Virus record (IMG/VR): IMGVR_UViG_3300023106_000002
Location: 31,560-95,559 of that record
Source: a virus
DNA length: 64,000 bases
Reading direction: 5' to 3' (one strand)
Numbering within the stretch: the first letter of the stretch is position 1; each line of letters begins with the position of its first letter. Below, piece after piece: positions 1 to 64,000 of the stretch. The notes under the pieces were generated by a model that saw nothing but the letters and a program-made list of their open reading frames with translations, was not told the DNA's origin and searched no databases. The position numbers and the translations under genes were made by a program.

Positions 1-3000
1 GTAACAATTATTGATACTGAAGCAGAAGATGATTTCAAAGATGCATTGGTTATAGATTTAGGTAATACAGCAAATTTGTTTGAAGATGATAACTTAGGTG
101 ATCCTTCAAATGATGTTGCTGATAGTGAATTTGATTTACAGATTGGAAACACATACAGTCCTGAGCAAATCAAAGCTATAACAGCATTTGTTAAAAAGAC
201 TGTAGAGAACATTGAAACTAAGTTAGATAGAAGACCTAGCTTCAGAGAATTTATGTCTCAAACATATAAGTATGCAGAAGATAAGAATCAAGTAAAGAAA
301 ATATTCAATGCTTCTATTGAAGGGTGGAAAGCAAATGGATATGAAGCAGATAACTATCAGGAAGTGTATAATGATTTATTCAATCCTTTTCAAGAAGATG
401 TTACTGCATATCTTGAAGCTGTTACTAACATGTTTGAAACTGAAGTACCAGCACAAGAAGTTACTACTTATGATGAATTAGATACCAAAACTGAAGAGAT
501 TGAAGAACAAGTTGCTAGAGTTGAACAAGTAACTGTAGCTTATGATGAAGAGAATGTTCCAATAGTAAGAACTATTGTTGATGACATTTCTAGTCAACGT
601 ACATTAAACATTGAACCTAAGTTAGGTTTCTCAGCAATTGTATATGATGAAGTCATTGAGAATGGCGTATTGATAAGAAAGTCAAGAGGTTCTGTATTGA
701 ACATATCACCTGATAGTCTTATTGATTTCAGAGATCTTCTTAACCCTGATACATATAAGACAGGTGATAAACTTAATATCGAAGTTGCTGATGAAAGTTT
801 ATGGTCAGGTATTACTGTATCTAATGGTAGAGATGCTAATGATGATGTACAAACTACATCATTTGCTGCGTGGGTTTCTGAACGCGAAAAGATAGATTCT
901 AACTTTAGAAGTTCTCAAGAGTTTAGAAATAAAATGCCAATCTTCTATTCATCTGATGCTGGTAAAAGACTAGCCTATGTACAAGATACAGATTGGTACA
1001 ATCCTTTCAATGTAGGCAATCCTTTTGGTGAAAGTAAAGACCCTAACAATGCAACACAAGCATGGTTAGATCATATACAAGAAGGTAAGAATAATACTCA
1101 AGAACTTCGTAATAATATTGCTAGAGGACTTAAACAAGTAACTATCAATAAACCTGAAGATGGTAAGTTCTACAAGATACCTGAAGAAGAACCATTGATT
1201 ACTGTTAATGAAAGTAATCCTCAAAGCGTAATTGCAGTACAACGTGGTACAGATTTGAATACTTCATTTGCTAATCAATTTAGTGAAGGTGTATTATTGA
1301 ATACTAATTTCAAAGGTGAACGAGGATTTGATAGTAAAACGAATAGTCATACATGGATGATTAATCGTATAGGATTTACTACAAATGATAAAGGAGAAGT
1401 TGTACCAAGTTACAGAGCATATCCAGTATTACGTTTAGTAACTAATGATCAAATTGAAACTGTTAAATGGGCATTAGCAGCACACTTGACATTGAAAGGT
1501 TGGACACAAGAGTTATCAGGAGTCAATGCAAAATATGCTATGACTATAGATCAAGCTAAGAAGTTACAACGTGACATCAATACAAACATGTCATTTAATA
1601 TTGAGAATCCAAAAGAGATTATCAACTTTATGAAAGTGTACTTTCAAACTAAAGTTGATAGTGATATACTTGGACCATATAGAAACGCATTATTTAATAC
1701 AACTGAAACACATGCTTTAATACTTCAACATACAAGTCTCAAAGCACTTGACAACAAGAACATTAAAAGCATTGTTCATATCAATAATGGAGTAGTTACT
1801 CCTTTGAATCAAAGATATGAAGAATACTTAAAGAATAACTTGCGTACCAATATCAAATCATTTGATGTGGGTACTAATGCAAAACCGGTATATGCTACAG
1901 TTATTCAACCTATTATCAATGTATCTTATACAGAAGTAAGTGAAACAATTAGTCCTAGACAAGAAGCTGCTAATGTTATCATTGAACAATTACAAGAAGA
2001 AGCTAAAGTAAATGCACCATTTGATTTATCAAAACATACTGAATTTTTAAACAGTATAGGAGTTGATATTGATTCTTTTGAACAGAGTGATGCTATGATT
2101 GATAATACAGATAAGTTATCAAACATCTTCAAATTGCCAGGGAACTTAAACATTCTTCAAGAGAAAGCTATCAGACAGTTCATTGTACATAGTATTGGTG
2201 AGAAAGCAAGTTTTGATTACAAATCATTATCTAATCCTGCTAAGATTAAAGCTGAGACTTTATCAGAACTTAAATTATTAATTAATCCTGTAGTTAAGCA
2301 GATAGAAAATTTAATCGCAGAAGTAAATGGACAAGATAATTCTACTGGTAAATACGATGTATTACTTGATGCTTATAATAGTACTCTCAAAAACATTAAA
2401 GTTGTTCAAAGTAATTTCTCATCAATCTACGAAAAAGGTTGGAAAGATGTTCAGAAACAGACTTCACTTGTCCTCAACGAAGATGAGAATATTGATGAAT
2501 CAGAAGATGATGTAAATTTATCTATCAAAGATTATAACAAAGATTCTATTGAAGAATCAGGTAAATCAAAAGCATCATATAGATTGAGAAGATTCTTGCA
2601 TAAAATACCAACTTACAATGTAGATGGTACTATTGCAAAAACTTACTTAGGTCTTCCGCAGTATATGTCATTTAATGATGTGTACAATGAACTTAGTAAG
2701 GTACTTGCTATGGGAAGTGATGTTGTATCTGATTATAAATTGATTATTAAGAAATTAGAACAAAGTCCTTCACCTTTTATTAAAGATGTATTAAGGAAAT
2801 TAGAAACTGCTGATGAACAGATCAAGAATGAATTTGTTTATAACTTTGTTAGACATAGTTTGACTTCTAAGTTTGCTATGTTTGATATGGGTAAATCAGG
2901 TACATCATTGAAAGTATATGATACAAACTCAAATGAAGCATCTCGTGTAATACGAGGAATATGGTTGAACAATAATAAGGCATCTGAGTTATTTACTTTG

Positions 3001-6000
3001 AATGGTAAACTCAATGCAGATGTAGCACAAGATTTAATTACTGAGTATGAATCATGGGATAAGGATTATACTAAAGTACCTCAACAAGAGTTAAGAAATT
3101 GGTTAGATAAAATCGGTTATACTTTTACAGATGGAGCATGGCAACAAATATACACTAGCGGTGTATGGAATGCACAGAAACAGAATAATTTTAATGCTCT
3201 TTACACTCAAGATAAAGGTGGTTTATTTGTGCCACTTGTTAAGTATCTTAGAGGTGCAATCACAAACCCTAGTGAATTTGATTTTGATAACAAGAAAAAT
3301 ATATTTAGTAATCTTACTGGTGTGACAAATGCATTATCACTTGTAGAAGCACAGTACAATGCTAACTTAATTGCATTGTCATTTAGAGATTCAGGTAAGA
3401 ACATATCAACTCAAGTACCTACTAAGTTTGTTACTGATATGATTCAAAAGTTGAAAAGAAGTTTGAATGAACAAGGTAACACATACATTGATGATTTACA
3501 AGCAATCTCTTTTTCAAGTGAGTCTACTACTCTTGAGTTGTTAAAGAACAATTCTGAGTTTGCTCGATTAATGGAAATATCTCATTTAAGTTTAACTGCT
3601 GTTAAACAACGTGGTGATAATCCATCAAAAGCAGGTATTACTGATTTAGGAGATATCGATTATGATCTTGCAGTACTTACAGGTTTCCAAGACAGAAAAG
3701 GAGTACAGTTTGGTACTGACAACAAAATCAATGGTATCCCTGTTAGAATGGCACACATGTTATTCCCTACCATGTCAGATAAGACAACAGGTCTATTTAT
3801 GAGAACATCAGTATTTGATTTCTTAAAAGATAGTAACTTGTTATTTGAAACAGCAGAAGATGGTAAAGTTACAGGACTTGATGATAGTGTAAAGGATTTG
3901 CTTTTCACTCAACTTGTTATGCCTGAACTTAAACGTATAATTAATTTTCATCAAAAAGTAAAAGCTACAAATATTAAGAATTATGATAATGGTGCTATGT
4001 TATTTCATTTCATACCAGCACTAAATACTCTTACTGATGAAAGTGGTGTCAGGTTGATTGAGAAATTAGCTACTATTGAAAACTATACAATAGAAGATAT
4101 TGTTGCTCAGTATGGTAAAGCAATGAAAGATACTATTGAGAGAGTAATTAAGAAAGAAGTTGCTTTTAAAATGCAACAATGGAATGGTTATTCACGTACT
4201 GATAGAAATGGTAATGCTATACTTGATGCTAATGGTAATACTACATCAACTATGTTTGATAATGATTACTTTACTGAAGTAGGTAAAAGTCCTTCTAAAG
4301 ATTATGAAATTGGAGTATATGACTTTGTTATGAATAGTTTACTGTTTAATGCAGAAGTATTTAAAATCTTCGCAGGAGATATAGCAAACTATAGTCAAGA
4401 TAAAGTATTCAAAGAAAAAGGTGCTAAGAAGTTACCATATCAAATTGAAGAACCTTCAACTTATTTATCAATCAATAAAGAGATAGGAGTTAACTTAGGT
4501 AAACGTCTAGCACTTCTTATAGCACCTGGAAATAAAGTTGCAAACTCATACAATGAAAAATACAATCAAATCTTTTTAGAAGATGCTGTTGATATTTCAG
4601 AGAATGCTTCCTACCTTGTAAAGAACTTTTATGGTCAAAACATAGATGAAGAAATTGCTAAGTATAGATCATTAGAAGATGCTATTAATATTGCAGAACA
4701 ATCTAAAACAGATTCTAATCCTGAAAAGATAAATAAGATTAAAGATCAAATGTTGGATATGCGTAGAGATTGGGCTAAGAGATTTCCTGATTTAGATGCT
4801 TACTTTGATATTGAATCTACTGATGCTCAAGAATATTCTACATGGGCAGAACACTTATCTTTAATGGAAAGAATGGGTAGAATTACTGATAGTGAAAGAA
4901 ATAACATCTATAATAAGTTATTATCTTTCCAAGACTTGACTAAAGAAGAATTGAACTTAGTATTGCAACCTATTAAACCAGTACACACAGGTAGCTATAT
5001 CAACCAAGACTTTGATGTTAATCAAATGGTTTATATTAAGTCATCATCTTTTCCATTGATTCCTCAACTTACTGCGGGTACTAAACTCGATGAGTTAAGA
5101 GTTGCTATGGAAACACTTGAGGTAATATCAGGAAGATATACACGTGCTTCTTTTCAAACTGCTAATAAAGTTGGTGCTACTAAAAAGACAGTTAATCCAT
5201 TCGATTATAACTCAATTCTTGCTGGTGTCAGAGAGTATGATGAAAACGATGTTAACTCTACAGTAAGAGTACTTGACAGAAATAACTTCAGAATTCAACA
5301 AGATGTACCTTTCAAATCAGATAAGAAGAAAACTGATACAGTATCTATGGGTACTCAGTTCTTTAAATTGTTATTTGGTGATGGTATGTATAATATTGAA
5401 GATTTTAACTTGAATGGCAGAACTGTTACAGGTAAGAAATTATATGAACATTATAACTATCACTTTAGTGAGATAGTAAACAATAAGAAACAAGAGTTGT
5501 TTATGGACTTAGGACTTGACTCAAATGGTCAGGTATTAAATCAAGTACAATTCATTAAAAGCTTACAGAATCTTTTGATTACTGAAGCTACAAGTAGAGG
5601 TTATAGTTTAAAATCATTAGCAGGATTGAAGATAGAACAACTTCAAGCCAAAGCAGGATATTACTATGAGTTCAAAACTCCACTATGGTTATCGTCAGAT
5701 AGCAACAGATATGAATCATTACTTAATGCTATTATCACAAACAGGCTGATGAAGCACAAGATGCCAGGAAATGGATTTATTGCTGGGTCAGAAAGTGGAT
5801 TTAGATATACAGAAGATCTTAATAGTGTTGATAAGTCACGTATTATTTACTTAGATTCTTGGAATGGTAGAGAACTTCAAGGTGCTCATACAACAGATAC
5901 AGAAGGAAATGTTTCATTCAATTCTGCACAAGTATTTGTACCTGCTAAGTTTAAGAACTCAAAGAATGAATTGATTGATTTGTTTGAAGGTTTTAATAAT

Positions 6001-9000
6001 AAAACTAAAGAAGGTAAGTATGTTTACAGAAGAGACAATGGTACATTAGGACTTAAAGAAGGTTCTATTGATAAAGAGTTAATGAATTTGTTTACATTCA
6101 GAACTCCTACATCTTCTCACGTATCAGGTTCATCTGTAGAAATTGCAGGTATATTGCCTCCTGAAAGTGGAGACTTGATGATTGTACCTAAGAACTTTAC
6201 TAAACAGAAAGGTCTTGATTATGATATTGATAAGGAGTCTGCCTATGCATTAAATCACTATGTAGATGATAATGGCGCCATTAGAGTACTTGATGGTAAT
6301 GCTGTAACAGATATGTTACAGAAATATCAAAACGCTATAGACAAGATCAACAAAGAAAGTAATGCTATTGAGAGTAAAACTCAAGCATTAACTATCTTAA
6401 AAGAGATGTCTAATAGTTCAAGATTTCCATTGAGTGAAGAAGACTTGTTAGAATTTACAAACCCTGAGATAAGTGTGCAAGACATTGCTACACGTGCTAT
6501 GTGGAAATTGAAAACTAAGTTATCAGAGAATGAGTTTATCAGAACTCACTTAGTTGTATTCAATAACCCTAATCCTGTTGTACAGAACAAGATCAATAAA
6601 GTCTTATCTATTGATTTTGCAAAAGAACAAGCTGCAGCAATTGAAAAATTAGAGGCTGAGGGAGAAAAAAATAAAATTATTGCTCAATATATCAAGCAAG
6701 GATTATCACCTCTCGAAGCAGATAAAAAGTACCAAACTGAGGCTATGGATTATACAATGCTGACTTATTCTTATCAAAAAAATAAGATGAGTTTGGGTAG
6801 TATCGGGAAGATTGCTATTGGAGTATATGCAAACTATACTACATTCAATGGACTACTTCAACAAACTGAGGAACAAGTCTTCATGCGTAACAAAGAAGGT
6901 GATCCTACAATAATTAAGATTGGTAAATATGAAAGCAACGGTATATTAGGTGCAGAAAGAACACTTGATGGTGAGAGAACTACTGCTGAAGTATTTGCTG
7001 AAAAGGAAAATACTGCAACAGATAATGAGAAAGAACAAGTACTTGGTAGAGTAGGTGTGAATGAATCGACTATTAATGTTGATGCTCACATGACTTTACG
7101 TGGTTTTGATAAAGATGAAAATGGAAACTCAATATCATACATGTTACTGTCTCAACCTTTAGTTAAAGAACTTAATAAAAGACGTAAAGATAGTAAAGGT
7201 ATTCTTGGTGAATATATTGATGATAACAGTCTAATCAAATCAATGATTGAATCGTTATCAAATAATACTATTACTTATATTCAATCAGGAGAAGGTATGG
7301 ATTTGGAGTATTATTTCACCAATAAGTCTGACATGTCACAAGTTATTATTGATGGTGGTATGTTAAGTGGAAATAATATGCTTGATGGTATAACGTATAA
7401 TGGTGAAAACTTAGATGTACAAAGAGAAGCATTCATGACTTATATTGAACTTGAAAAAGAAGCTAAAGCAGTATCAAGCATTCAAAAAACTATCAATGTT
7501 AATACACTTGGTAAGTCAATGATTGAATCTCAATTGAAATATGAAGGACTTAAAGTATTAGCTGAAAACAAAAAAGTATCAGGAGTTCATAATTTACTTG
7601 GTAATTTCTTAACAAAGAAACCTGAAGATGTTAACAATGGATATTGGATAGGAGATTACTATGTAGTTCCTACTACACCTCAAGGACAGATTGTTATCAA
7701 TGGTTTACATTTAGGTAATACTTTGTATAAAGACTTCTTTCCTTATCAAGATAAAGCAATACTTGATGTTGTAAACGAAATACTTTCAGCTAAAGGTAAA
7801 GATAGTGTATCAGATGCTACAATGATTGATAACTTTGAAACCATTGTGGAAGGTATCAGAAAGTATATTAATTCTCGTCAAGGAAATAACATCTTTAATG
7901 TATCTCCTAAAGCTAAGAGATTTGATTTGTTTAAAGATACAGAAGATAATACTTCTCTTTCTACTTACATGTTAACTATACTTAAAGGAGATACTACTGG
8001 ATATAAAAAAGGATTGAAGTTCTTGAAAAATAATTCATTGATTAAAAGCTTTACTTATGATACTGGTATTGGTAACAATGAAGTATCTACTATTAAGTAT
8101 AACAATGCTGCTACTGATAACTTAGATGAAGAAGATTTATACAATGCAATACCTGAATTAGTATTAGCTAATTTACCATTGCCTGAAAGAAATGGACAAC
8201 CATATTCTACTATGCAACTTGCAGAAGATTTGGTAGCATATTCATTCCTTGAAGGAGGTGTACAAGAAGCTACTCAGTTTATCAAGTATGTACCTGTTGA
8301 GTTCTTAGAATCAATTGGGCAGATGGAAAATGATGTATTTGTACCAGCAAACAGAAAACTTCAGGGATTTAACTCCAAGAAGAATAGTGGTATTAATATT
8401 TTTGCTATAGCATTAGGAATGAAAGAAAATGAAACAAGTACATTTACTAAGCAGTACTTTCAACACAATCCTTCAGATGCTGCAAGGGTTTCATTTAAAG
8501 ATACTCGTGGTCAAAGTAGTTTCAAATACGTAAACACTATTGGTAAAAGTCCTTCTTTTGTTAGCATGAAAAACAAAGCAAAAGATGAAATGAACAAGTT
8601 CACTTTGTATCAAAACATGGGTAATGGTAATTATCAAGAGATTGATACACTTGGTAACTTTGGCATCAGTGAATATGAATATAAAAATGATGCGGTTGCT
8701 TCATTAATGACTAATAAAGTTAATGTTACTCCTGTAGCTAGTGTACAAGAAACAGAACTTGCTGATCCATCTATTACTACTGCATTGAATATTGATAACA
8801 ATACTTCGATTAAAGCAATACTTGGACAAATATCATCAATGAATTTTGCTCCTGAGTATGCTCACTTATCTACTGCTGCTGAATGGTTAGCACCTTTAGC
8901 TAAAAATAAAGGAGTATTTAGTTTTGATAATACTATTCGAGGAGCAGGTTTAGCAATGAGAGAAAGTCTTGATATAAGATTAAATCCTTCAATGACTATT

Positions 9001-9717
9001 CAAGAGAGTGATGAAAAAACAGCATTGATATTCTTACATGAATTTATTCATACTGTAAGTACTAATGAGTTATTACAATACTTTAACAATGATGGTTTAA
9101 CATTGAAAGAAGGTTTAACAGTACCTTCTTATGTTTCAAACTTGTTAACAGTATTTAATGAGTTCAGAAGATTACATTCATCTGAAATCAATCTCTTGGT
9201 TAATAAGATGAATGGTAAAACAGATGCATCATTGAGTAATGAGTTTAGTGATAGAGAGAAAAATGTTATATATGCAGGTACAAATATATTTGAGTTTGTA
9301 ACAGTTGCTATGACATCTCCTATGTTCCAAGAAGAGATGAATAAAGTGTCATATAAGAAATCAGGTTTATCATTAATTGAAAAACTTAAAGATGCCTTGA
9401 TGAGATTATTTAAACATATCTATCCAAACATTGCTGAGAACTCAGTTGCAGAAGCATCTATTTTAGCATCTTTGGATTTTGTTCAAGAAGAAGCTAGTAA
9501 ACGTAGAAGTATTGAACAAGAAGACTTGTTGCCTGCTGATATTATGTATGAACTTGAAAGAGAAGATGCTGAAAGACTTCAATATGGAGGATTGACAGAA
9601 CCTGATATAGTCAATGATGTTGAATTATCAGACCCTGATAGTCAAAATATTACAGGAGAAACTATCGATTTAATGATTGATAATTTAGAAAATTTGCCTA
9701 ACTTTGAACCATGCTAA
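1..9717 (+). CDS. Giant virion RNA polymerase (crAss-like) with C-terminal zincin domain, 5' partial
   Basis: The reading frame is open from base 1, so the first candidate start (TTG at 46) is only an internal leucine and the true start lies left of the window. At least 3238 residues are present. At 6217-6231 the sequence reads DYDID, in the context KGLDYDIDKES, preceded by an RTPTSSHVSGSS segment. This resembles the metal-binding loop of the second double-psi beta-barrel of RNA polymerases (NADFDGD in beta', DFDID in the single-chain crAss-like phage enzyme). Near the C terminus HEFIH (9037-9051), followed about 75 residues on by an IFEFVTVAM segment, fits a zincin metallopeptidase (HExxH plus a later Glu). 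By family knowledge such polymerases are packaged, injected with the DNA and transcribe early genes. The protease domain may process virion cargo (inference). The adjacent giant gene starts 12 bases downstream. Confidence 0.85.
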   Translation, partial: VTIIDTEAEDDFKDALVIDLGNTANLFEDDNLGDPSNDVADSEFDLQIGNTYSPEQIKAITAFVKKTVENIETKLDRRPSFREFMSQTYKYAEDKNQVKKIFNASIEGWKANGYEADNYQEVYNDLFNPFQEDVTAYLEAVTNMFETEVPAQEVTTYDELDTKTEEIEEQVARVEQVTVAYDEENVPIVRTIVDDISSQRTLNIEPKLGFSAIVYDEVIENGVLIRKSRGSVLNISPDSLIDFRDLLNPDTYKTGDKLNIEVADESLWSGITVSNGRDANDDVQTTSFAAWVSEREKIDSNFRSSQEFRNKMPIFYSSDAGKRLAYVQDTDWYNPFNVGNPFGESKDPNNATQAWLDHIQEGKNNTQELRNNIARGLKQVTINKPEDGKFYKIPEEEPLITVNESNPQSVIAVQRGTDLNTSFANQFSEGVLLNTNFKGERGFDSKTNSHTWMINRIGFTTNDKGEVVPSYRAYPVLRLVTNDQIETVKWALAAHLTLKGWTQELSGVNAKYAMTIDQAKKLQRDINTNMSFNIENPKEIINFMKVYFQTKVDSDILGPYRNALFNTTETHALILQHTSLKALDNKNIKSIVHINNGVVTPLNQRYEEYLKNNLRTNIKSFDVGTNAKPVYATVIQPIINVSYTEVSETISPRQEAANVIIEQLQEEAKVNAPFDLSKHTEFLNSIGVDIDSFEQSDAMIDNTDKLSNIFKLPGNLNILQEKAIRQFIVHSIGEKASFDYKSLSNPAKIKAETLSELKLLINPVVKQIENLIAEVNGQDNSTGKYDVLLDAYNSTLKNIKVVQSNFSSIYEKGWKDVQKQTSLVLNEDENIDESEDDVNLSIKDYNKDSIEESGKSKASYRLRRFLHKIPTYNVDGTIAKTYLGLPQYMSFNDVYNELSKVLAMGSDVVSDYKLIIKKLEQSPSPFIKDVLRKLETADEQIKNEFVYNFVRHSLTSKFAMFDMGKSGTSLKVYDTNSNEASRVIRGIWLNNNKASELFTLNGKLNADVAQDLITEYESWDKDYTKVPQQELRNWLDKIGYTFTDGAWQQIYTSGVWNAQKQNNFNALYTQDKGGLFVPLVKYLRGAITNPSEFDFDNKKNIFSNLTGVTNALSLVEAQYNANLIALSFRDSGKNISTQVPTKFVTDMIQKLKRSLNEQGNTYIDDLQAISFSSESTTLELLKNNSEFARLMEISHLSLTAVKQRGDNPSKAGITDLGDIDYDLAVLTGFQDRKGVQFGTDNKINGIPVRMAHMLFPTMSDKTTGLFMRTSVFDFLKDSNLLFETAEDGKVTGLDDSVKDLLFTQLVMPELKRIINFHQKVKATNIKNYDNGAMLFHFIPALNTLTDESGVRLIEKLATIENYTIEDIVAQYGKAMKDTIERVIKKEVAFKMQQWNGYSRTDRNGNAILDANGNTTSTMFDNDYFTEVGKSPSKDYEIGVYDFVMNSLLFNAEVFKIFAGDIANYSQDKVFKEKGAKKLPYQIEEPSTYLSINKEIGVNLGKRLALLIAPGNKVANSYNEKYNQIFLEDAVDISENASYLVKNFYGQNIDEEIAKYRSLEDAINIAEQSKTDSNPEKINKIKDQMLDMRRDWAKRFPDLDAYFDIESTDAQEYSTWAEHLSLMERMGRITDSERNNIYNKLLSFQDLTKEELNLVLQPIKPVHTGSYINQDFDVNQMVYIKSSSFPLIPQLTAGTKLDELRVAMETLEVISGRYTRASFQTANKVGATKKTVNPFDYNSILAGVREYDENDVNSTVRVLDRNNFRIQQDVPFKSDKKKTDTVSMGTQFFKLLFGDGMYNIEDFNLNGRTVTGKKLYEHYNYHFSEIVNNKKQELFMDLGLDSNGQVLNQVQFIKSLQNLLITEATSRGYSLKSLAGLKIEQLQAKAGYYYEFKTPLWLSSDSNRYESLLNAIITNRLMKHKMPGNGFIAGSESGFRYTEDLNSVDKSRIIYLDSWNGRELQGAHTTDTEGNVSFNSAQVFVPAKFKNSKNELIDLFEGFNNKTKEGKYVYRRDNGTLGLKEGSIDKELMNLFTFRTPTSSHVSGSSVEIAGILPPESGDLMIVPKNFTKQKGLDYDIDKESAYALNHYVDDNGAIRVLDGNAVTDMLQKYQNAIDKINKESNAIESKTQALTILKEMSNSSRFPLSEEDLLEFTNPEISVQDIATRAMWKLKTKLSENEFIRTHLVVFNNPNPVVQNKINKVLSIDFAKEQAAAIEKLEAEGEKNKIIAQYIKQGLSPLEADKKYQTEAMDYTMLTYSYQKNKMSLGSIGKIAIGVYANYTTFNGLLQQTEEQVFMRNKEGDPTIIKIGKYESNGILGAERTLDGERTTAEVFAEKENTATDNEKEQVLGRVGVNESTINVDAHMTLRGFDKDENGNSISYMLLSQPLVKELNKRRKDSKGILGEYIDDNSLIKSMIESLSNNTITYIQSGEGMDLEYYFTNKSDMSQVIIDGGMLSGNNMLDGITYNGENLDVQREAFMTYIELEKEAKAVSSIQKTINVNTLGKSMIESQLKYEGLKVLAENKKVSGVHNLLGNFLTKKPEDVNNGYWIGDYYVVPTTPQGQIVINGLHLGNTLYKDFFPYQDKAILDVVNEILSAKGKDSVSDATMIDNFETIVEGIRKYINSRQGNNIFNVSPKAKRFDLFKDTEDNTSLSTYMLTILKGDTTGYKKGLKFLKNNSLIKSFTYDTGIGNNEVSTIKYNNAATDNLDEEDLYNAIPELVLANLPLPERNGQPYSTMQLAEDLVAYSFLEGGVQEATQFIKYVPVEFLESIGQMENDVFVPANRKLQGFNSKKNSGINIFAIALGMKENETSTFTKQYFQHNPSDAARVSFKDTRGQSSFKYVNTIGKSPSFVSMKNKAKDEMNKFTLYQNMGNGNYQEIDTLGNFGISEYEYKNDAVASLMTNKVNVTPVASVQETELADPSITTALNIDNNTSIKAILGQISSMNFAPEYAHLSTAAEWLAPLAKNKGVFSFDNTIRGAGLAMRESLDIRLNPSMTIQESDEKTALIFLHEFIHTVSTNELLQYFNNDGLTLKEGLTVPSYVSNLLTVFNEFRRLHSSEINLLVNKMNGKTDASLSNEFSDREKNVIYAGTNIFEFVTVAMTSPMFQEEMNKVSYKKSGLSLIEKLKDALMRLFKHIYPNIAENSVAEASILASLDFVQEEASKRRSIEQEDLLPADIMYELEREDAERLQYGGLTEPDIVNDVELSDPDSQNITGETIDLMIDNLENLPNFEPC

Positions 9718-9729
9718 CTAAATAAAATT

Positions 9730-12700
9730 ATGAGTTGTATAGGAGATAAAATAACAGAAGACTTAATAGGTAATGTAACTCATCCAAAGAAAGGGAACTT
9801 TACTATAAAAAAAGACAGTATCTTTATACCTGATACCGTCTTATCAGAAAATGGCAGCACTTATGGTGTTGTCAAATATGTTGAGCAACAACTTAATAAA
9901 AGATATGCAGAACTTTATGGTACTCTTGCTAATGACAACTTAGGTCAATTGACTTCATTAGTACCTTTTAATGATGGAATCAGAATTGATGTTGTTCCTT
10001 CTAAATCTGTAGAGAAAGCTATAGAGTACAAACAAGGTGAAGCCACAAGAGAAGAACTTAAAGAGATGATTGCTCAGGAATTGGCTGAAAATGAACAGAG
10101 TGATTTTGAAGTAAGAGATCAAGAAGGAAATCAATTCTTCGATCAAGAAGGAAATGTATATGCTACATTAGATGATGCTATTGCTGCATTTGAAAGAGAA
10201 GATCAATCTTATGATAGCTTCTTTCCATTAGCAGCACAAACTGTTATTCAACCTAACTACGAAGACTATATTATTCGTAAGCAAGAGTTGATTAAAAGAA
10301 TGGATAAACAAGTTGAGAAGTTATATAATGAAAAAAGGAATCTTAATACTCATGGTATCAATAAAAGGATTTCACGGTTTACTAAGATTAAGGAACAGCT
10401 TGAATTAGACGTAGCAAGATTTACATCAAACAATGATAAGCATTCACTTATTCAAGAATTCTTTAATAAAGACTTTGATTTAATCAACAGCTTACTGGAA
10501 GAACCTAGCTTAGATAATCTTTTCTTAGCTAAAGACTTATTCAAATATATCAAAAATACAGCAGATATACGATTAGCTAATATAGAGAATAAGTTATTTA
10601 CACCTAAGGCTAATACAACTTATAGTCCTGAAGTATTAGCACTGATTGCAAGTGTACATGAAAGAGTAAATCTTCAAGAACGTGATATAGAAGAAGCAGT
10701 TGATAAAGTGTTCATGACACTTCTTGAGAAAAATCAACAAAAACTTGAATCTTTATATCCTGATAAGAATCTTGAAGAAATTAAAGAAGAGTTATTGAAA
10801 AATCTTCAGGATATTACTTGGATTGAATCAATGTTTTTCGGACAAGGAGAAAATGTAACTTCTTCCAATAACATCATAGAGAACTTGATAAGAGTTGAAT
10901 ATGAAAAGGAAGTAGTTAAACAAGAAGGTAAAGCACAAACAATTATTGCTGACATCAATGCTTCTCTTCCAGCAGTTGAAAAACATCTTGCATTATTAGG
11001 GAAGAAGATTAAATCTACTTTAGGAGGAATTGTATATAGTGGATATGATTATCGTTTTCTATATCAAGTAGATAAGAAAGGTGATTATAAGTCATCGCTT
11101 ATTGGTAAGTACTCCTTGCAATGGGAGAACTTCATATACAACTTAAACAAAAATCATAACAATAATATTTATCTTGCAAGACAAATGAAAGACTGGGCAG
11201 AAGTTGAAAAACTTTTGATTGGTAAGTTCAATGACTTGAATGATAAATCAAATTTTGTAAACTTTACATTGCTTCACGATATATTTAATGATCCAATCTA
11301 TGATGAATTTAAGAAAGGTACTGATGTAGAAGCTAAAGCATATAAAGATAGTCTGATTCGTAACATTGGTTTTGATGAATATCAGAATGTTATTGAGGAA
11401 CAACGTAATCTTTTAGATAACTATCTTGAAGAAGTAGATTTGATTACAGAACAGAAGCTATTAAGTGAAGGTGTTGCAGATGTAAATGATTTAAGTGATG
11501 CAGCAAGACAGAACCTTAATTTGAGCATTGCAAGGTTGAATCCCGCCACATTTCTAGAATCATTTCTTGCTGGTAGAAAAGGAATGATTGAATACACTAT
11601 AGGAACTCAATCAAATGAGAAACCATCTTATTTGAAATACAATACTGTAGTACCTGCGAGAAAGTCTTTAACAGGTAAAGATACAGGATTCTATGATGCA
11701 AACTTCGATATGATTGAAGATAGTCCTGCTTTATATGCATTGTGGGCAGCTATTAAAGATGGTACTAAACTTATCAATGAGAATTTAATTGATTCTAATA
11801 TAAGTGTAAAGAAAAATTCATTACTCTTATGGAAGAAACAATTTGCTGAAGAGAGTGTTAACAAGGATGCTAAGTCTGTTATAAAACAAGGTTTAGGAAA
11901 TATGTTGAATTTAAAACAGTTTATTAAAGATATAGGAAGTGCTAAGTTACCTGATTATACTGCTAAAGATACTGTAGTATTACCAGCAGAAGTCAAATCT
12001 TTCAATGCAGCAGTTCATAATGACTTTGAAATAAATAAAACAGAACTTGCTAATATCTTAGGTACTCGTATAACTGATGAAACTAAAGTTGCATATAAAA
12101 CTCTCTCGTTAGACCAGCAAAAGAAGATTTATGAATTATTCGGATTTACAAATTCTCCTGATTTTGAAAGAGCATCAGGTGGATTATTTAAAGTAGAAGC
12201 ACTTAAGCGTTTTTCAGAGAAGAAGATCATGGATCAGCAAACTTTGAATACTCCTTTAATGATTAAAGCATTACTTGAATTCTCAGCAGAACATAGAGCA
12301 AAGACTAATTCTCTAAACGAAGTAAATATTTACAGAGAAAAGAGTAATAATATACGCAATCAAGAAAATACTTTATTCAGTAAGGAAGGTACTACAAGAA
12401 AGAGTGAAGTAGAAAGAAGTGATTTCTTCTATAAAACAGTACTACTTAATCAAAGAGAGAAAGACCATTCAGGAAACATTACTAAAATATTGACAAAGTG
12501 GGCAGATAAGAATGAATGGAACTTTGTTGGTAGACATTTCTACAAGAACTTTAAGAAAGATGAAAAAGTAATATATGATTCCGCTACTAAGCGATTAGCT
12601 AAAATAGAAGAAGAACTTGCTGACCCTGCTATCAATGATAAAGTTGCAGCAGCACTTCTCAAAGAACAAGAAGATTTAAATGCTCGTATTAGGTTGCTTG

Positions 12701-14541
12701 GTAAAGACTACTTAGCAAGTGCTGTATTTGATAATGTAGTTAATAAGTTAAGTGTACAAGTTGGATTAGGATTTAATATCTTAGCTAACATTAAGAACAG
12801 AATGCAAGGACTTACTTCTCTTATTACAAGAGATGGTGAGTTTTGGCAACGAGGAAATATATATCCTGTTAATCACTTTATAGGACTCAATAAAACTCGA
12901 TTCGTCAATCCTTCATATAAAGAAGAATGGGACAAAGCTAACTTGTTTATCAGACAGCTTAATCTTATACAAGATGGTACTAATGAAATACAACGTGCTG
13001 AAAATAAAATAAAATCGAAAGTGAGGTTTTTAAATCCTATGTATGGTACAGAAGTTGTGGAATGGTATAATCAATCTTCAGGTATTTTAGCTATGGCTAT
13101 GGATGTTGAAGTGACAGGTACGAATAGTAGAGTACCTTTATTTGATGGTTCTACTTTTCCAGCATTTGATATTGTAGATGGTACACTTAGATTAAAAGAT
13201 GAATTCAGAAATCCTGAAAACATCGCTCATTTTGAAGATGTAAGTTCAGAGGAAATGATTAATTGGAAAGCTAAAGTGGAAGATATGACACGTAGCTTAA
13301 ATGGAGATTACTCTAAGACAGGAGTTACACGTATTAAAGGAAGTATCTTCACTACTCCAATTATGATGTTTAAAACATGGATTCCTAAATACATATCATC
13401 AAGATATAGAATAGAACAGAAAAATATATTGACAGGAGAAACAGAAACTGGTTACTTAGTTTCTACTTTCTTAAATAAGAAAACGTCTTTCTCAGGAGGA
13501 ATGATGCTAGCAGTAACAGGACTACTTGGTATTCTAAGTAGTTCTCCTGCTATTATTGCATTGCCTATTTTTACAGGAGTTGCTGCTATGGGATTAGCAA
13601 GACATCATTTATCTAAGAAAGCAAGAGTAAATCAGTCAGCACCTTTTGTAGATGATACAGAACCTATTGCTATATTACAACAAGCAATGTATGTGTTGAA
13701 ATCTTTAACACCTTGGCAATTGGCAGAGATGCCTGTTAATTCAATACTTGGTAAACAGTTTATCAAACCTGTTGAATTCAAAGGTGATTTAACTCCAAAA
13801 GAACAAAGTGATGTAAGACTGATGATGCGTAATATGCAGAATGCAGCATTACTTATGTTGACTAAACTTGCAATTCAAGCCTTTCTTAGATTCAATGATG
13901 AAGATGAACCTAAAGGTAAAGCAGGAAGTGAACAACGTAAACGTTATGAAAAACAGCAAGAAGAAAAAGAAAAATGGCAAGCAGAACATAACTTTCTTGA
14001 AAATTTAGTTACAGGACTTTATCAAGAAACTTCACTTGCTGTAGAACCTACTTCATTACTCACTACTATGGGAAGTAAGAATGGATTACAAGGTCCAATA
14101 GATAAGATTATCAAAGCAAGTACTGCACTAGCAAACTACAACAAAGATGAAATACAAAAAGGAGCGAGAGCGGGGCAGTCTAAGACTGGTAATGCATTTC
14201 GTAAATGGTTGTTACCATCATTGTTTAGAGATTTAGGACATGATACATGGAGAGCAGGATTTGAATCATCTATGGAGAAAGAATGGGTTAACAATGAAGG
14301 AATTGATGGAGTATTCGATTCTCAATATAAAATTGATAAGAAAGAAGCTACTGGTAAACGTTCATTAGAGAAGTTACATTATCTTCAGGAATATGAAGAA
14401 AAGAACAATGTAAACATGGAAGACTTATCTACAAGTAAGCAAGATAAGATCGAGAAGAAAGCTAATAGAACAGCTAAGAAAGCAAGTCCTAATCCTGATC
14501 GAAAAGATTATGATGAAGAGCAAGAACTTAAAGATGAGTAA
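9730..14541 (+). CDS. Giant crAss-like virion/cargo protein, 1603 aa
   Basis: A 1603-residue protein that directly follows the RNA polymerase gene in the same orientation and closes the late block. Most of it is charged and predicted alpha-helical. A strongly hydrophobic, Gly/Ala-rich stretch (about 13495-13600, GGMMLAVTGLLGILSS onwards, roughly residues 1256-1290) could insert into or cross a membrane. The C terminus is highly charged (EEKEKW..., KKANRTAKK). crAss-like phages typically encode one or two further giant proteins beside the polymerase, thought to be ejected cargo. The placement and hydrophobic segment fit an ejection or membrane-translocation role, but no catalytic motif is visible, so function is inferred from context only. 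A strong hairpin terminator lies just after the stop. Confidence 0.7.
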   Translation: MSCIGDKITEDLIGNVTHPKKGNFTIKKDSIFIPDTVLSENGSTYGVVKYVEQQLNKRYAELYGTLANDNLGQLTSLVPFNDGIRIDVVPSKSVEKAIEYKQGEATREELKEMIAQELAENEQSDFEVRDQEGNQFFDQEGNVYATLDDAIAAFEREDQSYDSFFPLAAQTVIQPNYEDYIIRKQELIKRMDKQVEKLYNEKRNLNTHGINKRISRFTKIKEQLELDVARFTSNNDKHSLIQEFFNKDFDLINSLLEEPSLDNLFLAKDLFKYIKNTADIRLANIENKLFTPKANTTYSPEVLALIASVHERVNLQERDIEEAVDKVFMTLLEKNQQKLESLYPDKNLEEIKEELLKNLQDITWIESMFFGQGENVTSSNNIIENLIRVEYEKEVVKQEGKAQTIIADINASLPAVEKHLALLGKKIKSTLGGIVYSGYDYRFLYQVDKKGDYKSSLIGKYSLQWENFIYNLNKNHNNNIYLARQMKDWAEVEKLLIGKFNDLNDKSNFVNFTLLHDIFNDPIYDEFKKGTDVEAKAYKDSLIRNIGFDEYQNVIEEQRNLLDNYLEEVDLITEQKLLSEGVADVNDLSDAARQNLNLSIARLNPATFLESFLAGRKGMIEYTIGTQSNEKPSYLKYNTVVPARKSLTGKDTGFYDANFDMIEDSPALYALWAAIKDGTKLINENLIDSNISVKKNSLLLWKKQFAEESVNKDAKSVIKQGLGNMLNLKQFIKDIGSAKLPDYTAKDTVVLPAEVKSFNAAVHNDFEINKTELANILGTRITDETKVAYKTLSLDQQKKIYELFGFTNSPDFERASGGLFKVEALKRFSEKKIMDQQTLNTPLMIKALLEFSAEHRAKTNSLNEVNIYREKSNNIRNQENTLFSKEGTTRKSEVERSDFFYKTVLLNQREKDHSGNITKILTKWADKNEWNFVGRHFYKNFKKDEKVIYDSATKRLAKIEEELADPAINDKVAAALLKEQEDLNARIRLLGKDYLASAVFDNVVNKLSVQVGLGFNILANIKNRMQGLTSLITRDGEFWQRGNIYPVNHFIGLNKTRFVNPSYKEEWDKANLFIRQLNLIQDGTNEIQRAENKIKSKVRFLNPMYGTEVVEWYNQSSGILAMAMDVEVTGTNSRVPLFDGSTFPAFDIVDGTLRLKDEFRNPENIAHFEDVSSEEMINWKAKVEDMTRSLNGDYSKTGVTRIKGSIFTTPIMMFKTWIPKYISSRYRIEQKNILTGETETGYLVSTFLNKKTSFSGGMMLAVTGLLGILSSSPAIIALPIFTGVAAMGLARHHLSKKARVNQSAPFVDDTEPIAILQQAMYVLKSLTPWQLAEMPVNSILGKQFIKPVEFKGDLTPKEQSDVRLMMRNMQNAALLMLTKLAIQAFLRFNDEDEPKGKAGSEQRKRYEKQQEEKEKWQAEHNFLENLVTGLYQETSLAVEPTSLLTTMGSKNGLQGPIDKIIKASTALANYNKDEIQKGARAGQSKTGNAFRKWLLPSLFRDLGHDTWRAGFESSMEKEWVNNEGIDGVFDSQYKIDKKEATGKRSLEKLHYLQEYEEKNNVNMEDLSTSKQDKIEKKANRTAKKASPNPDRKDYDEEQELKDE

Positions 14542-14547
14542 AAAAGT

Positions 14548-14579
14548 AAAGCCAGGAATTTTGATTAGTCCCTGGCTTT
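14548..14579. terminator. Bidirectional intrinsic terminator between convergent blocks
   Basis: A perfect 9-bp stem (AAAGCCAGG at 14548-14556 with CCTGGCTTT at 14571-14579) and a 14-base loop lie between the stop of the plus-strand giant gene and the stop of the minus-strand gene at 14588. It is flanked by A-runs on the left and T-rich sequence on the right, so it can terminate both strands. Confidence 0.85.
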
Positions 14580-14587
14580 AATTTTAT

Positions 14588-14911
14588 TTATCTGCTGTAC
14601 TTCTCAAGTATAGCTTTCAAGTTCTCAATTGATATACATTCTACTTCATCTCCTTCAGTAGTTTCAAGCCATTCAGTATTTGCTGCAATCTCTTGACGCA
14701 TAAGGAAAGTTCTATAAGGTGCAATCAATTTTGCAACGTCATCTACAACTTTTGTATCAGACATTTCTCTTTCAAGATTAGTCATTTCATCGAGTATCTT
14801 ACTATCATTTTCTGAAAAATAATGATTTGTTGCTTCACAATCATCTATAGAACATCTTCCACAACAGTCAAAGATTTTCCATAAGTTCTTGGCTACATCT
14901 TTAAATAACAT
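14588..14911 (-). CDS. Hypothetical protein, Cys-rich N terminus, 107 aa
   Basis: Not recognised. The N-terminal part has a cysteine cluster (CCGRCSIDDC, about residues 16-25) that could bind a metal, followed by an acidic helical region. It is the last gene of the leftward arm; its ATG abuts the stop of the gene upstream (14911), so it is co-translated in the same operon. Terminated by the bidirectional hairpin at 14548-14579. Confidence 0.65.
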   Translation of the reverse strand: MLFKDVAKNLWKIFDCCGRCSIDDCEATNHYFSENDSKILDEMTNLEREMSDTKVVDDVAKLIAPYRTFLMRQEIAANTEWLETTEGDEVECISIENLKAILEKYSR

Positions 14912-15390
14912 TATATCTCTTTAAATTTAAACTTTTCAAGCATCTCTTCATCGGTAGCAATTACTCCTTTTACATTACGAAGATATTGAAAAGCATGTTG
15001 TTTGTTATTGAACTTAATTGGTTCTCCATCATCTCCTCGAAGAATTTGAATACCACCATCAGCAGGTCTTCCTACAATGATTTTAACAGCTTGTGCAAGT
15101 TCCCAAAGACCTTCCATTTTAGCAAGTTGTTTACTAATACCGTATTCAAGCGCATCATCATGTGTAGGAAATTCAATACTCTTGTTGTTATTGTCTGACA
15201 TCATTCCAATACCAATACAGTAACACCAATAGATATTGATTCGTTTCATGAAAGTACATTCAACTGGATACTCAACTTCCCTTAACCAATATTGAATATC
15301 GGTTAAAGTAGATCCTTGTTGTCCATCAAAACCTAACTTAATAGCTAGATTTACCATAGCTTCGCTAGCTATCTTCTGTCTTTGTACCAT
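14911..15390 (-). CDS. Hypothetical protein (WLRE...THDDALEYG family), 159 aa
   Basis: Function unknown. The pattern LAIKLGF...TDIQYWLREVE...FPTHDDALEYGI resembles the protein encoded at 46012-46377 (LAKEKGF...LLQRWLREVH...TYEEALELAL), so the two look like distant paralogues. Proteins with this pattern are common in Bacteroidota phages and prophages without an assigned role. The gene sits one base from its neighbour upstream. Confidence 0.65.
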   Translation of the reverse strand: MVQRQKIASEAMVNLAIKLGFDGQQGSTLTDIQYWLREVEYPVECTFMKRINIYWCYCIGIGMMSDNNNKSIEFPTHDDALEYGISKQLAKMEGLWELAQAVKIIVGRPADGGIQILRGDDGEPIKFNNKQHAFQYLRNVKGVIATDEEMLEKFKFKEI

Positions 15391-15391
15391 A

Positions 15392-15685
15392 TTACAGACC
15401 TTTATTATTGCGTTCTTCTAGTCTCACAAGTCTGTCAATTTCAGCAGCAATTAATCCGCCTGCTGTAGCAAGTTCATCAATTCTATCATCATATTCTGAA
15501 GCTTCTGATTCAAGATATTCCCATGCTTCTACTTCATGTTTCATTTGTTGAGGCATAGCATAAACTGCTGCTCTTGTAGCCAACATTTCATCTGTTTGTT
15601 TATCATCTATTTCATTACTATGACCATGTTTAGTAACTTGTTCGATTCTTTTTTGAGCAATTAACTCACTTCCTGATTGTCTCAT
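15392..15685 (-). CDS. Hypothetical phage protein (IAQKRIEQVTKHG...DDK family), 97 aa
   Basis: The segment AQKRIEQVTKHGHSNEIDDK followed by a helix with AAVYA matches a widespread small phage protein pattern (ERxRQxxxEGW...DD...LAxAAxxYA) of unknown function. The remainder is acidic helix. Its start overlaps the stop of the gene upstream by four bases (TGA overlapping ATG), which indicates translational coupling. Confidence 0.65.
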   Translation of the reverse strand: MRQSGSELIAQKRIEQVTKHGHSNEIDDKQTDEMLATRAAVYAMPQQMKHEVEAWEYLESEASEYDDRIDELATAGGLIAAEIDRLVRLEERNNKGL

Positions 15686-16059
15686 TTTAAATTGTGTTTT
15701 AAGTTGAACTTCTTTAAGGCTTCTATAACGATATTCAAATCTATTGATTGTTTGACAAGAACTCGTTTTTTGCCAACTTGTCTTCGTGCCACATAACTTT
15801 TACCATTACCATGTTTACTTATGTGTTTAGGTAATCTTTCAGCAGGTAATTCAATTTCTAAAAGATTGATTATTTTGTCAACAATTGCTTTATCTTTAAC
15901 AAGAGTATTGTAACACATGTCATCAAGTTTAGATACTATGTGAAATACTTTTCTTATAAAAATAGTATCTTCTTCATTCAATATATCAAGTTCCTCTTCA
16001 GATAAATTATTCATTAAGGAGTTGTATATTTCTTCTTCCATATCTAGAAACTTAACCAA
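15682..16059 (-). CDS. Hypothetical protein with possible AP2/arm-type DNA-binding C-terminal domain, 125 aa
   Basis: Acidic helical N-terminal half (about residues 1-75), then a basic segment KHGNGKSYVARRQVGKKRVLVKQ and a helix IVIEALKKFNL. A three-stranded sheet followed by a helix with this composition is typical of AP2-like or integrase arm-type DNA-binding domains; this is a fold guess from pattern only. It overlaps the stop of the upstream gene by 16 bases. Confidence 0.6.
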   Translation of the reverse strand: MVKFLDMEEEIYNSLMNNLSEEELDILNEEDTIFIRKVFHIVSKLDDMCYNTLVKDKAIVDKIINLLEIELPAERLPKHISKHGNGKSYVARRQVGKKRVLVKQSIDLNIVIEALKKFNLKHNLK

Positions 16060-16835
16060 TTAGGGGAATACATAATTCCCACTCCTATGAAACCTTGTAT
16101 CACAGTAAAGTTACCTGTTCCTACACCTAATGCTCCAACAGGACCAATATGTATGTGTTTAGTAGGAGGAAGTTTTGTTTTCCATACACGAAGTTCTGTT
16201 ACTTCATTGTAAGGATTGCCAAGTTTTACATCACTATAAGGTTTACCTTTACCAAGTCCTAGAAAACCAGTAGGTTCAATACCAATAACAATATCAAGTT
16301 CTTCTTTAAATTTAAAAGATATACCTGTACTATCTTTATTCATTTGAACCTTTCCTTTTACCCAACTGATAGTATCAGTCTTTCTAAATTCTTTGAAATC
16401 AAATGGAGTTATATAGGTAGGATTACATGGTTCATCTTTGTTGACAACTACTTCACCTGTAGTAAGAGTAGTATCAACAGATGCTTCTGTACTGATTACA
16501 GCAGCGATACCTTCGTTCTTGAGAGACTTCTTATTCTTTTTTACAAGTTCTTGAAGTCGTTTAATATCTTTCTTATCAGTTTCTAATGCAAGTAATTGAT
16601 CTGCATTTTCAGTTTCCAAAGTAGTGATTCGACCATGATTTTTACCATCCTTATCTTTATAGTTAAGTAATGTATCATTAACTGCTTTATACAATGTGTC
16701 AGCCATAGCAGCATCTCTGTTAGCTTCACAAGTTCTGACACTTAGCAGAATGATAATAATCAATGCTACGATTCCACCTATGTAAAAACGCTGTTTCCAT
16801 TTAAAACTATACTGGTTAATTTCGCTTTCAGTCAT
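16044..16835 (-). CDS. Membrane-anchored coiled-coil protein, possible spanin-like, 263 aa
   Basis: One N-terminal transmembrane helix (about residues 18-36, GGIVALIIIILLSVRTC) preceded by a short cytoplasmic stretch, then a heptad-rich coiled coil (about residues 65-105) and a glycine-rich beta-type C-terminal domain ending in NWLSF. This topology (membrane anchor, periplasmic coil, globular end) is seen in i-spanins and in tail-fibre-type phage membrane proteins. No lysis partner is adjacent, so the role is a guess. It is one of the few genes here ending in TAG, which shows that TAG is read as stop. Confidence 0.6.
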   Translation of the reverse strand: MTESEINQYSFKWKQRFYIGGIVALIIIILLSVRTCEANRDAAMADTLYKAVNDTLLNYKDKDGKNHGRITTLETENADQLLALETDKKDIKRLQELVKKNKKSLKNEGIAAVISTEASVDTTLTTGEVVVNKDEPCNPTYITPFDFKEFRKTDTISWVKGKVQMNKDSTGISFKFKEELDIVIGIEPTGFLGLGKGKPYSDVKLGNPYNEVTELRVWKTKLPPTKHIHIGPVGALGVGTGNFTVIQGFIGVGIMYSPNWLSF

Positions 16836-16859
16836 TCTTTGCTGGTATTAGATAACCTA

Positions 16860-17183
16860 TCAAAGGTTACAGATTAATAATAGTTCATATTCTTGTTGAG
16901 TAAAGCATTCATCAGGTCTTAAAGGACGCTCAAATCTTTGATGAGGATTTTCTCCATACTTCAACATTAACAAATCTTGTGTGGTTATCCACATACTTAC
17001 ATTATTAATTTTCATCATTACTACATCATGAGAATTCGTTTCAGTATTGTAAGGTATATTTATCTGATGGATAATAGCCATCATAAAAAACAATTTCTTT
17101 TCTCTGAGTTCAAGTAAATGATTTGACTCATTCATGTTTGCATGCCATAAACCTTCTTTGTAAACTAGACCTCTTGCTTTCAT
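16860..17183 (-). CDS. Hypothetical protein with ELLLICNL C terminus, 107 aa
   Basis: Not recognised. Mixed alpha/beta composition with a hydrophobic central segment (KKLFFMMAIIHQINI). Ends in YELLLICNL, a short tail resembling the ends of three other leftward-arm proteins (stops at 17180, 43483 and 44272). Starts four bases inside the stop of the upstream gene. Confidence 0.6.
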   Translation of the reverse strand: MKARGLVYKEGLWHANMNESNHLLELREKKLFFMMAIIHQINIPYNTETNSHDVVMMKINNVSMWITTQDLLMLKYGENPHQRFERPLRPDECFTQQEYELLLICNL

Positions 17184-17842
17184 AATTTACAACACATTAA
17201 AAGTTCATTTTCATCAAAATCATCATCTCCAAGATAGTAAAGTTCTTCTTTATTTGAAGTAGGTCTGAAATCACGTATTCTTAAATTGTGAAAGTTTCCT
17301 CCACAATATTCAAGATGTATGAAAGCATCTCTTAAATTAGCTTGTCTTACAATAATATTACAACCACTTGCTTTATACTCTTCAATTACGCGATGTATTT
17401 GTCGCATAAGTTCTTCATCAGTTCTTCTTGTATCGAGAAAAGTAGCAGCATGATCTGAAAGATAAATACGTTCTCTTGTTTCAAGTGCTAAGTCAACTAA
17501 AATTTGTGCTTGTAAACGAGTTCTTCCTGATCTTCTGAAGTCTCTTCCATAGAAAGCTTTTAACTTCATTGCAAAGTCTTCATCATTTGCAAAATTATAA
17601 TCATTTTCTTTCATAGGAGTTTGTTTTAAAGGTTCATTAAATACAGCATATTCAAAAATACGTTGTGAAACCATTTTGCCTGAATATTCTCCATGTCCTT
17701 GAGGTACTTTATATCCTATTCGTTTACCTGTAACAGGATGTAGAATTTCATCAGCAGTACCCGTTACAGTACGAATTTGAGGTAATGAAGTACCTCTAAC
17801 TTTAGAAGGTACTCCATTATCATCTATATCTATAAGATACAT
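17180..17842 (-). CDS. Hypothetical protein with ELLMCCKL C terminus, 220 aa
   Basis: Not recognised. The N-terminal third is beta-rich (VRGTSLPQIRTVTGTADEILHP); the middle is basic and helical (FRRSGRTRLQAQILVDLALETRERIYLSDHAATF); the end is acidic and terminates in NELLMCCKL, like three other proteins in the arm. Its start codon overlaps the stop of the MazG-like gene, indicating coupling. Confidence 0.6.
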   Translation of the reverse strand: MYLIDIDDNGVPSKVRGTSLPQIRTVTGTADEILHPVTGKRIGYKVPQGHGEYSGKMVSQRIFEYAVFNEPLKQTPMKENDYNFANDEDFAMKLKAFYGRDFRRSGRTRLQAQILVDLALETRERIYLSDHAATFLDTRRTDEELMRQIHRVIEEYKASGCNIIVRQANLRDAFIHLEYCGGNFHNLRIRDFRPTSNKEELYYLGDDDFDENELLMCCKL

Positions 17843-18417
17843 TATTCCTCAGTTTTTTCGAGTTGTTCTCTCTCAGCATCTAAGTTTCTATTCAATGCTG
17901 CATCTTCTGTAAACTTCTGAGGGTATCTCACCATTAACTTTGTAATGTTATTGGTAAGTATTTGAAAGAAATCTAATTTCCAAATATGACAAATGAAAGC
18001 ATAAAAAGCTAAGTTCTTTTCAGCAGCTGATTCGTCATATTCACTTACAAATACACGAGCAATTTCAAGAGTATATATGAGATTTATTTTCTCATTGTTT
18101 CTGTCTGTTACATCTTCATTGTACAACCTAATATAAAGGTCGAGGTCTTCTGCAAAGTAAAGATCATTGATAGGAATGTTTTTCATTCTCAAGTCATTTA
18201 CTTCATACCATACAGCATCTGCAAGTTCTTCACCTACATTCACTAAGTCAAGAGGTTTATTATAAGCAAGCTTCTTTTTAAAAGGATCGAGCATTTCACC
18301 CATTTCTGTTTGAATACCTGCCCACATGTGTAAGTCGTTTTCAACTTTTCCTAAATCAGGACAAGTTCTTGATGCAAGTTGTTGATATTCTGCAAGTGTT
18401 TTAATTTTTGGTATCAT
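17842..18417 (-). CDS. MazG-like nucleotide pyrophosphohydrolase, 191 aa
   Basis: All-alpha protein with two paired acidic motifs, QTEMGEML and VGEELADAVW (about residues 38-75), the metal-binding ExxE...ExxD pattern of the MazG/dUTPase-type NTP pyrophosphohydrolases, and a C-terminal LMVRYPQKFTEDAALNRNLDAER segment typical of that family. Such enzymes hydrolyse non-canonical or excess (d)NTPs. I place the start at the ATG at 18417 (MIPKIKTLAEYQQL), two bases after the thymidylate synthase stop, rather than the longer frame beginning at 18492, which would overlap thyA. Neighbouring ThyA and dNMP kinase support a role in dNTP pool control. Confidence 0.75.
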   Translation of the reverse strand: MIPKIKTLAEYQQLASRTCPDLGKVENDLHMWAGIQTEMGEMLDPFKKKLAYNKPLDLVNVGEELADAVWYEVNDLRMKNIPINDLYFAEDLDLYIRLYNEDVTDRNNEKINLIYTLEIARVFVSEYDESAAEKNLAFYAFICHIWKLDFFQILTNNITKLMVRYPQKFTEDAALNRNLDAEREQLEKTEE

Positions 18418-18418
18418 A

Positions 18419-19525
18419 TTATTCAGTTGGTGCGAACATGTCCGCTTTAAGTGGTGGAAATGATTGATAGTTCTCGAAGATAAAATCTTCATGTGTCAAT
18501 CTTGATATGAATTCATCAAAGGTTTGTCTACCTTCTTTGTATTCTTTTAAGTGTTCAAGGTAATGTTCTGAGAAAGATAATTGACATCCTGAAAAAGCAT
18601 GTGGATTATTACTCAACTGTTCTCTTACAACTTCAATGTGAGGTTGATAAAAGTGAACATTTGATAAATCTCCTATAATGCTCATAGGTATCATATCAAC
18701 TATACTACCTATGATATAAGATTGTAATGCATAACTTGCAATGTTAAAAGGAAGACCTAAAAAAGTATCAACTGAACGTTGATGCCATTTAAGTGTGAAA
18801 CCATATAATGGAACATGCACAAGTTCTTCTAACAAAGTAGCTTTTGCTTCTTCATCTTTGTTTTTACCGAAACCTTCTAACCACAAAGCATTCAAATACT
18901 CTTGGTCTTTACCTGAATATTCAATACGTTGTGAATAAGACAATGGTCTTGGTAATACTTCAAATGCCCAATGACAAGGAGGCAAAGCTGTTTGATCAAG
19001 TTCTGATGGATTCCAAGCAGTTACAATGTGTCTTCTTGAAATAGGATTTGATTTGCGAAGGTTGTGAAGAAGTTCTATGATTTGATCAACATTAGAAGGT
19101 ATATATCCTATTTTAGTACCTTGAATATTAGTCCAATCTCTCCATTGAACACCATAGTTTCTACCTACATCTCCCCATAGTAAATCATTTTCAAGATCAA
19201 CTTGAAATCCTTTTTCATCCCCCTTATACATAGGATGCTTTTTCTTATGATAAGTCAATGCATCTTTGTTCCATATAGTAACTCCTTTTTTAGCTAAAGA
19301 AGATGCTTTTGTATCTCCTCGAAGAAACCATAACAATTCTTCAACAATTCCTTTAGTAAACATCTTCTTTGTAGTAAGTAAAGGAAATTCTGTCAATGGA
19401 AGTTCCAAGTTAACAGATGTTAACTGTCTACATGGAACATTAGGTCTGTTTTCTGTGGTATATTCATACCCTGTATCAAGTATAGCATTAGCTAATGCAT
19501 GATATTGAACATCTACTTTAGCCAT
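18419..19525 (-). CDS. thyA: Thymidylate synthase (ThyA) with an insertion, 368 aa
   Basis: Makes dTMP from dUMP with methylene-tetrahydrofolate. Visible motifs: RRHIVTAWNP (arginines near 164-165, phosphate binding), LPPCHWAFEV with catalytic Cys184, RSVDTFLGLPFNIASYAL with the dUMP-selective Asn261 (Asp would suggest a dCMP hydroxymethylase), and a C-terminal NYQSFPPLKADMF. At 368 residues it is about 100 longer than typical bacterial ThyA; much of the excess is a 40-50 residue insertion between the catalytic loop and the RSVD motif (about 194-240). It lies in a nucleotide-metabolism run with the MazG-like and dNMP kinase genes. Confidence 0.93.
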   Translation of the reverse strand: MAKVDVQYHALANAILDTGYEYTTENRPNVPCRQLTSVNLELPLTEFPLLTTKKMFTKGIVEELLWFLRGDTKASSLAKKGVTIWNKDALTYHKKKHPMYKGDEKGFQVDLENDLLWGDVGRNYGVQWRDWTNIQGTKIGYIPSNVDQIIELLHNLRKSNPISRRHIVTAWNPSELDQTALPPCHWAFEVLPRPLSYSQRIEYSGKDQEYLNALWLEGFGKNKDEEAKATLLEELVHVPLYGFTLKWHQRSVDTFLGLPFNIASYALQSYIIGSIVDMIPMSIIGDLSNVHFYQPHIEVVREQLSNNPHAFSGCQLSFSEHYLEHLKEYKEGRQTFDEFISRLTHEDFIFENYQSFPPLKADMFAPTE

Positions 19526-19722
19526 TATAAAGAGGTGTTAACAGTTGCTTCAATTAATGTCACTCCAAATGGAACATTGTCATCAGGAGTACTCTTAAAT
19601 TGAACAGCCTTTTGTTTATTGCTTGTTTCAAAAGTCAAACTAACACCTTCAATAAGTAACTCTTTACTGAGTACTTCAATTTTAGCTAAATGTTCTCTTA
19701 GCTGTTGCACTTTTTCTTTCAT
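19525..19722 (-). CDS. Hypothetical protein, 65 aa
   Basis: Not recognised. N-terminal coiled-coil helix (VQQLREHLAKIEVLSKEL) followed by a beta-rich half. Its last base overlaps the ATG of thyA and its start overlaps the stop of the gene upstream, so it is embedded in the nucleotide-metabolism operon. Confidence 0.55.
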   Translation of the reverse strand: MKEKVQQLREHLAKIEVLSKELLIEGVSLTFETSNKQKAVQFKSTPDDNVPFGVTLIEATVNTSL

Positions 19723-19931
19723 GAATTTGATTTTAGTTGTAAATTATTATCGTCATCATAGTAGTAACATTCACTACAATAATGTTTGTCTCCTTGGATT
19801 ACAAAATCAGCATCAGATGCAATATCTAGCGCTACTGATTTATCACACCATGCTGCATATTCAGTTCCTTGACAACTGTCTTTTTGACAATTATCACAAA
19901 TAACTGTGTACATTGTTACTTCTTGTATCAT
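19719..19931 (-). CDS. Small zinc-ribbon protein, 70 aa
   Basis: Contains CDNCQKDSC near the N terminus and HYCSECYYYDDD near the C terminus, two knuckles that could hold one zinc ion. This is a common small-phage-protein layout of unknown function. Lies three bases after the UvrD-like helicase stop. Confidence 0.6.
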   Translation of the reverse strand: MIQEVTMYTVICDNCQKDSCQGTEYAAWCDKSVALDIASDADFVIQGDKHYCSECYYYDDDNNLQLKSNS

Positions 19932-19934
19932 GTT

Positions 19935-21455
19935 TTAAGGAATTAAATTAACGTCTTCTTCATCTACTGTATCTCTTAGATTCAAGTAGTAAAGTTCTTT
20001 CTTTGCTCGTGTTCTTGCTACGTATTTAAGATTACGTTCTTGTTCAAGCTGCATTGGTGATTTGGCAAATTTAGAAGGGATCAGAAACTCGTTTAAAATG
20101 TAAACGATGTCTGCTTCCAAACCTTTGGATTTGTGGATTGTACACAGCGTGATGGCTTCTTCATCAGGGATTTCGTGAAACATTGAGTTTAAGGACTGCA
20201 ACATTACTTCGACTTTATCATCCCCTATCACAATATTTTCAACAAGGAGTGTAAAGTTAGCTAAATTTTGCTTCATACGATAATATTTGAAGCGTTGTTC
20301 ATCTGATTTATCCTTCACTTTATCGAGTTGCAGAAGTTCACTAGTTAGTTTGCGTTTTGTTTCACTAACTGACTTATAGTTATAAGGTTTCAAGAACTTA
20401 GTTAAAGAGTTTAATATATCTTCTCCTTTTAAGTAAACTTTGCGTTTTTGTGCAAGAAGTTGAAAATACAAAATGATAAGAGGACTCGTATTTCTACATA
20501 TAATCATAGAACCTCCTTGTATATCATCAATAAATGATAGTCTTCCTACAATACCTGCTTCTTCTTTGAACCCTTCCATAACATCATAAACAGCATTAGC
20601 TTCATCTATGATTAGTTGAGGACACCTGTAACAGATACTTAATGGTAGTTCAACAGTATTAGGTTTTTCAATGAACATATCAAATGAATTACCTGAAGCA
20701 CCGCTGAAGCCATAAATAGATTGATTTCGATCACCAACTGCTATCATTTTCTTAATATCACCTTGTCCAACCAGCAAAGAAATGAATTGATGCTGGGCAA
20801 TATTCAAATCTTGGCACTCATCTACAAGTAGATAATAGGGATCAATAGGTATTCGCATTTGTTCACGAACTGGTAAGAATATCATATCGATAAAATCAAC
20901 TTCTACCTTACCATTATACCTTTCTTCTCGCAAGGAAATAAACTCTGTCCATAATTCGCTTAATTGTGGATGGTCAAAGAAGTACTTATCCATTTCACTC
21001 ATTGCTTTGAAGATCTCTTTAACGTCATTAGTCATGAACAACCTAGATATGTCATTCATTTCTATGATAGTCATATTAATCTTAGCCTTGTCTTCCCATA
21101 TCAATGACTTAAAGATACGTCTATTAAAACGTTCTAAGTCTTTAAGGATTTGCCATGACTTGTTTGTATTGACTGTCACATTCTTCTGACCATAGTGAGC
21201 AATTACAGCTTTCAACCCTAAGGCATGAACTGTAAGTGCTTTACCATGTTTGAAACCTTTTGCTTCAATCTTAGCTTGAATGTCTTCTTGTATCGACTTA
21301 TTGAAAGCTAAAAACAAAGTTTTATACTGAGAACGCTCTAAGATACCAAGCAATGTAGATGTCTTACCTGAACCTGCTACAGCCTTGATAACAATGTTCT
21401 CATCAGTAGTTGTCCAAGCATCATAAATAGCTTGTTGTTTATTACTCGGTATCAT
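19935..21455 (-). CDS. UvrD/Rep-type SF1 DNA helicase, 506 aa
   Basis: Walker A AVAGSGKTSTLL (about residues 26-37), motif Ia FLAFNKSIQEDIQAK, motif II LLVDECQDLN, motif III AVGDRNQSIYGFSGA, and C-terminal TICTIHKSKGLEADIVYIL plus YVARTRAKKELYYL (motifs V-VI) are all in order. This is an SF1A 3'-5' helicase of the UvrD family, shorter than host UvrD because of a small 2B region. A likely role is in phage DNA replication or repair. It overlaps the dNMP kinase stop by four bases. Confidence 0.9.
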   Translation of the reverse strand: MIPSNKQQAIYDAWTTTDENIVIKAVAGSGKTSTLLGILERSQYKTLFLAFNKSIQEDIQAKIEAKGFKHGKALTVHALGLKAVIAHYGQKNVTVNTNKSWQILKDLERFNRRIFKSLIWEDKAKINMTIIEMNDISRLFMTNDVKEIFKAMSEMDKYFFDHPQLSELWTEFISLREERYNGKVEVDFIDMIFLPVREQMRIPIDPYYLLVDECQDLNIAQHQFISLLVGQGDIKKMIAVGDRNQSIYGFSGASGNSFDMFIEKPNTVELPLSICYRCPQLIIDEANAVYDVMEGFKEEAGIVGRLSFIDDIQGGSMIICRNTSPLIILYFQLLAQKRKVYLKGEDILNSLTKFLKPYNYKSVSETKRKLTSELLQLDKVKDKSDEQRFKYYRMKQNLANFTLLVENIVIGDDKVEVMLQSLNSMFHEIPDEEAITLCTIHKSKGLEADIVYILNEFLIPSKFAKSPMQLEQERNLKYVARTRAKKELYYLNLRDTVDEEDVNLIP

Positions 21456-22423
21456 ATAATACCTGCTTTAGTTAACACCTTCTCAACTTGAACAACTAAA
21501 TCTTCTATACTACCATCGTTATAAATAGTGTAATCTGTTATAGCTGCATCTAATCCTGTTTCACTTTCATGTTGATTTGGATAAAATTCTTTTAAATAAA
21601 AAAGATAAGCATCATGTTTTGTATGCCTAGAGGCATTCATTGATATAGCTTTCTCACCATCAACACTCTTCCACCAATGAGCCATACCATCATTATGATA
21701 CATAACTCCTCTTACTACACGAATAGTAATTCCTTCTCGATCTTTCACAGCTTTCATCTCATTTGGAAATCGCATATCTGTAATAATCCAGTTAGGATAG
21801 ATAAGTTCTTTGCAACATTCTTCACATCGAGTCTGTCTTTTATCTACTCCTGACATAGAGATGTTGCATTTTTGACATTTTCCCATGTAATCTCCTTCGT
21901 GAAATGCAACTTGAATTGTCTCAAAGTCATATCTAGCAAATAAAGCATTTACCCAAATATTAGGATGAATAATTTGTCTTCCACATTCAGTCCCAAGTAA
22001 TTGAAGAAGTAATCGATAAGTAAGTCTTCTTTCTTGCAAACTTCCATTTGTTAAAATTCTAACAGCTTTTCTTGCTTCTTCTATATCTGTAAACAGTAAA
22101 GGACTTTCAACATTGTCTTCATCATGATTAACTTCCCAACAATTCCAATCTTCTCCAATCTCCTGATTCTTAAAATCAGCATCTTCAAGTTGTTCTCTTG
22201 TACAACCAGTAAGTAAACAAACAGCATCTTTCAATTTATCTGCAAACTTCTTTATATCATAAGGATACATCCAAGTCCCATCTTCATTTTGAGCATCATT
22301 ATAATACTCAAGAAAACCTTCTATACTATCGTATTGATTATAACCACCTGTAAGGAGAAAGTTAATGATTTTCCCTACTGTATCTTTACCACTCGAAATT
22401 TTTCCGTTGATTCCTATAATCAT
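21452..22423 (-). CDS. Deoxynucleoside monophosphate kinase with zinc-ribbon insert, 323 aa
   Basis: N-terminal P-loop IGINGKISSGKDTVGKI, a lid/substrate region, and NWIITDMRFPNEMKAVKDR, which is the hallmark of T4 gp1-like dNMP kinases. Between them sits a cysteine-rich insertion (CQKCNISMSGVDKRQTRCEECCKEL, two CxxC-type knuckles, about residues 183-205) likely to bind zinc. It phosphorylates dNMPs to dNDPs, complementing ThyA and MazG nearby. Much larger than T4 gp1 (241 aa), partly owing to this insert. Confidence 0.82.
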   Translation of the reverse strand: MIIGINGKISSGKDTVGKIINFLLTGGYNQYDSIEGFLEYYNDAQNEDGTWMYPYDIKKFADKLKDAVCLLTGCTREQLEDADFKNQEIGEDWNCWEVNHDEDNVESPLLFTDIEEARKAVRILTNGSLQERRLTYRLLLQLLGTECGRQIIHPNIWVNALFARYDFETIQVAFHEGDYMGKCQKCNISMSGVDKRQTRCEECCKELIYPNWIITDMRFPNEMKAVKDREGITIRVVRGVMYHNDGMAHWWKSVDGEKAISMNASRHTKHDAYLFYLKEFYPNQHESETGLDAAITDYTIYNDGSIEDLVVQVEKVLTKAGII

Positions 22424-22426
22424 AAC

Positions 22427-22801
22427 TTAATCTTTAGAGTAAAACCATTCACTTAACCATCCAAAATGTACAAGTACATTATCTTGATACCAATGCCATG
22501 TCAACATAGCTGTTATTGCACCAAATAATGCAAATAACCATGTAAAGAATACATCCCATTCATCAAAGGGTGTTACACCACCACTTTTACGTTGCTTTTC
22601 ATTCTCTCTAATCCAAGCGTATGTAGTAATAGGAATAGTTCCTACAAGTACTGTTAATAAAAATGGAATATCCATTTGTAAAAAAGTTAGCATGAAGATA
22701 GTAAATATCCATCCTCCTAGATAACCATAAAAGCTATGCAAATGATAGCGTTGTTTTACAAAGTATTTGCAAAGTTCTTTAATCTTGTTCCAAATTTTCA
22801 T
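22427..22801 (-). CDS. Small integral membrane protein, 124 aa
   Basis: At least three hydrophobic segments (about residues 27-42, FTIFMLTFLQMDIPFLLTVLVG, and 86-102, VFFTWLFALFGAITAML) with a charged central loop. No family recognised. Could be a host-membrane modifier or a lysis-related protein; nothing in the context decides this. Confidence 0.6.
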   Translation of the reverse strand: MKIWNKIKELCKYFVKQRYHLHSFYGYLGGWIFTIFMLTFLQMDIPFLLTVLVGTIPITTYAWIRENEKQRKSGGVTPFDEWDVFFTWLFALFGAITAMLTWHWYQDNVLVHFGWLSEWFYSKD

Positions 22802-22813
22802 AATTGATTTGTT

Positions 22814-23053
22814 TTAATTAGTACTTGAGTTCCCTTTTGGTTTTGGTCTTATATCCTTTAATATGTCATCTCCTCTCATAATAGAAATTGACCATCTCAC
22901 ATCAGCTACATTTAAAGCAATCATTGCTCCGCTGAAGAATTCTGCTTGAAGTTCTAAATACTTAATATGTGTAGGTTTGAGTTTTGGATATATGCTATTC
23001 ATTCTATGTAGAAAAGTTTCTTCTACTCTACTTCTTATTTGTTCATCGATCAT
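22814..23053 (-). CDS. Hypothetical protein, 79 aa
   Basis: Short, mostly helical protein with a basic, Ser/Asn-rich end (KPKGNSSTN). No family recognised. Lies between two other small unknown genes in the same orientation with 2-13 base gaps. Confidence 0.55.
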   Translation of the reverse strand: MIDEQIRSRVEETFLHRMNSIYPKLKPTHIKYLELQAEFFSGAMIALNVADVRWSISIMRGDDILKDIRPKPKGNSSTN

Positions 23054-23055
23054 AA

Positions 23056-23298
23056 TTAAAGTTCTATATAAGTTATTCCTTCATGTTTCATATATTCTAT
23101 GATAATACAATCTTGATTAGTCATTTCATCATGTATCATAACAAGCTTTTCTTCTACATGTTCCAAATAATATTGATTTGTTAAATCTTTATCATCTGAT
23201 ATAGCTTTCAAAGAAGGACTACAATTGTTTTTAATAAAATTAGTTGTTTCTTCACTAAAATCGGGTAAGTATCCTACATGTATTGTTGTTCCCCACAT
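23056..23298 (-). CDS. Hypothetical protein, 80 aa
   Basis: Not recognised; acidic alpha/beta protein ending in MKHEGITYIEL. It is the first gene after the hairpin terminator at 23317-23345, so it probably depends on read-through or its own promoter. Confidence 0.55.
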   Translation of the reverse strand: MWGTTIHVGYLPDFSEETTNFIKNNCSPSLKAISDDKDLTNQYYLEHVEEKLVMIHDEMTNQDCIIIEYMKHEGITYIEL

Positions 23299-23316
23299 AA
23301 TGTATTCGATTTAAAA

Positions 23317-23345
23317 AAGAGAGTGAGGTTAAACATCACTCTCTT
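23317..23345 (-). terminator. Intrinsic terminator (leftward)
   Basis: Perfect 10-bp stem (23317-23326 with 23336-23345, AAGAGAGTGA/TCACTCTCTT), 9-base loop, followed on the minus strand by a run of six T. The stop codon of the 23329-23934 gene lies inside the hairpin. Confidence 0.85.
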
Positions 23346-23934
23346 TATAATTAAAAAATTCTTTCTTTTTCTCTAATGGAAAGTCGAGTTCCATGTTTTC
23401 ATCATTGATGTCTTTCAAAGTAATTGTTGTTCCTAATGACGTGTTAAGTTTATCGCGAAATAATTGCTTCATGATCTTTTCTTTTGTCATGATTGCAATA
23501 GCTACTTCTCTAATAGGATGAACTTTCATATCAAATAACTTATCAATGTCAGCAGAAGAATACATTTCACTATATCTTCCTTCTCTGAAAGCATCATAAG
23601 CATTAATATGTTCTTCAGGAATTTTAAGCACTATCATGTGTTTTCTACCATGTAACATATCATCATAAGGATAATCTGTTTCATAATAGTCTTGATGTTG
23701 TACATAGTTTAAGAAGTTAAGAAATTTAGCTTTCTGATATGCTTTGTCACATAACATATATATCAACTTCTTTTCTTCCATCTTTGTACCATCAAAATAA
23801 CAATCGTGAATACCAAAAGCAAGTTTATGTACAGTTGACAATTTCGCTTGAAAAGTATCTCCATAAACCTTCAAGCATGGTATTAAATACTTGAAGGTTT
23901 TGTTGAGATATACTTTTCCTATTTGGATATTCAT
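23329..23934 (-). CDS. Hypothetical protein, 201 aa
   Basis: Not recognised. Mixed alpha/beta; begins MNIQIGKVYLNKTFKYLIPCLKVYG and has a Tyr/Asp-rich middle (DYYETDYPYDDML). The arrangement directly before a terminator and after the exonuclease-like gene suggests it ends a transcription unit containing recombination genes. Confidence 0.6.
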   Translation of the reverse strand: MNIQIGKVYLNKTFKYLIPCLKVYGDTFQAKLSTVHKLAFGIHDCYFDGTKMEEKKLIYMLCDKAYQKAKFLNFLNYVQHQDYYETDYPYDDMLHGRKHMIVLKIPEEHINAYDAFREGRYSEMYSSADIDKLFDMKVHPIREVAIAIMTKEKIMKQLFRDKLNTSLGTTITLKDINDENMELDFPLEKKKEFFNYKESDV

Positions 23935-23938
23935 AGTT

Positions 23939-25222
23939 TTATACTTGTTCGCTTACTTCTTCAAAAAAATCTTCACGTTCTACAAGTCCATTCCAATCAA
24001 TGAGTAAACAGTTTTCATTAGCATCTGCTACTTGAACTTCTTTTTCAGCTTCCCAACCATTTTCTTGATGCCATAAGTAAGTATCAAGTAATTGTTCATA
24101 TCCTAAGATTGGATAACCAACAACTATAGGTGTAATCAACGGTTGCATCACATCTTCGTTCATTGGTATTTGGATGATTTGTTGTCTTCCACTTTTACCA
24201 ATATGAAGTAGAGATTTTGTTACCTCAAAGATAAGTGGTTTTCCTTGAAAAGTCGAAGATTCTACAATAAATTTAAATGGTTTTATGATTCCTCCATCTA
24301 AACCTACTGCATAATAATATGACAATGCAAGTGTGTACCATGCTGCTTGAATGTCATAACGATAACTTCTTACAGATGATATAAAATCAAATGTATTACC
24401 GTTCATAGTTTTCAAGTCAATAGGTTGAATCCACATGATTCTACCTTGTTCATCACGACATACAATTACCATGTCAAGTAACGCCTTACATTTAATACCT
24501 CTGTGCTCAAAATAAACAGGTAACTGAAGTAAAACAGTAAGTTGTGTATATTCTTGTTGAGCATCTCGATCAAAATATTTGCGAGTTCTCAAGTTTGTTC
24601 TTAATGATTCAACAATAGATTTAATACTATTGTTGGTATTACTGTCAATAATCATTTTACCATAAGAATTGATTAAGTCCTTAAAATAAATGACTGCATC
24701 TGACTTAGTTACTGCATTGAATTTTGCATCATCTCCCCATCTTGATTGATAGTTATTAACTAAACATCCTTCAAGAAGATAATCTCTCCAATTAACTAAA
24801 TCTCCTGCAAACTCGACAAATGTTGCTTGTGCAACTGGTTCTTCTAATGTATCATTATCTAATACCATAGATTCACCATCATCTTGTAGTTCTTCTACAT
24901 GATGTACAGGTGCTGTCTCAATAAGATATGCTTCATAATCTTCCTTCACAAGATTGTGTACCATTTCAATGATTGCAGCAACTGCATCAGTAGGTTTCTT
25001 TTCAGCTTCACTAATGTGAAAGTTCTCTTCAAATTCCCCTTCTTCCCCTGTTAAAATTGTATCTACTGCTTTACCAAGCACGATATATGATTGAGTAGAG
25101 ATGTCTTTATCTTCACGCTTGAAGTTTTCGATCCCTTTAAGTAATTTCTTCGCTTGTGATTGACTCATGTCATCTGATGCATAGTATGCATCAATTTCTG
25201 CTTTTGGTGTTATAATTAACAT
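23939..25222 (-). CDS. PD-(D/E)XK exonuclease-like protein (RecE/Cas4/YqaJ type), 427 aa
   Basis: The core reads KALLDMVIV...IQPIDLKTMNGNTFDF...YRYDIQAAWYTLAL (about residues 245-300): Asp of the second strand, D-L-K-T as the (D/E)xK motif and Q..Y after it, the signature of RecB/exoVIII-like nucleases. The N-terminal half starts with a YASDDMSQSQAKKLL segment typical of PDDEXK proteins that begin with a small helical domain. Likely trims dsDNA ends for recombination; paired with a second PD-(D/E)XK protein upstream. Confidence 0.75.
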   Translation of the reverse strand: MLIITPKAEIDAYYASDDMSQSQAKKLLKGIENFKREDKDISTQSYIVLGKAVDTILTGEEGEFEENFHISEAEKKPTDAVAAIIEMVHNLVKEDYEAYLIETAPVHHVEELQDDGESMVLDNDTLEEPVAQATFVEFAGDLVNWRDYLLEGCLVNNYQSRWGDDAKFNAVTKSDAVIYFKDLINSYGKMIIDSNTNNSIKSIVESLRTNLRTRKYFDRDAQQEYTQLTVLLQLPVYFEHRGIKCKALLDMVIVCRDEQGRIMWIQPIDLKTMNGNTFDFISSVRSYRYDIQAAWYTLALSYYYAVGLDGGIIKPFKFIVESSTFQGKPLIFEVTKSLLHIGKSGRQQIIQIPMNEDVMQPLITPIVVGYPILGYEQLLDTYLWHQENGWEAEKEVQVADANENCLLIDWNGLVEREDFFEEVSEQV

Positions 25223-25735
25223 TTAGATGTAGTGTTTTAAAATAATATCATTCTTAAAAACTTCAAATGTCATGGAGACAATAGTGAGAAATTCTGATTC
25301 AGTATCAAATCTTGCTGTTCTAATACTGTCGTATTTGAAATCAGGATTCATCTGCTTAAATTTTTCATATTGTTTCATAGACATATACAATCTTTCATGT
25401 TGTTCAGTTCTTCTCCTCTCGCCTTCACCAAGTGGTAAGTAGTGTACTAACAATAAAGGTTTTGTAAAAACCGCATCTTCTTTAGGAAACATCAAGTTTA
25501 TGCAACATTCCATTGCAAATAACTCTTTTCCTGGACTTAAACTTTTCTGTTTTCCAGCTTTGATTTGAAGATTGAAAGGAATATTAATCAAATCAATCTT
25601 CGCATCATCATGCTGTTTACTTCCTGCACGGGATGTAATGCAGAACTCAAACTTTCTACCAAAGTCTTGAAAGACTTTAGCATAGTATCGTTCTGCATTA
25701 TGCCCTATTTTTCTGTTTTTTGCTCCTTCTCCCAT
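25223..25735 (-). CDS. PD-(D/E)XK Holliday-junction-resolvase-like nuclease, 170 aa
   Basis: The first 60 residues read GHNAERYYAKVFQDFG (Glu), then SRAGSKQHDDAKIDLIN (Asp), then LQIKAGKQ (QxK), in the spacing of small Hjc/RusA-unrelated PD-(D/E)XK resolvases. The rest is a helical extension. It probably resolves branched DNA before packaging or works with the 427-aa exonuclease whose ATG follows its stop directly. Confidence 0.65.
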   Translation of the reverse strand: MGEGAKNRKIGHNAERYYAKVFQDFGRKFEFCITSRAGSKQHDDAKIDLINIPFNLQIKAGKQKSLSPGKELFAMECCINLMFPKEDAVFTKPLLLVHYLPLGEGERRRTEQHERLYMSMKQYEKFKQMNPDFKYDSIRTARFDTESEFLTIVSMTFEVFKNDIILKHYI

Positions 25736-25781
25736 TATAGGTTTTCAATTGAGTTATTACTCTTCTAAAAACGCGTGTTTA

Positions 25782-27086
25782 TCAGAAAGGAAGTGGTTCT
25801 TCCTCTGCTGTATTATTTGTCATATTTTGCTCTTCTCTGACAGCTTCTTGAATAAATTCATCAAGTTCTTGCTGTTGATTAACTTGTACTGGTGTATCAG
25901 ATCTTTCTGAGGATGGAACTGTGTATGTATCTGCACCCATAGTATATCTTCCAGTTTCACTAACTCTGAGTCGATCAATTTCTGATTCACCCATAGTAAG
26001 AATTGTACTTGTACCAACTGAACTTGAATTCCAAGTAATACTAGAACCATTTGCCATATCAATAGTTGTACTACCAGTAGCAATACTATGTTCTGTATCA
26101 TCAATCAATGTTACATCACTAGCTAATTCTATTGGAAAAGGTCCTGATTCTTCTGTGAAAGTGATTCCAAAGTCATCATCATTGACTGATGTTACTACTG
26201 GATCAGGATATTCAAGTTGAACACTTTGTTGATACATACCTGATAATGCTTCTCTTATACGAGCAGGATCAACACTAGCATCCAAATCTACAGAAATGCT
26301 TTGTACTTCAGTATCTTCTGTTGCTGGTACAAAATGAGTATCTAAGCTTGGATTAATGTTACGAAAGTCAATTGCATTCACATCCATTACTGCGATACGA
26401 GGAATATGAACTTTCATGTGAAGTAACAATTCATTCAATGAAGCATAATCAACTTTGAAGTTATTAGAAAAGCAAAGTTTTTCAATTTTACTACTACTCA
26501 TATAACGTACTTCAATCTCTTGTTGATATGCTTTTTGAATGTAATCTTTCTCAAACTTTACCCAAAACTTCTTGTATTTTTCTGAAGTTGCTAACTCAGT
26601 TGATACAAGCATGACAAGTTTCTTCAAACCTTCATCATGTTCTGCATCAATATAGACATTCTCTCCATTTTCTCCTCTTGTTCTTGTAGGATTAGTATAA
26701 ACTATATCCTCAGGTTTTCTCATACACATAGTAAAAAGAACATTGCTCTCCTTATCAGTAATATAAAACTTACCAGCTACTAAAGAAGTATGAGTGACTC
26801 CTTTTGTATCACTTAAAATGATTTGATGCAATGATTGATGTCCATTGAAAACTTCTACAAACCTTTCATAAGTAGTGTATTTCCTATTGTTTAAAAAATC
26901 AGGTTTAGGTTTATGCCACGATCTCATCAATACATTTTCATACCTGCTACCAATAGTATTAGCACGATAAATGTTTTTAATATTTTGCGCATTGATTATT
27001 GGTATAAACTTCGATCCAACAGTTGCCCCTATTTTAAAAGGATCGAACTTAAATGTGTTAGCAAAGTCCCACGATAACTTTATCAT
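25782..27086 (-). CDS. Unknown protein next to the E1-like gene, with SSB-like acidic C-terminal tail, 434 aa
   Basis: Not recognised. The N-terminal 240 residues are alpha/beta; the middle (about 265-390) is Ser/Thr-rich and low in lysine; the last residues are EEEPLPF, closely resembling the acidic tip (DDDIPF) by which bacterial single-strand binding proteins recruit partners. It lies three bases after the ThiF-like gene and so belongs to the ubiquitin-like cassette transcript. It could be a conjugation target, a cassette-specific factor or an unrelated ssDNA-binding protein. Confidence 0.6.
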   Translation of the reverse strand: MIKLSWDFANTFKFDPFKIGATVGSKFIPIINAQNIKNIYRANTIGSRYENVLMRSWHKPKPDFLNNRKYTTYERFVEVFNGHQSLHQIILSDTKGVTHTSLVAGKFYITDKESNVLFTMCMRKPEDIVYTNPTRTRGENGENVYIDAEHDEGLKKLVMLVSTELATSEKYKKFWVKFEKDYIQKAYQQEIEVRYMSSSKIEKLCFSNNFKVDYASLNELLLHMKVHIPRIAVMDVNAIDFRNINPSLDTHFVPATEDTEVQSISVDLDASVDPARIREALSGMYQQSVQLEYPDPVVTSVNDDDFGITFTEESGPFPIELASDVTLIDDTEHSIATGSTTIDMANGSSITWNSSSVGTSTILTMGESEIDRLRVSETGRYTMGADTYTVPSSERSDTPVQVNQQQELDEFIQEAVREEQNMTNNTAEEEPLPF

Positions 27087-27088
27087 AA

Positions 27089-27775
27089 TTATATCTCATT
27101 GTTAGTAAGACTTAACGGGATGAAGAATTCATAATAGAAAGGTACATCTCTATCTTTACTTCTTTCATATATGTTAGTCATGTGGTTAGTAAAAAACGCT
27201 GTCATAAGTGTAGCAATCATTGCTGCACTATGTGATGTTTGTTTCATGGTACATGGTGCATCTTGCACTTCTCCATCATCAAACAAGTTCTCTTCATATT
27301 GTGAAATAAGATCAGGAGTAACGCAAAAAATCTGCAATTGCTCCATCTCAAGTCTTCCATCAATAAAGATTGGTGTAACTGGACAATTAGGTACAGACCT
27401 TTTCCACACTTCAAATAAATCTTTCCTCGCTTTCATGTTATCGAAAGCGGAAAACATGAAGTGATGTGTTGGAGAATCTATTGTAATAGGTCGAATATCA
27501 GTATTGATACTCTTGTTATTAAACTCCATAATGACATCTTGTAAAGCTTGTACCTTAAACTTACCAATATCACTATGTCTGAATAACTGACCTCCTAAAT
27601 TGTGCTCTTCGATTCTGTCAAAATCGAATATGTTTATATCGAAACCAGCACGAGTAAGGAAGATGGCTAACCAACTTCCTATACCTCCTGCTCCTCCAAT
27701 CATAACTGTTTCATCTTCTTTAGGAAACCACGGGGCATCCTTGAATCTATTAAACTGTTGTAGCATTGTGTTCAA
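27089..27775 (-). CDS. E1/ThiF-like adenylating enzyme of PRTRC-type cassette, 228 aa
   Basis: Rossmann-type adenylation domain: MIGGAGGIGSWLAIFL (nucleotide loop, residues 26-40), DFDRIEEHNLGGQLF (the DxDxVxxxNLxRQ element, 51-65, with Gly in place of Arg), GKFKVQAL (71-78), and AFDNMKARKDLF (110-121). DAPCTMKQT has Cys175 at the position of the PSC motif seen in PRTRC ThiF proteins, a candidate thioester cysteine. No CxxC zinc pair is seen and there is no ubiquitin-fold domain. By family it would adenylate the C terminus of a ubiquitin-like protein. The start overlaps the JAMM gene stop by 26 bases. Confidence 0.85.
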   Translation of the reverse strand: MNTMLQQFNRFKDAPWFPKEDETVMIGGAGGIGSWLAIFLTRAGFDINIFDFDRIEEHNLGGQLFRHSDIGKFKVQALQDVIMEFNNKSINTDIRPITIDSPTHHFMFSAFDNMKARKDLFEVWKRSVPNCPVTPIFIDGRLEMEQLQIFCVTPDLISQYEENLFDDGEVQDAPCTMKQTSHSAAMIATLMTAFFTNHMTNIYERSKDRDVPFYYEFFIPLSLTNNEI

Positions 27776-28865
27776 ATTCTTTAACCATTCCGCGAATTGC
27801 TTGAACAGTAACGTTAATAAATGGGTAATCTGCTACTTTCTCTTCCAAAATATAAGCAGCTTCTTCTGAATCAACGATGAATTCATCATCTGTTGAATCA
27901 GGGAAATGCCTTTCATACACATCTGTGAAATAAGACAATGTTTTCTCAGCTAAATCATAAGCATCTATCTCTAAATCTTCAAGAGTACTTAGAACTGTAT
28001 CTAAATCTTCTTTAGGTTCAAGAGGAACACTAATTTTCATCACTTCTGAAATAAACCTTACAATAGGATCACCCATATCATTTTCTGTTAAATCTTCATA
28101 AGTAGTGAATGGAAGATTGCTGATTAAAGCATCTACCATCTTACTTCTTTCTGAAAGTTTCGATTTGTCAAGAGGAGTTTTCATCTTCTCAACAATTTTC
28201 TTCTGTTCAGGTTTCAACTGTATAACAGGTTTCTGATATGCAGGTAAAGCTTTAACAGGTTCAGGTTTTGGAGTAGGTTTAGGTTTCATAATCTCAGCTA
28301 CTGCTGAAGAGAAATCTGAAGGTACTGAGTAACGTTCTTCAGGAACAATAACATCGCATTGATAAACAAATACTTTGTTTTCTTCATAGTTAAGGTCAGT
28401 AACAAAAGAGTTATAAGACTTACCATTTTCATCTAAAGAAGTATATGGTACTTTGCCAAAGTTTTTAGCAATCTTTGCTGTGAATCCAATCTTTGCTTCA
28501 AAGTCCATGTAATTGTTTACAATCAATGAAACGTAGTAATTGTGATTTGGTGCATTTTCGATTAATTCATCTTGATCTACACCTGAAAAGAAAACTCTCA
28601 TGCAATGATGTGAATGAATATGACCAACTGACCAATCCATTCGTTCTTCATTTTCCATCAAGTAATCAGTAAACCTATCATCAAGAGTGTATTCAGTATA
28701 TCCTGCATTCCCCATATCTAATGGTAAAATATCTTGCAGGATAATCTTCATTGTTTCAGGTTTCTTGATAGAACCTTCAACTGTGTAAAAAAGTGGACCA
28801 GACCATTCAACAGTTCTTATGTTAGAACACAAGTGCTTCACTTTGTTCAGGAACGCTGTTGACAT
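27750..28865 (-). CDS. JAMM/MPN-family isopeptidase-like protein (PRTRC A-like), 371 aa
   Basis: With the start at 28865 (MSTAFLNKVKHL) the N-terminal domain carries EWSG (Glu20) and GHIHSHHCMRVFFSGVDQDE, an exact HxH-x7-S-x2-D JAMM motif (His84, His86, Ser94, Asp97) of zinc isopeptidases that process or remove ubiquitin-like proteins. After about residue 205 comes a proline/lysine linker (PKPTPKPEPVK) and an acidic helical C-terminal region. A start at 28949 would overlap the upstream gene by 128 bases; 28865 or 28871 overlaps by under 50 and begins the domain correctly. Sits between the E2-like and E1-like genes. Confidence 0.85.
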   Translation of the reverse strand: MSTAFLNKVKHLCSNIRTVEWSGPLFYTVEGSIKKPETMKIILQDILPLDMGNAGYTEYTLDDRFTDYLMENEERMDWSVGHIHSHHCMRVFFSGVDQDELIENAPNHNYYVSLIVNNYMDFEAKIGFTAKIAKNFGKVPYTSLDENGKSYNSFVTDLNYEENKVFVYQCDVIVPEERYSVPSDFSSAVAEIMKPKPTPKPEPVKALPAYQKPVIQLKPEQKKIVEKMKTPLDKSKLSERSKMVDALISNLPFTTYEDLTENDMGDPIVRFISEVMKISVPLEPKEDLDTVLSTLEDLEIDAYDLAEKTLSYFTDVYERHFPDSTDDEFIVDSEEAAYILEEKVADYPFINVTVQAIRGMVKEFEHNATTV

Positions 28866-30072
28866 TATCATTGCTATTTGACAATGCGTAAATTCCTGCA
28901 CCATTGACGCAAGTTGCATAGAGGTGTATTTCGAGTTGTTCAGAGACATAATTTAAAAATTTAGGATAAACAATACATTCCTGAAGGTTAACCTCTTCAG
29001 TAGGTTGGAGTTCTGTGATAGTGAAATAAATTCTCTTACCACTAATATAAACAAATGGAAGTTCTCCATTTATCATCATTTTATTAAGTGTTTCTTTTGG
29101 ATTGAATTGAGCACCTTGACTGATTTTGTAGAAACTTCTATCACTACCTTGTTTACATAGTACTTGTTCAGAATGATCTTTCAGATAATCTATATAAAGG
29201 TTTTTTATACCTTCTTTAAAGAATTCATCATGTTTGATTTTAAATCTTTCTTCACTATAAACAAAGTTTGCAGGAATTGGCATACCTTCACTTCTCATCA
29301 TTGCAAATAAGTCATCAAACCTATGCTGCATTCTGTCTTCACTCATGTTGAATTTTCCTCCTGCTGCTTGAAGTACAATGTTTCTCATGTATCTAAAAGG
29401 TCTGCCTTCTTCACTCTCCCATCTAACATAGTTATCAAGAGTCATGAATAAAAGTTCAAACTTTTGAATATCAAATGGATCTGCATTGATTTCAATAGTA
29501 AGTTCACTCATATCTTCTGAACCAAGGCAGAATTCTCTCAATTTAAAGATTTCTTCTCTCTTGTCCCATGCTGAATAAGTAGTGTTTTCAAATTCTAAGC
29601 CAGGTAAGTGACTATGTAAGTAACCATTTGACCACTCATCATGTTTGACAGTTAATCGAGTTCCTTTCATAGTACTCAAATTAATACCTGTAATATCATA
29701 ACTCAAGTCAAAATATACAAGTAAATTTTCAAGTTCTCTTTCATTACTAGTACTATTAGTGATTGTAATTTTATCATAGTTGATAATAATAGCAGGACAA
29801 TAAAGTTTTCTATCTGTAACAGTCATGTGAATATCCCAATTATCACCATAATGATTATTCATCAAAGTTATCAATTGACAAAGTTGTTCATAATAAACTG
29901 TTGCATCATCTCCTATAACTTTAGTAAATCCACGAGTACTGGTAGCAATTTTACCTTTATCAAACAACCTCTTTAACCATTTTGGATCTTTAGTAAGAGC
30001 CATTTGTCTAGCATTGTTAATGAATTGCTGTCTCCTGCTAGTAGAGTCATGCATACTATTGCTTAAATTCAT
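28822..30072 (-). CDS. PRTRC B-like protein, candidate E2-like component, 416 aa
   Basis: It lies where PRTRC cassettes carry protein B, directly before the JAMM and ThiF genes. The central part reads GYLHSHLPGLEF (His153, His155) and, 25 residues on, REFCLGSEDM (Cys182). This resembles the HxN/P...G..CL arrangement of E2 conjugating folds and the C-x-G-S segment of PRTRC B proteins. I infer a possible E2-like role with Cys182 as the acceptor; the remainder (about 225-416) is helical then beta and unrecognised. Separated from the ubiquitin-like gene by a terminator-type hairpin. Confidence 0.6.
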   Translation of the reverse strand: MNLSNSMHDSTSRRQQFINNARQMALTKDPKWLKRLFDKGKIATSTRGFTKVIGDDATVYYEQLCQLITLMNNHYGDNWDIHMTVTDRKLYCPAIIINYDKITITNSTSNERELENLLVYFDLSYDITGINLSTMKGTRLTVKHDEWSNGYLHSHLPGLEFENTTYSAWDKREEIFKLREFCLGSEDMSELTIEINADPFDIQKFELLFMTLDNYVRWESEEGRPFRYMRNIVLQAAGGKFNMSEDRMQHRFDDLFAMMRSEGMPIPANFVYSEERFKIKHDEFFKEGIKNLYIDYLKDHSEQVLCKQGSDRSFYKISQGAQFNPKETLNKMMINGELPFVYISGKRIYFTITELQPTEEVNLQECIVYPKFLNYVSEQLEIHLYATCVNGAGIYALSNSNDNVNSVPEQSEALVF

Positions 30073-30088
30073 ATATTTAAAAAAATTA

Positions 30089-30118
30089 AAGAGTTCCGCA
30101 TATAAATGCAGAACTCTT
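30089..30118 (-). terminator. Hairpin terminator/attenuator between Ubl gene and its enzymes
   Basis: An 8-bp outer stem (30089-30096 with 30111-30118, AAGAGTTC/GAACTCTT) with an inner GCAT/ATGC pair, followed on the minus strand by a T-rich run (TTTAATTTTTTT). Lies after the ubiquitin-like gene stop and before the E2-like gene ATG, so it should lower transcription of the enzymes relative to the modifier. Confidence 0.75.
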
Positions 30119-30128
30119 ATTAAACTTC

Positions 30129-30737
30129 TTAGTTTCTAAAGCCTCTTTCCATGTCAGCAGCTTCTTTGGCTAACCTTTTGGTTTCTGCTTCATCTGTTTC
30201 CGCTGCAATATCATCTGCACCTTTTTTTGATGCAGGTTTAGTTGAAGCTTTTGGCGCAGGAGCAACTTTAGTAGCTGTTTTCGCAGGAGTTGCTTTTTTA
30301 GCTGCTGTTGTTTTAGCAGCAGCTTTAGCAGGTGCTTTCTTTCCTTTAAAAGATTGCACTTTACCACGCAACTCTTCAATTTTCATTGAAGAGTAACCAG
30401 TATAATGCTCTTTTGCATTGTCAAATGCAGCAATGTCTTCTTTGACAAGTGCTTTCAAACCTTTTAAATCGGCTCCTGCTCCACGTTTTGCAGCCATACC
30501 TGATTTGGTTTTCTTTGGTCGCATAAATACAGTAAAAGGTTCTTCAGGTAAAGCAGCTTCTACATGGACAAGGTCAAGTTTTGACCCTCCAATAGTTGAA
30601 TGTAATTGATCAACTTCGTAACCTTGTGCTTTCAACAGCGGGATAAGTCCTCCCCATGTTGTTGCATCAGATTCGATCTTCGCTTTCTTGTTACCTCTTG
30701 TTGAATAAACTGTAATTGTTCTTTTTGTTGCGCTCAT
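30129..30737 (-). CDS. Ubiquitin-like beta-grasp protein with histone H1-like tail, 202 aa
   Basis: Residues 5-73 (RTITVYSTRGNKKAKIE...TWGGLIPLLKAQGY...FTVFMRPKK) have the strand-strand-helix-strands order of a ubiquitin-like beta-grasp domain, as in PRTRC protein C. A second helical segment follows (about 88-130), then a Lys/Ala/Pro/Thr-rich tail (about 132-172) like histone H1, and an acidic end terminating in ERGFRN. The gene uses clearly more G/C than neighbours, consistent with high expression, and has its own terminator. Possible modifier of the E1/E2-like/JAMM set; with no C-terminal Gly, processing after an internal Gly (for example Gly80 in KKTKSG) would be needed. Confidence 0.65.
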   Translation of the reverse strand: MSATKRTITVYSTRGNKKAKIESDATTWGGLIPLLKAQGYEVDQLHSTIGGSKLDLVHVEAALPEEPFTVFMRPKKTKSGMAAKRGAGADLKGLKALVKEDIAAFDNAKEHYTGYSSMKIEELRGKVQSFKGKKAPAKAAAKTTAAKKATPAKTATKVAPAPKASTKPASKKGADDIAAETDEAETKRLAKEAADMERGFRN

Positions 30738-30759
30738 AATAAAAATGTGTTGTTTTAAA

Positions 30760-31494
30760 TTACCAATTAATTGTGTTTAGAGACAACTGCTCTAAAAGTT
30801 TGTTAACAAAATAAAAATGATTGCATCCAAAAAACCCTGCATTTGATGAGTATGCTTCTGCTGCGGGATGTGCTGCTGTCAATACATAGTTCTTTAATGG
30901 GTCAATAGGTATCTGCTCAATTGTCTGTTTTGTATATCCTTTAACTCGGATTATCGATTTTGCTGACATATATGTTGCATAGTCCTGTGCTTTTCTCCCC
31001 CAAAGTAACCATATACAAGGATGTTGTTGACTAATGTAGTAAACTACTCGCTTAGTAAATTCATCCCAGTATCGTAAATGACTGCCTGCTCTACCCGATT
31101 CAACAGTTAGCGCAGTATTAAGTAAAAATACTCCTTGTTCTTCCCAATGCTCCAAAGTCTGCCAAGTACCAGCAAAGAATGATGGTGGAGGTGTATGCTC
31201 GAAATTGAGCAAAAGTTCTTTTCTAATATTCGCAAGCGAAGCAGGAACTTTATTACCTTCATTGACAGCAAATGCTAATCCATTAGCATAGTTTGGTATA
31301 GGGTAAGGGTCTTGTCCAAGTATCACTACTTTGATAGAACTTAATGGTTGTCTGAATACTCGAAAAATGTTTTGTTTTTGTGGATACGCTGAAATGTTAG
31401 GAAGTACTTCTAAATTCAGCTTCAATAGTTTCCCATGATGAAGTTCTCCAAGAAGAGGCTTCCATGATTCATGGATAATGTCAGTAGGATTCAT
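30760..31494 (-). CDS. ung: Uracil-DNA glycosylase (UDG family 1), 244 aa
   Basis: VVILGQDPYPIPNYANGLAF (residues 56-75) holds the catalytic GQDPY motif with its Asp (Pro replaces the usual His after Tyr); LLNTALTVESGRAGSH matches motif 3 and TAAHPAAEAY matches the HPSPLS leucine-loop region with its His. It removes uracil from DNA; together with ThyA and MazG it would keep dU out of the genome. Its ATG overlaps the primase stop by four bases. Confidence 0.92.
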   Translation of the reverse strand: MNPTDIIHESWKPLLGELHHGKLLKLNLEVLPNISAYPQKQNIFRVFRQPLSSIKVVILGQDPYPIPNYANGLAFAVNEGNKVPASLANIRKELLLNFEHTPPPSFFAGTWQTLEHWEEQGVFLLNTALTVESGRAGSHLRYWDEFTKRVVYYISQQHPCIWLLWGRKAQDYATYMSAKSIIRVKGYTKQTIEQIPIDPLKNYVLTAAHPAAEAYSSNAGFFGCNHFYFVNKLLEQLSLNTINW

Positions 31495-32525
31495 GTGTTT
31501 TGATTTAGGAATTGTTGTAATACAGGTTGTCCTTTCTTTAAGTATAAATCTGATGGATCACTTATTCCCTTAGGATTAAGTTCTTCAGGCAACCATAAAG
31601 ATGTTGCCTTATCACGAAAGTGATTGTTTATAATAGGAACAAGTTTTTCAGAAGATGCGATACCTTGAGTATCATTATCATACCATACAATGACTTTACG
31701 AAAGCCTTTCACTATATTCATAAGTAAAGCTTCTGAAGGAATCATCCCTTCATTCTGAAGGTAGATTGCATACTTTCCATGATTAGTAAGTACTCTCCAA
31801 TCTTTGTATGATTTAGTAATGATTAGCTGATGACCAAATGGTGGTAACAAATGTAATCCGCCTATGTCATCTTTACGACATGTTGTGACGAATCTTCCCT
31901 TACCTTTTCGATGCGGAAAATAAATCTTTTTCCTCCCATCTTCATAATTTGTATCAGCATACGCAATATCATATACTCTGCTAGCTGTGTTCCCGTTCTT
32001 TCCATCTACTATATAGAACTTACTTACTGCAAATTGCTTATCATCAATTAAGTTCTGTTTACTTATACCATAACTTCTCCAAAACTTAGCATCTTGGAAT
32101 GTAAATGCTCGTGAATCAAAGTTAAGTGTGGCATACTTTCTTTCAATAGACTCTAACTTAAAAACTCCCTTAGTCTTTATCTTGTTCTTGATAAGTCTCT
32201 CGTAGACAAATTCAAGGGTTTGATAAAAATTAGGGAGTTTAAAGTAAAGTTTAACAGCATCAAAGCAGTCAAGTGGCTTATTATGTAATTGCTTACTTCC
32301 GTAATCAACAAACCTTAGCTTACCTGTAAAAGATGTAGTTCTTTCAAACCAACATCCTGCTCTGTTATCTGTTCTAAAAGGTGATGTAACGTAAACATAT
32401 TCAACTGGTTGATAACCAAACACCAATTCAAAAATCTCTTCTTGCGTAATGTACGCTAAGATTGCTTCCTGACTGATAAAACCTGTTCTATCTTGTGAAT
32501 CATCTTCGTATAGATTATGCTTCAT
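31491..32525 (-). CDS. DnaG-type primase with TOPRIM domain, 344 aa
   Basis: The N-terminal region (SPFRTDNRAGCWFE...LRFVDYGS...DCFDAVKLYF, about residues 48-95) follows the CHC2 zinc-domain pattern of DnaG but with most cysteines lost. The C-terminal part has an EGMIPSEALLMN segment and KVIVWYDNDTQG (about 272-283), the TOPRIM Glu and DxD. It would prime lagging strands next to the DnaB-like helicase. Shorter than bacterial DnaG (about 600 aa) because the helicase-binding domain is absent. Confidence 0.8.
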   Translation of the reverse strand: MKHNLYEDDSQDRTGFISQEAILAYITQEEIFELVFGYQPVEYVYVTSPFRTDNRAGCWFERTTSFTGKLRFVDYGSKQLHNKPLDCFDAVKLYFKLPNFYQTLEFVYERLIKNKIKTKGVFKLESIERKYATLNFDSRAFTFQDAKFWRSYGISKQNLIDDKQFAVSKFYIVDGKNGNTASRVYDIAYADTNYEDGRKKIYFPHRKGKGRFVTTCRKDDIGGLHLLPPFGHQLIITKSYKDWRVLTNHGKYAIYLQNEGMIPSEALLMNIVKGFRKVIVWYDNDTQGIASSEKLVPIINNHFRDKATSLWLPEELNPKGISDPSDLYLKKGQPVLQQFLNQNT

Positions 32526-32550
32526 AAGTAAAAAGGTTTCGTTTAATTAA

Positions 32551-33324
32551 TTACCAAGTACCTGTTTGTGCAGTACCTGTTCCTGCATTTGGTGCAAGTC
32601 CTGCTGCTGCATTTAATTGTGAAGCAGCATCAGTTTTACCTGCTTCTTGCAGTTTTGCTTTAGCGCTTTCCATAAAGTCTTTGCTTCTTGTGAAAGGGTG
32701 AATAGCACCTGTCTCGTTTTTGTATTGAAGTTTACCTTCAACGATGTCTTCTGTCCATGTTCCAGCTTGTGCAGGACATACAAAATAACCACCTTTCATG
32801 TTACGAGGTACTTGCAAGAATGTTCTGTCTTGACCATCTGCAATCTCCCATTGATACTCAAGAAACAAATCAAGGTTTTTACTTCTTGCTCCACTAGGAA
32901 TAAGACCAATCAAACCATTGATAAATGCTGCAAAAGATTCTACAGGAGTTCCGAATTGTGCTTTCAATTGCTCTTCTGTTACACCAACTGCTTTCAAGAT
33001 GTGTACAATAACAGCATTTTTCTGCTTAACTTCTTTGTTGAAGCCTTCGATGTATTCTTTTGAAGTGAGATCTGTAATTTCAGCACCTTTAGCAGTATAT
33101 ACCTTAGTAACAGGATACACTCTTAGGTTGAATTCCTTACCATCACTTTTGAATGCTACATCAAGTGCATCACCAGCAGAGTTATTTGATCCTGCATTTG
33201 GATTAAGTTCAAACTTATCCAAGTTCACGTTTTGGTTTAGACCAAATTTACCACCTGCTTTACTTTGTAATGATTCATCTCTATCATCGATGTAACCATA
33301 ACCCATCTTTTGGATGTCTGCCAT
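32551..33324 (-). CDS. Unknown abundant-type protein of the replication module, 257 aa
   Basis: Not recognised with confidence. Contains a beta-rich centre (FNLRVYPVTKVYTAKGAEI, later FVCPAQAGTWTEDI) and an Ala/Gly-rich C-terminal tail (AAAGLAPNAGTGTAQTGTW). Its location between primase and the ATPase/HTH genes, and codon use richer in G/C than neighbours, fit a highly made replication accessory, for example a DNA-binding protein; this is inference. A strong terminator lies just upstream (33360-33389). Confidence 0.6.
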   Translation of the reverse strand: MADIQKMGYGYIDDRDESLQSKAGGKFGLNQNVNLDKFELNPNAGSNNSAGDALDVAFKSDGKEFNLRVYPVTKVYTAKGAEITDLTSKEYIEGFNKEVKQKNAVIVHILKAVGVTEEQLKAQFGTPVESFAAFINGLIGLIPSGARSKNLDLFLEYQWEIADGQDRTFLQVPRNMKGGYFVCPAQAGTWTEDIVEGKLQYKNETGAIHPFTRSKDFMESAKAKLQEAGKTDAASQLNAAAGLAPNAGTGTAQTGTW

Positions 33325-33359
33325 AATATATAAGAATTGTGTTAATGAATTAAGATAAT

Positions 33360-33389
33360 AAAGGCGGTGAAATTTCTCTCACCGCCTTT
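33360..33389. terminator. Strong hairpin terminator
   Basis: Perfect 11-bp GC-rich stem (33360-33370 with 33379-33389, AAAGGCGGTGA/TCACCGCCTTT) with an 8-base loop, positioned after the stop of the leftward 33413-33790 gene. The T-run is longer on the plus side, but the location suggests it ends the leftward transcript. Confidence 0.75.
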
Positions 33390-33412
33390 TTAAGTTTTAA
33401 TCAATGTTTGGA

Positions 33413-33790
33413 TTATCTCCACTCATCGTTGTTAGTTGCTGGTGCAGCTTGTGCTTGTTCAGCAGCAGGAGCATTTGTTGATACCCCTTCATTTGAAGCA
33501 GCAAGTTCTGCACCATTTGTTTCACCTACACTTTCTGTAGATGCAGCAGCTTCTTGTACTGGTTCTTCTACCAATACTGCACCACCATCACGGTCATCAA
33601 TGAAGTCGAAGTTTGAAGCACCCATTGCTTTACGGTTTTTCAATGCTGGATGACTCCATACTTTACGTTTCATTGCAGCTTGTGAAACACCAAAGTGTTC
33701 TGCGATTGCTTTACGATCTTTTCCATCTGCAAGCAATTGTTGTACTGCTGTTAATGTAATAACTGGTGCGGTTTTGTTCTCTGTTGACAT
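33413..33790 (-). CDS. Small helix-turn-helix protein with Ala/Glu-rich tail, 125 aa
   Basis: Residues 10-45 (LTAVQQLLADGKDRKAIAEHFGVSQAAMKRKVWSHP) form a clear helix-turn-helix with the GVSQAAMKRK recognition helix. The rest is an unstructured Ala/Glu/Pro-rich tail ending in NNDEWR. May be a regulator or a DNA-binding accessory. Like the ubiquitin-like gene it uses more G/C and is followed by its own terminator, so it is probably well expressed. Confidence 0.7.
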   Translation of the reverse strand: MSTENKTAPVITLTAVQQLLADGKDRKAIAEHFGVSQAAMKRKVWSHPALKNRKAMGASNFDFIDDRDGGAVLVEEPVQEAAASTESVGETNGAELAASNEGVSTNAPAAEQAQAAPATNNDEWR

Positions 33791-33809
33791 AACTAATGTG
33801 TTTTAAATG

Positions 33810-34019
33810 TTATTTTTTAGGGAATCCTTTTTCAAGTTCTTCTGCTTGTTTGGCTAACTCCTCATTTTCCAATTCATCCGCTGTTTTTTCTCGTGGTTGT
33901 TTTCCTTTCACGAAGATTACATAGCAAAGATATACAATTACTATCAATCCTGCAAGTAAACTGATGAAAAAAATCCAAAAATTCTCCATCAACCATGAGT
34001 TTATGTTTACGTTCTCCAT
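33810..34019 (-). CDS. Single-pass membrane protein, 69 aa
   Basis: One transmembrane segment (about residues 14-34, IFFISLLAGLIVIVYLCYVIF) followed by a charged helix (KTADELENEELAKQAEELEKGF). Holin-like in size and topology, but it is far from the endolysin gene; no family assigned. Confidence 0.55.
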   Translation of the reverse strand: MENVNINSWLMENFWIFFISLLAGLIVIVYLCYVIFVKGKQPREKTADELENEELAKQAEELEKGFPKK

Positions 34020-34024
34020 AACTT

Positions 34025-34708
34025 TTAAAATTCTAATAGTTTCTGAACGATAAGACCATAATCGTTCTCAATTTTAGGTTCAAATAAACCTTGTGGACTC
34101 CTCGCTGTATTGAAACCATTATTCTGTGTTTCGAGGATATATTTGATTCCATCAGAATCTTTTTCAACTGCGCTGTAGAAAACTGATTCTAATTTACCTT
34201 CAAGCTGCATCTTTGTAGCCATGTTACCAAGTACTTTGAGACGTTGCATTGTTTCGTTACCTGATTTGAATGTTTCAACATGTCCTGTAAGAAAAGCAAA
34301 ACGTTGTTCTTCAAAGTTACCATTGTTGATACCTTTGACTAACATATCAGTAACTGTTTTGTAATCATGTGGTACAGTATGGAAAGGAAAACGAGGTGCT
34401 ACCTTAGTTCCATACTCTGCTTTACCACCAATCCATACAGGATTCTTGTTATCAGCATTGAACCATAAGTTAGTATTAGGTTCTAATGTTCTCATACCAC
34501 TTGATTTACCAGTTCCCGGCTCTCCTAGTATAAGTACTAACTCAAATCCTAATCCTGATAGATCTCCCATAAAGGTATAAATATCTTGACCGTAATCTTT
34601 CCACTTGTCGTGTCCAGGTTTCTTGCGATCACGCATGTATTGCTCATTCTGAATTCCAGTCAGAGTATCTACACAAATACTCCTAATCTTCTTTTGCTGG
34701 TCTGACAT
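34025..34708 (-). CDS. P-loop ATPase (Sak4/RecA-like), 227 aa
   Basis: Walker A ILGEPGTGKSSGMRTL (about residues 60-75), a Walker B-like FAFLTGHVE segment and a C-terminal region VFYSAVEKDSDGIKYILETQNNGFNTARSP match the small AAA/RecA-core ATPases (Sak4-type) found with phage recombination and annealing proteins. It likely supports single-strand annealing or recombination with the nearby PD-(D/E)XK proteins. The start is at 34708. Confidence 0.75.
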   Translation of the reverse strand: MSDQQKKIRSICVDTLTGIQNEQYMRDRKKPGHDKWKDYGQDIYTFMGDLSGLGFELVLILGEPGTGKSSGMRTLEPNTNLWFNADNKNPVWIGGKAEYGTKVAPRFPFHTVPHDYKTVTDMLVKGINNGNFEEQRFAFLTGHVETFKSGNETMQRLKVLGNMATKMQLEGKLESVFYSAVEKDSDGIKYILETQNNGFNTARSPQGLFEPKIENDYGLIVQKLLEF

Positions 34709-34714
34709 AATTTA

Positions 34715-34888
34715 TTAGATTTTAATTTTGTTCCATATTTTATCAAAATCTTCAAGTACTTTATCAACATCGAGTTTAGCTGTATTGTTAGGCTTGTTTA
34801 CTCTTTGTGCCATGAAGCATTCTCTTAATACAGAAACTTTCTCTCTTAAGATTTGAATCTGCTGATCTCTATTTAAATCTCCTTCCAT
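34715..34888 (-). CDS. Small hypothetical protein, 57 aa
   Basis: An ATG at 34888 opens a 57-codon frame ending with tandem TAA stops at 34715. The sequence starts MEGDLNRDQQIQILREKV and is helical and charged throughout (ends WNKIKI). It exactly fills the gap between the DnaB-like and Sak4-like genes on the same strand, with 6-8 base spacing, so it is very likely real. Function unknown. Confidence 0.7.
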   Translation of the reverse strand: MEGDLNRDQQIQILREKVSVLRECFMAQRVNKPNNTAKLDVDKVLEDFDKIWNKIKI

Positions 34889-34895
34889 GATAATC

Positions 34896-36107
34896 TTATT
34901 TTAGTGTTAAATGTTCAAATTTCTTTATCGCACCATACATGTTTACAGCAAAGTGCTGTGGATATGGTCCATGTCTGTTCTCTACAAGATGAATACTACG
35001 ATAGTTTGGATAAAGTAGATTGTTATGAATGTCTTTGATACGTTTACCAAAATGTTTAGGTAAGTTATATCTATCATCATTTGGATTAAAGATAGTAAAC
35101 ATGTAATCGCAATCTTCTGCTAAGTTACCAGTTTCTTTAACATCATCTGAATTAGGATACAACATATCATCTTGGTGTTTCATTCTTGATATATCTGTCA
35201 TACTTCTATTAAGGTGTATAATTTGTATAAAAGTAAATTTGAAGATGTTCTTCAACTCTACACAATATTCTGAATATTTGTCTACAGTTTGTTTCAAAGT
35301 GAATCCTTGCTCTGTAACAAGTTTTCTCAAGTGGTCAGTAACAACAAATACAATTTTATCGGGATTGTTAGGAATGTAACTCCTAATCTTCTCATGTACT
35401 TTATTATCCTTACCTACAAACTTATCGTAAATAATAGTTCCATTCTTACTTGCGTAATCAATTAGCCATTTTCTAATCCCTGTTGGATTCTCTCTCACAT
35501 CAAGGAATGTAATACATCCTTTCTTCTCAAGATTACCAAGACTATCATACTGACCAAACAATGGAATAATTCGATTATTGTAAACTTCTCGTATTTTTTC
35601 AACAATTGTTGCTTTCACTTTGATAAGTTTACCGTTATCATCCTCAAGTTTTCCTCTTAGATAATCAGCACTTAGTGGTACTATCTTTTCCTTTTCAAAA
35701 GTAACGCCTTCATCGAGAGCAATTGTTTCAATACCGTAATCACTATTTAAGAAGTGAGCCACGAAATCAAATTCCTTACTCACTCTGTCAATTTCATACG
35801 AGTTATAGATGATCTCAAAATCAATGTGATTGATACCATATTGTTCTCGAATCTGTTCAACAGTAAGTCCTGAATCAATATACTCTTGATAGACTAAGTT
35901 ATTAGCAAGTACATATAAGAAAGGAGCAATAACAAATCCAACATCAACAAAGGTACTCTTACCTCCTTTAGGAGCAGCAGCAACAACATACATCATCGCT
36001 CTTTGCAAACCGCGTATCTTCTTTGAAATAGCTTTAAGTCCTGCACCCATTGGTAAACCAATATTAGTACCTTGTTGTCCTTTTTGAAATGCGGTTATTA
36101 AGTTCAT
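34896..36107 (-). CDS. DnaB-like replicative helicase, 403 aa
   Basis: Single RecA-type motor: Walker A VVAAAPKGGKSTFVD (about residues 41-55), Walker B KIVFVVTDHL, H3-type FTFIQIIHLNRS and H4-type DDVKETGNLAEDCDYMFTIF, in the order of DnaB-family helicases. There is no DnaB N-terminal domain; instead a long insertion follows Walker A. It unwinds DNA ahead of the PolB and works with the primase at 31491-32525. Its ATG touches the stop of the 181-aa gene. Confidence 0.8.
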   Translation of the reverse strand: MNLITAFQKGQQGTNIGLPMGAGLKAISKKIRGLQRAMMYVVAAAPKGGKSTFVDVGFVIAPFLYVLANNLVYQEYIDSGLTVEQIREQYGINHIDFEIIYNSYEIDRVSKEFDFVAHFLNSDYGIETIALDEGVTFEKEKIVPLSADYLRGKLEDDNGKLIKVKATIVEKIREVYNNRIIPLFGQYDSLGNLEKKGCITFLDVRENPTGIRKWLIDYASKNGTIIYDKFVGKDNKVHEKIRSYIPNNPDKIVFVVTDHLRKLVTEQGFTLKQTVDKYSEYCVELKNIFKFTFIQIIHLNRSMTDISRMKHQDDMLYPNSDDVKETGNLAEDCDYMFTIFNPNDDRYNLPKHFGKRIKDIHNNLLYPNYRSIHLVENRHGPYPQHFAVNMYGAIKKFEHLTLK

Positions 36108-36652
36108 TATTGCATGGTATTTTGTACGCTTGTTCTTCCTTGTACTTCTTCTTTAGCTTCTCTAAGCCTCCCTACCCAATCTAAAAGAGCAGATGTTTTA
36201 TCACTACCTACTCCTTTTGCGATGAAGTATTTCGCAGTAATAAGATATGTTGAATTGTTTACTGTTTTAATATACATTTCAGTAGCTTGCATCACTTCTT
36301 CCTTAGTAATAAACATGTTAATGTTCATCATAAAAAACTTTTTCATGCGTGAAACGGTTTCTTTAAGGTTTCCTGCTTTCTTTTTATCAAGTCTGTAAAA
36401 CATTTGCAACCAATCTTTCACCCACTCAAATCCTTCTACTTCAATGTTCTCCTCAAATAGAGGAATCATCCATTTTATAGTATGAGTATCATCAAGTTTC
36501 AAGATACCTGTTCGATTAATCTTTTCAACAAGTGCAAATGGTGTATAAGATGGTCTTACATCATGAAATACAGAAAGAAGATATGATAACCCATCATCAA
36601 TGGGAATATTAAAGTTCCTTAGAACTTCTTTGATTTCTTCGTTTATTGTCAT
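36107..36652 (-). CDS. Hypothetical replication-module protein, 181 aa
   Basis: Not recognised. Helical, basic centre (KDWLQMFYRLDKKKAGNLKETVSRMKKFF). Its stop overlaps the DnaB-like start and its start overlaps the stop of the 68-aa gene, so it is tightly coupled; a helicase loader is one possibility but there is no motif evidence. Confidence 0.6.
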   Translation of the reverse strand: MTINEEIKEVLRNFNIPIDDGLSYLLSVFHDVRPSYTPFALVEKINRTGILKLDDTHTIKWMIPLFEENIEVEGFEWVKDWLQMFYRLDKKKAGNLKETVSRMKKFFMMNINMFITKEEVMQATEMYIKTVNNSTYLITAKYFIAKGVGSDKTSALLDWVGRLREAKEEVQGRTSVQNTMQ

Positions 36653-36855
36653 AGTTCTGTAATAATATTAGTCCAGTTTTCGAAAAATTTAAGCATGTTC
36701 TCATACTCACAGTTCATATTAGAATATGTGCATGATTCAATACGAATTCTCTTCCTTGCTCTTGTTGATAAAATAGAAATTGTTAAATGATAGTCTTTAC
36801 CTTTTACAAATCCTAATGATCCATCTTCTCCTTTAAAACATGCTTTTATTTTCAT
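36649..36855 (-). CDS. Hypothetical protein, 68 aa
   Basis: Short beta-rich protein (KACFKGEDGSLGFVKGKDYHLTI...RIRIESC) resembling a small OB or SH3-like barrel in pattern only. Overlaps both neighbours by four bases within the helicase operon. Function unknown. Confidence 0.55.
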   Translation of the reverse strand: MKIKACFKGEDGSLGFVKGKDYHLTISILSTRARKRIRIESCTYSNMNCEYENMLKFFENWTNIITEL

Positions 36856-38117
36856 ACAAATTGTTTTTGCAGTTCTGAGTACTCGAAGTACTCGATTTTA
36901 CTTTGGTCAAGGTTCTCTGTTGCTGACTTCAACCATATCTCATCTTGTGTACCTCTAGCAACAATAATCCAAACATCATTCTCATGTCCTGGTCTAAAGC
37001 GAATACCTCTACCAATTCTTTGTAGTAAATTCTTATCTCCTGCTTGTATCTGCCAAAGTACCATACTATCAATGCCCTCAAAATTGTGACCTTCATTGAT
37101 ACTGTTCACACAAGATAATCTGTTAAGATCTCCTCTTTTGAATGCATTGTAATCTACATCTTTAGTCTTTGAATGAAAACGATGAGAACATACTGCTTCA
37201 GCTTGTTCAATTGAACCGCAAAAGAGTAAAGTTCTATCTGTTTCAGGTATCAGATTATGAAGAATGTTTCTTCCTGCTGCTGTTTTGGAAGGAAGATTAT
37301 AAATGAATCGCATTCGCATCATAGTTGTTGCTTGTTTCGCATAACCAAGTTGCTCTTTTTCATCTTTCCACTTCTTATCCAACCATTCATACTTCTTCTT
37401 TTCAGATTGATAGAATGGATTAGCTTTGTTGCCTGAAAGTATGTTGTTTTCAGTACCAAGTTCTGTAAATACCACATTGATTTTATAAGGAGCAACAAAT
37501 CCAAGCTTTACAGCGTCATCAAGTGTAAGTTCATATACAACTTTGCAACCTATAGTTTCAAGAAGTTTAAGTTTACCTTCATCTTTTGGTACAGTTGCAG
37601 TTAAAGCGATAATGTTGTTTATACCATTAAGATTAAAGAAAGTTGCTGACAATTCAGTAATGTTATGACACTCATCGAGAATGGCTGTATTAATAGAGCC
37701 AATTCTTTCTTTTGATGCAGAAGCATAGCATAAACGATTTGTACCTTCATAAAGACTTTCAGCATTCCATTTTTTAAACTCTTCATGCCAATTTTCATCA
37801 CGAAGTTTTTCAGTAGGTACTATAAGAGCATTAGGTAAAAAATTTGATTCTCTGTAAAAGGAAACTAAATCAATTGCCACTTTGCTTTTACCACTACCTG
37901 TAGCCATAGCAACAAGTCCTTTTCCTCCGTTATCAATTACTGCCCACTTTGCTTCTCGTTGTACACGTTCTCTAACAGCATTGACAAACCATATCAGAAG
38001 TTCTTCATCTTCGATATTTAATCGAATATTCTCTACTTCATCAACTACAGTCAATATTGATTTGTTAAGTGTAGTAAGTAAAGAGAGTTGTTCTCTAAGT
38101 TCTTCTTTTGTTTTCAT
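36852..38117 (-). CDS. SF2 DNA/RNA helicase, 421 aa
   Basis: Motif I LVAMATGSGKSKVAIDL, motif II AILDECHNIT, motif III ALTATVPKDEGK, motif V region CVNSINEGHNFEGIDSMVL and motif VI LLQRIGRGIRFRPG are all present in order: an SF2 helicase of the DEAD/DEAH-like UvsW type. Such phage helicases remodel replication forks and recombination intermediates. Part of an ATGA-coupled gene run from 38413 to 34896. Confidence 0.88.
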   Translation of the reverse strand: MKTKEELREQLSLLTTLNKSILTVVDEVENIRLNIEDEELLIWFVNAVRERVQREAKWAVIDNGGKGLVAMATGSGKSKVAIDLVSFYRESNFLPNALIVPTEKLRDENWHEEFKKWNAESLYEGTNRLCYASASKERIGSINTAILDECHNITELSATFFNLNGINNIIALTATVPKDEGKLKLLETIGCKVVYELTLDDAVKLGFVAPYKINVVFTELGTENNILSGNKANPFYQSEKKKYEWLDKKWKDEKEQLGYAKQATTMMRMRFIYNLPSKTAAGRNILHNLIPETDRTLLFCGSIEQAEAVCSHRFHSKTKDVDYNAFKRGDLNRLSCVNSINEGHNFEGIDSMVLWQIQAGDKNLLQRIGRGIRFRPGHENDVWIIVARGTQDEIWLKSATENLDQSKIEYFEYSELQKQFV

Positions 38118-38413
38118 GCTAAATAAAGTTTTGTGTATTGGACACAGATTAAAATTCCTTCAACCTTTTTATGTTGAAACTCTTCGGGTAAATTATCTTT
38201 ACATTCCTGTAAAAATGGATTTGCTTTGTTGTTGATTAAATGCACTGGTATTGTGCCAAATGCATAAACTTGATTGATGATTGCTTCATAAGGCATTGGC
38301 ATAGGATCATCAGGTTCTTCATCAAATACTACTAATGATGGCATGATTGTAAAATCAAATATCGGTTTCGTCACTTTTACTGGTATCAATTTCTTCATGG
38401 TTTTCAATTGCAT
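38114..38413 (-). CDS. Hypothetical protein, up to 99 aa
   Basis: Not recognised. Acidic/proline-rich centre (FDEEPDDPMPMPYEAI). Three starts are possible: 38413 (overlaps polB by 59 bases), 38398 and 38344 (after the polB stop, 76 aa). The upstream A/T-rich context slightly favours the first two. Stop overlaps the SF2 helicase start. Confidence 0.55.
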   Translation of the reverse strand: MQLKTMKKLIPVKVTKPIFDFTIMPSLVVFDEEPDDPMPMPYEAIINQVYAFGTIPVHLINNKANPFLQECKDNLPEEFQHKKVEGILICVQYTKLYLA

Positions 38414-40511
38414 TAATAATTTTTAATGTTTCTCCTATGTAATGAGGATAATATATAAGTTCTCTGATTTCTTCATCAGGTATCATTTGATTTATTGAAG
38501 TACATAACCAACCTTTTTCGACATTCAAATATCGAATACAGCTAAGTTTTGCATCTCTATCAAGTTCTACTAAATCAAGATCAGGATTAGCATCTAATGC
38601 TTTTTTCTTATAACTATCTAATGTTTTCTGAAGTGGTGGCATTTGTTTGATGAGAGTTACACCAGTTCCATGATAATCGATTAACTTAGTCTCTTTATTA
38701 GGAACAGCTTCACCACTTATCACATAACGATTAATTCTCTGCTGCTCAGATTCGCCAATAATCATTCCTTGCTGGTTCGAGATTCGCTCCAAAAGCTTAT
38801 CACTCTTATTGATTTTTGTCCTTTTACAGAAATCATGATAATCAGTATGACTTCTTATAAACTCTTCAACAGGTTTACCATATACAAAGTAAGCTTCTAA
38901 TGCTTTTGCAATGATTAATGATGAAAAGTCTTTATGTAGTTCAAGTTCTCCTGGCTCTGCTTTATAAATGAATGCATCTCCTTTGCGTTTTACATAACCA
39001 TCAGGTTTTACTGCAATGTAATTGTTAACATTTGCAATAATCATCTTATCATAAAAAGCTTCTTCAAGAATAAGTCCTGTTAAAGCTTCCCATCTCCTGC
39101 ATATACTTCTGAATAAATCTAACTCATCTTTTCTAATTTCAATAGTCATACCATCAGTATTTATCTGTAGCATTCTATGATTAGTAAGTTCTATTGTTAG
39201 AGTTTCAGCAAGCATACATAAAAGTAATTGACCATTGACACATGTTTGTACTACGTATTGAGTATCACATAATGGACTAAATTCACTTCCTCCTTTACCA
39301 TACGTTCCATTACCAGCAAGTTTCAGTGACAGATTCTCAGCAGTTTTCTTTGCATACATTGATCTTTCATCTTTGATTTCAGCATGAACTTCTGAATAAA
39401 CACCTTTTAGATGTTCAGGTTCAAACTTGTAAAGTACTGACATAGAAGGATAATATCCCGCTACATCAATATCAATAATCAAAGTCTTTTCAGTTGGAGT
39501 GTAAACTCCTGAAGTAATTGAACCATGTATTCCACCAACACCAAACTTATATTGAAATCCTTTGTAAATAATATTAAGTGATTGTTCACGTAAAGGAATT
39601 CCTTTCTTACTTGTTTTAATATAAGTATAAGGTACAAGTGGTTGAATAGCTTCCATTGGAAGTCCACCAAATACACCTGCAATTTCCGTGATAACTTTAC
39701 TTTTGAACCAAGATTCAATACGTTTGAAAGGTTCTTCACGAAATGAAATAAATGGTAGAATAATACTACCAATATCAATGCTTTCTCGTTTTGTATTCCT
39801 AACTACTTTACGTGTACCACCTGATTCTTTCTCTACTAAGTCATAGACTAAGTGTTGTCCTCCCTTTGCTATAATCTTACTAATAAAGATATGCTCACCA
39901 ACCTTTACATCATTGAAGTTTGTAAAATCAATACCATATTTAGGAGTGAGTATTTCTCTAAGTTCAATAGCAGGAAGAGTTTTATGAAAGAGTTTTTCAG
40001 TTGCATCACAGTCATTATGACAGTAATCAATAACTTCTAATTGCTGTTCACGAGTAAGAAAGGTTCCAACTGGATGAGGAAGTTCTCGAATATTGTTCAA
40101 TTTTAGATTGAATTCAAGTAACTTTAAGGAAGTCATTTTTGCCTTGTTATCGAAGTGATTAATCTTTAAGAGATCATGCTGCCTTCGTAACGATTCTTTC
40201 TGTTGAAAGAAACCTTTTGAGTTAATTCGTTTGTCACCAAACTTAAATAATGCAGCAGTAACTTTACTACCTCTCAAGTTCATGCATTTTGTAACTAGAT
40301 AACTGATTACTGGATCATCATAAAAGAGATTGTTATACCCTATCATGTTTCCAACTTTATCTCTTAACCATATTACAAATGGTATTCTTTCATCAATAGT
40401 TTCGCTTATTTCAAATTTATAACGCTGTCCTGTAAAGGGGTTCTTTGCACATATCAACCAAAAGTTAGGATAGCTTTCAGTATCATATATGTATGCTGTT
40501 TCCTTATCCAT
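38355..40511 (-). CDS. Family B DNA polymerase, 718 aa
   Basis: Exonuclease motif I YDTESYP at residues 9-15, IGYNNLFYDDPV (ExoII region), polymerase motif A IIDIDVAGYYPSM (about residue 345), motif B KLAGNGTYGKGGS (about 395) and motif C QINTDGMTIEI (about 450, NTDG in place of YxDTD). These identify the phage replicase as family B, one of the two polymerase types found in crAss-like phages. No terminal-protein domain is obvious. A host-type -7 element lies just upstream at 40543-40550. Confidence 0.9.
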   Translation of the reverse strand: MDKETAYIYDTESYPNFWLICAKNPFTGQRYKFEISETIDERIPFVIWLRDKVGNMIGYNNLFYDDPVISYLVTKCMNLRGSKVTAALFKFGDKRINSKGFFQQKESLRRQHDLLKINHFDNKAKMTSLKLLEFNLKLNNIRELPHPVGTFLTREQQLEVIDYCHNDCDATEKLFHKTLPAIELREILTPKYGIDFTNFNDVKVGEHIFISKIIAKGGQHLVYDLVEKESGGTRKVVRNTKRESIDIGSIILPFISFREEPFKRIESWFKSKVITEIAGVFGGLPMEAIQPLVPYTYIKTSKKGIPLREQSLNIIYKGFQYKFGVGGIHGSITSGVYTPTEKTLIIDIDVAGYYPSMSVLYKFEPEHLKGVYSEVHAEIKDERSMYAKKTAENLSLKLAGNGTYGKGGSEFSPLCDTQYVVQTCVNGQLLLCMLAETLTIELTNHRMLQINTDGMTIEIRKDELDLFRSICRRWEALTGLILEEAFYDKMIIANVNNYIAVKPDGYVKRKGDAFIYKAEPGELELHKDFSSLIIAKALEAYFVYGKPVEEFIRSHTDYHDFCKRTKINKSDKLLERISNQQGMIIGESEQQRINRYVISGEAVPNKETKLIDYHGTGVTLIKQMPPLQKTLDSYKKKALDANPDLDLVELDRDAKLSCIRYLNVEKGWLCTSINQMIPDEEIRELIYYPHYIGETLKIINAIENHEEIDTSKSDETDI

Positions 40512-40542
40512 ATCATTGATTGCTGGTTAAAAATTGGGTTTT

Positions 40543-40550
40543 CAAATATA
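40543..40550 (-). promoter_or_regulatory. Bacteroidota-type -7 element upstream of polB
   Basis: On the minus strand the sequence reads CGTATATTTGAAAACC; TATATTTG matches the TAnnTTTG -7 box of the Bacteroidota primary sigma factor. Its -33 TTG box is not clear. Transcription from here would leave a 5' leader of roughly 25 bases before the polB ATG. The same CGTATATTTGA core occurs at 46699-46709. Confidence 0.55.
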
Positions 40551-40583
40551 CGAAAAATTGTAATAGCTTTTTAAGAAAATCGA

Positions 40584-40853
40584 TTATTTATTAATTTCGA
40601 TCTTAGAAATCACAATGTTATTGAACATCCTATCACCTTTTATCGATCCTGCCCATCTGAAATAGATAGTAACTAAATCTCCTTCATTAAGTTCTACCTT
40701 TATTCGCTTTCTGTTTTCAAAGAATGCAATTTGACCATCAGCTTTCTCTACACCAATAGTGCTCTTTCTGAAGGGAGTCTTATTGGGTCTTTCAATAGTT
40801 ACAGGTTCTCCAATATGAATTACTTTACCTTCAAATTTGTCTTCGTTTGTCAT
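40584..40853 (-). CDS. OB-fold single-strand-binding-like protein (DUF3127-like), 89 aa
   Basis: The sequence FEGKVIHIGEPVTIERPNKTPFRKSTIGVE...DLVTIYFRWAGSIKG...FNNIVISKIE has the strand order of DUF3127, a small OB-fold domain of Bacteroidota that resembles ssDNA-binding proteins. Placed between PolB and the Dda-like helicase, it is a candidate phage SSB; it lacks an acidic tail. Confidence 0.65.
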   Translation of the reverse strand: MTNEDKFEGKVIHIGEPVTIERPNKTPFRKSTIGVEKADGQIAFFENRKRIKVELNEGDLVTIYFRWAGSIKGDRMFNNIVISKIEINK

Positions 40854-40857
40854 GTTT

Positions 40858-42201
40858 TTAAACGTTATATAAAATTAATAAATCTTCTGAGCGTGTTACT
40901 CCAGTATATATCAAACTCATCTTATCTTCCATATCAGGATTCAAATTAAGATTCCCAACATTCAAAATAGTTTGTCTATATGTAGAGCCTTGTGCTTTGT
41001 GTACTGTAAGTGCATGATTATATTTAATCTTTGCAAACTTAGATAGGAACTTGCTCTTAGTATCCCATTTTAGTTTACCTTTACTACAGTTCCCTGCCAT
41101 GATTCGAGACAATGCTGTCAACTGTTTTTCAGAGTCTTCATGAATAACAAATACACCTTTCCATGTTAAATTACCATCTCCCCATTCATCAACTTGTTCT
41201 CCGTTAATAACATAGCATTTAATACTGGTTTTCTGCACATTATATGCTCCTCCTATATCTTCTAATACTACATGAAATGGTACTTGTTCAATGTTTAAGG
41301 TATCGACTTTAATTTCTTCTGAAGTGTAATATTCTCCATAATGCGCATCAAAGATTAAACTCTCTCCAAGTTCTACCTTAGCAGGTTGACCATAAATTAA
41401 GTTTCGTACTTGTGAATTAATATCATTGACATCTGCATTAGTCCATGCTAAATACTTCAATTCATCACTACCATTTATAGCAGCAAGTTCTCGAACTATT
41501 CTCGATTCATCCATTGTATATACAAATCCTTTACCTTCTATCATGCGAGACTGATACTCCCATATTGCTGATAGATTTCTACTCAATGTAATAATAGGAT
41601 TTCCCGCACCTTGTCTAATAATTTCAGTAAGTTCTACAGTTGGATATTCTTCCCACTCTATTGCTTCTTCATTGTCATTCCATGCTACAGGCACACCTCT
41701 GAATACTGATCTTACTGATTCATTGACAGGTAATGCTTGTTTATCATCTCCTACAAAGATTACTTTAACTCTAAAACGAGTTGCATACTTTTCAATTTCA
41801 CCAAGCATAACTACACCAATCATTGAACATTCATCAATAACAAGATATTTTACTCCTTGTAATGGTGGATTTCTTTCATTAAATGTTGGTTCAAATGTCT
41901 CAACTCCTGTTTTCTTATCAATACGTTTACTGTATTTCAATCCTTTATGGATTGTGATAAGGTCAATGTTACTCGCTTTAGTATGAATCTTTCCAGCTAA
42001 TACACCAACTGCTTTGTTTGTGGGTGCTGAAATATAAAATTTCTTATTACCCATTCCTTTGTTTAGTAGCTTTCTCAGTAATTCATCAAGCAACCATGTT
42101 TTACCTACTCCTGCACTACCTTTTAAGACTGCTCTATCAGAAGTTTCCAATATATTGAGCAGTTCTTCTAACTTCTCTTCTTGATGTGCTGTTAAACTCA
42201 T
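40858..42201 (-). CDS. SF1B Dda/RecD-like DNA helicase, 447 aa
   Basis: Motif I LKGSAGVGKTWLLDEL, motif II LVIDECSMIG, motif III VFVGDDKQALPV, and C-terminal NHALTVHKAQGSTYRQ plus LIYTGVTRSEDLLIL place it with Dda/RecD2-like 5'-3' helicases. The start is ATG 42201 (MSLTAHQEEKLEELL); the longer frame to 42261 would begin inside the terminator hairpin of the previous unit and adds residues without domain character. Confidence 0.88.
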   Translation of the reverse strand: MSLTAHQEEKLEELLNILETSDRAVLKGSAGVGKTWLLDELLRKLLNKGMGNKKFYISAPTNKAVGVLAGKIHTKASNIDLITIHKGLKYSKRIDKKTGVETFEPTFNERNPPLQGVKYLVIDECSMIGVVMLGEIEKYATRFRVKVIFVGDDKQALPVNESVRSVFRGVPVAWNDNEEAIEWEEYPTVELTEIIRQGAGNPIITLSRNLSAIWEYQSRMIEGKGFVYTMDESRIVRELAAINGSDELKYLAWTNADVNDINSQVRNLIYGQPAKVELGESLIFDAHYGEYYTSEEIKVDTLNIEQVPFHVVLEDIGGAYNVQKTSIKCYVINGEQVDEWGDGNLTWKGVFVIHEDSEKQLTALSRIMAGNCSKGKLKWDTKSKFLSKFAKIKYNHALTVHKAQGSTYRQTILNVGNLNLNPDMEDKMSLIYTGVTRSEDLLILYNV

Positions 42202-42233
42202 ATCTAATTTTGTTCTGTTACTACTTAAAAAAG

Positions 42234-42270
42234 AAACACAAAGTGAAGTAAAAATCTTCACTTTGTGTTT
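42234..42270. terminator. Strong 15-bp hairpin terminator
   Basis: A perfect 15-bp stem (42234-42248 with 42256-42270, AAACACAAAGTGAAG and its complement) with a 7-base loop, just after the 42296-42934 gene. It separates that gene from the helicase. Confidence 0.82.
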
Positions 42271-42295
42271 AATTTAATTATCGGTCTTTAATGAA

Positions 42296-42934
42296 TTAGA
42301 TCACTACCTGACCAGTTGCTTCCAACTCAGCTTTCAAGTTAGCAGACATGTACACATCTTCTGCATCAGCAGTACGCGCATCAATGTCTCCTTTGGCAAC
42401 TTTTGAAAAATAAGTTTGACGGTATTGGATTTTTCCGTTGTTGTCCAAAATCAGTTTGCCTCGCAAATCAGCAACATCATGTTTCTCTGAATATCTCACA
42501 GCTTGTCTGTCACCAATGCCATCAAGTGTAGTGATACCATTTGCAACAGCATACTTCTGATCGCTGGTCAATACTGGTTTGTTTGACAACACTTTGTAAA
42601 TGGTTGCATTTGGAAACTTGGTCAACTGTTCTTTCACCGCATCAACTGCTGTACCCAATGGCACATCAATCCATGCAACTCTTGTTTCAGTTGCTAAAAA
42701 TTCCTGTTCTGCGAAACCGAAGTCTTCTGTTGCGAAGATGTTATCCTGCATATCGTTGCTTACAGACTTTGACGGGTAGAAACTTTTCGTTTCTATAGTC
42801 TGTTTAATTTCAGCCGATTCAGTACCTTCTTTCTGCCAATCACTTTTGTAAACTCTTGTGATTTCCAAAGCGCCTTTTGTTGACTCCTGACGAACTCTAT
42901 CATTCGTTTGTGTCGTTGTGTTTAATGTTTCCAT
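42296..42934 (-). CDS. Unknown, probably highly expressed protein, 212 aa
   Basis: Not recognised. Hydrophilic alpha/beta protein with no Cys; starts METLNTTTQTNDRVRQ and ends ATGQVVI. Codon use is visibly richer in G/C than the surrounding genes, it stands alone between a 540-base non-coding region and a very strong terminator, and it precedes the replication helicases. These are signs of an individually regulated, abundant protein such as a DNA-binding factor (inference). Confidence 0.65.
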   Translation of the reverse strand: METLNTTTQTNDRVRQESTKGALEITRVYKSDWQKEGTESAEIKQTIETKSFYPSKSVSNDMQDNIFATEDFGFAEQEFLATETRVAWIDVPLGTAVDAVKEQLTKFPNATIYKVLSNKPVLTSDQKYAVANGITTLDGIGDRQAVRYSEKHDVADLRGKLILDNNGKIQYRQTYFSKVAKGDIDARTADAEDVYMSANLKAELEATGQVVI

Positions 42935-42939
42935 TTCGT

Positions 42940-43470
42940 GTGTAAATTAGATTGTAAAATAAATGATTTAAAAAATGAGATTAAGGAACTTACCAACACT
43001 TAACCTCGCAATTTCCCGGATTTAGACATCATGATTACAACATATTAAAACTTAATTTAAATGCCATTCTCACTCTATCAATGAACGTGTAAGTTTTGAT
43101 TTTATTGTTTGAGAACATTAAGTTCTCTAAGACCTCGTGAATATACCCACTAACATATAGGTTGCTCTTCAAACCTCGCTGTTAAAGATTGCTATCTCTT
43201 ACCTCTCTAGCCAATTTCATAGTGAGAAGGATTCGGTAAAGTAATTCACGCACAGTATAAACTCGACAATCTAGTTCGCATACTATATATTGAGTCTTTG
43301 ATTATGAGTGAAAATATTTATAAAAGTTTTATATCATTTCAAAACAGTGAATCTACTAGCTACTTTATAGCAGTCTTGAATACAATAGCGCAGAGTTTAA
43401 TTTAAAGTGTATTTTATAAGGAATAGTGTGCAAGTTAAATCATGGACTGATAAACTCTTGCACACTTAAT
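42940..43470. other. Gene-free intergenic region with long-range inverted repeats
   Basis: No credible ORF in about 530 bases. Contains TTCTCACT (43067-43074) complementary to AGTGAGAA (43221-43228), CGTGAAT (43136-43142) complementary to ATTCACG (43244-43250), a GAGAAC/GTTCTC hairpin at 43111-43127, and a 10-bp stem at 43425-43466. It may be a structured leader of the downstream leftward gene or a non-coding RNA. No tRNA-like T-arm was found. Confidence 0.4.
43425..43466. terminator. Stem-loop after the 43483 gene
   Basis: A 10-bp perfect stem (AGTGTGCAAG at 43425-43434 and CTTGCACACT at 43457-43466) with a 22-base loop, 17 bases past the stop of the leftward gene. Its minus-strand tail (ATTCCTTATAAAATAC) is only moderately T-rich, so a processing or structural role is also possible. 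Confidence 0.55.
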
Positions 43471-43482
43471 TCCAGTTTCGAG

Positions 43483-43950
43483 TTAGTTACTCGTAATTTG
43501 TATTGTTAATAAAAGTTCATCATTGACTTCTCGATTGTTTGTAACCCCTAAGATTTTTTGAATAGTGACTCCTAAGTTATCTTTTTCTTTCAGTACTTGA
43601 AATCTGGCAAAATCTTTTTTCCAATCATTTCCTATCTGCCTACCTGAATTATGTATTATTTTCCAAATAACTCCTTTTAAAGAAGCATCAAGATCAGTAA
43701 AGTAAACCGGTATATCTTTTGATTGAGCAAGTTCTATTTCAGTAAGTTGTCCTTTACCTACATATCCTGCAATATCATGAGGTACAACTAATACCATATC
43801 AGCATCTTTTACAAGATTACTATCATAAGGAAACTGATCGTTGTAAAAATATGCATGTATTCCGTTTTGAATGAGTTCTGACTTCAACTTTTGGATGAAG
43901 GCTATATCAGTAAGTAAAGACCTACTGATATAAATCTTCTTCTTTTGCAT
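43483..43950 (-). CDS. Nucleoside 2-deoxyribosyltransferase/TIR-like Rossmann protein, 155 aa
   Basis: The first 95 residues follow the small Rossmann-like pattern of nucleoside deoxyribosyltransferases and related TIR/DUF4406 domains: IYISRSLLTDIAFIQKLKSEL, GIHAYFY, LVKDADMVLVVPHD, then GKGQLTEIELAQSKDIPVYF, where the Glu after GQL is the likely catalytic position. It could act on nucleosides or NAD-type substrates. Ends in NDELLLTIQITSN, one of four similar C termini in this arm. Function is unproven. Confidence 0.5.
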   Translation of the reverse strand: MQKKKIYISRSLLTDIAFIQKLKSELIQNGIHAYFYNDQFPYDSNLVKDADMVLVVPHDIAGYVGKGQLTEIELAQSKDIPVYFTDLDASLKGVIWKIIHNSGRQIGNDWKKDFARFQVLKEKDNLGVTIQKILGVTNNREVNDELLLTIQITSN

Positions 43951-44267
43951 TAGACAGTAGCTTTAGCTTCTTCGGTAAAATAAGTCAGCTTGGTGCGCTC
44001 TGCGATTTCAAGCTTCTTTTTAGCGAGTTCGATTTCGATGTCAATAGATTGATAATCATCAACCCATGTTTTGACAGCACCATCTTTTTTTAATGCTTCG
44101 AGATCGAGTTCTTCAAGCTTTTCTTTCTTGATTTCCAACTCGTCAACTTTACCTGACAGGTTGTTAATCAGAATGTCTTGTTCACGAGCAAGTGCTTTAC
44201 CTACACGTTCAACTGCTTTTTTGTCTTTTGACTCTTTATCGAGTCCCAATAGTGTTAAAATTTTCAT
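43950..44267 (-). CDS. Coiled-coil protein, 105 aa
   Basis: Almost entirely charged helix with heptad character (VDELEIKKEKLEELDLEALKK; IDIEIELAKKKLEIAERTK). No family recognised. Higher G/C codon use than neighbours suggests good expression. Its stop overlaps the ATG of the 43483 gene by one base. Confidence 0.6.
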   Translation of the reverse strand: MKILTLLGLDKESKDKKAVERVGKALAREQDILINNLSGKVDELEIKKEKLEELDLEALKKDGAVKTWVDDYQSIDIEIELAKKKLEIAERTKLTYFTEEAKATV

Positions 44268-44271
44268 AGTG

Positions 44272-44862
44272 TTATATATTGATAATTAGTAAAAGTTCTT
44301 GTTCTTTGAGATAATCTAATCTCTTCTGTATTTCTTCAACAGGAAATGTATTACCTCTTTTCCCTAATCCTGCTGGAATACTGTATCTGAAAGCATGTCT
44401 TTCAAAGTCTCCTGTTAATACATCAACTTTATGTTGCCATGTACCAAGTCTTTTTTCATAATCTTGATGAACTTTGATACCATTTTCTCTAATTTCATCG
44501 ACAGGTATAATGCCGTATTGTGAATTCTTTATCATTCTTAATGCTGCTTTTTCCATCTTTATTTGATCTGATGATATTAATCCTCTTTCTGCAGCGAGAT
44601 TATAAGTTTTAATCATTTTACCTATTACAGTACTTGATATTCTATCATGAATAGTAATAAATTGATATGCTTCTATTTGAAGATTTTCTTCCAATTTATC
44701 AGTAGTTATAGTATATACTGTATCTAACTCAGTGATTGCTTTATATTGTCTATTGGACTGTTCAGTTAACATGGTAACATTGCCTAAAGTATTATAAAGC
44801 CATTTAAACTTATTTAGTTCGTATTTTACACAATGTTCATCCATTAATTTTGATAGTTTCAT
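44272..44862 (-). CDS. Hypothetical protein with ELLLIINI C terminus, 196 aa
   Basis: Not recognised. Mainly helical; a QYGIIPVDEIRENGIKVHQDYEKR segment in the middle; ends in QELLLIINI, similar to the ends of three other leftward-arm proteins. Preceded on its 5' side by a terminator-type hairpin (44886-44925). Confidence 0.55.
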   Translation of the reverse strand: MKLSKLMDEHCVKYELNKFKWLYNTLGNVTMLTEQSNRQYKAITELDTVYTITTDKLEENLQIEAYQFITIHDRISSTVIGKMIKTYNLAAERGLISSDQIKMEKAALRMIKNSQYGIIPVDEIRENGIKVHQDYEKRLGTWQHKVDVLTGDFERHAFRYSIPAGLGKRGNTFPVEEIQKRLDYLKEQELLLIINI

Positions 44863-44885
44863 AGTTTTTGATCGATTTAAAAATA

Positions 44886-44925
44886 GATGGATGAATACTT
44901 TATCACAAGGTTTCTATCATCCATC
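44886..44925 (-). terminator. Intrinsic terminator (leftward)
   Basis: 9-bp stem GATGGATGA (44886-44894) and TCATCCATC (44917-44925) with a 22-base loop; on the minus strand the stem is followed by TATTTTTAAA. It lies after the stop of the 44965-45213 gene. Confidence 0.65.
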
Positions 44926-44964
44926 CTATCCTTTGTTAATAACCTCAACTTCATCAACAACATA

Positions 44965-45213
44965 TTATAGGGTGTGTTGTCCTTTAAGTCGTTCTAAGTC
45001 TTTTTTGAGTAATGCAAGTTGTGTTTCGGTTTCTTTAACTTCCTGCTCACGTTTTTCAATCAGTAAACGATGTAATTCAAATACAATGTTCGTTTGTTCT
45101 TCTACAGCATATCCTGTTGTGATAGCTTGCAATGTGTTCGATGCTTGAAGCAATCCTACTTCACTTTGTGATGGATTTACCATACTCCAAAGTATTTTCT
45201 GTATTCTGTTCAT
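44965..45213 (-). CDS. Small coiled-coil protein, 82 aa
   Basis: The C-terminal half is a heptad coil (LLIEKREQEVKETETQLALLKKDLERLK). No recognised family. Lies downstream of a structured leader (45254-45288 hairpin) and of the promoter-like repeat at 45414-45432, as a single-gene unit closed by its own terminator. Confidence 0.6.
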   Translation of the reverse strand: MNRIQKILWSMVNPSQSEVGLLQASNTLQAITTGYAVEEQTNIVFELHRLLIEKREQEVKETETQLALLKKDLERLKGQHTL

Positions 45214-45253
45214 AATAATAAAGGTTTTAAAACGCTGGTTAATCAGTACTCGC

Positions 45254-45288
45254 AGAGTGATGCTAAATGTTCAGAAAAACATCACTCT
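45254..45288. other. Leader hairpin upstream of the 44965-45213 gene
   Basis: 9-bp stem AGAGTGATG (45254-45262)/CATCACTCT (45280-45288) with a 17-base loop in the 200-base gap between the promoter-like repeat at 45414 and the ATG at 45213. Suggests a structured 5' leader; no ORF is seen in this gap. Confidence 0.45.
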
Positions 45289-45413
45289 TTCGAATACCTT
45301 TGCACTCCTTTCAGAAGTTTTCTTTATGTGTTGTGAGTTCGTTGAGTAATCAATTGATTTGCTATTAACAAATAACCAATAAAAATTAAAGAAACATCTG
45401 TTATCATGCTCCA

Positions 45414-45432
45414 AATTAGTGAGGGTTTTGAG
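45414..45432 (-). promoter_or_regulatory. Promoter-like repeat copy 1
   Basis: Plus-strand AATTAGTGAGGGTTTTGAG, identical over 19 bases to the copies at 51158 and 54730. On the minus strand it reads CTCAAAACCCTCACTAATT and points toward the coiled-coil gene starting at 45213. Confidence 0.6.
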
Positions 45433-45462
45433 CCGAGGCAATCACATAAAAAACAAAAGTAA

Positions 45463-45696
45463 TCAATTACGATTGTTTTTTATAGCTTTTGATGTTTCAT
45501 ACTGTTTATTTAACATTTGCTTGTATTCTTTCGTATCTCTATTAATAAGGGATATAAAGACAAAGCCAAGTATTGCAGCAGAAAGAAATGCTAACAATCT
45601 AAACATCCAATCTTTCCTAACATCCTTACTAAATTCTCCAAATATAGCAACAAGTATCATCCATACCATCACTACTCCGCATACTACTGTATCCAT
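45463..45696 (-). CDS. Small membrane protein, 77 aa
   Basis: Two hydrophobic helices (about residues 4-20, VVCGVVMVWMILVAIFG, and 33-51, LAFLSAAILGFVFISLI) with a short charged loop and a basic C-terminal tail. Unknown function; follows the lipoprotein gene. Confidence 0.55.
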   Translation of the reverse strand: MDTVVCGVVMVWMILVAIFGEFSKDVRKDWMFRLLAFLSAAILGFVFISLINRDTKEYKQMLNKQYETSKAIKNNRN

Positions 45697-45714
45697 ATTA
45701 TATGGTTTTAAGGT

Positions 45715-46008
45715 TTATTGACAAATTCTAGTTGTAACCATTCTAATATTATTAGAATAATCATCAAGATCAAGTTGTGAGTCTACTGAGGTACTTTTAC
45801 CATCAGTTGCGCAATCTGCTTTAATAGCAATATCACGAGTATAGTCTAATGGTGTAACTACACCATCACGTATTTCAAAATACACAGTATGATCTATGCA
45901 ATCACATTGAGTGGATGCCCTCTTCAAGGAAGAAGCATCATTTTCGTTGCTGGTACAAGATACTCCTAGTACCAGCAAAAGAAAATATATGGCGATATTG
46001 ATTTTCAT
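45715..46008 (-). CDS. Predicted lipoprotein, 97 aa
   Basis: Signal peptide KINIAIYFLLLVLGVSC with the lipobox cysteine at residue 18, followed by TSNENDASS, an acidic/polar run consistent with surface-export signals of Bacteroidota lipoproteins. The mature part has four more cysteines (CDC, C, C) that could form disulfides. Phage lipoproteins often block superinfection or act as outer-membrane spanins; which applies here is unknown. Confidence 0.7.
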   Translation of the reverse strand: MKINIAIYFLLLVLGVSCTSNENDASSLKRASTQCDCIDHTVYFEIRDGVVTPLDYTRDIAIKADCATDGKSTSVDSQLDLDDYSNNIRMVTTRICQ

Positions 46009-46011
46009 AAT

Positions 46012-46377
46012 TTATTTGATTAGTTTTAACGCTTCTTGTAATGCAAGTTCTAATGCTTCTTCATAAGTGTTGCTAAAGAGAGTATTTTTCTCATAGTTAG
46101 TATCAATATGATATACACAATAACCCCATTCTTTACAGTCAGGTATAAGCGGTGCAACATATACAATAATGTTATGAACTTCTCTCAACCATCTTTGAAG
46201 TAATGATTGAGTTGGTCTTGAAATAGAGTCTGATTGCCATTCTGTATTTTTAGTAAAAGGAGAAAAATTCTCTTTGAACTCTTCGCCTGATGATCTAAAA
46301 TGATTTTGACTGGGTTCATTAAATCCTTTCTCTTTAGCTAACTTTGCAGTTTCTAAAGTAATAAGTTCATCTTTCAT
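46012..46377 (-). CDS. Hypothetical phage protein (PTQSLLQRWLREVH family), 121 aa
   Basis: Reads TLETAKLAKEKGFNE, SRPTQSLLQRWLREVH, then a beta region and TYEEALELALQEALKLI. This is a recurrent Bacteroidota phage/prophage pattern with no known role; the 14911-15390 protein looks like a distant copy. Its start overlaps the stop of the upstream gene by four bases. Confidence 0.7.
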   Translation of the reverse strand: MKDELITLETAKLAKEKGFNEPSQNHFRSSGEEFKENFSPFTKNTEWQSDSISRPTQSLLQRWLREVHNIIVYVAPLIPDCKEWGYCVYHIDTNYEKNTLFSNTYEEALELALQEALKLIK

Positions 46378-46634
46378 CTTCTTTTAAAGTTTTGTCGTTG
46401 TTTACCAATGTATTTACTACCAGTTGCATTAGTCATTGCTTTATATTCTTTAGGTTTATAAGCAAGTAATTGATGAGTATAAGCATCAGATACATTTTTG
46501 ATTAAAGTCTTAGCATTTTCAACACTATCTGTTTGAATCTTAATATCAATGTTCTGTTGTTGTAGAGCATGAAGAGTAATTGCTAGAGCACCACCCATAC
46601 CTTTATGACCAAGTATTATAATGTTTCGTTTCAT
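46374..46634 (-). CDS. Small protein with Gly-rich Rossmann-like N terminus, 86 aa
   Basis: Begins MKRNIIILGHKGMGGALAITL, a strand-Gly loop-helix unit like the nucleotide-binding start of a Rossmann fold, but the protein stops after 86 residues with a basic tail (YIGKQRQNFKRR). It may be a truncated derivative or a small regulator. The minus-strand sequence just upstream contains TAAATTTG (46649-46656), a possible host-type -7 box. Confidence 0.5.
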   Translation of the reverse strand: MKRNIIILGHKGMGGALAITLHALQQQNIDIKIQTDSVENAKTLIKNVSDAYTHQLLAYKPKEYKAMTNATGSKYIGKQRQNFKRR

Positions 46635-46678
46635 CTTGAATTTATTTACAAATTTAACACTTTTTACCTTAAAAACAC

Positions 46679-46708
46679 TTGATTATTAAAAATAAAATCG
46701 TATATTTG
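46679..46708 (+). promoter_or_regulatory. Bacteroidota-type promoter facing right, antisense to the arm
   Basis: TTG at 46679-46681, a 19-base spacer, and TATATTTG at 46701-46708: a complete match to the TTG-N19-TAnnTTTG promoter of Bacteroidota. It fires rightward, into a gene-free stretch ending at the terminator at 46888-46919. Confidence 0.65.
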
Positions 46709-46714
46709 ACCATT

Positions 46715-46925
46715 GCAAAGCAATAAATATCAGCGAAAACTCCATTCTCACGAGATGAGAATCACTCTTTTGCTTCTTTTATCATTTTTCATTAAATTTC
46801 TTCTGAAAATTAACATATACACTTTGGTCGGTGTTTTTACTTTTGAATTTCATTCATTGCATTTTTAAGTTTAAGGGGTTAAACTAGAAAACTGCTTCCT
46901 GTGCAAGGGAAGCAGTTTTTGTTTA
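46715..46925 (+). ncRNA. Candidate small non-coding RNA, about 210 nt
   Basis: Defined by an upstream host-type promoter and a 12-bp terminator hairpin with a T-rich tail; no ORF of useful size lies between. A short stem ATTCTCA/TGAGAAT around 46753-46771 is visible. All neighbouring genes are leftward, so this would be an independent rightward RNA that could also run antisense to the 3' end of the 46923-47126 gene. Function unknown. Confidence 0.45.
46888..46919. terminator. Bidirectional 12-bp hairpin terminator
   Basis: Stem AAAACTGCTTCC (46888-46899)/GGAAGCAGTTTT (46908-46919), 8-base loop, followed on the plus strand by TGTTT. It can end both the rightward RNA and the leftward gene whose stop is at 46923. 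Confidence 0.8.
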
Positions 46926-47126
46926 TGATAGCATCATCTTCGTGAAGGCTTCTTCAAGTGATGCATATAGGTCTGTATCTTTACCAATAGGTAAATCAGT
47001 TGGTGAAAACCATTTCACTTGTACTGTAATATCATGTCTCTTAACTTCAACACGATGATAGTCTTTACCATCGTGTTTGACTAAGTGATTAGATATTTTC
47101 TTGCTGGTTGAGTTTAATAACTCCAT
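46923..47126 (-). CDS. Hypothetical protein, 67 aa
   Basis: Not recognised; beta-rich with a YHRVEVKRHDITVQVKWFS segment and a helical end (LYASLEEAFTKMM). Overlaps the 112-aa gene upstream by 38 bases. Last gene of the metabolic-cluster transcript before the terminator. Confidence 0.55.
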   Translation of the reverse strand: MELLNSTSKKISNHLVKHDGKDYHRVEVKRHDITVQVKWFSPTDLPIGKDTDLYASLEEAFTKMMLS

Positions 47127-47427
47127 TTTCTACGTCTTTAAAGTAAAACTTAATTTCACATTTCTTGATCTTACCATTGTCATAGTAAGTACACTTGTAA
47201 GGTTGTTGTACAACTTCTTGATGTTCTCTGTCAGCGAATTCAATATTATTGATTTGAGTAAATAAAGATGCTAATGCCATTTCAGCATGACTTTGAATGT
47301 CATTACCTAATGTAATCAGCATTTCTTCACTAATATCAACTTCCATTGTAGCTTTAAATGATGTACTGAGAACAGTACCATCTTCATTGTATCGAATTGT
47401 AGCGATACCAATTTCTTTCTTTTCCAT
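47089..47427 (-). CDS. Hypothetical protein, 112 aa
   Basis: Not recognised. Alpha/beta, acidic, with YKCTYYDNGKIKKCEIKFYF in the C-terminal half. Ten bases after the methyltransferase gene and probably co-transcribed with it. Confidence 0.55.
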   Translation of the reverse strand: MEKKEIGIATIRYNEDGTVLSTSFKATMEVDISEEMLITLGNDIQSHAEMALASLFTQINNIEFADREHQEVVQQPYKCTYYDNGKIKKCEIKFYFKDVENGVIKLNQQENI

Positions 47428-47436
47428 GATTTTATG

Positions 47437-48180
47437 TTATAATACTCGATACACCATAATCTGTCTGTATCTGTAAACGGGTTTAAATTTGTCGTTGAGT
47501 TCCATGTAATGTCCTATACTTCCTGCTTGATTGTAGAAAATATACTGTCCTTTATGTACAGCTTTACTTAATTGTTCTACAAATAGCTTAGCAAGTTCTT
47601 GTCTTGCCATAGGTTCATACATAAATAATGCATCATAACCCTTCAGGTCATCTTGTTGAATTTTCAACAGATCTTTCAATTTAAGATTAAATGTGCCAGC
47701 ATATTCTGCAATAGATGTGAGAAAGCCTAGTTTAGCATCTTTAACGAAAACTTCTTCATTATCAATACCATCTAATGCAACTGAATATTTATTAAGAAAA
47801 TCAAATCGTTTATCACTTGAAACTACTTGAATAACTTTTCTAACAGCTAACAAGAAAAATCCTGCTCCTGCTCCCATATCTAACATCTTCTTGATTTTAA
47901 AATGTTCAATAAGTTCCACTATGATGTAACTCATTTCAAAGTGTGTTGGGATATAACCCCATTCACTTCCATCTTCTCCCTTTGGTCTACCAACTACATT
48001 ATTGTAATCAGAAGCGTATTTGTTACGAGTAAAGAAGTCATATACACCTTTCATAGCATGTATTTTCTCTGCTATATTAAACATGCTCTTCTTTTGAGTA
48101 TCGTTCAATTCAACAACAGGTTTTAGTGCTTTAAGTTTATCTCTAAAAGTTTTTCTTGGTTTTTTAGTTAATGTTTCCAT
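47437..48180 (-). CDS. SAM-dependent class I methyltransferase, 247 aa
   Basis: Motif I MLDMGAGAGFFLLAV (about residues 98-112) is the SAM-binding glycine loop; an acidic residue follows in the VALDGIDNEE segment (motif II) and YDALFMYEPMARQELAKLF corresponds to motif IV. The N-terminal 90 residues are helical with a YIPTHFEMSYIIVELIEHF segment before the core. It ends in a VYRYRQIMVYRVL strand. The substrate is unknown: neither a DNA (NPPY/DPPY) nor an rRNA signature is visible. It starts two bases after the isocyanide synthase homologue and so may modify its product. Confidence 0.75.
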   Translation of the reverse strand: METLTKKPRKTFRDKLKALKPVVELNDTQKKSMFNIAEKIHAMKGVYDFFTRNKYASDYNNVVGRPKGEDGSEWGYIPTHFEMSYIIVELIEHFKIKKMLDMGAGAGFFLLAVRKVIQVVSSDKRFDFLNKYSVALDGIDNEEVFVKDAKLGFLTSIAEYAGTFNLKLKDLLKIQQDDLKGYDALFMYEPMARQELAKLFVEQLSKAVHKGQYIFYNQAGSIGHYMELNDKFKPVYRYRQIMVYRVL

Positions 48181-48182
48181 GA

Positions 48183-49085
48183 TTATGCTGCTTTAAAGTA
48201 ATAAGGTCTTCCATCTTTCATGATAAGTTCATGTCCTGCTGCAATAGCATCTTTTCTGTGCATCGTTGAAAATACACCTTTGTCTACAACTAATGCTGCG
48301 TGCCATGCTGAATGATGAGCATTTGGTGAGTTAATCAGTTTGAATGAATACTTTACACCATTATTAATTGATGGATGCATTGACAATCTGATGTGATCGC
48401 CAAGATTAGCACGAACTAAGCCTGAATATGCTTCATTTCTGAGCATCATTTCACGAGTTAGAATTTTTGCTCTCTTTGCTTGCTGGTTCTTTGAAGGGAA
48501 ATCAAGATATGCAATCTCCTCTTCCATAAAACGCAGCATACCACGATATAATGTATTAACATCAGCATCTAATAAGATTCTACGACTAAGTTCTTCTTCA
48601 GTAATACCAAATTGACTAGTCAATTTACCTTGTAATGTATTAATTGTTGAAGTTCTATCATAGAAATCTCTTAGATTTAAAATTCTTACTGGTGCTGATC
48701 CAATCATATCAGTTGAAATCTCCTGATAGGCATCCACAGTATTTTCACTAACACCAAGCACATCACTAAAGGCAAAGCCATCTGATGCAATGGTAACAAT
48801 GATTCCCGGTTCATATACAGATTTAACTGCAAGATTGAATGCATCGAAATTAGCTAAAGTTGCTTCTTCTGCCATATCAGGTAGAGTTCCAAGTACTTTA
48901 TCACGAGTATTGGTAGATTTCATAGGAAATCCCATGATTGAAAATAAGATAGGTTTGTTCTGAGAAACAAACACGTTAAGTTTGTCTCTCAGTACTGATT
49001 TACCTATCAAATCATATTGGTCTGTTGCTAAAGGGTTCATTCTGAAACCTTCAAAAATCTGAAGTATTAATCCAAGTGTGTCCAT
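48183..49085 (-). CDS. Isocyanide (isonitrile) synthase homologue, PvcA/DIT1/IsnA family, 300 aa
   Basis: Conserved blocks of the family are present in order: GFPMKSTNT (residues 52-60), DKVLGTLPDMAEEATL (62-77), YEPGIIVTIASDGFAFSDVL (91-110), HIRLSMHPS (231-239), a SAWHAALVV segment (259-267; usually TPWH), and HELIMKDGRPYYF at the end. PvcA-type enzymes turn the amino group of Tyr or Trp into an isocyanide using ribulose-5-phosphate. Length matches the family. There is no adjacent PvcB-type Fe/2-oxoglutarate oxygenase; instead a methyltransferase follows and a cupin dioxygenase-like gene lies upstream. The phage role and substrate are unknown. Confidence 0.88.
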   Translation of the reverse strand: MDTLGLILQIFEGFRMNPLATDQYDLIGKSVLRDKLNVFVSQNKPILFSIMGFPMKSTNTRDKVLGTLPDMAEEATLANFDAFNLAVKSVYEPGIIVTIASDGFAFSDVLGVSENTVDAYQEISTDMIGSAPVRILNLRDFYDRTSTINTLQGKLTSQFGITEEELSRRILLDADVNTLYRGMLRFMEEEIAYLDFPSKNQQAKRAKILTREMMLRNEAYSGLVRANLGDHIRLSMHPSINNGVKYSFKLINSPNAHHSAWHAALVVDKGVFSTMHRKDAIAAGHELIMKDGRPYYFKAA

Positions 49086-49105
49086 GATTTGAATGTGTTT
49101 TTGTT

Positions 49106-49633
49106 TTATTGTGGTTGTCTACATGCTGGGTAAGGACAGTCAACTGATGGTTCATCTTTTACAGCATTTCGACTGTCATATTTTTTAATAGCATCTTCCA
49201 ATCCTTGTAAAGGATTATCTTTAGTAGTATCTTCTTGTTTAACATCAGAATTGATGTTTTCAGGTGCAGTTGCATTCTTAACAGGATGATCAAAAGTAAA
49301 TTGAGCCATTTTCACAGCAACTGCTGATTGAGTTGATTGTTCTCTTCTTTCTTTACGCATGTTTGCAAGAACAGCAAGAAGTTCTATTGCATCATGTGTA
49401 AGAGCAATTGTAGTTCTTGTGATGTTTTTTGGTTCAAAGATTGTTTCGGTAGTTCTACCAATAATCTTTTTCATTCTTCTGCGCATGATGATAATGTAAC
49501 CATCACCTTTTTCTTTGTCCATAAGAGTAATTTCAACTTTGCCTGTTCTACCTTGAATAGCATTATCAAAGTGTCTAACCATAAGAGTTTTACCAATGTT
49601 CGATAACTTTGCATCGTTTTGTTCTGTGTTCAT
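49106..49633 (-). CDS. Hypothetical protein of the isocyanide synthase cluster, 175 aa
   Basis: Not recognised. The first 105 residues are beta-rich and basic (VEITLMDKEKGDGYIIIMRRRMKK, then helix LTHDAIELLAVLANMRKER); the remainder is disordered and acidic, ending in DCPYPACRQPQ. Lies between the cupin and isocyanide synthase genes, with a terminator hairpin separating it from the cupin. Confidence 0.6.
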   Translation of the reverse strand: MNTEQNDAKLSNIGKTLMVRHFDNAIQGRTGKVEITLMDKEKGDGYIIIMRRRMKKIIGRTTETIFEPKNITRTTIALTHDAIELLAVLANMRKERREQSTQSAVAVKMAQFTFDHPVKNATAPENINSDVKQEDTTKDNPLQGLEDAIKKYDSRNAVKDEPSVDCPYPACRQPQ

Positions 49634-49664
49634 GTGTTTAACTTATTAATGATTAATTTAAAAA

Positions 49665-49690
49665 AAGAGTGCAAGGTTAATTGCACTCTT
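49665..49690 (-). terminator. Intrinsic terminator (leftward)
   Basis: Perfect 10-bp stem AAGAGTGCAA (49665-49674)/TTGCACTCTT (49681-49690) with a 6-base loop and a run of seven T on the minus strand. It ends the cupin gene transcript. Confidence 0.87.
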
Positions 49691-49710
49691 ATCTGGCCTT
49701 GTGGTATTTA

Positions 49711-50715
49711 TTACACTTCAGGAAATACAACAGTACCATCTACGATAGCAATGTTATGAAACTGATGAAATGCTTCTTTAGCATCATCATTTAATTTCAA
49801 TAACGTCAATCCCATTCTTAACGGGAACGTATCAAGTAAATGACTTGCTGTTTCTGATGCTATTACAGCATTGTCTTGTACTCTGAAACCATGTGCTTTC
49901 ATTACTGGTGGACCAGTAACTACAATGTAATGATCTCCATACTCAGGTACATTAGTACTTCTTACAAGTACAACATCACCTTTTTGAAGATACATACCAT
50001 CTTTTGAGTTAATGCGTTTAACATCAAAAGGATTCAATGGAAAATGAGCAACTGTGTAAGCATTGTCTCTTCCATCACGAGTATGCTCAGGTAAATAATG
50101 TAACGATACAGCATTGCCAACTGATACAAAGTTATGTACAAGATTGACTCTTGTTACATCAGGCTTTTGCATTTGATACTCAGATACAAATACACCTTTC
50201 TCTTTGATCTCAGTTAATACTGGTCTTACAATGCGATGTTCAAGGTCAACAATACGATAAGTATTTACACGAATGCGTCCTGAAAGAACTTCTTCATGCA
50301 TATAACCATCAGAATGACCATGTACAGGTGATGTAAATCCATCTCCCCATCTCGCAATGACCAATTCTTTTCCTTCTTTCCATGCTGTTTGACCAGCATA
50401 AGAAACTACAGGACTCGGCGCCTCCATTGCAATGATTGTACGATCAAATTCTCCTTTTGCTGGTTCGTTTTCAAGTGTCCAATCATCTTTCTGCAACTGT
50501 TCTGACAAGTGCTGCATAACTTGTTGCGTAACATTAATCTTCTCTTGAAGATATTCATCACCATCTGTAAGTACAGGTAATGATTCAAAGTATTGTTCAT
50601 ATCCTGCTCTGTACATTTTCATGTGTTCAGGTTGTCCAATGTAAGCGATTTTTGCAATGTCTTCTACAGGTGTAGTACTTGCATTAAGATGTGTTGATCT
50701 TTCTAATGTGTCCAT
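49711..50715 (-). CDS. Cupin thiol-dioxygenase-like protein (cysteine dioxygenase fold), 334 aa
   Basis: The core ELVIARWGDGFTSPVHGHSDG (about residues 117-137) with HxH at His132/His134, then EEVLSGRIRVNTYRI, and later HNFVSVGNAVSLHYLPEH with His206 as likely third iron ligand, follow the cupin pattern of cysteine dioxygenases, which oxidise thiols to sulfinates. At 334 residues it is longer than CDO (about 200); about 80 residues precede the core and about 120 follow it. Substrate unknown. It begins the transcript segment leading to the isocyanide synthase homologue. Confidence 0.7.
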   Translation of the reverse strand: MDTLERSTHLNASTTPVEDIAKIAYIGQPEHMKMYRAGYEQYFESLPVLTDGDEYLQEKINVTQQVMQHLSEQLQKDDWTLENEPAKGEFDRTIIAMEAPSPVVSYAGQTAWKEGKELVIARWGDGFTSPVHGHSDGYMHEEVLSGRIRVNTYRIVDLEHRIVRPVLTEIKEKGVFVSEYQMQKPDVTRVNLVHNFVSVGNAVSLHYLPEHTRDGRDNAYTVAHFPLNPFDVKRINSKDGMYLQKGDVVLVRSTNVPEYGDHYIVVTGPPVMKAHGFRVQDNAVIASETASHLLDTFPLRMGLTLLKLNDDAKEAFHQFHNIAIVDGTVVFPEV

Positions 50716-50737
50716 GATTATAAAGGTTTAATTGTTT

Positions 50738-50899
50738 TTAAAATGTGAATGTAAAAGCAGCTATTAAGTTTAAGATAGCCATGATGAATGAAAATATTCT
50801 CCATGCTTTACCTGCTTTATTTCCTTCTGAAATTACATAGTAATCAATTGCTATCATTATGAAAAGAATAATAGCAAGTATTAAATGAAGTGATTGCAT
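50738..50899 (-). CDS. Small membrane protein, 53 aa
   Basis: ATG at 50899, TAA at 50738. Two hydrophobic helices (HLILAIILFIMIAID and IFSFIMAILNLIAAFTF) separated by a charged loop SEGNKAGKAWR. It fills the gap between the 50903 gene and the cupin gene on the same strand. Looks real; unknown function. Confidence 0.65.
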   Translation of the reverse strand: MQSLHLILAIILFIMIAIDYYVISEGNKAGKAWRIFSFIMAILNLIAAFTFTF

Positions 50900-50902
50900 A
50901 AC

Positions 50903-51124
50903 TTAAATGTTTGATTTGTTTCTGAATATATTTGTTGATTTAGACTTCATTGGTTTAGAAGTACTGTACTTAGCATTGGTTGATTTCTTAGCAAGTTTAT
51001 GCTTATCGACACCTTTACTACTCTTCTTAGGATGATTAGTAATTTGAAGTGCACGTTCTATTTTTCTTGTTGATGCTGATATAAGCATCAGACCTCCAAG
51101 TATTACTTTAAGTGAGTTCTTCAT
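50903..51124 (-). CDS. Small, very basic protein, 73 aa
   Basis: Hydrophobic start (SLKVILGGLMLISAS) that could be a signal or membrane anchor, followed by a Lys/Ser/Asn-rich basic tail (KKSSKGVDKHKLAKKSTNAK). Function unknown. Its ATG lies 33 bases downstream of the promoter-like repeat at 51158-51176, one of the best-placed copies. Confidence 0.6.
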   Translation of the reverse strand: MKNSLKVILGGLMLISASTRKIERALQITNHPKKSSKGVDKHKLAKKSTNAKYSTSKPMKSKSTNIFRNKSNI

Positions 51125-51157
51125 TGGTGTTTTAAATTTAAATTGTTGATAACTCGT

Positions 51158-51176
51158 AATTAGTGAGGGTTTTGAG
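51158..51176 (-). promoter_or_regulatory. Promoter-like repeat copy 2
   Basis: Same 19 bases as copies 1 and 3 (minus strand CTCAAAACCCTCACTAATT), 33 bases upstream of the ATG at 51124. Confidence 0.65.
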
Positions 51177-51213
51177 CAGATTAAAATGTAAAATAAAAAG
51201 ATAGACTACACAT

Positions 51214-51603
51214 AAGGAGCAAGTTCTTCAACTGCTCCTTAGTATAGTCACCTCAAAATAAAGTCAACACAACTTTAATTCTTTAATGTTTTCTCTTGGT
51301 TTTTACAACTGATAGTCAAGTCATATAGCCCTAATAACAAGTAAGGATTAAGCCTTAAATGTCGTAACAGCAATACGCTGATCTATAACTTGATTGAGTG
51401 CGTATCTAAAACTCATCTTCTCTATCAGTTGTCATCAAATCTACTTGTCGTACCTACAGGAGAGAACCAATCCCCTTATAAAACAAGTTGTACTCTTTGA
51501 AAGTACAGAGAAATGATAACTTAAACTACATCAGTCTTGACTGGGATGATGAAACTCCCACCAAATGTTATCGCGACTTACATCAAGACTGATATGTTGT
51601 AGT
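51214..51603. other. Gene-free region with several structured elements
   Basis: About 400 bases without a credible ORF. It contains an AAGGAGCA/TGCTCCTT hairpin (51214-51240), an 11-bp stem ACAACTGATAG (51305-51315)/CTATCAGTTGT (51422-51432) enclosing a 106-base domain with nested stems, and an 11-bp stem ATCAGTCTTGA (51530-51540)/TCAAGACTGAT (51583-51593) holding a GGGA/TCCC hairpin and the motif TATCGCGAC (51569-51577). GATAAC (51515-51520) could pair with GTTATC (51567-51572) to form a pseudoknot. Likely structured non-coding RNA(s); strand unknown. Confidence 0.5.
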
Positions 51604-51606
51604 TAT

Positions 51607-51972
51607 TTAGTGAATAGGTGTATCGAGATCAATCTCTTTCTTACCTTTGAAACGAAATCCTTGTTCTTCCATCTTATCTTTCATGTGATGTCTTTCAATA
51701 TGCTTGTTAGCAATATTGAGTTTTGTTTCAGCATCATCAAGTTTGCGATAAATGATTTGGATACGTTCTTTTTGTTCTTGCGACATAGATACTAATGTCA
51801 AATTCTCTTCAATCAATTTATCATTGATTTTGTTCATCTTGATAAGATCTGCTGCCTTACTCTTACCAGCAACAATAAGTGCTGATATTGTAATGAGTAA
51901 ATAGGTGATGAATATGGCTAGTGCTATAAAAGCAGTCCATATAATAAACGGTTGTGTTAGTGTTGAGTTCAT
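51607..51972 (-). CDS. Membrane-anchored coiled-coil protein, 121 aa
   Basis: One transmembrane helix (FIIWTAFIALAIFITYLLITISALIVAG) followed by a cytoplasmic coiled coil (KLIEENLTLVSMSQEQKERIQIIYRKLDD) and a basic end. I use the ATG at 51972 (MNSTLTQ), which directly follows the upstream stop at 51974; the frame opens further to 51996 but would overlap. Function unknown. Confidence 0.6.
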   Translation of the reverse strand: MNSTLTQPFIIWTAFIALAIFITYLLITISALIVAGKSKAADLIKMNKINDKLIEENLTLVSMSQEQKERIQIIYRKLDDAETKLNIANKHIERHHMKDKMEEQGFRFKGKKEIDLDTPIH

Positions 51973-51973
51973 T

Positions 51974-52222
51974 TTAAAGTTTGTTATAAATTTCAATTGC
52001 AGTAACTAAGCTGCTACCATCATATACCACTTCATAAGCAGGATGCTTAGCAGTATAATGTCTTACTTCAATACGTGCAAAAGCACTTAATCGTGTAAAG
52101 CGCACATTAACAAGCATTTTCTTGTATCCAAATCCATCAGATGCATAACTTCCATACATATCTGTTGTATAAAGATTGTCGATTACTGTATCAACAGTTA
52201 ATTCGCTAGTTATTTGTGTCAT
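51974..52222 (-). CDS. Hypothetical protein, 82 aa
   Basis: Not recognised; compact beta-rich protein (MLVNVRFTRLSAFARIEVRHYTAKHPAYEVVYDG). Overlaps the SANT-like gene stop by one base. Confidence 0.55.
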   Translation of the reverse strand: MTQITSELTVDTVIDNLYTTDMYGSYASDGFGYKKMLVNVRFTRLSAFARIEVRHYTAKHPAYEVVYDGSSLVTAIEIYNKL

Positions 52223-52785
52223 TAGTCTAAAGCTAGAATTTCAACTATGAATGTTCCTGTGATTTTAAAGTTGCCTTTTAATGATATTCCACCAAGTGAT
52301 GTAGTACCAGCAACAGTAAATGATTGTCCTTCTGATGTTAAAGACTTGAATGGTAACTGTTCAGTTTCGCTTAGATTTTCATCATCAACGAGTTCCTCAT
52401 TGTTATCTTCTCTACCTAAAGATATAGCATGAATACGTTCAGCATAAGCTGTATCATCTTCATCATGTCTTTGAACAACTTGTGCTCTAAGATTAGCAAT
52501 GTCTTCATTGAATTGGTTAGCAAGTCTTACTCTTTCTTTACCTTCTTCAATAAGTATAAGTCTTTGCTTTTCACGCATCTTGAGGAATTTAGCTGATGTA
52601 ATAACACCATCAAGTTTTCCCTCTTTTGCAGCGTTATAGAACTTGTAAGCAATTGCTGCAACTGTTCTCTTAGGTATTAAAGCATTAACCAGTTTAAATG
52701 CTGATTTGAAATTGGTTGATTGCTCAACTGCTTCAACAAGATAGTTGAATTCCTCATCAGTCCAAGGTAATCCTATTGTATTCAT
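52222..52785 (-). CDS. SANT/Myb-like DNA-binding domain protein, 187 aa
   Basis: Residues 8-52 (WTDEEFNYLVEAVEQS...SAFKLVNALIPKRTVAAIAYKFYNA) show the W-x2-EE, LIPKRT and spaced aromatic pattern of SANT/Myb-type three-helix domains. A helical linker follows, then an acidic region and a beta-rich C terminus with small residues. A candidate early transcription regulator. It is encoded directly downstream of the structured region at 52812-53145. Confidence 0.6.
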   Translation of the reverse strand: MNTIGLPWTDEEFNYLVEAVEQSTNFKSAFKLVNALIPKRTVAAIAYKFYNAAKEGKLDGVITSAKFLKMREKQRLILIEEGKERVRLANQFNEDIANLRAQVVQRHDEDDTAYAERIHAISLGREDNNEELVDDENLSETEQLPFKSLTSEGQSFTVAGTTSLGGISLKGNFKITGTFIVEILALD

Positions 52786-52811
52786 GTTGTTTATGTGTTA
52801 AGTTAAAAAAA

Positions 52812-53145
52812 TAGCTGTCATGGTAATCACAACTCAAAAAAAGTATCATGTCAATAAAACTAATATCGCGACCATGACAGCTAATAAAAACTCCTTGAAT
52901 AGTTGTACCTTCTGAGTACATTCACTTATGTTACTATTCAATCAAAGATAACAGAACGAGATGCTTATTACTAAGCGTTATCTTTGCATTTTGACACTAA
53001 TATATTTTAATAAATAAACTTCCAATAGTCTTACGCTGTTAATCTGACCTAATTCTATCGTGTCGATACACTTTAATATGTATTAATAGGTACTCCTTAG
53101 AGTTTTATCTTCAGGACTGGAATGTGACACCTGTATTGGAAGTTT
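52812..53145. other. Gene-free region with two long-stem structured elements
   Basis: First element: a 13-bp perfect stem TAGCTGTCATGGT (52812-52824)/ACCATGACAGCTA (52871-52883), with TATCGCGAC (52864-52872) at its 3' side, a motif shared with the element at 51530-51593. Then TTGAATAG/CTATTCAA and AAAGATAAC/GTTATCTTT stems (about 52896-52986). Second element: a 12-bp stem AAACTTCCAATA (53006-53017)/TATTGGAAGTTT (53134-53145) enclosing 116 bases that include TATCG/CGATA. No ORF. Confidence 0.5.
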
Positions 53146-53231
53146 AAATGTTAACCTAATTGTTATCTCGCTAATGTGTATAAGGTTGCATACACAATTA
53201 CATAGTTATTACTGTCCCGAATAACGTGGTT

Positions 53232-53399
53232 TTATTTAACTTCAGTTGTATCAGTTGATGCTACTTGTGGTAGTTCTCTTGATAGATCAGTTCTGTATTC
53301 TGTTTCTACTGTATTTGGACCACTAAATTGATATTTATGGTCAAGTACTATTGCTGTTGTAATTATTACAGTAACAGCAACGATGAATGTCCAATTCAT
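53232..53399 (-). CDS. Small single-pass membrane protein, 55 aa
   Basis: ATG at 53399, TAA at 53232. N-terminal transmembrane helix (MNWTFIVAVTVIITTAIVLD) and a hydrophilic tail with RTDLSRELPQV. It starts just after the stop of the 53402 gene. Small but well placed. Confidence 0.6.
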   Translation of the reverse strand: MNWTFIVAVTVIITTAIVLDHKYQFSGPNTVETEYRTDLSRELPQVASTDTTEVK

Positions 53400-53401
53400 A
53401 A

Positions 53402-53701
53402 TTAACGGTATTCAGTATTAGACACTTCAACTTGTTGATAAGCTGTAAGCAAGTTAACAGTTCTGTGAAAGTCAACTTCATCTTCAAGAAGTTTAACATA
53501 ATCTGCAATAGAGTCTGAATCATCAATATCAGCCATCATTCTCTGTTTAATTTCTCGAAATGCTCCTGATGGTAATAATGAAGCGAGTCTCCGAATCACA
53601 TTGAGTGATACAATTGCTGCTTGTGTGTTGTTATCAGGTACGAAGTTAATTACTTCTTTACCATTTACTGTAACTGTTGTTGTTTGATCTTGTGTTCTCA
53701 T
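53402..53701 (-). CDS. Hypothetical protein, 99 aa
   Basis: Not recognised. Short beta start (TTVTVNGKEVINFVPDNN), then helices (VIRRLASLLPSGAFREIKQRMM; YVKLLEDEVDFHRTVNLL). Member of the early-type small-gene run. Confidence 0.6.
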   Translation of the reverse strand: MRTQDQTTTVTVNGKEVINFVPDNNTQAAIVSLNVIRRLASLLPSGAFREIKQRMMADIDDSDSIADYVKLLEDEVDFHRTVNLLTAYQQVEVSNTEYR

Positions 53702-53735
53702 GATAGTGTTGATTTATTTATGATTATTTAATTGT

Positions 53736-54032
53736 TTACCAAGTTTGTTCTTCTCTTTGTTCAATATGCATAAGCACATCAGTTTGATTGTTAATCAAAT
53801 CGTATTTAATAAGTCTGCCTCTCCAAGATACATAAGTTAATACATCTTTAATACGAAGTATTGGTTCATTAAAATTAATTAAATGTTCTAACTTTGCAAT
53901 CGTATCTTGTAAATTTGTTCTTCTTTCTATAGACATATCATTAAATAAGCTAAGATGAAGAGTTTCAAGTCTTTTTAATCGTGCTTCAGGTATCTTATAC
54001 CATCTTTCAGCATCATCAAGTGTCATAAACAT
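53736..54032 (-). CDS. Hypothetical protein, 98 aa
   Basis: Not recognised. Helical first half (DDAERWYKIPEARLKRLETLHLSLF) and a beta second half (LRIKDVLTYVSWRGRLIKYDLI). Five-base gap to the gene upstream. Confidence 0.55.
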   Translation of the reverse strand: MFMTLDDAERWYKIPEARLKRLETLHLSLFNDMSIERRTNLQDTIAKLEHLINFNEPILRIKDVLTYVSWRGRLIKYDLINNQTDVLMHIEQREEQTW

Positions 54033-54036
54033 GATA

Positions 54037-54222
54037 TTAATGTGTTAAGTGATACAATAATGCCCATAACATAGATGATATGGTACAACAGATTGAAAAT
54101 GCAATGTTCTGTTGCTTAATTGTCCACTTATTATAGAATGCACCTTGTATTAATAAGGTGAATACTGAAGACAATAATGCAAAGAAGAATGTAATTGCTG
54201 GATAATCTCTGAATATTTCCAT
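54037..54222 (-). CDS. Small membrane protein, 61 aa
   Basis: Two transmembrane helices (AITFFFALLSSVFTLLIQGAF and IAFSICCTISSMLWALLYHL) with a short basic loop. Unknown function; early-type gene. Confidence 0.55.
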   Translation of the reverse strand: MEIFRDYPAITFFFALLSSVFTLLIQGAFYNKWTIKQQNIAFSICCTISSMLWALLYHLTH

Positions 54223-54238
54223 GATATTTGAATTAAGG

Positions 54239-54466
54239 TTAATGAATGTTCATGTTCTCCAATTTAATTATTACTCCTGTAAGTGATATAATTGTGTTAA
54301 AGAGTTCTTGTTTCTCTCCTTGAGGTATTTTGAAATAGTTTACTACAGCATCATGTGATACATTACAAGTATCTTGCATAAGCTGAAATGTGTATTCAGT
54401 TGATTTATCAAGAGCATCACACAATTGATGAACAGCAGCTAATTGAAGTTTAGTATTGTATTTCAT
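54239..54466 (-). CDS. Hypothetical helical protein, 75 aa
   Basis: From ATG 54466 (MKYNTKLQLAAVHQLCDAL), preceded by an A/T-rich context (TTTAATTCC). The frame opens to 54607 (122 aa), but the extra N-terminal part overlaps a hairpin-rich stretch and looks unlike protein; I prefer the shorter form. Function unknown. Confidence 0.5.
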   Translation of the reverse strand: MKYNTKLQLAAVHQLCDALDKSTEYTFQLMQDTCNVSHDAVVNYFKIPQGEKQELFNTIISLTGVIIKLENMNIH

Positions 54467-54612
54467 TGGAATTAAATTGAGGTTAATAGATGTGATAATT
54501 GGTAATTTGGCTATGAATTGCATGATATTGAAAGTGAGTGAAATAGAGATGTGGTTCAGAGACATGTGTATTGTCTCCTTCACATTCACACTCATGTTCT
54601 CGATCAAAATAA

Positions 54613-54682
54613 AAACTCCTGAAACATTATGAACATCTTCACAAGCATTGACACTATCTATTCACAATATTATCAGGAGTTT
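54613..54682. other. Structured leader element
   Basis: 10-bp perfect stem AAACTCCTGA (54613-54622)/TCAGGAGTTT (54673-54682) enclosing 50 bases, located between the promoter-like repeat at 54730 and the leftward gene. A second hairpin GAGACA/TGTCTC lies near 54560-54580. Likely a folded 5' leader. Confidence 0.45.
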
Positions 54683-54729
54683 CTCAATAGCTAATAGCAA
54701 CAAGACTTATCAACTCATAGATTGCTAGT

Positions 54730-54748
54730 AATTAGTGAGGGTTTTGAG
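54730..54748 (-). promoter_or_regulatory. Promoter-like repeat copy 3
   Basis: Identical 19-base element (minus strand CTCAAAACCCTCACTAATT), upstream of the structured leader of the 54239-54466 gene. Confidence 0.6.
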
Positions 54749-54776
54749 TCGAAGCATTATATCAAAAAAGGACGAA

Positions 54777-54821
54777 ATAAAAAGAACGTAATGCACATTG
54801 CTGTACATTACGTAGTTCTTT
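54777..54821 (-). terminator. Intrinsic terminator (leftward)
   Basis: Long interrupted stem: AAAGAAC plus GTAATG at 54781-54793 pair with CATTAC and GTTCTTT at 54806-54821, with a 3-base bulge. On the minus strand it is followed by a TTTTATTT tail. It ends the 54820-55092 gene. Confidence 0.75.
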
Positions 54822-55092
54822 ACAAGATAACTTCAGCAGGTGTGTATGCCACAATCCTGTGTGCTGTGTATTTGTCACCGCTATCAGCTGTTTTCTCTTC
54901 AGTCTGAATATCGAGATTCAACTTCTCACCAGCTTGTAGCTTGGCAACAGTATCTTTCCCAATTGATACAGCAACACGATTAGTGTTATCCCAATGACGC
55001 ATCCAAACAGTTGGTTTGTTCTCTTTGTCCATTGCTGTGTTCAAGTTAAGCTGAGCGTAGCCTAACTTGGTTTTGATTTCATTCAAGTCCAT
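54820..55092 (-). CDS. Unknown early protein, 90 aa
   Basis: Not recognised. Helical start, then beta-rich segments (KPTVWMRHWDNTNRVAVSIG; KLNLDIQTEEK), an arrangement seen in small OB-like or anti-host proteins. More G/C-rich codons than neighbours, its own promoter-like repeat 37 bases upstream and its own terminator point to an abundant early product. Confidence 0.6.
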   Translation of the reverse strand: MDLNEIKTKLGYAQLNLNTAMDKENKPTVWMRHWDNTNRVAVSIGKDTVAKLQAGEKLNLDIQTEEKTADSGDKYTAHRIVAYTPAEVIL

Positions 55093-55129
55093 GATTATAA
55101 GGTATTATAAGTTTGTGGCAATATTGCCA

Positions 55130-55150
55130 AGTATTTGTAAGGGTTTTGAG
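55130..55150 (-). promoter_or_regulatory. Promoter-like repeat copy 4
   Basis: Variant copy; minus strand reads CTCAAAACCCTTACAAATAC, 37 bases upstream of the ATG at 55092. It overlaps the vicinity of the stop of the 55157 gene. Confidence 0.65.
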
Positions 55151-55156
55151 ACAACG

Positions 55157-55357
55157 TTAATCATCTGATTCAACTATCTTAACAGCTATGCAGCTTGTTA
55201 AGGTAATTAGCAACATCTGTGCAACAATTGTAACAAATGTGTATTTGCTTGCAATGAATGCTTGTCCCCAACTGAATAGTCCTTCAAGGACAATAAGGAT
55301 TAGGAAAGCAATTGACAATGCAATGATGTAATTGATAAGCGGTTTAGCTAGTTTCAT
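55157..55357 (-). CDS. Small membrane protein, first leftward gene, 66 aa
   Basis: Two hydrophobic helices (INYIIALSIAFLILIVLEGLF and FVTIVAQMLLITLTSCIAV). It is the first gene of the leftward arm, 26 bases downstream of promoter-like repeat copy 5, so among the earliest expressed if that repeat is a promoter. Confidence 0.6.
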   Translation of the reverse strand: MKLAKPLINYIIALSIAFLILIVLEGLFSWGQAFIASKYTFVTIVAQMLLITLTSCIAVKIVESDD

Positions 55358-55383
55358 GATATAAGTTTTAGTGTTATTGACTT

Positions 55384-55402
55384 AGTATTTGTAAGGGTTT
55401 TG
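55384..55402 (-). promoter_or_regulatory. Promoter-like repeat copy 5
   Basis: Minus strand CAAAACCCTTACAAATACT, 26 bases upstream of the ATG at 55357; same variant as copy 4. Confidence 0.65.
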
Positions 55403-55850
55403 CGTTATTACATGTTATGATACAACACATCTTGAGATATGTATGTTAGATACCAACCAGTCAAGGTAGCAGCAACACAACAAAGATAAGATGTGATGTA
55501 GTCATAAAATAAGCAACACAAGTTCACGAGATAAAATGTACAAAGAACTAGTGAACAAGTGCTGCTGTAACAATCATATATTCCCGCCCTGAATTACGAT
55601 GAAATAAACTTCATGGCGGGGTACTTGGATTGCTTGAGATTAGTACGGGTCTTGACTCAAGGTACTTTACATCCTCACTCTTTTCAAAAAAAATTTTATT
55701 TTATAAAAAATGACACTTAACCTGAGTTCTATCAATCTAAGCCTATCTCGTGAAGTCCCATCATCATTGACTTCAAGCAGTCTACTTATAATCATGTAAA
55801 CAAAGTTCTACATTATGTAACATTTTACTTGCACAGTTGAATCTTTTGTT
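55403..55850. other. Divergent intergenic region with structured elements, possible origin
   Basis: No ORF. Holds AGCAGCA (55468-55474)/TGCTGCT (55560-55566) enclosing GTTCAC/GTGAAC (55522-55556), a GC-rich hairpin CCCGCC/GGCGGG (55583-55620), repeat copy 6 (55638-55658), and an A/T-only stretch near 55685-55710. It separates leftward and rightward transcription, a usual location for an origin and divergent promoters; origin function is inference. Confidence 0.4.
55638..55658 (-). promoter_or_regulatory. Promoter-like repeat copy 6 (degenerate)
   Basis: Minus strand GAGTCAAGACCCGTACTAATC, a weaker match to the consensus, upstream of the structured stretch before the first leftward gene. Confidence 0.45.
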
Positions 55851-55859
55851 ATATCTTTA
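55829..55859 (+). promoter_or_regulatory. Bacteroidota-type promoter, rightward
   Basis: TTG at 55829-55831, a 20-base spacer, and TATCTTTA at 55852-55859, a one-mismatch TAnnTTTG -7 box. It drives the short rightward unit ending at the terminator at 56058-56097. Confidence 0.6.
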
Positions 55860-55865
55860 CATCAG

Positions 55866-56097
55866 ATAAAAAACTCATACACTATGACAGAGTTAGCAAA
55901 ATGCTCTGATGCTGAATGTGTGAGGACTGCAAACAAGTTTGAAAAAGGATTTTGAATAGCTGAGAATGATCTTCTCATGAAGCGAGTAAACTTACCCGAA
56001 TAAACTTTGAAGTCATGCAAGTAGCAGTTCAGCATCTCCTGAGCAATAAAGAAAAGTAAATCCTACCTTATATATTATATGGTAGGATTTTTTATTT
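55866..56097 (+). ncRNA. Candidate rightward non-coding RNA or leader, about 230 nt
   Basis: Bounded by a host-type promoter and a 10-bp terminator with T-rich tail, so it forms a closed transcription unit. It contains one tiny ORF, ATG 55884 to TGA 55955 (23 aa, MTELAKCSDAECVR...), and a TGAGAA/TTCTCA hairpin near 55961-55977. Either a small RNA or a leader peptide/attenuator in front of the rightward genes starting at 56160. Confidence 0.5.
56058..56097 (+). terminator. Intrinsic terminator (rightward)
   Basis: 10-bp stem AAATCCTACC (56058-56067)/GGTAGGATTT (56081-56090), 13-base loop, followed by TTTATTT. Confidence 0.85.
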
Positions 56098-56130
56098 GCA
56101 GTCTATTGTAATTTGTATCATATTTATTCT

Positions 56131-56138
56131 TATATTTG
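56131..56138 (+). promoter_or_regulatory. -7 element of promoter for the rightward gene block
   Basis: TATATTTG, a full TAnnTTTG match, 22 bases before the ATG at 56160. A TTG is present at 56106-56108 (22-base spacer) and TTTG at 56112-56115 (15-base spacer); neither is at the ideal distance. Confidence 0.5.
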
Positions 56139-56159
56139 TTCATAATTAAACTGAATATT

Positions 56160-56528
56160 ATGACAGCAGCAGAAGATTTAAAAAAGACATATCCTACTTA
56201 TCCTGAAGTTAGGACAGTACTTGTTAATAAAAGGAAGATAGTACATAGTACTTTATTTAGATTATTAAGAGATGAGAAGTATTACTTAATACCTGTAAAT
56301 GAAGAGTACTATGTTGGAGAGATAACAACAGGAACATTGCTTGAAGCACAACAAATATTTCAACGCAAGTTACACATGGTAGAACATTTATGGGTTATAT
56401 CTAATGTAGTAAATCACCAAGGAGAACTGCTTAATGTATTGGATAATGACCAACAAACAGAGAAAGAACGTATTATTAATTTAGACCCTATATTAAAAGC
56501 AGCAGATGAAAACAGCAGACGAAACTAA
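56160..56528 (+). CDS. Hypothetical protein, tandem paralogue A, 122 aa
   Basis: Starts at ATG 56160 (MTAAEDLKKTYPTYPEV). It aligns with the next gene: YPTYPEV...LFRLLRDEKYYLIPVNEEYYVGEITTG against IPTYPLV...LLRKYLDGKYYLIPCRTIFPMGEEVTQ. Unknown function; the pair overlaps by 23 bases. Confidence 0.65.
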   Translation: MTAAEDLKKTYPTYPEVRTVLVNKRKIVHSTLFRLLRDEKYYLIPVNEEYYVGEITTGTLLEAQQIFQRKLHMVEHLWVISNVVNHQGELLNVLDNDQQTEKERIINLDPILKAADENSRRN

Positions 56529-56829
56529 ACAGATCATACCAACTTATCCTTTAGTAATGGCTAAGTTAACAGATGATGCATTTGAGAAGACATTGAATAT
56601 GCAGACATTGTTGAGGAAGTACTTAGATGGTAAGTATTATTTGATACCATGTAGAACTATCTTTCCTATGGGTGAAGAAGTTACACAACAAGGAATATCT
56701 AATTGTATTCAAACATTTCATGAAATGATGTATAAAACTTTGATTAGTTTTAAGATTACTGAAGAAACTAAAGGAGGTATTATTGAAGATGATGTTCAGG
56801 TAACTGAAGCAGAAAGATTAGAAGTATGA
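56506..56829 (+). CDS. Hypothetical protein, tandem paralogue B, 107 aa
   Basis: Diverged copy of the preceding gene, sharing the DGKYYLIP core and overall length. It overlaps both neighbours slightly (ATGA with the kinase-like gene). Confidence 0.65.
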   Translation: MKTADETKQIIPTYPLVMAKLTDDAFEKTLNMQTLLRKYLDGKYYLIPCRTIFPMGEEVTQQGISNCIQTFHEMMYKTLISFKITEETKGGIIEDDVQVTEAERLEV

Positions 56830-57377
56830 TACCAAATGATGGGAAGAGAAAGGTGATGCGAGGAGTTGATAAAGTAACTCTTGCTGCTGATTTTGACTTT
56901 GCTATGGAGGTCATTGATTATATGTTAGGTGATTACATTGGTGAAGGACAAGATAGGATTGTATTTGAAGCTAATATCTTTGAGAACTGTGTTGCTAAAG
57001 TTGAGTACACAAGACCTACTGTATATAATCAGAAAGAGTACTTAGTATGGAGAGCGTATCAAGGTACTACAATTGAACAATGGTTTGCTCCTTGTGTAGA
57101 CTTAACATTTGGAGGTAGTATTCTTGTACAAAAGAAGATTGAACTTGTTACAGATGATAACCGACACTTAATACCTGATGTTATACCAAGTATCTTTGAA
57201 GATGTAAAGTTTAGTAACTGTGGATTTTATAATGGACACTTCTGCTTTTGTGATTACAGTAGTGTATTTAATCAGTCAATTGAATTGGTAATGAAAGACG
57301 TTAAGATGAAACCATTTGAATCACATCTCAAAGAAGAGATATTTAAAGAAGGAGAACAAGTAAGACTAAGATTATGA
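56826..57377 (+). CDS. Minimal protein-kinase-like fold protein, 183 aa
   Basis: Kinase landmarks appear in order in a very short chain: glycine-rich loop IGEGQDRIVFEA (residues 38-49), VAKVE with Lys58, NQKEYLVW with Glu71, DVKFSN (126-131) matching the catalytic DxKxxN, and FCDYS with Asp143 at the metal-binding position. Typical kinases need about 250-300 residues; most of the C-lobe is missing. It could phosphorylate host or phage proteins or small molecules, or be a pseudokinase. Confidence 0.6.
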   Translation: MIPNDGKRKVMRGVDKVTLAADFDFAMEVIDYMLGDYIGEGQDRIVFEANIFENCVAKVEYTRPTVYNQKEYLVWRAYQGTTIEQWFAPCVDLTFGGSILVQKKIELVTDDNRHLIPDVIPSIFEDVKFSNCGFYNGHFCFCDYSSVFNQSIELVMKDVKMKPFESHLKEEIFKEGEQVRLRL

Positions 57378-57670
57378 CAAAGATAAGAATTGAAACCTCT
57401 AAAGGAACTACTTGGTTTGAATATGAAGAATGGCTTTATGAACAAAGATGGAAAGCACAGAAATTTGGAGATGCATTACCAGCATTCTTAAAGATGAATA
57501 CTTTACCAGCAGTTATATATCCAAAGAACTATACTTATGAACAATGGATGGCTTATCATAGAAGACAGAAGTTAATGGGAATTTTTGCAGAAGGAATGAC
57601 TAAGTTAGTTGAACAATGTACGAATACAAATTGGTGTCAATTTTTAACTAAGAAAGAACAAGATGAATAA
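57374..57670 (+). CDS. Hypothetical protein, 98 aa
   Basis: Not recognised. Trp/Tyr-rich helical protein (TWFEYEEWLYEQRWKAQKFG; YEQWMAYHRRQK). Overlaps the kinase-like gene by four bases and the next gene by eight. Confidence 0.55.
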   Translation: MTKIRIETSKGTTWFEYEEWLYEQRWKAQKFGDALPAFLKMNTLPAVIYPKNYTYEQWMAYHRRQKLMGIFAEGMTKLVEQCTNTNWCQFLTKKEQDE

Positions 57671-58310
57671 CTGGAAAGGTTGGAAGAGAAGTTTAAAGGG
57701 AGTTAATCATACTTCTCCATTAGTAGCGTCTCAGGCACAAAGCCCAATATCATCTTTTGCTGGTACAAGACAAGGAATTATGGAACAGATAGAGAACAGA
57801 GAAGCCATTAGTTACAAAGAAGATATGATTTCTCATTTTCTTAGTGATAATTTTACCAATAGAATTAGACCAAATGAAAGACATTTTAAGTTTTTTACAG
57901 GAGAATGGGGAATGTGGAAGTTTAATTGGGTATTAATGTATGGTGAAGCAATTGAGAAAGCTTCGCATATTAAACAAGGTAAACACATGAAAGGTACTTA
58001 TATATCATTGTTTCAGAAAAGAAGTAACTATAAGTTACTTGTTGAAGGTACTACATTTAGATTCTTTAAAGGTACAAAACAGATACAAGTATTCTATGAT
58101 GTAACAAATGAATGGAATATATCGAAAGGAAAAGATATAACTGATCCCGATGTACCATTGAAGATTCAATCAGTTAATATGTACATTGATAAGTTATATA
58201 AAGACTGGGAACTTGAGAACATAGAAATGGAGTATAATACTACATTAGATAAACTTAATAGATTAGTAGACAATGCCACAGATTATACAGAAGACAGTAA
58301 CCTTACCTAA
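57663..58310 (+). CDS. Hypothetical protein, 215 aa
   Basis: Not recognised. N-terminal 35 residues are Ser/Gln-rich; the centre is aromatic-rich (FKFFTGEWGMWKFNWVLMYGEAIEKA); the end is helical and acidic. Part of the overlapping rightward operon. Confidence 0.55.
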   Translation: MNNWKGWKRSLKGVNHTSPLVASQAQSPISSFAGTRQGIMEQIENREAISYKEDMISHFLSDNFTNRIRPNERHFKFFTGEWGMWKFNWVLMYGEAIEKASHIKQGKHMKGTYISLFQKRSNYKLLVEGTTFRFFKGTKQIQVFYDVTNEWNISKGKDITDPDVPLKIQSVNMYIDKLYKDWELENIEMEYNTTLDKLNRLVDNATDYTEDSNLT

Positions 58311-58671
58311 GAATGAGTTCTTCGAGAAGCACTTAGAGATAATCAATCCTCTGATACCTAAACATCTTAGATTAACTCCAATGGAGATCAAAGTAGTGGC
58401 AGCATTTATGGGATTTGAAGGAGAAGTTGCTGAAGAAGATAGGTTCTGTACAGCATTGCGAAAGATAGTAATGAAGAGATTAGGTATTACAGGACCGGGA
58501 CTTAGCAACTATATTACACAACTTACACGAAAAGGTGTAATCACAGAGAAGTTAGATGGAGGATTAAAAATTCTTGATTACTTGCTTCCTGAACAAGGAC
58601 AACAATTTTATCAATTTAAACTATACAAACAAAATGAAGCATCAACTCAAAGTACAACAAGTAACTCTTGA
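58273..58671 (+). CDS. Winged-helix DNA-binding protein, 132 aa
   Basis: Residues 30-110 read as a winged helix: LTPMEIKVVAAFMGFEG (first helix), MKRLGITGPGLSNYITQLTRKGVI (helix-turn-helix with the SNYITQLTRKG recognition helix), then LDGGLKILDYLLP as the wing. A likely regulator of the rightward block. Overlaps the preceding gene by 38 bases. Confidence 0.7.
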   Translation: MPQIIQKTVTLPKNEFFEKHLEIINPLIPKHLRLTPMEIKVVAAFMGFEGEVAEEDRFCTALRKIVMKRLGITGPGLSNYITQLTRKGVITEKLDGGLKILDYLLPEQGQQFYQFKLYKQNEASTQSTTSNS

Positions 58672-58909
58672 TGGTAAAGATTACCTAGAACTTGTCAATA
58701 AGATAGAAGAACTTGAAAAAGTTGAAAAGACCTATAATGAAAATGTAACTTTCATTGAAGTATTATTACTTAAACTTGATGATGCTGGAATTAAAGTTAA
58801 CACAACTAATTTAGCAGATAAAACTAAACCTATAGAAATTAAAACATCTGTACTTAACACAGCATCAATCAACGTAACAATAATCATTGAAATCGCAAAC
58901 ATCAGATAA
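58634..58909 (+). CDS. Hypothetical protein, 91 aa
   Basis: Start taken at ATG 58634 (MKHQLKVQQVTLDGKDYLEL), which overlaps the HTH gene by 38 bases; the frame opens earlier without support. Short beta start, coiled-coil middle (KIEELEKVEKTYNENV), beta end. Unknown function. Confidence 0.6.
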   Translation: MKHQLKVQQVTLDGKDYLELVNKIEELEKVEKTYNENVTFIEVLLLKLDDAGIKVNTTNLADKTKPIEIKTSVLNTASINVTIIIEIANIR

Positions 58910-58910
58910 C

Positions 58911-59405
58911 ATGGACACAGAAGAGAAAATAGGATTACAAGAACCAGTACTTTTTTACGAAATCAATACATTACCTTATGGTGTTGATATAGATCAAATA
59001 CATAACATCTTCAGAGAAGAAAGATTAGTTATATATGATTCATTAAGATGTGGATTTAAAGGGACAGATGGAAGACCTTATGTTATATCTACTAACCCTG
59101 AAGAAGCACCTTATATGGTGGTTGACTCAAAGCACATGACTGGAACAGAAGTTAGAGAACTCGTTAAAACTATTGGTACATTAATTGATACTAAGAAGAA
59201 TGAAATCGAAAGCAAGATCATGGGTTATTGTTGTGGAGGAGAAGGAGAACTAATGACAAAGTATGCATACTTTATCAAGTACATTAAGAAAGCAGTATCA
59301 GGTAATGATGAGATAGGTAAAGAGTTTGATGAAACAAGACACTTGCATAAATTTCCAGCATTATCTGTAGAACAATTAAGACAACTTAAACAACGATTCA
59401 AATGA
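58911..59405 (+). CDS. Hypothetical protein, tandem paralogue pair 2 member A, 164 aa
   Basis: Starts at ATG 58911 (MDTEEKIGLQEPVLF). The first 100 residues resemble the next gene (PVLFYEINTLPYGVDIDQIHNIFREERLVIYDS against VVLVYDLESCPSDYGIEMDKVGKIFEEHGVVLW). A helical basic tail follows. Unknown function. Confidence 0.6.
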   Translation: MDTEEKIGLQEPVLFYEINTLPYGVDIDQIHNIFREERLVIYDSLRCGFKGTDGRPYVISTNPEEAPYMVVDSKHMTGTEVRELVKTIGTLIDTKKNEIESKIMGYCCGGEGELMTKYAYFIKYIKKAVSGNDEIGKEFDETRHLHKFPALSVEQLRQLKQRFK

Positions 59406-59668
59406 AAAATGTAGTACTAGTATATGATTTAGAAAGCTGTCCATCAGATTATGGTATCGAAATGGATAAAGTAGGTAAAATATTTGAAGAACATGGAGTA
59501 GTTCTTTGGACATCAAAAGATAATGGTACAGAACCTAAACTTTATGTAAAAGAAATAGGTGATAAAATGGATTTCAGAGTTATTGATTTATCAACTGACT
59601 TTGCAAACAGAGCAGAAAAGGATACAGAAGAATTCATTAGTAAACTATTAAGTAAAGAAGATGAATGA
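59402..59668 (+). CDS. Hypothetical protein, tandem paralogue pair 2 member B, 88 aa
   Basis: Shorter copy of the preceding protein, lacking its C-terminal 60 residues. Overlaps it by four bases (ATGA). The beta-alpha-beta pattern may be a small alpha/beta domain; function unknown. Confidence 0.6.
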   Translation: MKNVVLVYDLESCPSDYGIEMDKVGKIFEEHGVVLWTSKDNGTEPKLYVKEIGDKMDFRVIDLSTDFANRAEKDTEEFISKLLSKEDE

Positions 59669-59927
59669 TATACCAAGAGAAGTATTAGACAAGTTATCTT
59701 TTGAAGATTTAAAGAAAGAGATCGAAGATTTTGCAAGTCAAGCTGAAGTATTTCAAGACAGAGCAGAAATGAAATGGAAAAAAGAAGATGATGCACTTCA
59801 AGATTACGATGAAGTAATGACTGAAAAGAATAGAGTACTTGTTGAATCAGATAGACAGATGAGTGGTATTCGCAAAGTAAGAAATCCAATGAAACATTTA
59901 ACACCTAAAAAGAAAAAGAGAAGATAA
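59661..59927 (+). CDS. Helical protein with Lys/Arg-rich end, 88 aa
   Basis: Charged coiled-coil-like helices and a strongly basic C terminus (LTPKKKKRR) that suggests nucleic-acid contact. Unknown function. Its stop overlaps the next ATG. Confidence 0.6.
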   Translation: MNDIPREVLDKLSFEDLKKEIEDFASQAEVFQDRAEMKWKKEDDALQDYDEVMTEKNRVLVESDRQMSGIRKVRNPMKHLTPKKKKRR

Positions 59928-60271
59928 TGGCACAAGCAATAATTAATTTGAGAAAACAAGTACCTATGCAACTTGTTGAAAGAATGCTAATGTTACAGAA
60001 CATTAGAGAGATAGGAGTACAGAACTTACTTAAACTCCAAGATAGAAAGTTTAGAGTATTCTTACTTGAAGTCGAAGGAGAAACTGAAGAAGATCAATAT
60101 GAAATTGATTGGGAGTTCTGTATCTTTGCAGCTACATCATTTCAGTTTAATGCGTTGATGGAATGTTTTGTCCCAAAACAAAAACAAGAAGATGAACCTC
60201 AACGAGAGTCAAACATCATTATGCCTGACAATAATATTGAAGATGATAGACCACCATTAATACTTGTATAA
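59927..60271 (+). CDS. Hypothetical protein, 114 aa
   Basis: Not recognised. Helical start (VPMQLVERMLMLQNIREIGVQNLLKLQ), acidic beta middle, disordered acidic tail. Member of the overlapping operon. Confidence 0.55.
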   Translation: MAQAIINLRKQVPMQLVERMLMLQNIREIGVQNLLKLQDRKFRVFLLEVEGETEEDQYEIDWEFCIFAATSFQFNALMECFVPKQKQEDEPQRESNIIMPDNNIEDDRPPLILV

Positions 60272-60274
60272 TAC

Positions 60275-60637
60275 ATGAAGATCGACAACCCTGAATTACA
60301 GAAAGAGTTCTATGAACTCGTAAAGAGAGACTATCCTACTATGACTCCCGAAGAAATACGAGAATGTACTTCGTTTCAGTATCAACATACAAGAAACAAT
60401 ATACAAGGAGGTAAGTTACCTGTAATAAGGTTAACTTACTTTGGTACATTCTTAGTACTTCGAGGGAGAGCAGAAGGTACATTAGTGACAATGAAGAGAA
60501 AGTTTGAAGAACTTAAAATGGATGGTAAAGATTACTTTAAGTATAAGAACCAACTTGAATTGTTTTTAGAGAAGTATAAAGATGATACAACAATAAACGA
60601 AGAAAGAGATGAACTCAGTGATACAGAAGTTGACTGA
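60275..60637 (+). CDS. Hypothetical protein, 120 aa
   Basis: Not recognised. Contains YPTMTPEEIRECTSFQYQHTRNNIQGGKLPVIRLTYFGTF, which could be a small helical DNA-binding or assembly domain, and an acidic C terminus. Unknown role. Confidence 0.55.
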   Translation: MKIDNPELQKEFYELVKRDYPTMTPEEIRECTSFQYQHTRNNIQGGKLPVIRLTYFGTFLVLRGRAEGTLVTMKRKFEELKMDGKDYFKYKNQLELFLEKYKDDTTINEERDELSDTEVD

Positions 60638-60884
60638 CAAAGGATTTAATGGAGCAGATATTCATTGGTTTTTAATGAGATTTGACATACAGATTATTAT
60701 TCCAATACCTTTGCCTATACATGGTTTAATATGTATTCATCCTGATGATACCAAAGAAGATATTGAACAAAAGGTCAAAGAACTTGAAGATAAACAAGAA
60801 GCGTGGAGGAAAGCACAATTAAGTATTAACAATAAAGGTTGGGAACTTGCTAATATAGCTGCTGACTTTGAAATACCAAGATAA
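60609..60884 (+). CDS. Hypothetical protein, 91 aa
   Basis: Not recognised. Hydrophobic beta centre (IQIIIPIPLPIHGLICIHP) followed by a charged coiled coil. Overlaps the previous gene by 29 bases. Confidence 0.55.
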   Translation: MNSVIQKLTDKGFNGADIHWFLMRFDIQIIIPIPLPIHGLICIHPDDTKEDIEQKVKELEDKQEAWRKAQLSINNKGWELANIAADFEIPR

Positions 60885-60886
60885 AG

Positions 60887-61327
60887 ATGAAACAAGAGAA
60901 ATATTACACACCGAAGATTGAAGAGTTTCATGTAGGATTTGAATATGAGGATAGACAACTTGGATATGGAGAAACAAAAGATTTTGTAAAAAGAGTATTT
61001 AAAGTACAAGATAAAAAAGGAGTGTTCTTATCAATACTTGATTGGATTCAAGATAATCTAATTGAAGTGAGAGTTAAGTATCTTGATCGAGAAGATATTG
61101 AATCACTTGGATTTGTATATGATACTTCACTTACACCTATTTCAGATAGGTATATTCAAATAGGTAGGTATATTCAAATAGGAAATGTTACTACTAAGTT
61201 ACTTCATAACAAAGAAGATCACAAAATACGTATTGGTGTACAAGATATTGAGATATTCAACGGCACGATTAAGAACAAATCAAAATTAATTGATATTTTC
61301 AATGTAATAAATTTTCAATACAAATGA
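60887..61327 (+). CDS. Hypothetical protein with internal tandem repeat, 146 aa
   Basis: Not recognised. Beta-rich second half. Contains a perfect six-residue duplication RYIQIGRYIQIG, encoded by an 18-base direct repeat (61148-61165 and 61166-61182), a recent in-frame duplication. Confidence 0.6.
   Translation: MKQEKYYTPKIEEFHVGFEYEDRQLGYGETKDFVKRVFKVQDKKGVFLSILDWIQDNLIEVRVKYLDREDIESLGFVYDTSLTPISDRYIQIGRYIQIGNVTTKLLHNKEDHKIRIGVQDIEIFNGTIKNKSKLIDIFNVINFQYK
61148..61183 (+). repeat. 18-bp tandem direct repeat inside a gene
   Basis: Two copies of AGGTATATTCAAATAGG(T/A) back to back, in frame, duplicating six codons. Probably slippage. Confidence 0.85.
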
Positions 61328-61794
61328 ATAAATATTTAAAAATTAGTAATATATTTGCGTATCTGCAAGGTTACTGGCGTTATCATTTTTATTATAGTAC
61401 ATACTTTAAATGGATGATAAGACAGCATATCTTCGAGCAGATACAGTATCGAATATCAAAGATGGATATTAAATGCTTTGAAGATGGAAGTTGTAAGATG
61501 TGTGGTTGTGATACTACAGCATTGCAAATGGCTGATAAAGCTTGTGACAAACCTTGCTATCCGAAGATGATGAATAGAAGGAATTGGAACGGGTTTAAGA
61601 AGGTAATGAACATTGAAGTGAAAGATGTTATTATAGTTAAACGTGATATATACAATACGGGACTGTATGCACCTGATATATTAAATGCTCCAAAAATGAA
61701 GTATGTAGCACCAACAGTAGGAGAAATGTATTATATAATAGGAGTTGATCCTTATAAAAAAGAAGAAGATGGAGAAACATTGGAAAGAAGTTGA
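61324..61794 (+). CDS. Cysteine-rich protein, 156 aa
   Basis: The centre reads CFEDGSCKMCGCDTTALQMADKACDKPCYPKMM, a dense cysteine cluster resembling a zinc-binding module seen in Bacteroidota phage proteins; the C-terminal half is beta-rich. It immediately precedes and overlaps a DUF1573-like gene. Function unknown. Confidence 0.6.
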   Translation: MNKYLKISNIFAYLQGYWRYHFYYSTYFKWMIRQHIFEQIQYRISKMDIKCFEDGSCKMCGCDTTALQMADKACDKPCYPKMMNRRNWNGFKKVMNIEVKDVIIVKRDIYNTGLYAPDILNAPKMKYVAPTVGEMYYIIGVDPYKKEEDGETLERS

Positions 61795-62065
61795 GATTAA
61801 TTTTGGTACAATTAGAGAAAATACATCTAAGACTATTATTTTTACAGCACTTAACACTATTCCTGAAATAGTTGATATTTCAGCACAATGTGGTTGTACT
61901 AAACCTAGTTATGATAAAGAAAATAAGTTGATGAGTGTGAAGTTTAATGCTGGGTATATTCCAAAACATCTAACAACTACTCAACCTGTAAGAAAGATGA
62001 TTACAGTAACTTATAAAGATGGTAGTCAAGAGATACTATTTATTACTGGTACTAAAGTTAAATAA
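61769..62065 (+). CDS. DUF1573-like Ig-fold protein, 98 aa
   Basis: From ATG 61769 (MEKHWKEVEINFG): INFGTIRENTSKTIIFTA, then VDISAQCGCTKPSYDKEN, then MITVTYKDGSQEILFITG. The GTI..., CGCTKP and terminal strand pattern matches DUF1573, an Ig-like domain very common in Bacteroidota secreted proteins. No signal peptide, so probably intracellular or virion-associated here (decoration is one possibility). Confidence 0.7.
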   Translation: MEKHWKEVEINFGTIRENTSKTIIFTALNTIPEIVDISAQCGCTKPSYDKENKLMSVKFNAGYIPKHLTTTQPVRKMITVTYKDGSQEILFITGTKVK

Positions 62066-62066
62066 T

Positions 62067-62270
62067 ATGAGAGATTTAAGACCTGCTGAAAAGATGATAT
62101 TGGAGATAACAAACTTGAATAAGTTTGATGCATACTTCTGTAAGAAGCATGGTCTTTTTATGTCTCGTAAGAATATTGAGAATCCAAACAAATGTCCTCA
62201 TTGTGTAATAGATGCTACACCTTTAGAGAACGCTGAACAATTACAAAAAGATATAAAAGATGGCAAATAA
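62067..62270 (+). CDS. Small zinc-ribbon-like protein, 67 aa
   Basis: Start at ATG 62067 (MRDLRPAEKMI). Contains FCKKHGLFMSRKNIENPNKCPHC, which offers Cys/His and CxxC ligands for one zinc ion. Overlaps the endolysin start by 11 bases. Unknown function. Confidence 0.6.
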   Translation: MRDLRPAEKMILEITNLNKFDAYFCKKHGLFMSRKNIENPNKCPHCVIDATPLENAEQLQKDIKDGK

Positions 62271-62820
62271 ACTATTGGTAGCAGATTATGTAAGACTATC
62301 TAAATCTAATCCTAAAGTTGAAGAGGAGTTCAAGTACTTCAAAGAAAATATCTTTGGACATACTCTTAAATGGGAAGGTGGTAGCAAGCTGCATAACATT
62401 AAAGGAGATTCAGGTGGTTGGACATTATATGGTATTGCTTATAATAAGAATGCTGAAATGTTCAAGAACTTTGATGATTTCAGAGATACTACTTATGAAG
62501 AAGCAGCAGCTATTGCTTATGTAAAATATTACAGAGCAATCAATGCATTTATATTACCACTTGCTGCAAGACTTGTTTACTTCGATACTGCTTATAATAT
62601 GGGTAATACAAGAGCAATCAAAATCATGCAGAAGTGTGCAGGAGTACCACAAGATGCTCTTATTGGACCAGCAACAAGAGAAAAAATGATCTATGTTACA
62701 GAAGATTGTTTATACATTGAAAGAAACAAATGGTATAATCAACTTGTGATGAAGAACAGATCACTTAGTAAGTTTCTGAAAGGATGGATGAATAGATCGC
62801 TTGCAATATTTAAAGTATAA
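62260..62820 (+). CDS. Endolysin, GH108-type N-acetylmuramidase, 186 aa
   Basis: HTLKWEGGSKLHNIKGDSGGWTLYGIAYN (about residues 31-59) carries the EGG catalytic glutamate and the GDxGGxTxxGI block of glycosyl hydrolase 108, followed by YFDTAYNMGNTRAIKIMQKCAGV and IGPATREKM of the peptidoglycan-binding half. It would cut peptidoglycan for lysis. No signal peptide; no adjacent holin recognised. Confidence 0.85.
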   Translation: MANKLLVADYVRLSKSNPKVEEEFKYFKENIFGHTLKWEGGSKLHNIKGDSGGWTLYGIAYNKNAEMFKNFDDFRDTTYEEAAAIAYVKYYRAINAFILPLAARLVYFDTAYNMGNTRAIKIMQKCAGVPQDALIGPATREKMIYVTEDCLYIERNKWYNQLVMKNRSLSKFLKGWMNRSLAIFKV

Positions 62821-62823
62821 GAT

Positions 62824-63405
62824 ATGGCAATACTATTTATAGTTGAAGGAAGAATAGTTAAACCTAATGTTGAAACATTACTTGTATCTCCTTTTAAAGA
62901 AATATGGGAGAGAGATGAAACATCAACAAAAGATCATGCTATTGAAGACTTCTCTTATATGGAGTTTTGTACATCTGAATTAGAGAGCAATCCTTTTTCA
63001 GGTTATAATCTTGATATAAGAGAACGCAAGGTACGTGAGCAAATTATCACGAGAGAGAACTGGGAAGAAGATGAATTTATTCTTGCTGGTAAAGCGAGCA
63101 TTATTCAATTCCAAAAAGAAGCTTCAGCAACTTATACATATTATATGTCAGCTAGAGCCGCTGCTGAAAAGATGCAAGACTTTTTCAATACATTTGATAT
63201 GGGAGCAGTCAACTTTAAAACAGGAGCATTGATTTACAAACCTAAAGAGATAACCTCAGCATTAATTGATACTGCAAAAGTTCTTGAGAACTTGCAAACT
63301 TTAAAGAAGAAAGTTGATGCAGAATTGTTTGATGAAATTAAGAACAAAGCACAGAAAGTGATTAGTCCATTTGCTAATCCATCTAGCTTAACAGATATGA
63401 GATAA
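62824..63405 (+). CDS. Unknown protein upstream of terL, 193 aa
   Basis: Not recognised. Begins MAILFIVEGRIVKPNVETLLVSPF, has a helical C-terminal half (LIDTAKVLENLQTLKKKVDAEL) and ends one base into the terL ATG. The position directly before terL would suit a packaging or virion protein, but no small-terminase motif is visible. Confidence 0.6.
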   Translation: MAILFIVEGRIVKPNVETLLVSPFKEIWERDETSTKDHAIEDFSYMEFCTSELESNPFSGYNLDIRERKVREQIITRENWEEDEFILAGKASIIQFQKEASATYTYYMSARAAAEKMQDFFNTFDMGAVNFKTGALIYKPKEITSALIDTAKVLENLQTLKKKVDAELFDEIKNKAQKVISPFANPSSLTDMR

Positions 63406-64000
63406 TGGATGTAAGAAGTTCAAGTGGAATATGGATTAACTCGCAAGTGTTTCGTGAAGAAGCTTTGAGGTTTATGAAGTATGGTAGTTACTGTGCTGAT
63501 CCTTGGGGAAGTCCTGACTGGTTTAATTACTGGCAAGAACAACGAAGAAGATGTATTGAAGGCTATGCAGTAGGTGGTGCTAGGATAACTGGTGACCATT
63601 ACTTCTACTTGAACTTTTGTCCTATTCAGAAAGTTGAAGATACAAATGCTAAAGTATCACGAAAGGTACTTGAGTTTCCTGATTACTGGGATGGTGATTA
63701 CAATTACTTTTGGGTAAGAGAGATAGCCCGTAATGGTATATTAAGTAATGGACTTGTTACTAATGATCGTGCAGAAGAAATTTATCATTTAGATACTTTA
63801 GAGAAAGCTATAGAACTTAAGAAAATATTTGAGAACCTCCACTTAGAAGTCAAAATTGAACCTGACTATCTACTTGGAGGTTTCAATTTGATTGTAGGTA
63901 AGTCAAGACGTAAAGGATATTCATATAAGAATGCAGCAGTAGCAGTTAAGAACTACTTATGTTATCCTAAATCATTAACTATCTTTGGAGCATACGAAAA
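63405..64000 (+). CDS. terL: Terminase large subunit (crAss-like), 3' partial
   Basis: ATG at 63405; the frame stays open to the right edge (198 codons). The N-terminal domain (WFNYWQEQRRRCIEGYAVGGARITGDHYFYLNFCPI, then LEFPDYWDGDYNYFWVREIARNG) is characteristic of crAss-like terminases, and LIVGKSRRKGYSYKNAAVAV near 63893-63950 is the deviant Walker A of the packaging ATPase. The nuclease domain lies outside the window. This marks the start of the packaging/capsid block. Confidence 0.85.
   Translation, partial: MDVRSSSGIWINSQVFREEALRFMKYGSYCADPWGSPDWFNYWQEQRRRCIEGYAVGGARITGDHYFYLNFCPIQKVEDTNAKVSRKVLEFPDYWDGDYNYFWVREIARNGILSNGLVTNDRAEEIYHLDTLEKAIELKKIFENLHLEVKIEPDYLLGGFNLIVGKSRRKGYSYKNAAVAVKNYLCYPKSLTIFGAYE

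Follow-up and report, generated by a model that had tools for sequence, protein, structure and literature searches.

The genome of a crAss-like phage encodes a homologue of the isocyanide synthases (ICSs), in a cassette with a cupin resembling cysteine dioxygenase (CDO) and a small protein of ~110 amino acids. Four phage contigs carry these genes in a common order (CDO-like cupin, ICS, small protein): the phage studied here (phage A), two phages from IMG/VR (phage B, contig L001; phage C, contig L002) and a contig assigned to a bacterial MAG (L013). The three genes have been transferred together, their setting is that of phage genomes, and the ICS is a member of its enzyme family in which core residues are kept. 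With moderate confidence, and on grounds of sequence, we read the genes as an accessory cassette of the crAss-like phage that spreads horizontally and encodes a pathway of the isocyanide type, in which a three-histidine (3-His) cupin would replace the PvcB-type or P450 partner. Known ICSs come from bacteria, from fungi and from a small number of other eukaryotes; isocyanides themselves are reactive compounds that bind metals and have so far been known from bacteria and fungi.

A phage-borne isocyanide synthase homologue

The stretch of DNA analysed (the window, 64,000 nucleotides) runs from base 31560 to base 95559 of a virus record 95,559 bp long. The ICS homologue is an intact 300-codon ORF with an ATG start on the minus strand at 48183-49085; the plus strand across this interval has many stops and is not open. 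The original prediction had named no strand. Assignment of the 300 amino acid protein, a core member of the cassette, to the DIT1_PvcA family draws on Pfam, NCBIfam and PDB matches, conserved residues and a phylogenetic tree. DIT1_PvcA (PF05141) is the sole Pfam family matched, with a score of 198.6 bits (cut-off 26.4; E = 1.9e-58) and a match that spans positions 3-272 of the 273 in the profile; the copy on the L013 contig scores 219.5 bits. The original prediction of a DIT1_PvcA homologue had named such an HMM search among its checks, and the search places the protein inside the family. Its further claim that the main PvcA/DIT1/IsnA blocks are kept also stands, as every motif quoted can be located in the ORF: FPMKS (residues 53-57), KVLGTLPDMAEE (63-74), YEPGIIVTIASDGFAFSDVLGV (91-112), IRLSMHPS (232-239) and WH (261-262). 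The NCBIfam PvcA equivalog (NF045653, L-tyrosine isonitrile synthase) is matched with E = 2e-33, but the score of 115.6 bits lies far below the cut-off of 600, so that the protein falls in the family yet is not recognisably a tyrosine-specific PvcA. Sequence matches in the PDB are to 9dhm, 9dh4 and PvcA 3e59 (E = 2e-28 to 2e-25; 26-27% identity), and from the full-length match to 3e59/9dh4 we infer a PvcA fold for the phage ICS.

Conservation across bacterial ICSs, in place of published active-site residues, was used as the yardstick for core residues: across 16 diverse bacterial ICSs, the columns shared by 15 or more were picked out and the four phage copies compared at each. Residues K56, S57, K63, D70, E73, S101, D102, D108 and Y120 are retained by each of the four phage ICSs, as are E189, R216, R233, S235, H237, K245, W261 and H262. 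The main change among the strictly conserved charged or polar core residues is D to E at position 190 of the window protein. Two outer arginine columns (152 and 185) vary between the phage copies. Positions occupied by hydrophobic, aromatic or small residues are, by contrast with the core, consistently altered in the phage proteins (S to N at 217, G to S at 247, Q to S at 239, I to M at 236), and the tryptophan of bacterial ICSs at 257 is replaced by a variable residue. Since these four substitutions are found in every phage copy, they might mark an ICS-fold protein with a non-catalytic or different catalytic role, such as sensing of ribulose-5-phosphate or amino acids. We regard this as very improbable, the charged and polar core being kept, unlike that of typical pseudo-enzymes. 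The pattern of altered and kept residues instead fits retention of the core chemistry, possibly with a different substrate, and we think it likely that the phage ICS is active in condensing an amino acid with ribulose-5-phosphate. As conserved positions are unlike those of the PvcA enzymes acting on tyrosine or tryptophan, the substrate may not be tyrosine; and as several residues invariant among bacterial ICSs differ in every phage copy, the reaction itself could differ too. Family substrates are known to go beyond tyrosine and tryptophan, fungal CrmA making valine isocyanide (PMC9381783).

The virus record encodes terminase, portal, major head/capsid protein, DNA polymerase and helicase, together with crAss ring and capsid Pfam families. 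The portal and DNA polymerase are 66% and 61% identical, respectively, to those of the Flavobacterium phages FpV4/Fpv3 (Fipvunavirus, crAss-like). The phage core is collinear with that of Fpv3 through the replication genes, including those for DNA polymerase and helicase, as far as a gene at 42296-42934. Beyond this gene lies an accessory region whose sole Fpv3 counterpart is a small gene at 46012-46377, and for the ICS region (47089-50715) Fpv3 has no counterpart. The cassette, missing from Fpv3/FpV4, sits in the accessory early region of a crAss-like phage. The original prediction was therefore right to describe the gene as phage-encoded, and a prophage or a bacterial gene mistaken for a phage gene is ruled out, as the whole record is that of a crAss-like phage collinear with Fpv3. 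A ThiF/E1-like protein encoded at 27089-27775 of the window is 73% identical to an Fpv3 protein and represents a core gene of the phage group.

In the window, L001 and L013, the genes of the cassette are not preceded by Shine-Dalgarno sites. This is the expectation for a Bacteroidota host, and the host of the window phage is most probably a member of the Bacteroidota.

Order, relatives and transfer of the cassette

Searching IMG/VR identified two further phages with a relative of the ICS (L001 and L002), and several profile scans of IMG/VR for more relatives of the cassette returned these same two loci only. When GTDB genomes were searched with a profile that included PvcA, one phage-type relative (L013) was found together with 57 bacterial ICSs. 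The genes overlap or nearly touch in the relatives. In phage B, the cupin, ICS and small protein are encoded at 5025-5972, 6001-6903 and 6916-7266, and in L013 at 3057-3977, 3974-4855 and 4852-5163, with neighbours overlapping by 4 bases. In phage C, the cupin is represented by its C-terminal domain alone (5657-5986), with the ICS following from 5983 and then the small protein. The window cassette has the common order plus two extra genes, for a 175-aa protein and a methyltransferase-like protein.

The L013 contig (CALMTA010000210.1, 30.8 kb) was binned into an uncultured Neisseriaceae MAG. Six of its non-cassette proteins match the replication region of the window phage, among them those of the uracil-DNA glycosylase (UDG), primase-region and helicase genes. 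These shared replication genes and the absence of Shine-Dalgarno sites before the cassette genes led us to reject the Neisseriaceae as a bacterial source, and L013 is most likely a phage contig mis-binned into the MAG. The original prediction had stated that no phage system built on an ICS was known. In so far as the searches found no relevant paper and no ICS match among the 50,697 phage records of INPHARED, this is borne out, but the same cassette is present in two IMG/VR phages and in the mis-binned contig.

In blastp comparisons of all window-phage ORFs with phage B, the three cassette genes and nothing else are in common; with phage C, there are the three cassette genes and one short match. 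Because phages B and C each share essentially the cassette alone with phage A, the cassette has moved as a unit between unrelated backbones, and with its neighbours conserved, the possibility that the ICS is a stand-alone gene is ruled out. Outside the cassette, blastp finds a single gene common to phage B and the L013 contig. Its product is a DUF7873 protein (40% identity between the two). In both, the gene follows the cassette at a short distance on the downstream side (12517-13326 of phage B in L003 numbering; 5598-6368 of L013), and neither the window phage nor phage C was found to have it. A ParB/GmrSD_N-like protein is also encoded near the phage B cassette, at 11745-12491 (L003 numbering).

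When the four phage proteins are placed in a tree together with 16 diverse ICSs from bacteria, they group in a single clade with support of 100/100 and a long stem. They are 42-55% identical to one another in pairs, with L001, L002 and L013 at 54%, 51% and 48% identity to the window protein. Identity to bacterial ICSs is about 30% (25-31% for the 57 from GTDB genomes, about 29% for plasmid ICSs including that of Hymenobacter). A closer cellular ancestor was sought among the plasmid and GTDB-genome ICSs, a sample that excludes Bacteroidota chromosomes, and none was found. ICS homologues are present in 32 of the 291 sampled genomes in the phylum of a Bacteriovoracaceae MAG, compared with 4 of the 399 sampled for the phylum to which the Neisseriaceae MAG belongs; those of the former phylum are not part of the tree. 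The location of the cassette in a variable accessory region would suit a recent capture of a bacterial ICS without selected phage function, or a stray insertion. The tree and the contigs largely refute this, and we give it hardly any credence: long selection is required to explain four divergent, intact copies that share a long stem and whose core residues and neighbours are conserved although their backbones are unrelated.

The cupin and the other partner genes

The original prediction overlooked the partner genes of the ICS, which are the more informative part of the locus. The cupin is a 334 amino acid core member encoded at 49711-50715 on the minus strand and conserved upstream of the ICS in the three other phages (in phage C as the C-terminal domain only). 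It comprises an N-terminal CDO-type domain (Arg92, His132, His134, His194, Ser204, His206) and a C-terminal domain of ~110 amino acids. The window protein matches Pfam CDO_I (PF05995) with 23.0 bits, exactly at the cut-off of 23 (E = 6e-5), and the L001 and L013 copies are not listed by Pfam for CDO_I. When the PDB was searched with a profile of the four cupin proteins, CDO chains alone matched with E under 0.01 (4e-4 at best), and a Foldseek search with a low-confidence model (pLDDT 61) puts mostly CDOs at the top, with probabilities of at most 0.90 and E values that are not significant.

All three full-length cupins (window, L001, L013) possess the H-x-H motif, a third histidine, the substrate-carboxylate arginine and the S/T-x-H motif, which align with those of type I CDO. 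R92, H132, H134 and H194 lie at equivalent motifs, a 3-residue gap being required to align the third histidine. The phage proteins differ from CDO in their very weak sequence similarity and their extra C-terminal domain, and the alignment contains no equivalents of Tyr157 and Cys93, which form the cross-link of mammalian CDO, although the S/T and H of the Ser153-His155-Tyr157 triad are kept. With the His and Arg motifs present and the Tyr and Cys absent, the protein is probably a 3-His iron cupin and not a cysteine dioxygenase.

The C-terminal domain is the best conserved part of the cupin, and profile scans found no occurrence of it outside the cassette. A CDO domain was sought in the phage C contig without success; the C-terminal domain alone persists there. 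This suggests that the C-terminal domain, the ICS and the small protein constitute the irreducible core, the oxygenase domain having been lost or replaced in phage C. Either oxidation is not obligatory, then, or another oxygenase substitutes; to propose the Tet_JBP-type oxygenase of phage C, encoded several kb from the cassette, as the replacement is speculative.

In the PvcAB, IsnAB, ICS-DOX and Dit1-Dit2 pathways, as in the phages, the ICS adjoins a gene for a putative metal-dependent oxygenase. The phage partner, however, is a CDO-like 3-His cupin accompanied by a new small protein, whereas the cellular partners are Fe/2OG oxygenases (PF02668) or P450s; annotated bacterial ICS loci have a TauD dioxygenase in Hymenobacter and a P450 in Streptomyces. 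No cupin or small protein was found beside bacterial ICSs in the loci fetched (about 4 kb to either side, or about 1.5 kb for ten Bdellovibrionota loci), and no PvcB (PF02668) homologue was found among the scanned phage ORFs, a set that omits some ORFs, short and giant ones included. The phage ICS, then, has in common with PvcA and IsnA (PF05141; Pseudomonas PvcA 3e59, 9dhm/9dh4) a full-length family match and the polar core residues, and is set apart from them by its 26-27% identity, its separate clade, its place on phage genomes and the lack of a PvcB partner among the scanned ORFs. Given the linkage, it is reasonably likely that the cupin works in the same pathway as the ICS.

The small protein (112 amino acids; 47089-47427, minus strand) is also a core member, with homologues directly downstream of the ICS in L001, L002 and L013. 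Its predicted structure is beta-beta-alpha-beta-beta (pLDDT 62), and a fold search with this model gave no meaningful match in the PDB. Neither the ICS, the cupin nor the small protein matches a PADLOC defence system at E 0.01. The 175-aa protein encoded between the cupin and the ICS (49106-49633, minus strand) has no family match in Pfam, NCBIfam or PADLOC and was not found in the other three cassettes. A pattern scan, which is no evidence of function, identified two terminator-like hairpins. One, of 10 pairs with a T run, separates the cupin gene from that for the 175-aa protein (49665-49690, minus strand); the other, of 14 pairs, lies at the end of the unit comprising the small-protein gene and a 67-aa ORF (46887-46920) and was listed on the plus strand, its stem being symmetrical.

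Between the ICS and the small protein, and separated from the ICS by 2 bp, the window phage encodes a SAM-methyltransferase-like protein of 247 amino acids (47437-48180, minus strand), with weak matches to Methyltransf_31 (E = 0.009) and to PADLOC mad2 (E = 1e-7). Its position raises the question of whether a macromolecule (phage DNA, tRNA or protein) is what the cassette modifies. In this reading the ICS would act on a polymer- or nucleotide-bound amino group, which the cupin and the methyltransferase would tailor. The window phage also has ThyA, a dNMP kinase and UDG, and phage C encodes a Tet_JBP-type 2OG oxygenase (10286-11101) and a group-1 glycosyltransferase (4617-5555; both L011 numbering), which are typical of DNA hypermodification. 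We nevertheless find such a role distinctly improbable. The methyltransferase-like protein is missing from the other three cassettes, blastp having found no relative of it on those contigs, the Tet_JBP protein was found in one phage only and several kb away, and characterised ICSs use free amino acids. ThiF and UDG, moreover, have collinear counterparts in the cassette-free Fpv3, in which thymidylate synthase is found too; these proteins need not belong to the pathway, and we rejected ThiF, ThyA and UDG as members of it.

Proposed product and role of the cassette

In the pathway that we favour, the ICS would condense an amino acid, at its alpha-amine, with ribulose-5-phosphate to form an amino-acid isocyanide, as its family and conserved residues imply. 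The CDO-like 3-His non-haem iron cupin, to judge from linkage and metal motif, would then oxidise or otherwise process this product, and the small protein might have an accessory role, for example in binding, delivery or immunity.

Yeast Dit1 offers a different outcome. It belongs to the same Pfam family as the phage ICS and differs in having a P450 partner, in serving the eukaryotic spore wall and in its reported product, which is N-formyl-tyrosine and not an isocyanide; PvcA is reported not to substitute for it (PMC7345447). Assignment to the family alone therefore leaves the product of the phage ICS unfixed. The phage enzyme might yield N-formyl amino acids as Dit1 does, or make an isocyanide merely en route to a formamide, so that the cassette would build an N-formylated product, and the many altered positions that are invariant in bacteria would be in keeping with this. 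We consider it unlikely, as the polar core residues match the set found in PvcA/IsnA-type ICSs of bacteria; isocyanides, besides, hydrolyse to formamides, which leaves some doubt over the Dit1 case (PMC7345447, PMC9381783).

As to what an isocyanide-type product might do, the original prediction had suggested that it could poison metalloenzymes, chelate metals or modify a macromolecule. Isocyanides are ligands of haem iron and copper. Valine isocyanide has inhibitory activity against E. coli and S. aureus (PMC9381783). These properties, and the consideration that a small diffusible inhibitor could serve many phage backbones, lead us to favour a metal-binding inhibitor at work inside the infected cell. 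Speculatively, synthesis would take place in early or middle infection, beside the replication genes, and the isocyanide would inhibit a metalloenzyme of the host, of a defence system or of a competitor. We put forward this inhibitor role only tentatively. Slightly better placed, though still short of an even chance, is the broader possibility of a dedicated small-molecule pathway spreading horizontally among phages, in which new partner chemistry, the cupin acting on an amino-acid isocyanide, gives a free isocyanide that serves in the course of infection as a metal-directed inhibitor or in counter-defence, which would be the first viral natural-product pathway of its class.

The enzyme family is already known. 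Its occurrence in phages, the cassette and the partner appear undescribed in the sources available to us; no report of a phage isocyanide synthase was found in a search that lay largely outside the subscription literature. The deep phage clade enlarges the substrate space of the ICS family, and a CDO-like cupin working with an ICS, if true, would be a new partner reaction and a concrete enzyme pair. The persistence of the three-gene order on phage backbones that are otherwise unrelated is an argument for an isocyanide-type metabolite being of use to phages; small-molecule chemistry would then join the means by which phages are known to act on their hosts.

Follow-up and report, generated by a model that had tools for sequence, protein, structure and literature searches.

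Why would a phage carry a gene resembling those of cysteine dioxygenases (CDOs) a short distance from a homologue of isonitrile synthases? The question is raised by a minus-strand open reading frame (ORF) in a 64,000-nucleotide stretch of viral DNA (hereafter, the window) taken from a virus record of 95,559 bases (IMG/VR record IMGVR_UViG_3300023106_000002, positions 31,560 to 95,559). The ORF starts with ATG and encodes 334 aa that include WGDGFTSPVHGH, the WGxGxxSPVHxH core that an earlier note on this DNA likened to thiol dioxygenases, with an SLH further on. That note also considered such a gene rare cargo for a phage, and no match for it was found in INPHARED.

A 127-base direct repeat occurs at both ends of the record, which is what a complete circular assembly should show, and the coding sequence of the terminase large subunit runs across these ends (window positions 63405–64000 plus the start of the record). 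The phage encodes terminase, portal, and major head proteins. Phages of Flavobacterium psychrophilum such as FpV4 show ~73% nucleotide identity across 10% of the first 25 kb, and the host is probably a flavobacterium. The cupin gene and the replication genes lie on the minus strand, and the structural genes on the opposite strand. By eye only, ORFs at 18419–19525 and 30760–31494 (minus) resemble thymidylate synthase and uracil-DNA glycosylase, and neighboring ORFs at 27089–30737 (minus) resemble a PRTRC-type or ubiquitin-like conjugation set, comprising a ThiF/E1-like protein (27089–27775), a JAB/MPN-type protein with an HSHH...S..D stretch (27750–28949), a 416-aa protein (28822–30072), and a possible ubiquitin-like protein (30129–30737).

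We assessed the relationship of the ORF product to CDOs with several searches. The Pfam model CDO_I matched residues 116–209 at E = 6.2e-5 with 23.0 bits, a score equal to the gathering cut-off of 23 (23.9 bits and E = 1.3e-6 when the open frame was scored in its genome), and it matched two of the four phage homologues described below, with E values up to 1. A profile of the four homologues, searched against all PDB sequences, returned cysteine dioxygenases in its top 20 places, the best at E = 0.0038. When a hidden Markov model (HMM) of eight bacterial CDOs was run against 1,309 ORFs and reversed decoys, the phage homologue from contig G005 ranked first (E = 1.5e-4), and in the reciprocal search with the phage profile the two best-ranked sequences were Vibrio CDOs (E = 4e-4 and 9e-3). 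Although each test is modest, the Pfam, PDB-profile, and reciprocal HMM results together indicate remote homology and not chance similarity, and the phage cupin very likely belongs to the CDO superfamily, as the earlier note had proposed. The protein had no other significant match to Pfam, PHROG, or NCBIfam models. The PCO/ADO-type cysteamine dioxygenase family was set aside, as one homologue matches it, at E = 0.17.

Structure prediction was less informative. AlphaFold, run on four sequences, gave the cupin protein a mean pLDDT of 63, with values of 39–58 around most of the iron site, and Foldseek searches of PDB and BFVD with this weak model returned nothing significant. The top VIA-align row for the same low-confidence model was mercaptosuccinate dioxygenase 8vni (Z 3.8, rmsd 3.6, 91 aligned positions within residues 36–207). 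The structure searches gave no significant match to a capsid or tail protein, which the earlier note had named as evidence against its reading. The terminal extensions that it had pointed out are real, about 88 aa at the N-terminus and about 109 aa at the C-terminus, the latter forming a domain of its own (hereafter, CTD). Between them lie cupin cores that are 28–54% identical among the four phage homologues, the copy of contig G001 being the most diverged (28–31% identity to the others).

In a sequence alignment, H132, H134, and H194 line up with the iron ligands of the eight bacterial CDOs (Table 1). The earlier note had taken the HGH and the later SLH as the hallmarks of the site; both motifs are present, but the predicted third ligand is H194, and the SLH histidine, H206, belongs to the second-sphere Ser-His-Tyr motif. 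R92 sits near the right strand, before the first long strand, at approximately the position of the arginine that binds the substrate carboxylate, in a part of the alignment that crosses a loop of variable length. Of the Ser-His-Tyr motif, all four phage homologues keep Ser or Thr and the His, with a His-to-His spacing as in a Streptomyces CDO, and have Leu or Val in place of the Tyr (Leu208 in the window protein). The Tyr follows SLH in all eight bacterial CDOs, while the phage homologues have an aromatic residue one position earlier. This motif is common to characterized thiol dioxygenases, where it tunes the reaction rate and is not strictly required (PMC8050391). The loss of its Tyr means that catalysis by the phage cupin could be altered or absent. 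Overall, the phage cupins resemble the CDO, 3-mercaptopropionate, and mercaptosuccinate dioxygenases of PF05995 in the HxH plus third His, the [ST]LH, a putative substrate-binding Arg at about the same position, and the G/S/G spacing of the cupin motif. They differ from them in lacking the Tyr and a Cys for a Cys-Tyr cross-link, and the window protein further differs in its two extensions and in a score that only equals the Pfam cut-off.

Table 1 Features of the cupin gene and its neighborhood in the window
Feature	Position	Strand	Remarks
Two-domain protein, 334 aa: N-terminal extension, CDO-like cupin, CTD	49711..50715	-	Homologues in L002, L023, L030
N-terminal extension, residues 1-88	50452..50715	-	Kept only among phage homologues, 23-41% identity
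CDO-like cupin core, residues 89-212	50080..50451	-	Pfam CDO_I 116-209; PDB profile search; reciprocal HMMs
R92, approximate substrate-carboxylate Arg position of Arg-type thiol dioxygenases	50440..50442	-	Invariant 4/4; position from alignment
HGH (H132, H134), two predicted iron ligands	50314..50322	-	Invariant 4/4
H194 (VH-NF), predicted third iron ligand	50134..50136	-	Invariant 4/4
S204-L205-H206, Ser/Thr-x-His of second-sphere motif	50098..50106	-	H206 invariant 4/4
CTD, residues ~226-334	49711..50040	-	No known family
175-aa ORF between cupin gene and PvcA	49106..49633	-	Window only; no known family
PvcA/DIT1-type isonitrile synthase homologue, 300 aa	48183..49085	-	Pfam DIT1_PvcA 1.9e-58; PDB 9dhm/3e59
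SAM-methyltransferase-like ORF, 247 aa, between PvcA and small gene	47437..48180	-	Window's phage only
Small orphan, 112 aa, third cassette member in 6/6 contigs	47089..47427	-	No family

To place the gene in context, we searched IMG/VR with the synthase and two degenerate DNA motifs and obtained five further contigs: G001 (L002), G002 (L003), G004 (L010), G005 (L011/L023/L032), and G009 (L028/L030). Of the other contigs returned by the degenerate patterns, most had no PvcA and were dropped, and the contig counts are lower bounds because only short motifs were used to scan IMG/VR. All six contigs, including that of the window, carry a three-gene cassette composed of the CTD, with or without the CDO-like domain, a PvcA/DIT1-type synthase, and an orphan protein of ~110 aa. 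In the five other contigs the CTD gene immediately precedes PvcA and the orphan gene immediately follows it. The window cassette has the same order with one extra gene on each side of PvcA; the cupin gene thus lies upstream of the synthase, as the earlier note had it, but with the 175-aa gene in between. The extra gene on the other side matched Pfam Methyltransf_31 weakly, below the cut-off, and NCBIfam weakly, and had no match among INPHARED phages. A model of the small orphan protein (pLDDT 63.5) had no meaningful fold match.

The cassettes are compact: the fusion gene is separated from PvcA by 28 nt in G001, 26 nt in G005, and 17 nt in G009, CTD and PvcA overlap by 4 nt in G002, and PvcA is followed by the small gene after ~7–12 nt in G001, G002, G004, and G009. 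In G005 the cassette straddles the contig ends; joining the ends gives an uninterrupted PvcA ORF whose ATG lies ~26 bases past the cupin-CTD stop, indicating that this genome is circular. The CDO-CTD fusion occurs in four contigs (G001, G005, G009, and the window), and in G002 and G004 a stand-alone CTD (109 and 133 aa in L003 and L010) precedes PvcA, with no cupin found elsewhere in either contig. Synteny with the synthase, suggested earlier as a check, therefore holds in every contig with the fusion, and all four cupin copies found sit in a PvcA cassette. The split between fused and stand-alone forms implies that the CTD always accompanies the synthase and that the CDO-like domain is an optional, physically linked accessory. 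Ahead of the stand-alone CTD of G002, a stretch at L003 5938–6006 aligns weakly to the end of the cupin with an internal stop and is possibly a relic of cupin loss. Close to the cassette of G009 lies a tRNA nucleotidyltransferase gene (L030 3676–5061, minus strand).

DIT1_PvcA, a domain found in all six contigs, matched the window's synthase over its full length (profile positions 3–272 of 273), and the closest solved structures are PvcA and a second isonitrile synthase. Phage PvcA keeps core residues of the bacterial synthases, including K56, D70, D102, R233, H237, W261, and H262. The window's synthase scored 115.6 bits against the L-tyrosine isonitrile synthase equivalog NF045653, for which the cut-off is 600. 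The phage synthases are 45–56% identical among themselves and 22–36% identical to bacterial ones, among them plasmid-borne PvcA genes, and in a tree of 12 synthases a fully supported branch separates the six phage from the six bacterial sequences. Membership in this family does not by itself imply isonitrile formation, because for yeast Dit1, which belongs to this superfamily, the reported product is most likely formyl-tyrosine and not an isonitrile (PMC7345447). No description of a phage isonitrile or isocyanide synthase was found in the literature searched.

We detected no TauD (PvcB-type) oxygenase in the six contigs, some of which may be fragments, with a positive E. coli control. Two Hymenobacter plasmid PvcA genes have a TauD/TfdA oxygenase directly downstream, matching the PvcA-PvcB order, and no CDO, and annotated PvcA neighborhoods of Streptomyces and Burkholderia likewise contained no CDO. 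In Desulfobacterota, a CDO occurs in 1 of 395 genomes, and a search run without a positive control returned neither the CTD nor a phage-type PvcA. The only cupin match in the search of bacterial contigs, in L004 (Desulfocapsaceae), was spurious, being antisense to an NtrC-type regulator gene.

The phages that carry the cassette are otherwise distant from one another. Terminase, portal, and head proteins place the window's phage (G000), G004, and G009 in one lineage, within which identity is only 20–28% across the portal and most of the terminase. The portal of G001 belongs to PHROG 156; in G002 the terminase falls in PHROG 3717 and the portal in PHROG 7376, and none of the G005 proteins tested matched a hallmark. 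When all ORFs of the window's phage were compared with the five other contigs, only the cupin/CTD (32–51%) and PvcA (47–54%) matched in all five. The small protein had BLAST matches in four of them (31–41%), the divergent fifth being recognized by position and alignment, so that the three cassette families are the only proteins recognizably common to all six contigs. These distributions suggest a metabolic cassette moving between phages of at least three lineages: its conservation in phages whose structural genes are unrelated or only very distantly related points to horizontal transfer of the whole unit, strong selection, or both. The two contigs with the CTD alone do not group in the synthase tree (support 82 and 85, in a small sample), a pattern consistent with the cupin having been lost twice independently.

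We propose that the cupin is a three-His non-heme-iron member of the CDO superfamily that, tethered through its CTD to the PvcA-type synthase, oxidizes a product of the synthase pathway, and that the operon moves as a unit. Judged from sequence comparison, this combined reading has close to an even chance of being right. Genes may adjoin in a phage operon without serving a common pathway; most likely, the CDO-like domain would nevertheless contribute an Fe/O2 step to the pathway of the synthase, with bulk thiol oxidation less likely. The synthase would convert the amine of an amino acid, with a sugar phosphate, into an isonitrile (or N-formyl) product. Assisting the synthase, or carrying its substrate, may be the role of the CTD and the small protein. 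The tethered cupin would then bind the product at Fe(II), with R92 holding the carboxylate, and oxidize or decarboxylate it in an O2-dependent reaction, in the role that the Fe/2-oxoglutarate enzyme PvcB has in bacteria. By analogy with cysteine in CDO, an isonitrile amino acid would combine a strong iron ligand with an Arg-bound carboxylate. The cupin step appears to be optional, as two of the six cassettes have no cupin domain. Once released, the product may target the infected host or competitors. We consider it possible, though rather doubtful, that the whole constitutes a mobile isonitrile (or N-formyl) cassette of several phage lineages in which a CDO-type cupin replaces the Fe/2-oxoglutarate enzyme, with an isonitrile in place of a thiol as the iron ligand and with two new accessory families.

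Three other explanations fare worse. The cupin could be a non-catalytic domain with a scaffolding, sensing, or regulatory role, holding a metal or ligand for a complex of CTD, PvcA, and the small protein. The lost second-sphere Tyr, the cupin-free cassettes, and the low identity of the G001 core are in keeping with such a role, but four diverged copies all keep the three iron-ligand His, the His of SLH/TLH, and R92, which would be unusual if metal chemistry had been abandoned, and we regard it as unlikely. Marginally less probable is the suggestion, made in the earlier note, that the enzyme oxidizes host thiols: a genuine thiol dioxygenase would act on host cysteine or another small thiol, supplying sulfinic acid or changing the redox state, and would neighbor PvcA through operon economy. 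The superfamily match, the retained R92 and metal ligands, and the dispensability of Ser-His-Tyr in characterized enzymes are compatible with that activity. Against it stand the replacement of the Tyr in every homologue, the fusion to a CTD that elsewhere stands alone before PvcA, the confinement of all cupin copies to PvcA cassettes, and the two phages whose cassettes do without the CDO domain. Just as improbable is modification of a macromolecule (a protein N-terminus, tRNA, or DNA base) by a PvcA-CTD-small protein complex with the cupin as finishing enzyme, which would accommodate the two constant partners of no known family, the missing TauD, and a weak likeness of the CTD to small beta-barrel (tudor/SH3-like) domains, but these Z values of ~2–3 are at background level, and the PvcA homologues studied use free amino acids (PMC5974471, PMC7345447).

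Several known systems share parts of this arrangement. The PvcA/PvcB and IsnA/IsnB pairs (paerucumarin in P. aeruginosa, rhabduscin, and the indole-isonitrile of hapalindole) likewise place a DIT1_PvcA synthase beside an iron oxygenase gene. The phage synthases differ in forming a separate group, and their cassettes in having a CDO-type cupin instead of TauD and two orphan partners. Yeast DIT1 shares the synthase superfamily, but its partner is the P450 Dit2, with no cupin (PMC7345447 and general knowledge). The Paraburkholderia prophage IPK also has a gene annotated as cysteine dioxygenase, a likeness drawn from its description only; in the passages that describe it, the gene is one of three AMGs and no synthase is mentioned (PMC12446147).

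Conservation of the cassette far exceeds that of the packaging genes in the carrier phages, which suggests that the cassette confers a strong benefit during infection. Two protein families without known relatives, the CTD and the ~110-aa orphan, are now tied to a known enzyme, which makes their function testable. The cassette thus offers a small system in which to ask which molecule these phages make, and whether a thiol-dioxygenase fold may work on a ligand that is not a thiol.

What the first reader, a model, noticed from the sequence alone, without database searches (positions are those of the whole stretch)
52812..53145. Second structured region sharing the TATCGCGAC motif
A 13-bp stem and a 12-bp stem mark two elements; TATCGCGAC lies at the 3' edge of the first, as it does in the element at 51530-51593, and TACGCTG occurs in both larger elements (near 51305-51432 and 53006-53145). 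This suggests two RNA families present twice within 2 kb.
Basis: partly seen in the sequence, partly recalled or inferred. Interest (0 to 1): 0.7.

Follow-up and report, generated by a model that had tools for sequence, protein, structure and literature searches.

The report
Phage cluster of stem-closed structured RNAs
Two gaps between genes of a relative of Flavobacterium phages hold several long-stemmed hairpin elements; the two larger ones belong to two different, previously unlisted RNA families that other phages also carry, and in those phages such elements often cluster near a ribosome-rescue RNA (tmRNA).

Summary
The stems are real: 52812-52824/52871-52883 and 53015-53027/53134-53146 (both 13 bp). 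TATCGCGAC occurs only twice in the 95.5 kb record, once in each small element. Genes here are on the minus strand; the elements fill two noncoding gaps (51125-51606; 52786-53231) with five stem-closed elements against 0.2 expected (0 of 2000 shuffles).

'Two RNA families, each twice' is only partly right. The larger elements belong to two different families. 53016-53145 has homologues in three other phage records. 51305-51432 has two, with a 4-bp hairpin that covaries in all three around a near-invariant 11-nt loop, and a loop pseudoknot that covaries in two of three. Their shared TACGCTG is chance (p about 0.65). The small elements share GTCGCGATA (p about 0.01; 0.0004 if GC-rich) but no alignable fold and no known homologue.

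In relatives, stem-closed elements cluster in gene gaps; 14 of 20 records also carry a tmRNA. Best reading: structured RNAs transcribed within early operons, probably excised at the long stems to act in trans. The families are well supported; excision and function are inferred.

The parts
53015..53146 (-). Large element B: 13-bp closing stem, 106-nt loop; starts (minus strand) AAACUUCYAAUACAGGUGUCACAUUCCAGYCCUGAA with hairpin CAGG/CCUG; family of four phage records
52812..52883 (-). Small element B: 13-bp stem, 46-nt loop, followed on the minus strand by U7; 26 nt before the ATG at 52785
52864..52872 (-). Shared motif GTCGCGATA (TATCGCGAC on plus), copy in small element B
52943..52986 (-). Hairpin, 10-bp stem, 24-nt loop, in the same gap
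52895..52941 (-). Hairpin, 9-bp stem, 29-nt loop, in the same gap
51305..51432 (-). Large element A: 11-bp closing stem, 4-bp hairpin GAGU/ACUC with loop UUUAGAUACGC, AUUGC..GCUAU pair, terminal hairpin UAAGG-CUUAAU-CCUUA; family of three phage records
51530..51593 (-). Small element A: 11-bp stem, 42-nt loop, starts 13 nt after the stop codon of ORF 51607-51996
51569..51577 (-). Shared motif GTCGCGATA, copy in small element A
51214..51240 (-). 8-bp hairpin after large element A, then a T-rich stretch about 10 nt on; possible end of the transcript (the terminator scan does not list it)
51158..51175 (-). Promoter-like motif TCAAAACCCTCACTAATT before ORF 50903-51124, after the elements of gap A
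54730..54747 (-). Nearest upstream copy of the promoter-like motif; proposed start of the transcript that runs through both gaps
51607..52785 (-). Three ORFs (52222-52785, 51974-52222, 51607-51996) bracketed by the two small elements; the first has a weak Myb-like match

Best explanation
The two gaps hold a row of small structured RNAs, encoded on the minus strand inside an early operon of a phage related to Flavobacterium phages Fpv1-Fpv4. Each unit is closed by a 9-13 bp stem. The two larger units are members of two separate RNA families that recur in other phages. SHOWN: homologues in other phages, always on the strand of the neighbouring genes; conserved loops; compensatory changes in the stems of the 51.3 kb family; clusters of such units in relatives' gene gaps. 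INFERRED: the units are co-transcribed with the operon from the promoter-like motif near 54747, the long closing stems are cut (RNase III-like), and the released RNAs act in trans, as phage tRNAs are cut out of operon transcripts. The tmRNA frequent in relatives suggests action on translation or on host defence early in infection, which is a guess. Small element B, with U7 after its stem, may double as a weak terminator before the next gene.
For: Five closed elements in 928 nt against 0.2 expected. Large element B: 89% over 53 nt, E 1.4e-13, in G032, and two more phage records by pattern; model scores 115-140 bits for the four members against 27.6 for the next of 36 records. Large element A: 80% over 50 nt, E 1.4e-7, in G027; a third member in G032 found by eye; P1a stems GAGU/ACUC, CCUU/AAGG, CCCU/AGGG all pair around loop WUUAGAUAYGS; AUUGC..GCUAU spacing 40, 40, 42; closing stems differ in sequence but pair; a core descriptor hits the three plus one weaker site in 162 loci. 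Elements lie on the strand of adjacent genes: 4 of 4 (family B), 3 of 3 (family A), 8 of 8 (a third family in relatives). Modules of the G032 cluster recur in G025, G026, G027, G007, G041. No promoter-like motif between the gaps.
Against: Folding is as strong on the plus strand. Two family members in other phages fold little better than shuffles (z -1.3 and -1.8; the 129-nt part of the third family-A member -0.7). Family B covariation is one pair of 16, reached by 119 of 500 shuffles. blastn does not link the third family-A member to the window. Neither small element has a homologue, and small element A was not searched over the 43 whole records. No expression data; excision and trans action are untested.
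Confidence: 0.5

Rival explanations
1. Cis-acting control elements of the operon: attenuators, terminators or antiterminators in the leader and tail of each gene block, working on the nascent transcript without being excised.
For: Small element B has a 13-bp stem followed by U7 and sits 26 nt before an ATG. A hairpin 54613-54682 with a T-rich tail lies between the motif near 54747 and the first ORF. Small elements in relatives also often precede T-rich stretches.
Against: The larger elements occur next to different, non-homologous genes and in rows of several units, and their cores are conserved while neighbours are not. The terminator scan lists none of them.
Confidence: 0.25
2. Mobile or recombining DNA elements with inverted-repeat ends (MITE-like or single-strand hairpin cassettes); the two small elements bracket a three-ORF cassette.
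For: Family B keeps its terminal repeats nearly unchanged (11 of 12 pairs never vary) around a variable middle; modules occur in different orders in different phages; small elements share a palindromic motif and bracket three ORFs.
Against: Family A has different end sequences that still pair, with conserved inner loops, the reverse of terminal repeats of a transposon. All members lie on the strand of adjacent genes. No target duplication was looked for.
Confidence: 0.12
3. The two small elements touch each other by their GUCGCGAU loops (8-nt self-complementary with two G-U pairs), bridging the start and end of the three-ORF block on one transcript.
For: A rare 9-mer present only in these two hairpins of the record, p 0.0004 for a GC-rich 9-mer; positions bracket three ORFs.
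Against: In the predicted fold of small element B the motif is mostly paired inside the hairpin. No homologous pair in relatives.
Confidence: 0.08
4. Chance palindromes in AT-rich DNA.
For: Over the whole window, inverted repeats of at least 10 bp are only slightly more frequent than in shuffles (31 against 12-27).
Against: Clustering in the two gaps and homologues of both larger elements in other phages.
Confidence: 0.03

Closest known systems
GOLLD and ROOL RNAs of phages (PMC12286853, passages seen)
   Same: Structured phage RNAs of unknown function, encoded in gene gaps, often near translation RNAs
   Different: They are several hundred nucleotides or more and are held in Rfam; the window elements are 64-132 nt and match no Rfam family
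Phage tRNA and tmRNA clusters (Rfam RF00005, RF00023)
   Same: Rows of small RNA units in gene gaps; in relatives the units lie beside a tmRNA
   Different: No tRNA or tmRNA in the window, no tmRNA in the own record; folds are not tRNA-like
Intrinsic terminators and attenuators
   Same: Small element B: stem, then U7, before a gene
   Different: 46-nt loop; not listed by the terminator scan with loop 3-8
Third stem-closed family upstream of the tmRNA in relatives (L083, L085, L088, L092, L097, L098, L100, L111)
   Same: Closing stem plus a 5' hairpin whose loop pairs downstream (pseudoknot), as in large element A
   Different: No sequence similarity to the window elements

Membership tests
Any Rfam 15 family | Score at or above the family's gathering cut-off | tested here: not met
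   0 matches in the window; at E up to 5 only chance-like matches, far below cut-off
tmRNA (RF00023) | tmRNA model or ARAGORN match | tested here: not met
   in the window; 0 in the own record
GOLLD / ROOL | Rfam model match and size of several hundred nt | tested here: not met
   elements are 64-132 nt
Intrinsic terminator | GC-rich stem with short loop, then T run | tested here: not met
   scan lists none of the elements; small element B has the stem and U7 but a 46-nt loop
Family of large element B (defined here) | Homologous sequence and closing stem | tested here: met
Family of large element A (defined here) | Closing stem, P1a hairpin with loop WUUAGAUAYGS, AUUGC..GCUAU, CUUAAU terminal hairpin | tested here: met
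   loop pseudoknot met in two of three
   10.4 bits, E 4.4; shared 7-mer is chance
   rare shared 9-mer but no alignable fold
Processed trans-acting small RNA | Discrete transcript with ends at the closing stem | not testable with these tools
   no expression data are held
Transposon-like inverted-repeat element | Conserved terminal repeats across copies | tested here: inconclusive
   met by family B, not by family A

The most novel reading that the evidence does not exclude
A group of Flavobacterium-phage relatives carries modular RNA clusters: exchangeable, stem-closed, often pseudoknotted RNA units of many unlisted families (including one of roughly 350-430 nt outside this window), excised from early operons and acting together as a second kind of phage RNA arsenal beside tRNA clusters, for example against host defence or to take over translation.
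Probability: 0.3. Interest if true: 0.8.

Novelty: new variant of a known kind. Interest (0 to 1): 0.52.

Why it matters
Phage structured RNAs of unknown function are an open problem. Two families with defined cores, two to three further phage records each, and a recurring setting (early operon gaps, a tmRNA nearby in relatives, culturable relatives in Flavobacterium psychrophilum) give concrete RNAs to look for in infection RNA-seq, and suggest that gene gaps in these genomes are not empty.

Tried and rejected
Shared TACGCTG as evidence of homology between the larger elements: rejected as chance. One family for both larger elements: rejected. Rfam, tRNA and tmRNA identity: none in the window. 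A gapped pattern around the motif in viral contigs gave 21 hits on assorted contigs, about what chance gives by my own rough estimate; not followed. Protein searches with ORFs near the elements found no relatives; DNA of the region had no match in annotated phages. L122, found by a pattern of the 51.3 kb core, is GC-rich DNA full of ORFs and was rejected. The G034 hit to the 51.3 kb element lies in coding-looking sequence and was rejected. Alignments A4, A5 and A8 do not bring stems or motifs into register; stems of the 51.3 kb family were therefore checked by script. In one search the script's automatic choice of the first helix for four of eight third-family members (L088, L092, L100, L098) is not the helix seen by eye, and its closing-stem count fails for L088 and L098; only the second helix is claimed from it. 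A remembered resemblance of part of small element B (plus strand) to a CRISPR repeat of Bacteroidetes is recalled only; (listing) gave nothing on it and it was not tested. The DNA-element reading was considered and ranked low.

Full report
What the window is. The window is 64 kb of a 95,559-base virus record. Its DNA polymerase, helicase and 1603-aa protein match phage families, and a 212-aa protein (42296-42934) is 58% identical to one in 29 records of Flavobacterium phages, two of which were opened and are classed as Fipvunavirus. PMC7886860 (one passage seen) mentions a genome that groups with Flavobacterium phage Fpv3 outside the five main crAss-like groups. The genes from 42 to 55 kb are on the minus strand, so minus is taken as the sense strand.

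The observation. Both stems exist; the second is 13 bp, not 12. TATCGCGAC occurs twice and only twice in the record. In the two gaps, 51125-51606 and 52786-53231, there are 5 inverted repeats with stem of at least 10 bp and loop of 20-150 nt, out of 18 in the window; 2000 Markov shuffles of the gaps gave a mean of 0.2 and a maximum of 4. Two random stretches of the small loops' size share some 9-mer in about 1% of trials and a 9-mer with five or more G/C in 0.04%; two 106-nt stretches share a 7-mer in 65%. So the small elements' shared motif is suggestive, and TACGCTG means nothing.

Finding relatives. No Rfam family, tRNA or tmRNA lies in the window. A promoter-like motif, TCAAAACCCTCACTAATT, precedes several window genes and is exact in 15 viral contigs; 11 of those 15 records encode the 212-aa protein (18 of 22 records searched, own and Fpv records included). 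An alignment of that protein brought 39 loci. In their gene gaps, often just upstream of that gene, lie a tmRNA (14 of 20 records; also in G027, L111 and G032) and further stem-closed elements.

Large element A, 51305-51432. It matches G027 with 80% identity over 50 nt (E 1.4e-7). A third member was recognised by eye in G032 (L136:8502-8684); blastn alone does not link it to the window (no match in the own record). What links the three is a set of features checked by script: a closing stem with different sequence in each (11 of the first 12 positions pair in all three), a 4-bp hairpin GAGU/ACUC, CCUU/AAGG, CCCU/AGGG around an 11-nt loop WUUAGAUAYGS, the pair AUUGC..GCUAU 40, 40 and 42 nt apart, and a terminal hairpin with loop CUUAAU. 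The loop can pair with the segment before the core: AUACGC/GCGUAU in the window, AUAUGC/GCAUAU in G032, only 4 of 6 in G027. A descriptor of the core finds the three members plus one weaker hit in 162 loci, 1.30 Mb. In G032 a small closed element (8424-8495) starts 5 nt after a stop codon and is followed by the large one, the order seen in gap A.

Large element B, 53015-53146. It matches G032 with 89% identity over 53 nt (E 1.4e-13); a 26-position pattern finds it in three viral records, G032 and two new ones (L159, L161), and in none of the bacterial and archaeal genomes held. The four share AAACUUCYAAUACAGGUGUCACAUUCCAGYCCUGAA and the end UAUURGAAGUUU. Covariation is thin: 16 of 16 pairs hold in all four, but only one changes on both sides and 119 of 500 shuffles reach that. 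A model built from the four gives them 115-140 bits; the next best place in 36 records has 27.6 bits. It gives the 51.3 kb element 10.4 bits, E 4.4, and small element B 10.6-12 bits: the larger elements are two families.

Setting in relatives. G032 has a 1.4 kb noncoding stretch (L136:5650-7060) that begins with the element B homologue and continues with other stem-closed units; stretches of it recur singly or with other spacing in G025, G026, G027, G007 and G041. Inverted repeats of the same kind are above shuffles in two of four blocks tested (G032: 3 versus 0.32, 1 of 300 shuffles reach it; G027: 3 versus 0.12, 0 of 300) and not clearly so in the other two (17 and 15 of 300). A third family, upstream of the tmRNA in 8 loci, again has a closing stem and a loop pseudoknot whose strands read CUGGAA/UUCCAG in three loci and CAGGAA/UUCCUG in five.

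Small elements. No homologue was found by the motif in the 21 other records or, with one mismatch, in a hairpin in 485 kb of loci (one one-mismatch site has an 8-nt A/T-only repeat around it, which I discount), nor by blastn of both gaps against 49 loci, nor, for gap B only, against 42 other records. Small element A itself was not searched over those records. Small element B has U7 after its stem and lies 26 nt before an ATG; small element A lies 13 nt after a stop codon; together they bracket three ORFs. GUCGCGAU is self-complementary over 8 nt counting two G-U pairs, so loop-loop contact is possible, but the predicted fold of element B has the motif mostly paired.

Reading. Homology across phages, co-orientation with genes (4 of 4, 3 of 3, 8 of 8), conserved loops and changing stems speak for RNA function of the two larger elements. 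No copy of the promoter-like motif lies inside gap B or between the gaps, so the units are most likely read through from the motif near 54747. That the long stems are processing sites and that the RNAs act in trans is inference by analogy with phage tRNA clusters (recalled knowledge); cis control is the main rival.

Novelty. Nothing in Rfam 15 matches the window elements, and among relatives' loci only tmRNA, a tRNA and a DUF805b element match. The paper searches made (listings only, open-licence papers only) show no description of such units. GOLLD and ROOL (PMC12286853, passages seen) are the nearest kind: structured phage RNAs of unknown function, often near tRNA islands.

Noticed in passing
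L136:6570-6920, L095:2204-2451, L168 (reverse strand, around 2075-2098): A candidate larger RNA of roughly 350-430 nt with several almost identical segments (such as UUUACAUAAAGAUACUAAUCCUGAAYUGACAGG) in several phage records and in one contig filed as a Mollicutes MAG; no Rfam match.
   Followed up: partly
L034:5948-6362, L097:2766-3236, L136:13036-13443 and others: tmRNA genes in many relatives of this phage (14 of 20 records), absent from the own record.
   Followed up: partly
window 47437-50715: Neighbouring ORFs match DIT1_PvcA (E 1.9e-58), weakly cysteine dioxygenase and a methyltransferase: a possible small-molecule biosynthesis cluster in a phage.
   Followed up: no
window 54730-54747, 51158-51175, about 45414-45431 (minus strand): Exact copies of a promoter-like motif TCAAAACCCTCACTAATT shared with Flavobacterium-phage relatives; weaker copies upstream.
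   Followed up: partly
window 54613-54682: Hairpin with 10-bp stem and 50-nt loop followed (minus strand) by a T-rich stretch, between the motif near 54747 and the first ORF; similar in shape to small element B.
   Followed up: no
window 42935-43482: Noncoding stretch upstream of the 212-aa protein gene, similar (E about 3e-11 over 150 nt) to the same place in Fpv-type relatives.
   Followed up: no
L113, L114: ARAGORN lists a tRNA with anticodon cta (named tRNA-Pyl) and odd tRNA-like genes upstream of the conserved gene.
   Followed up: no
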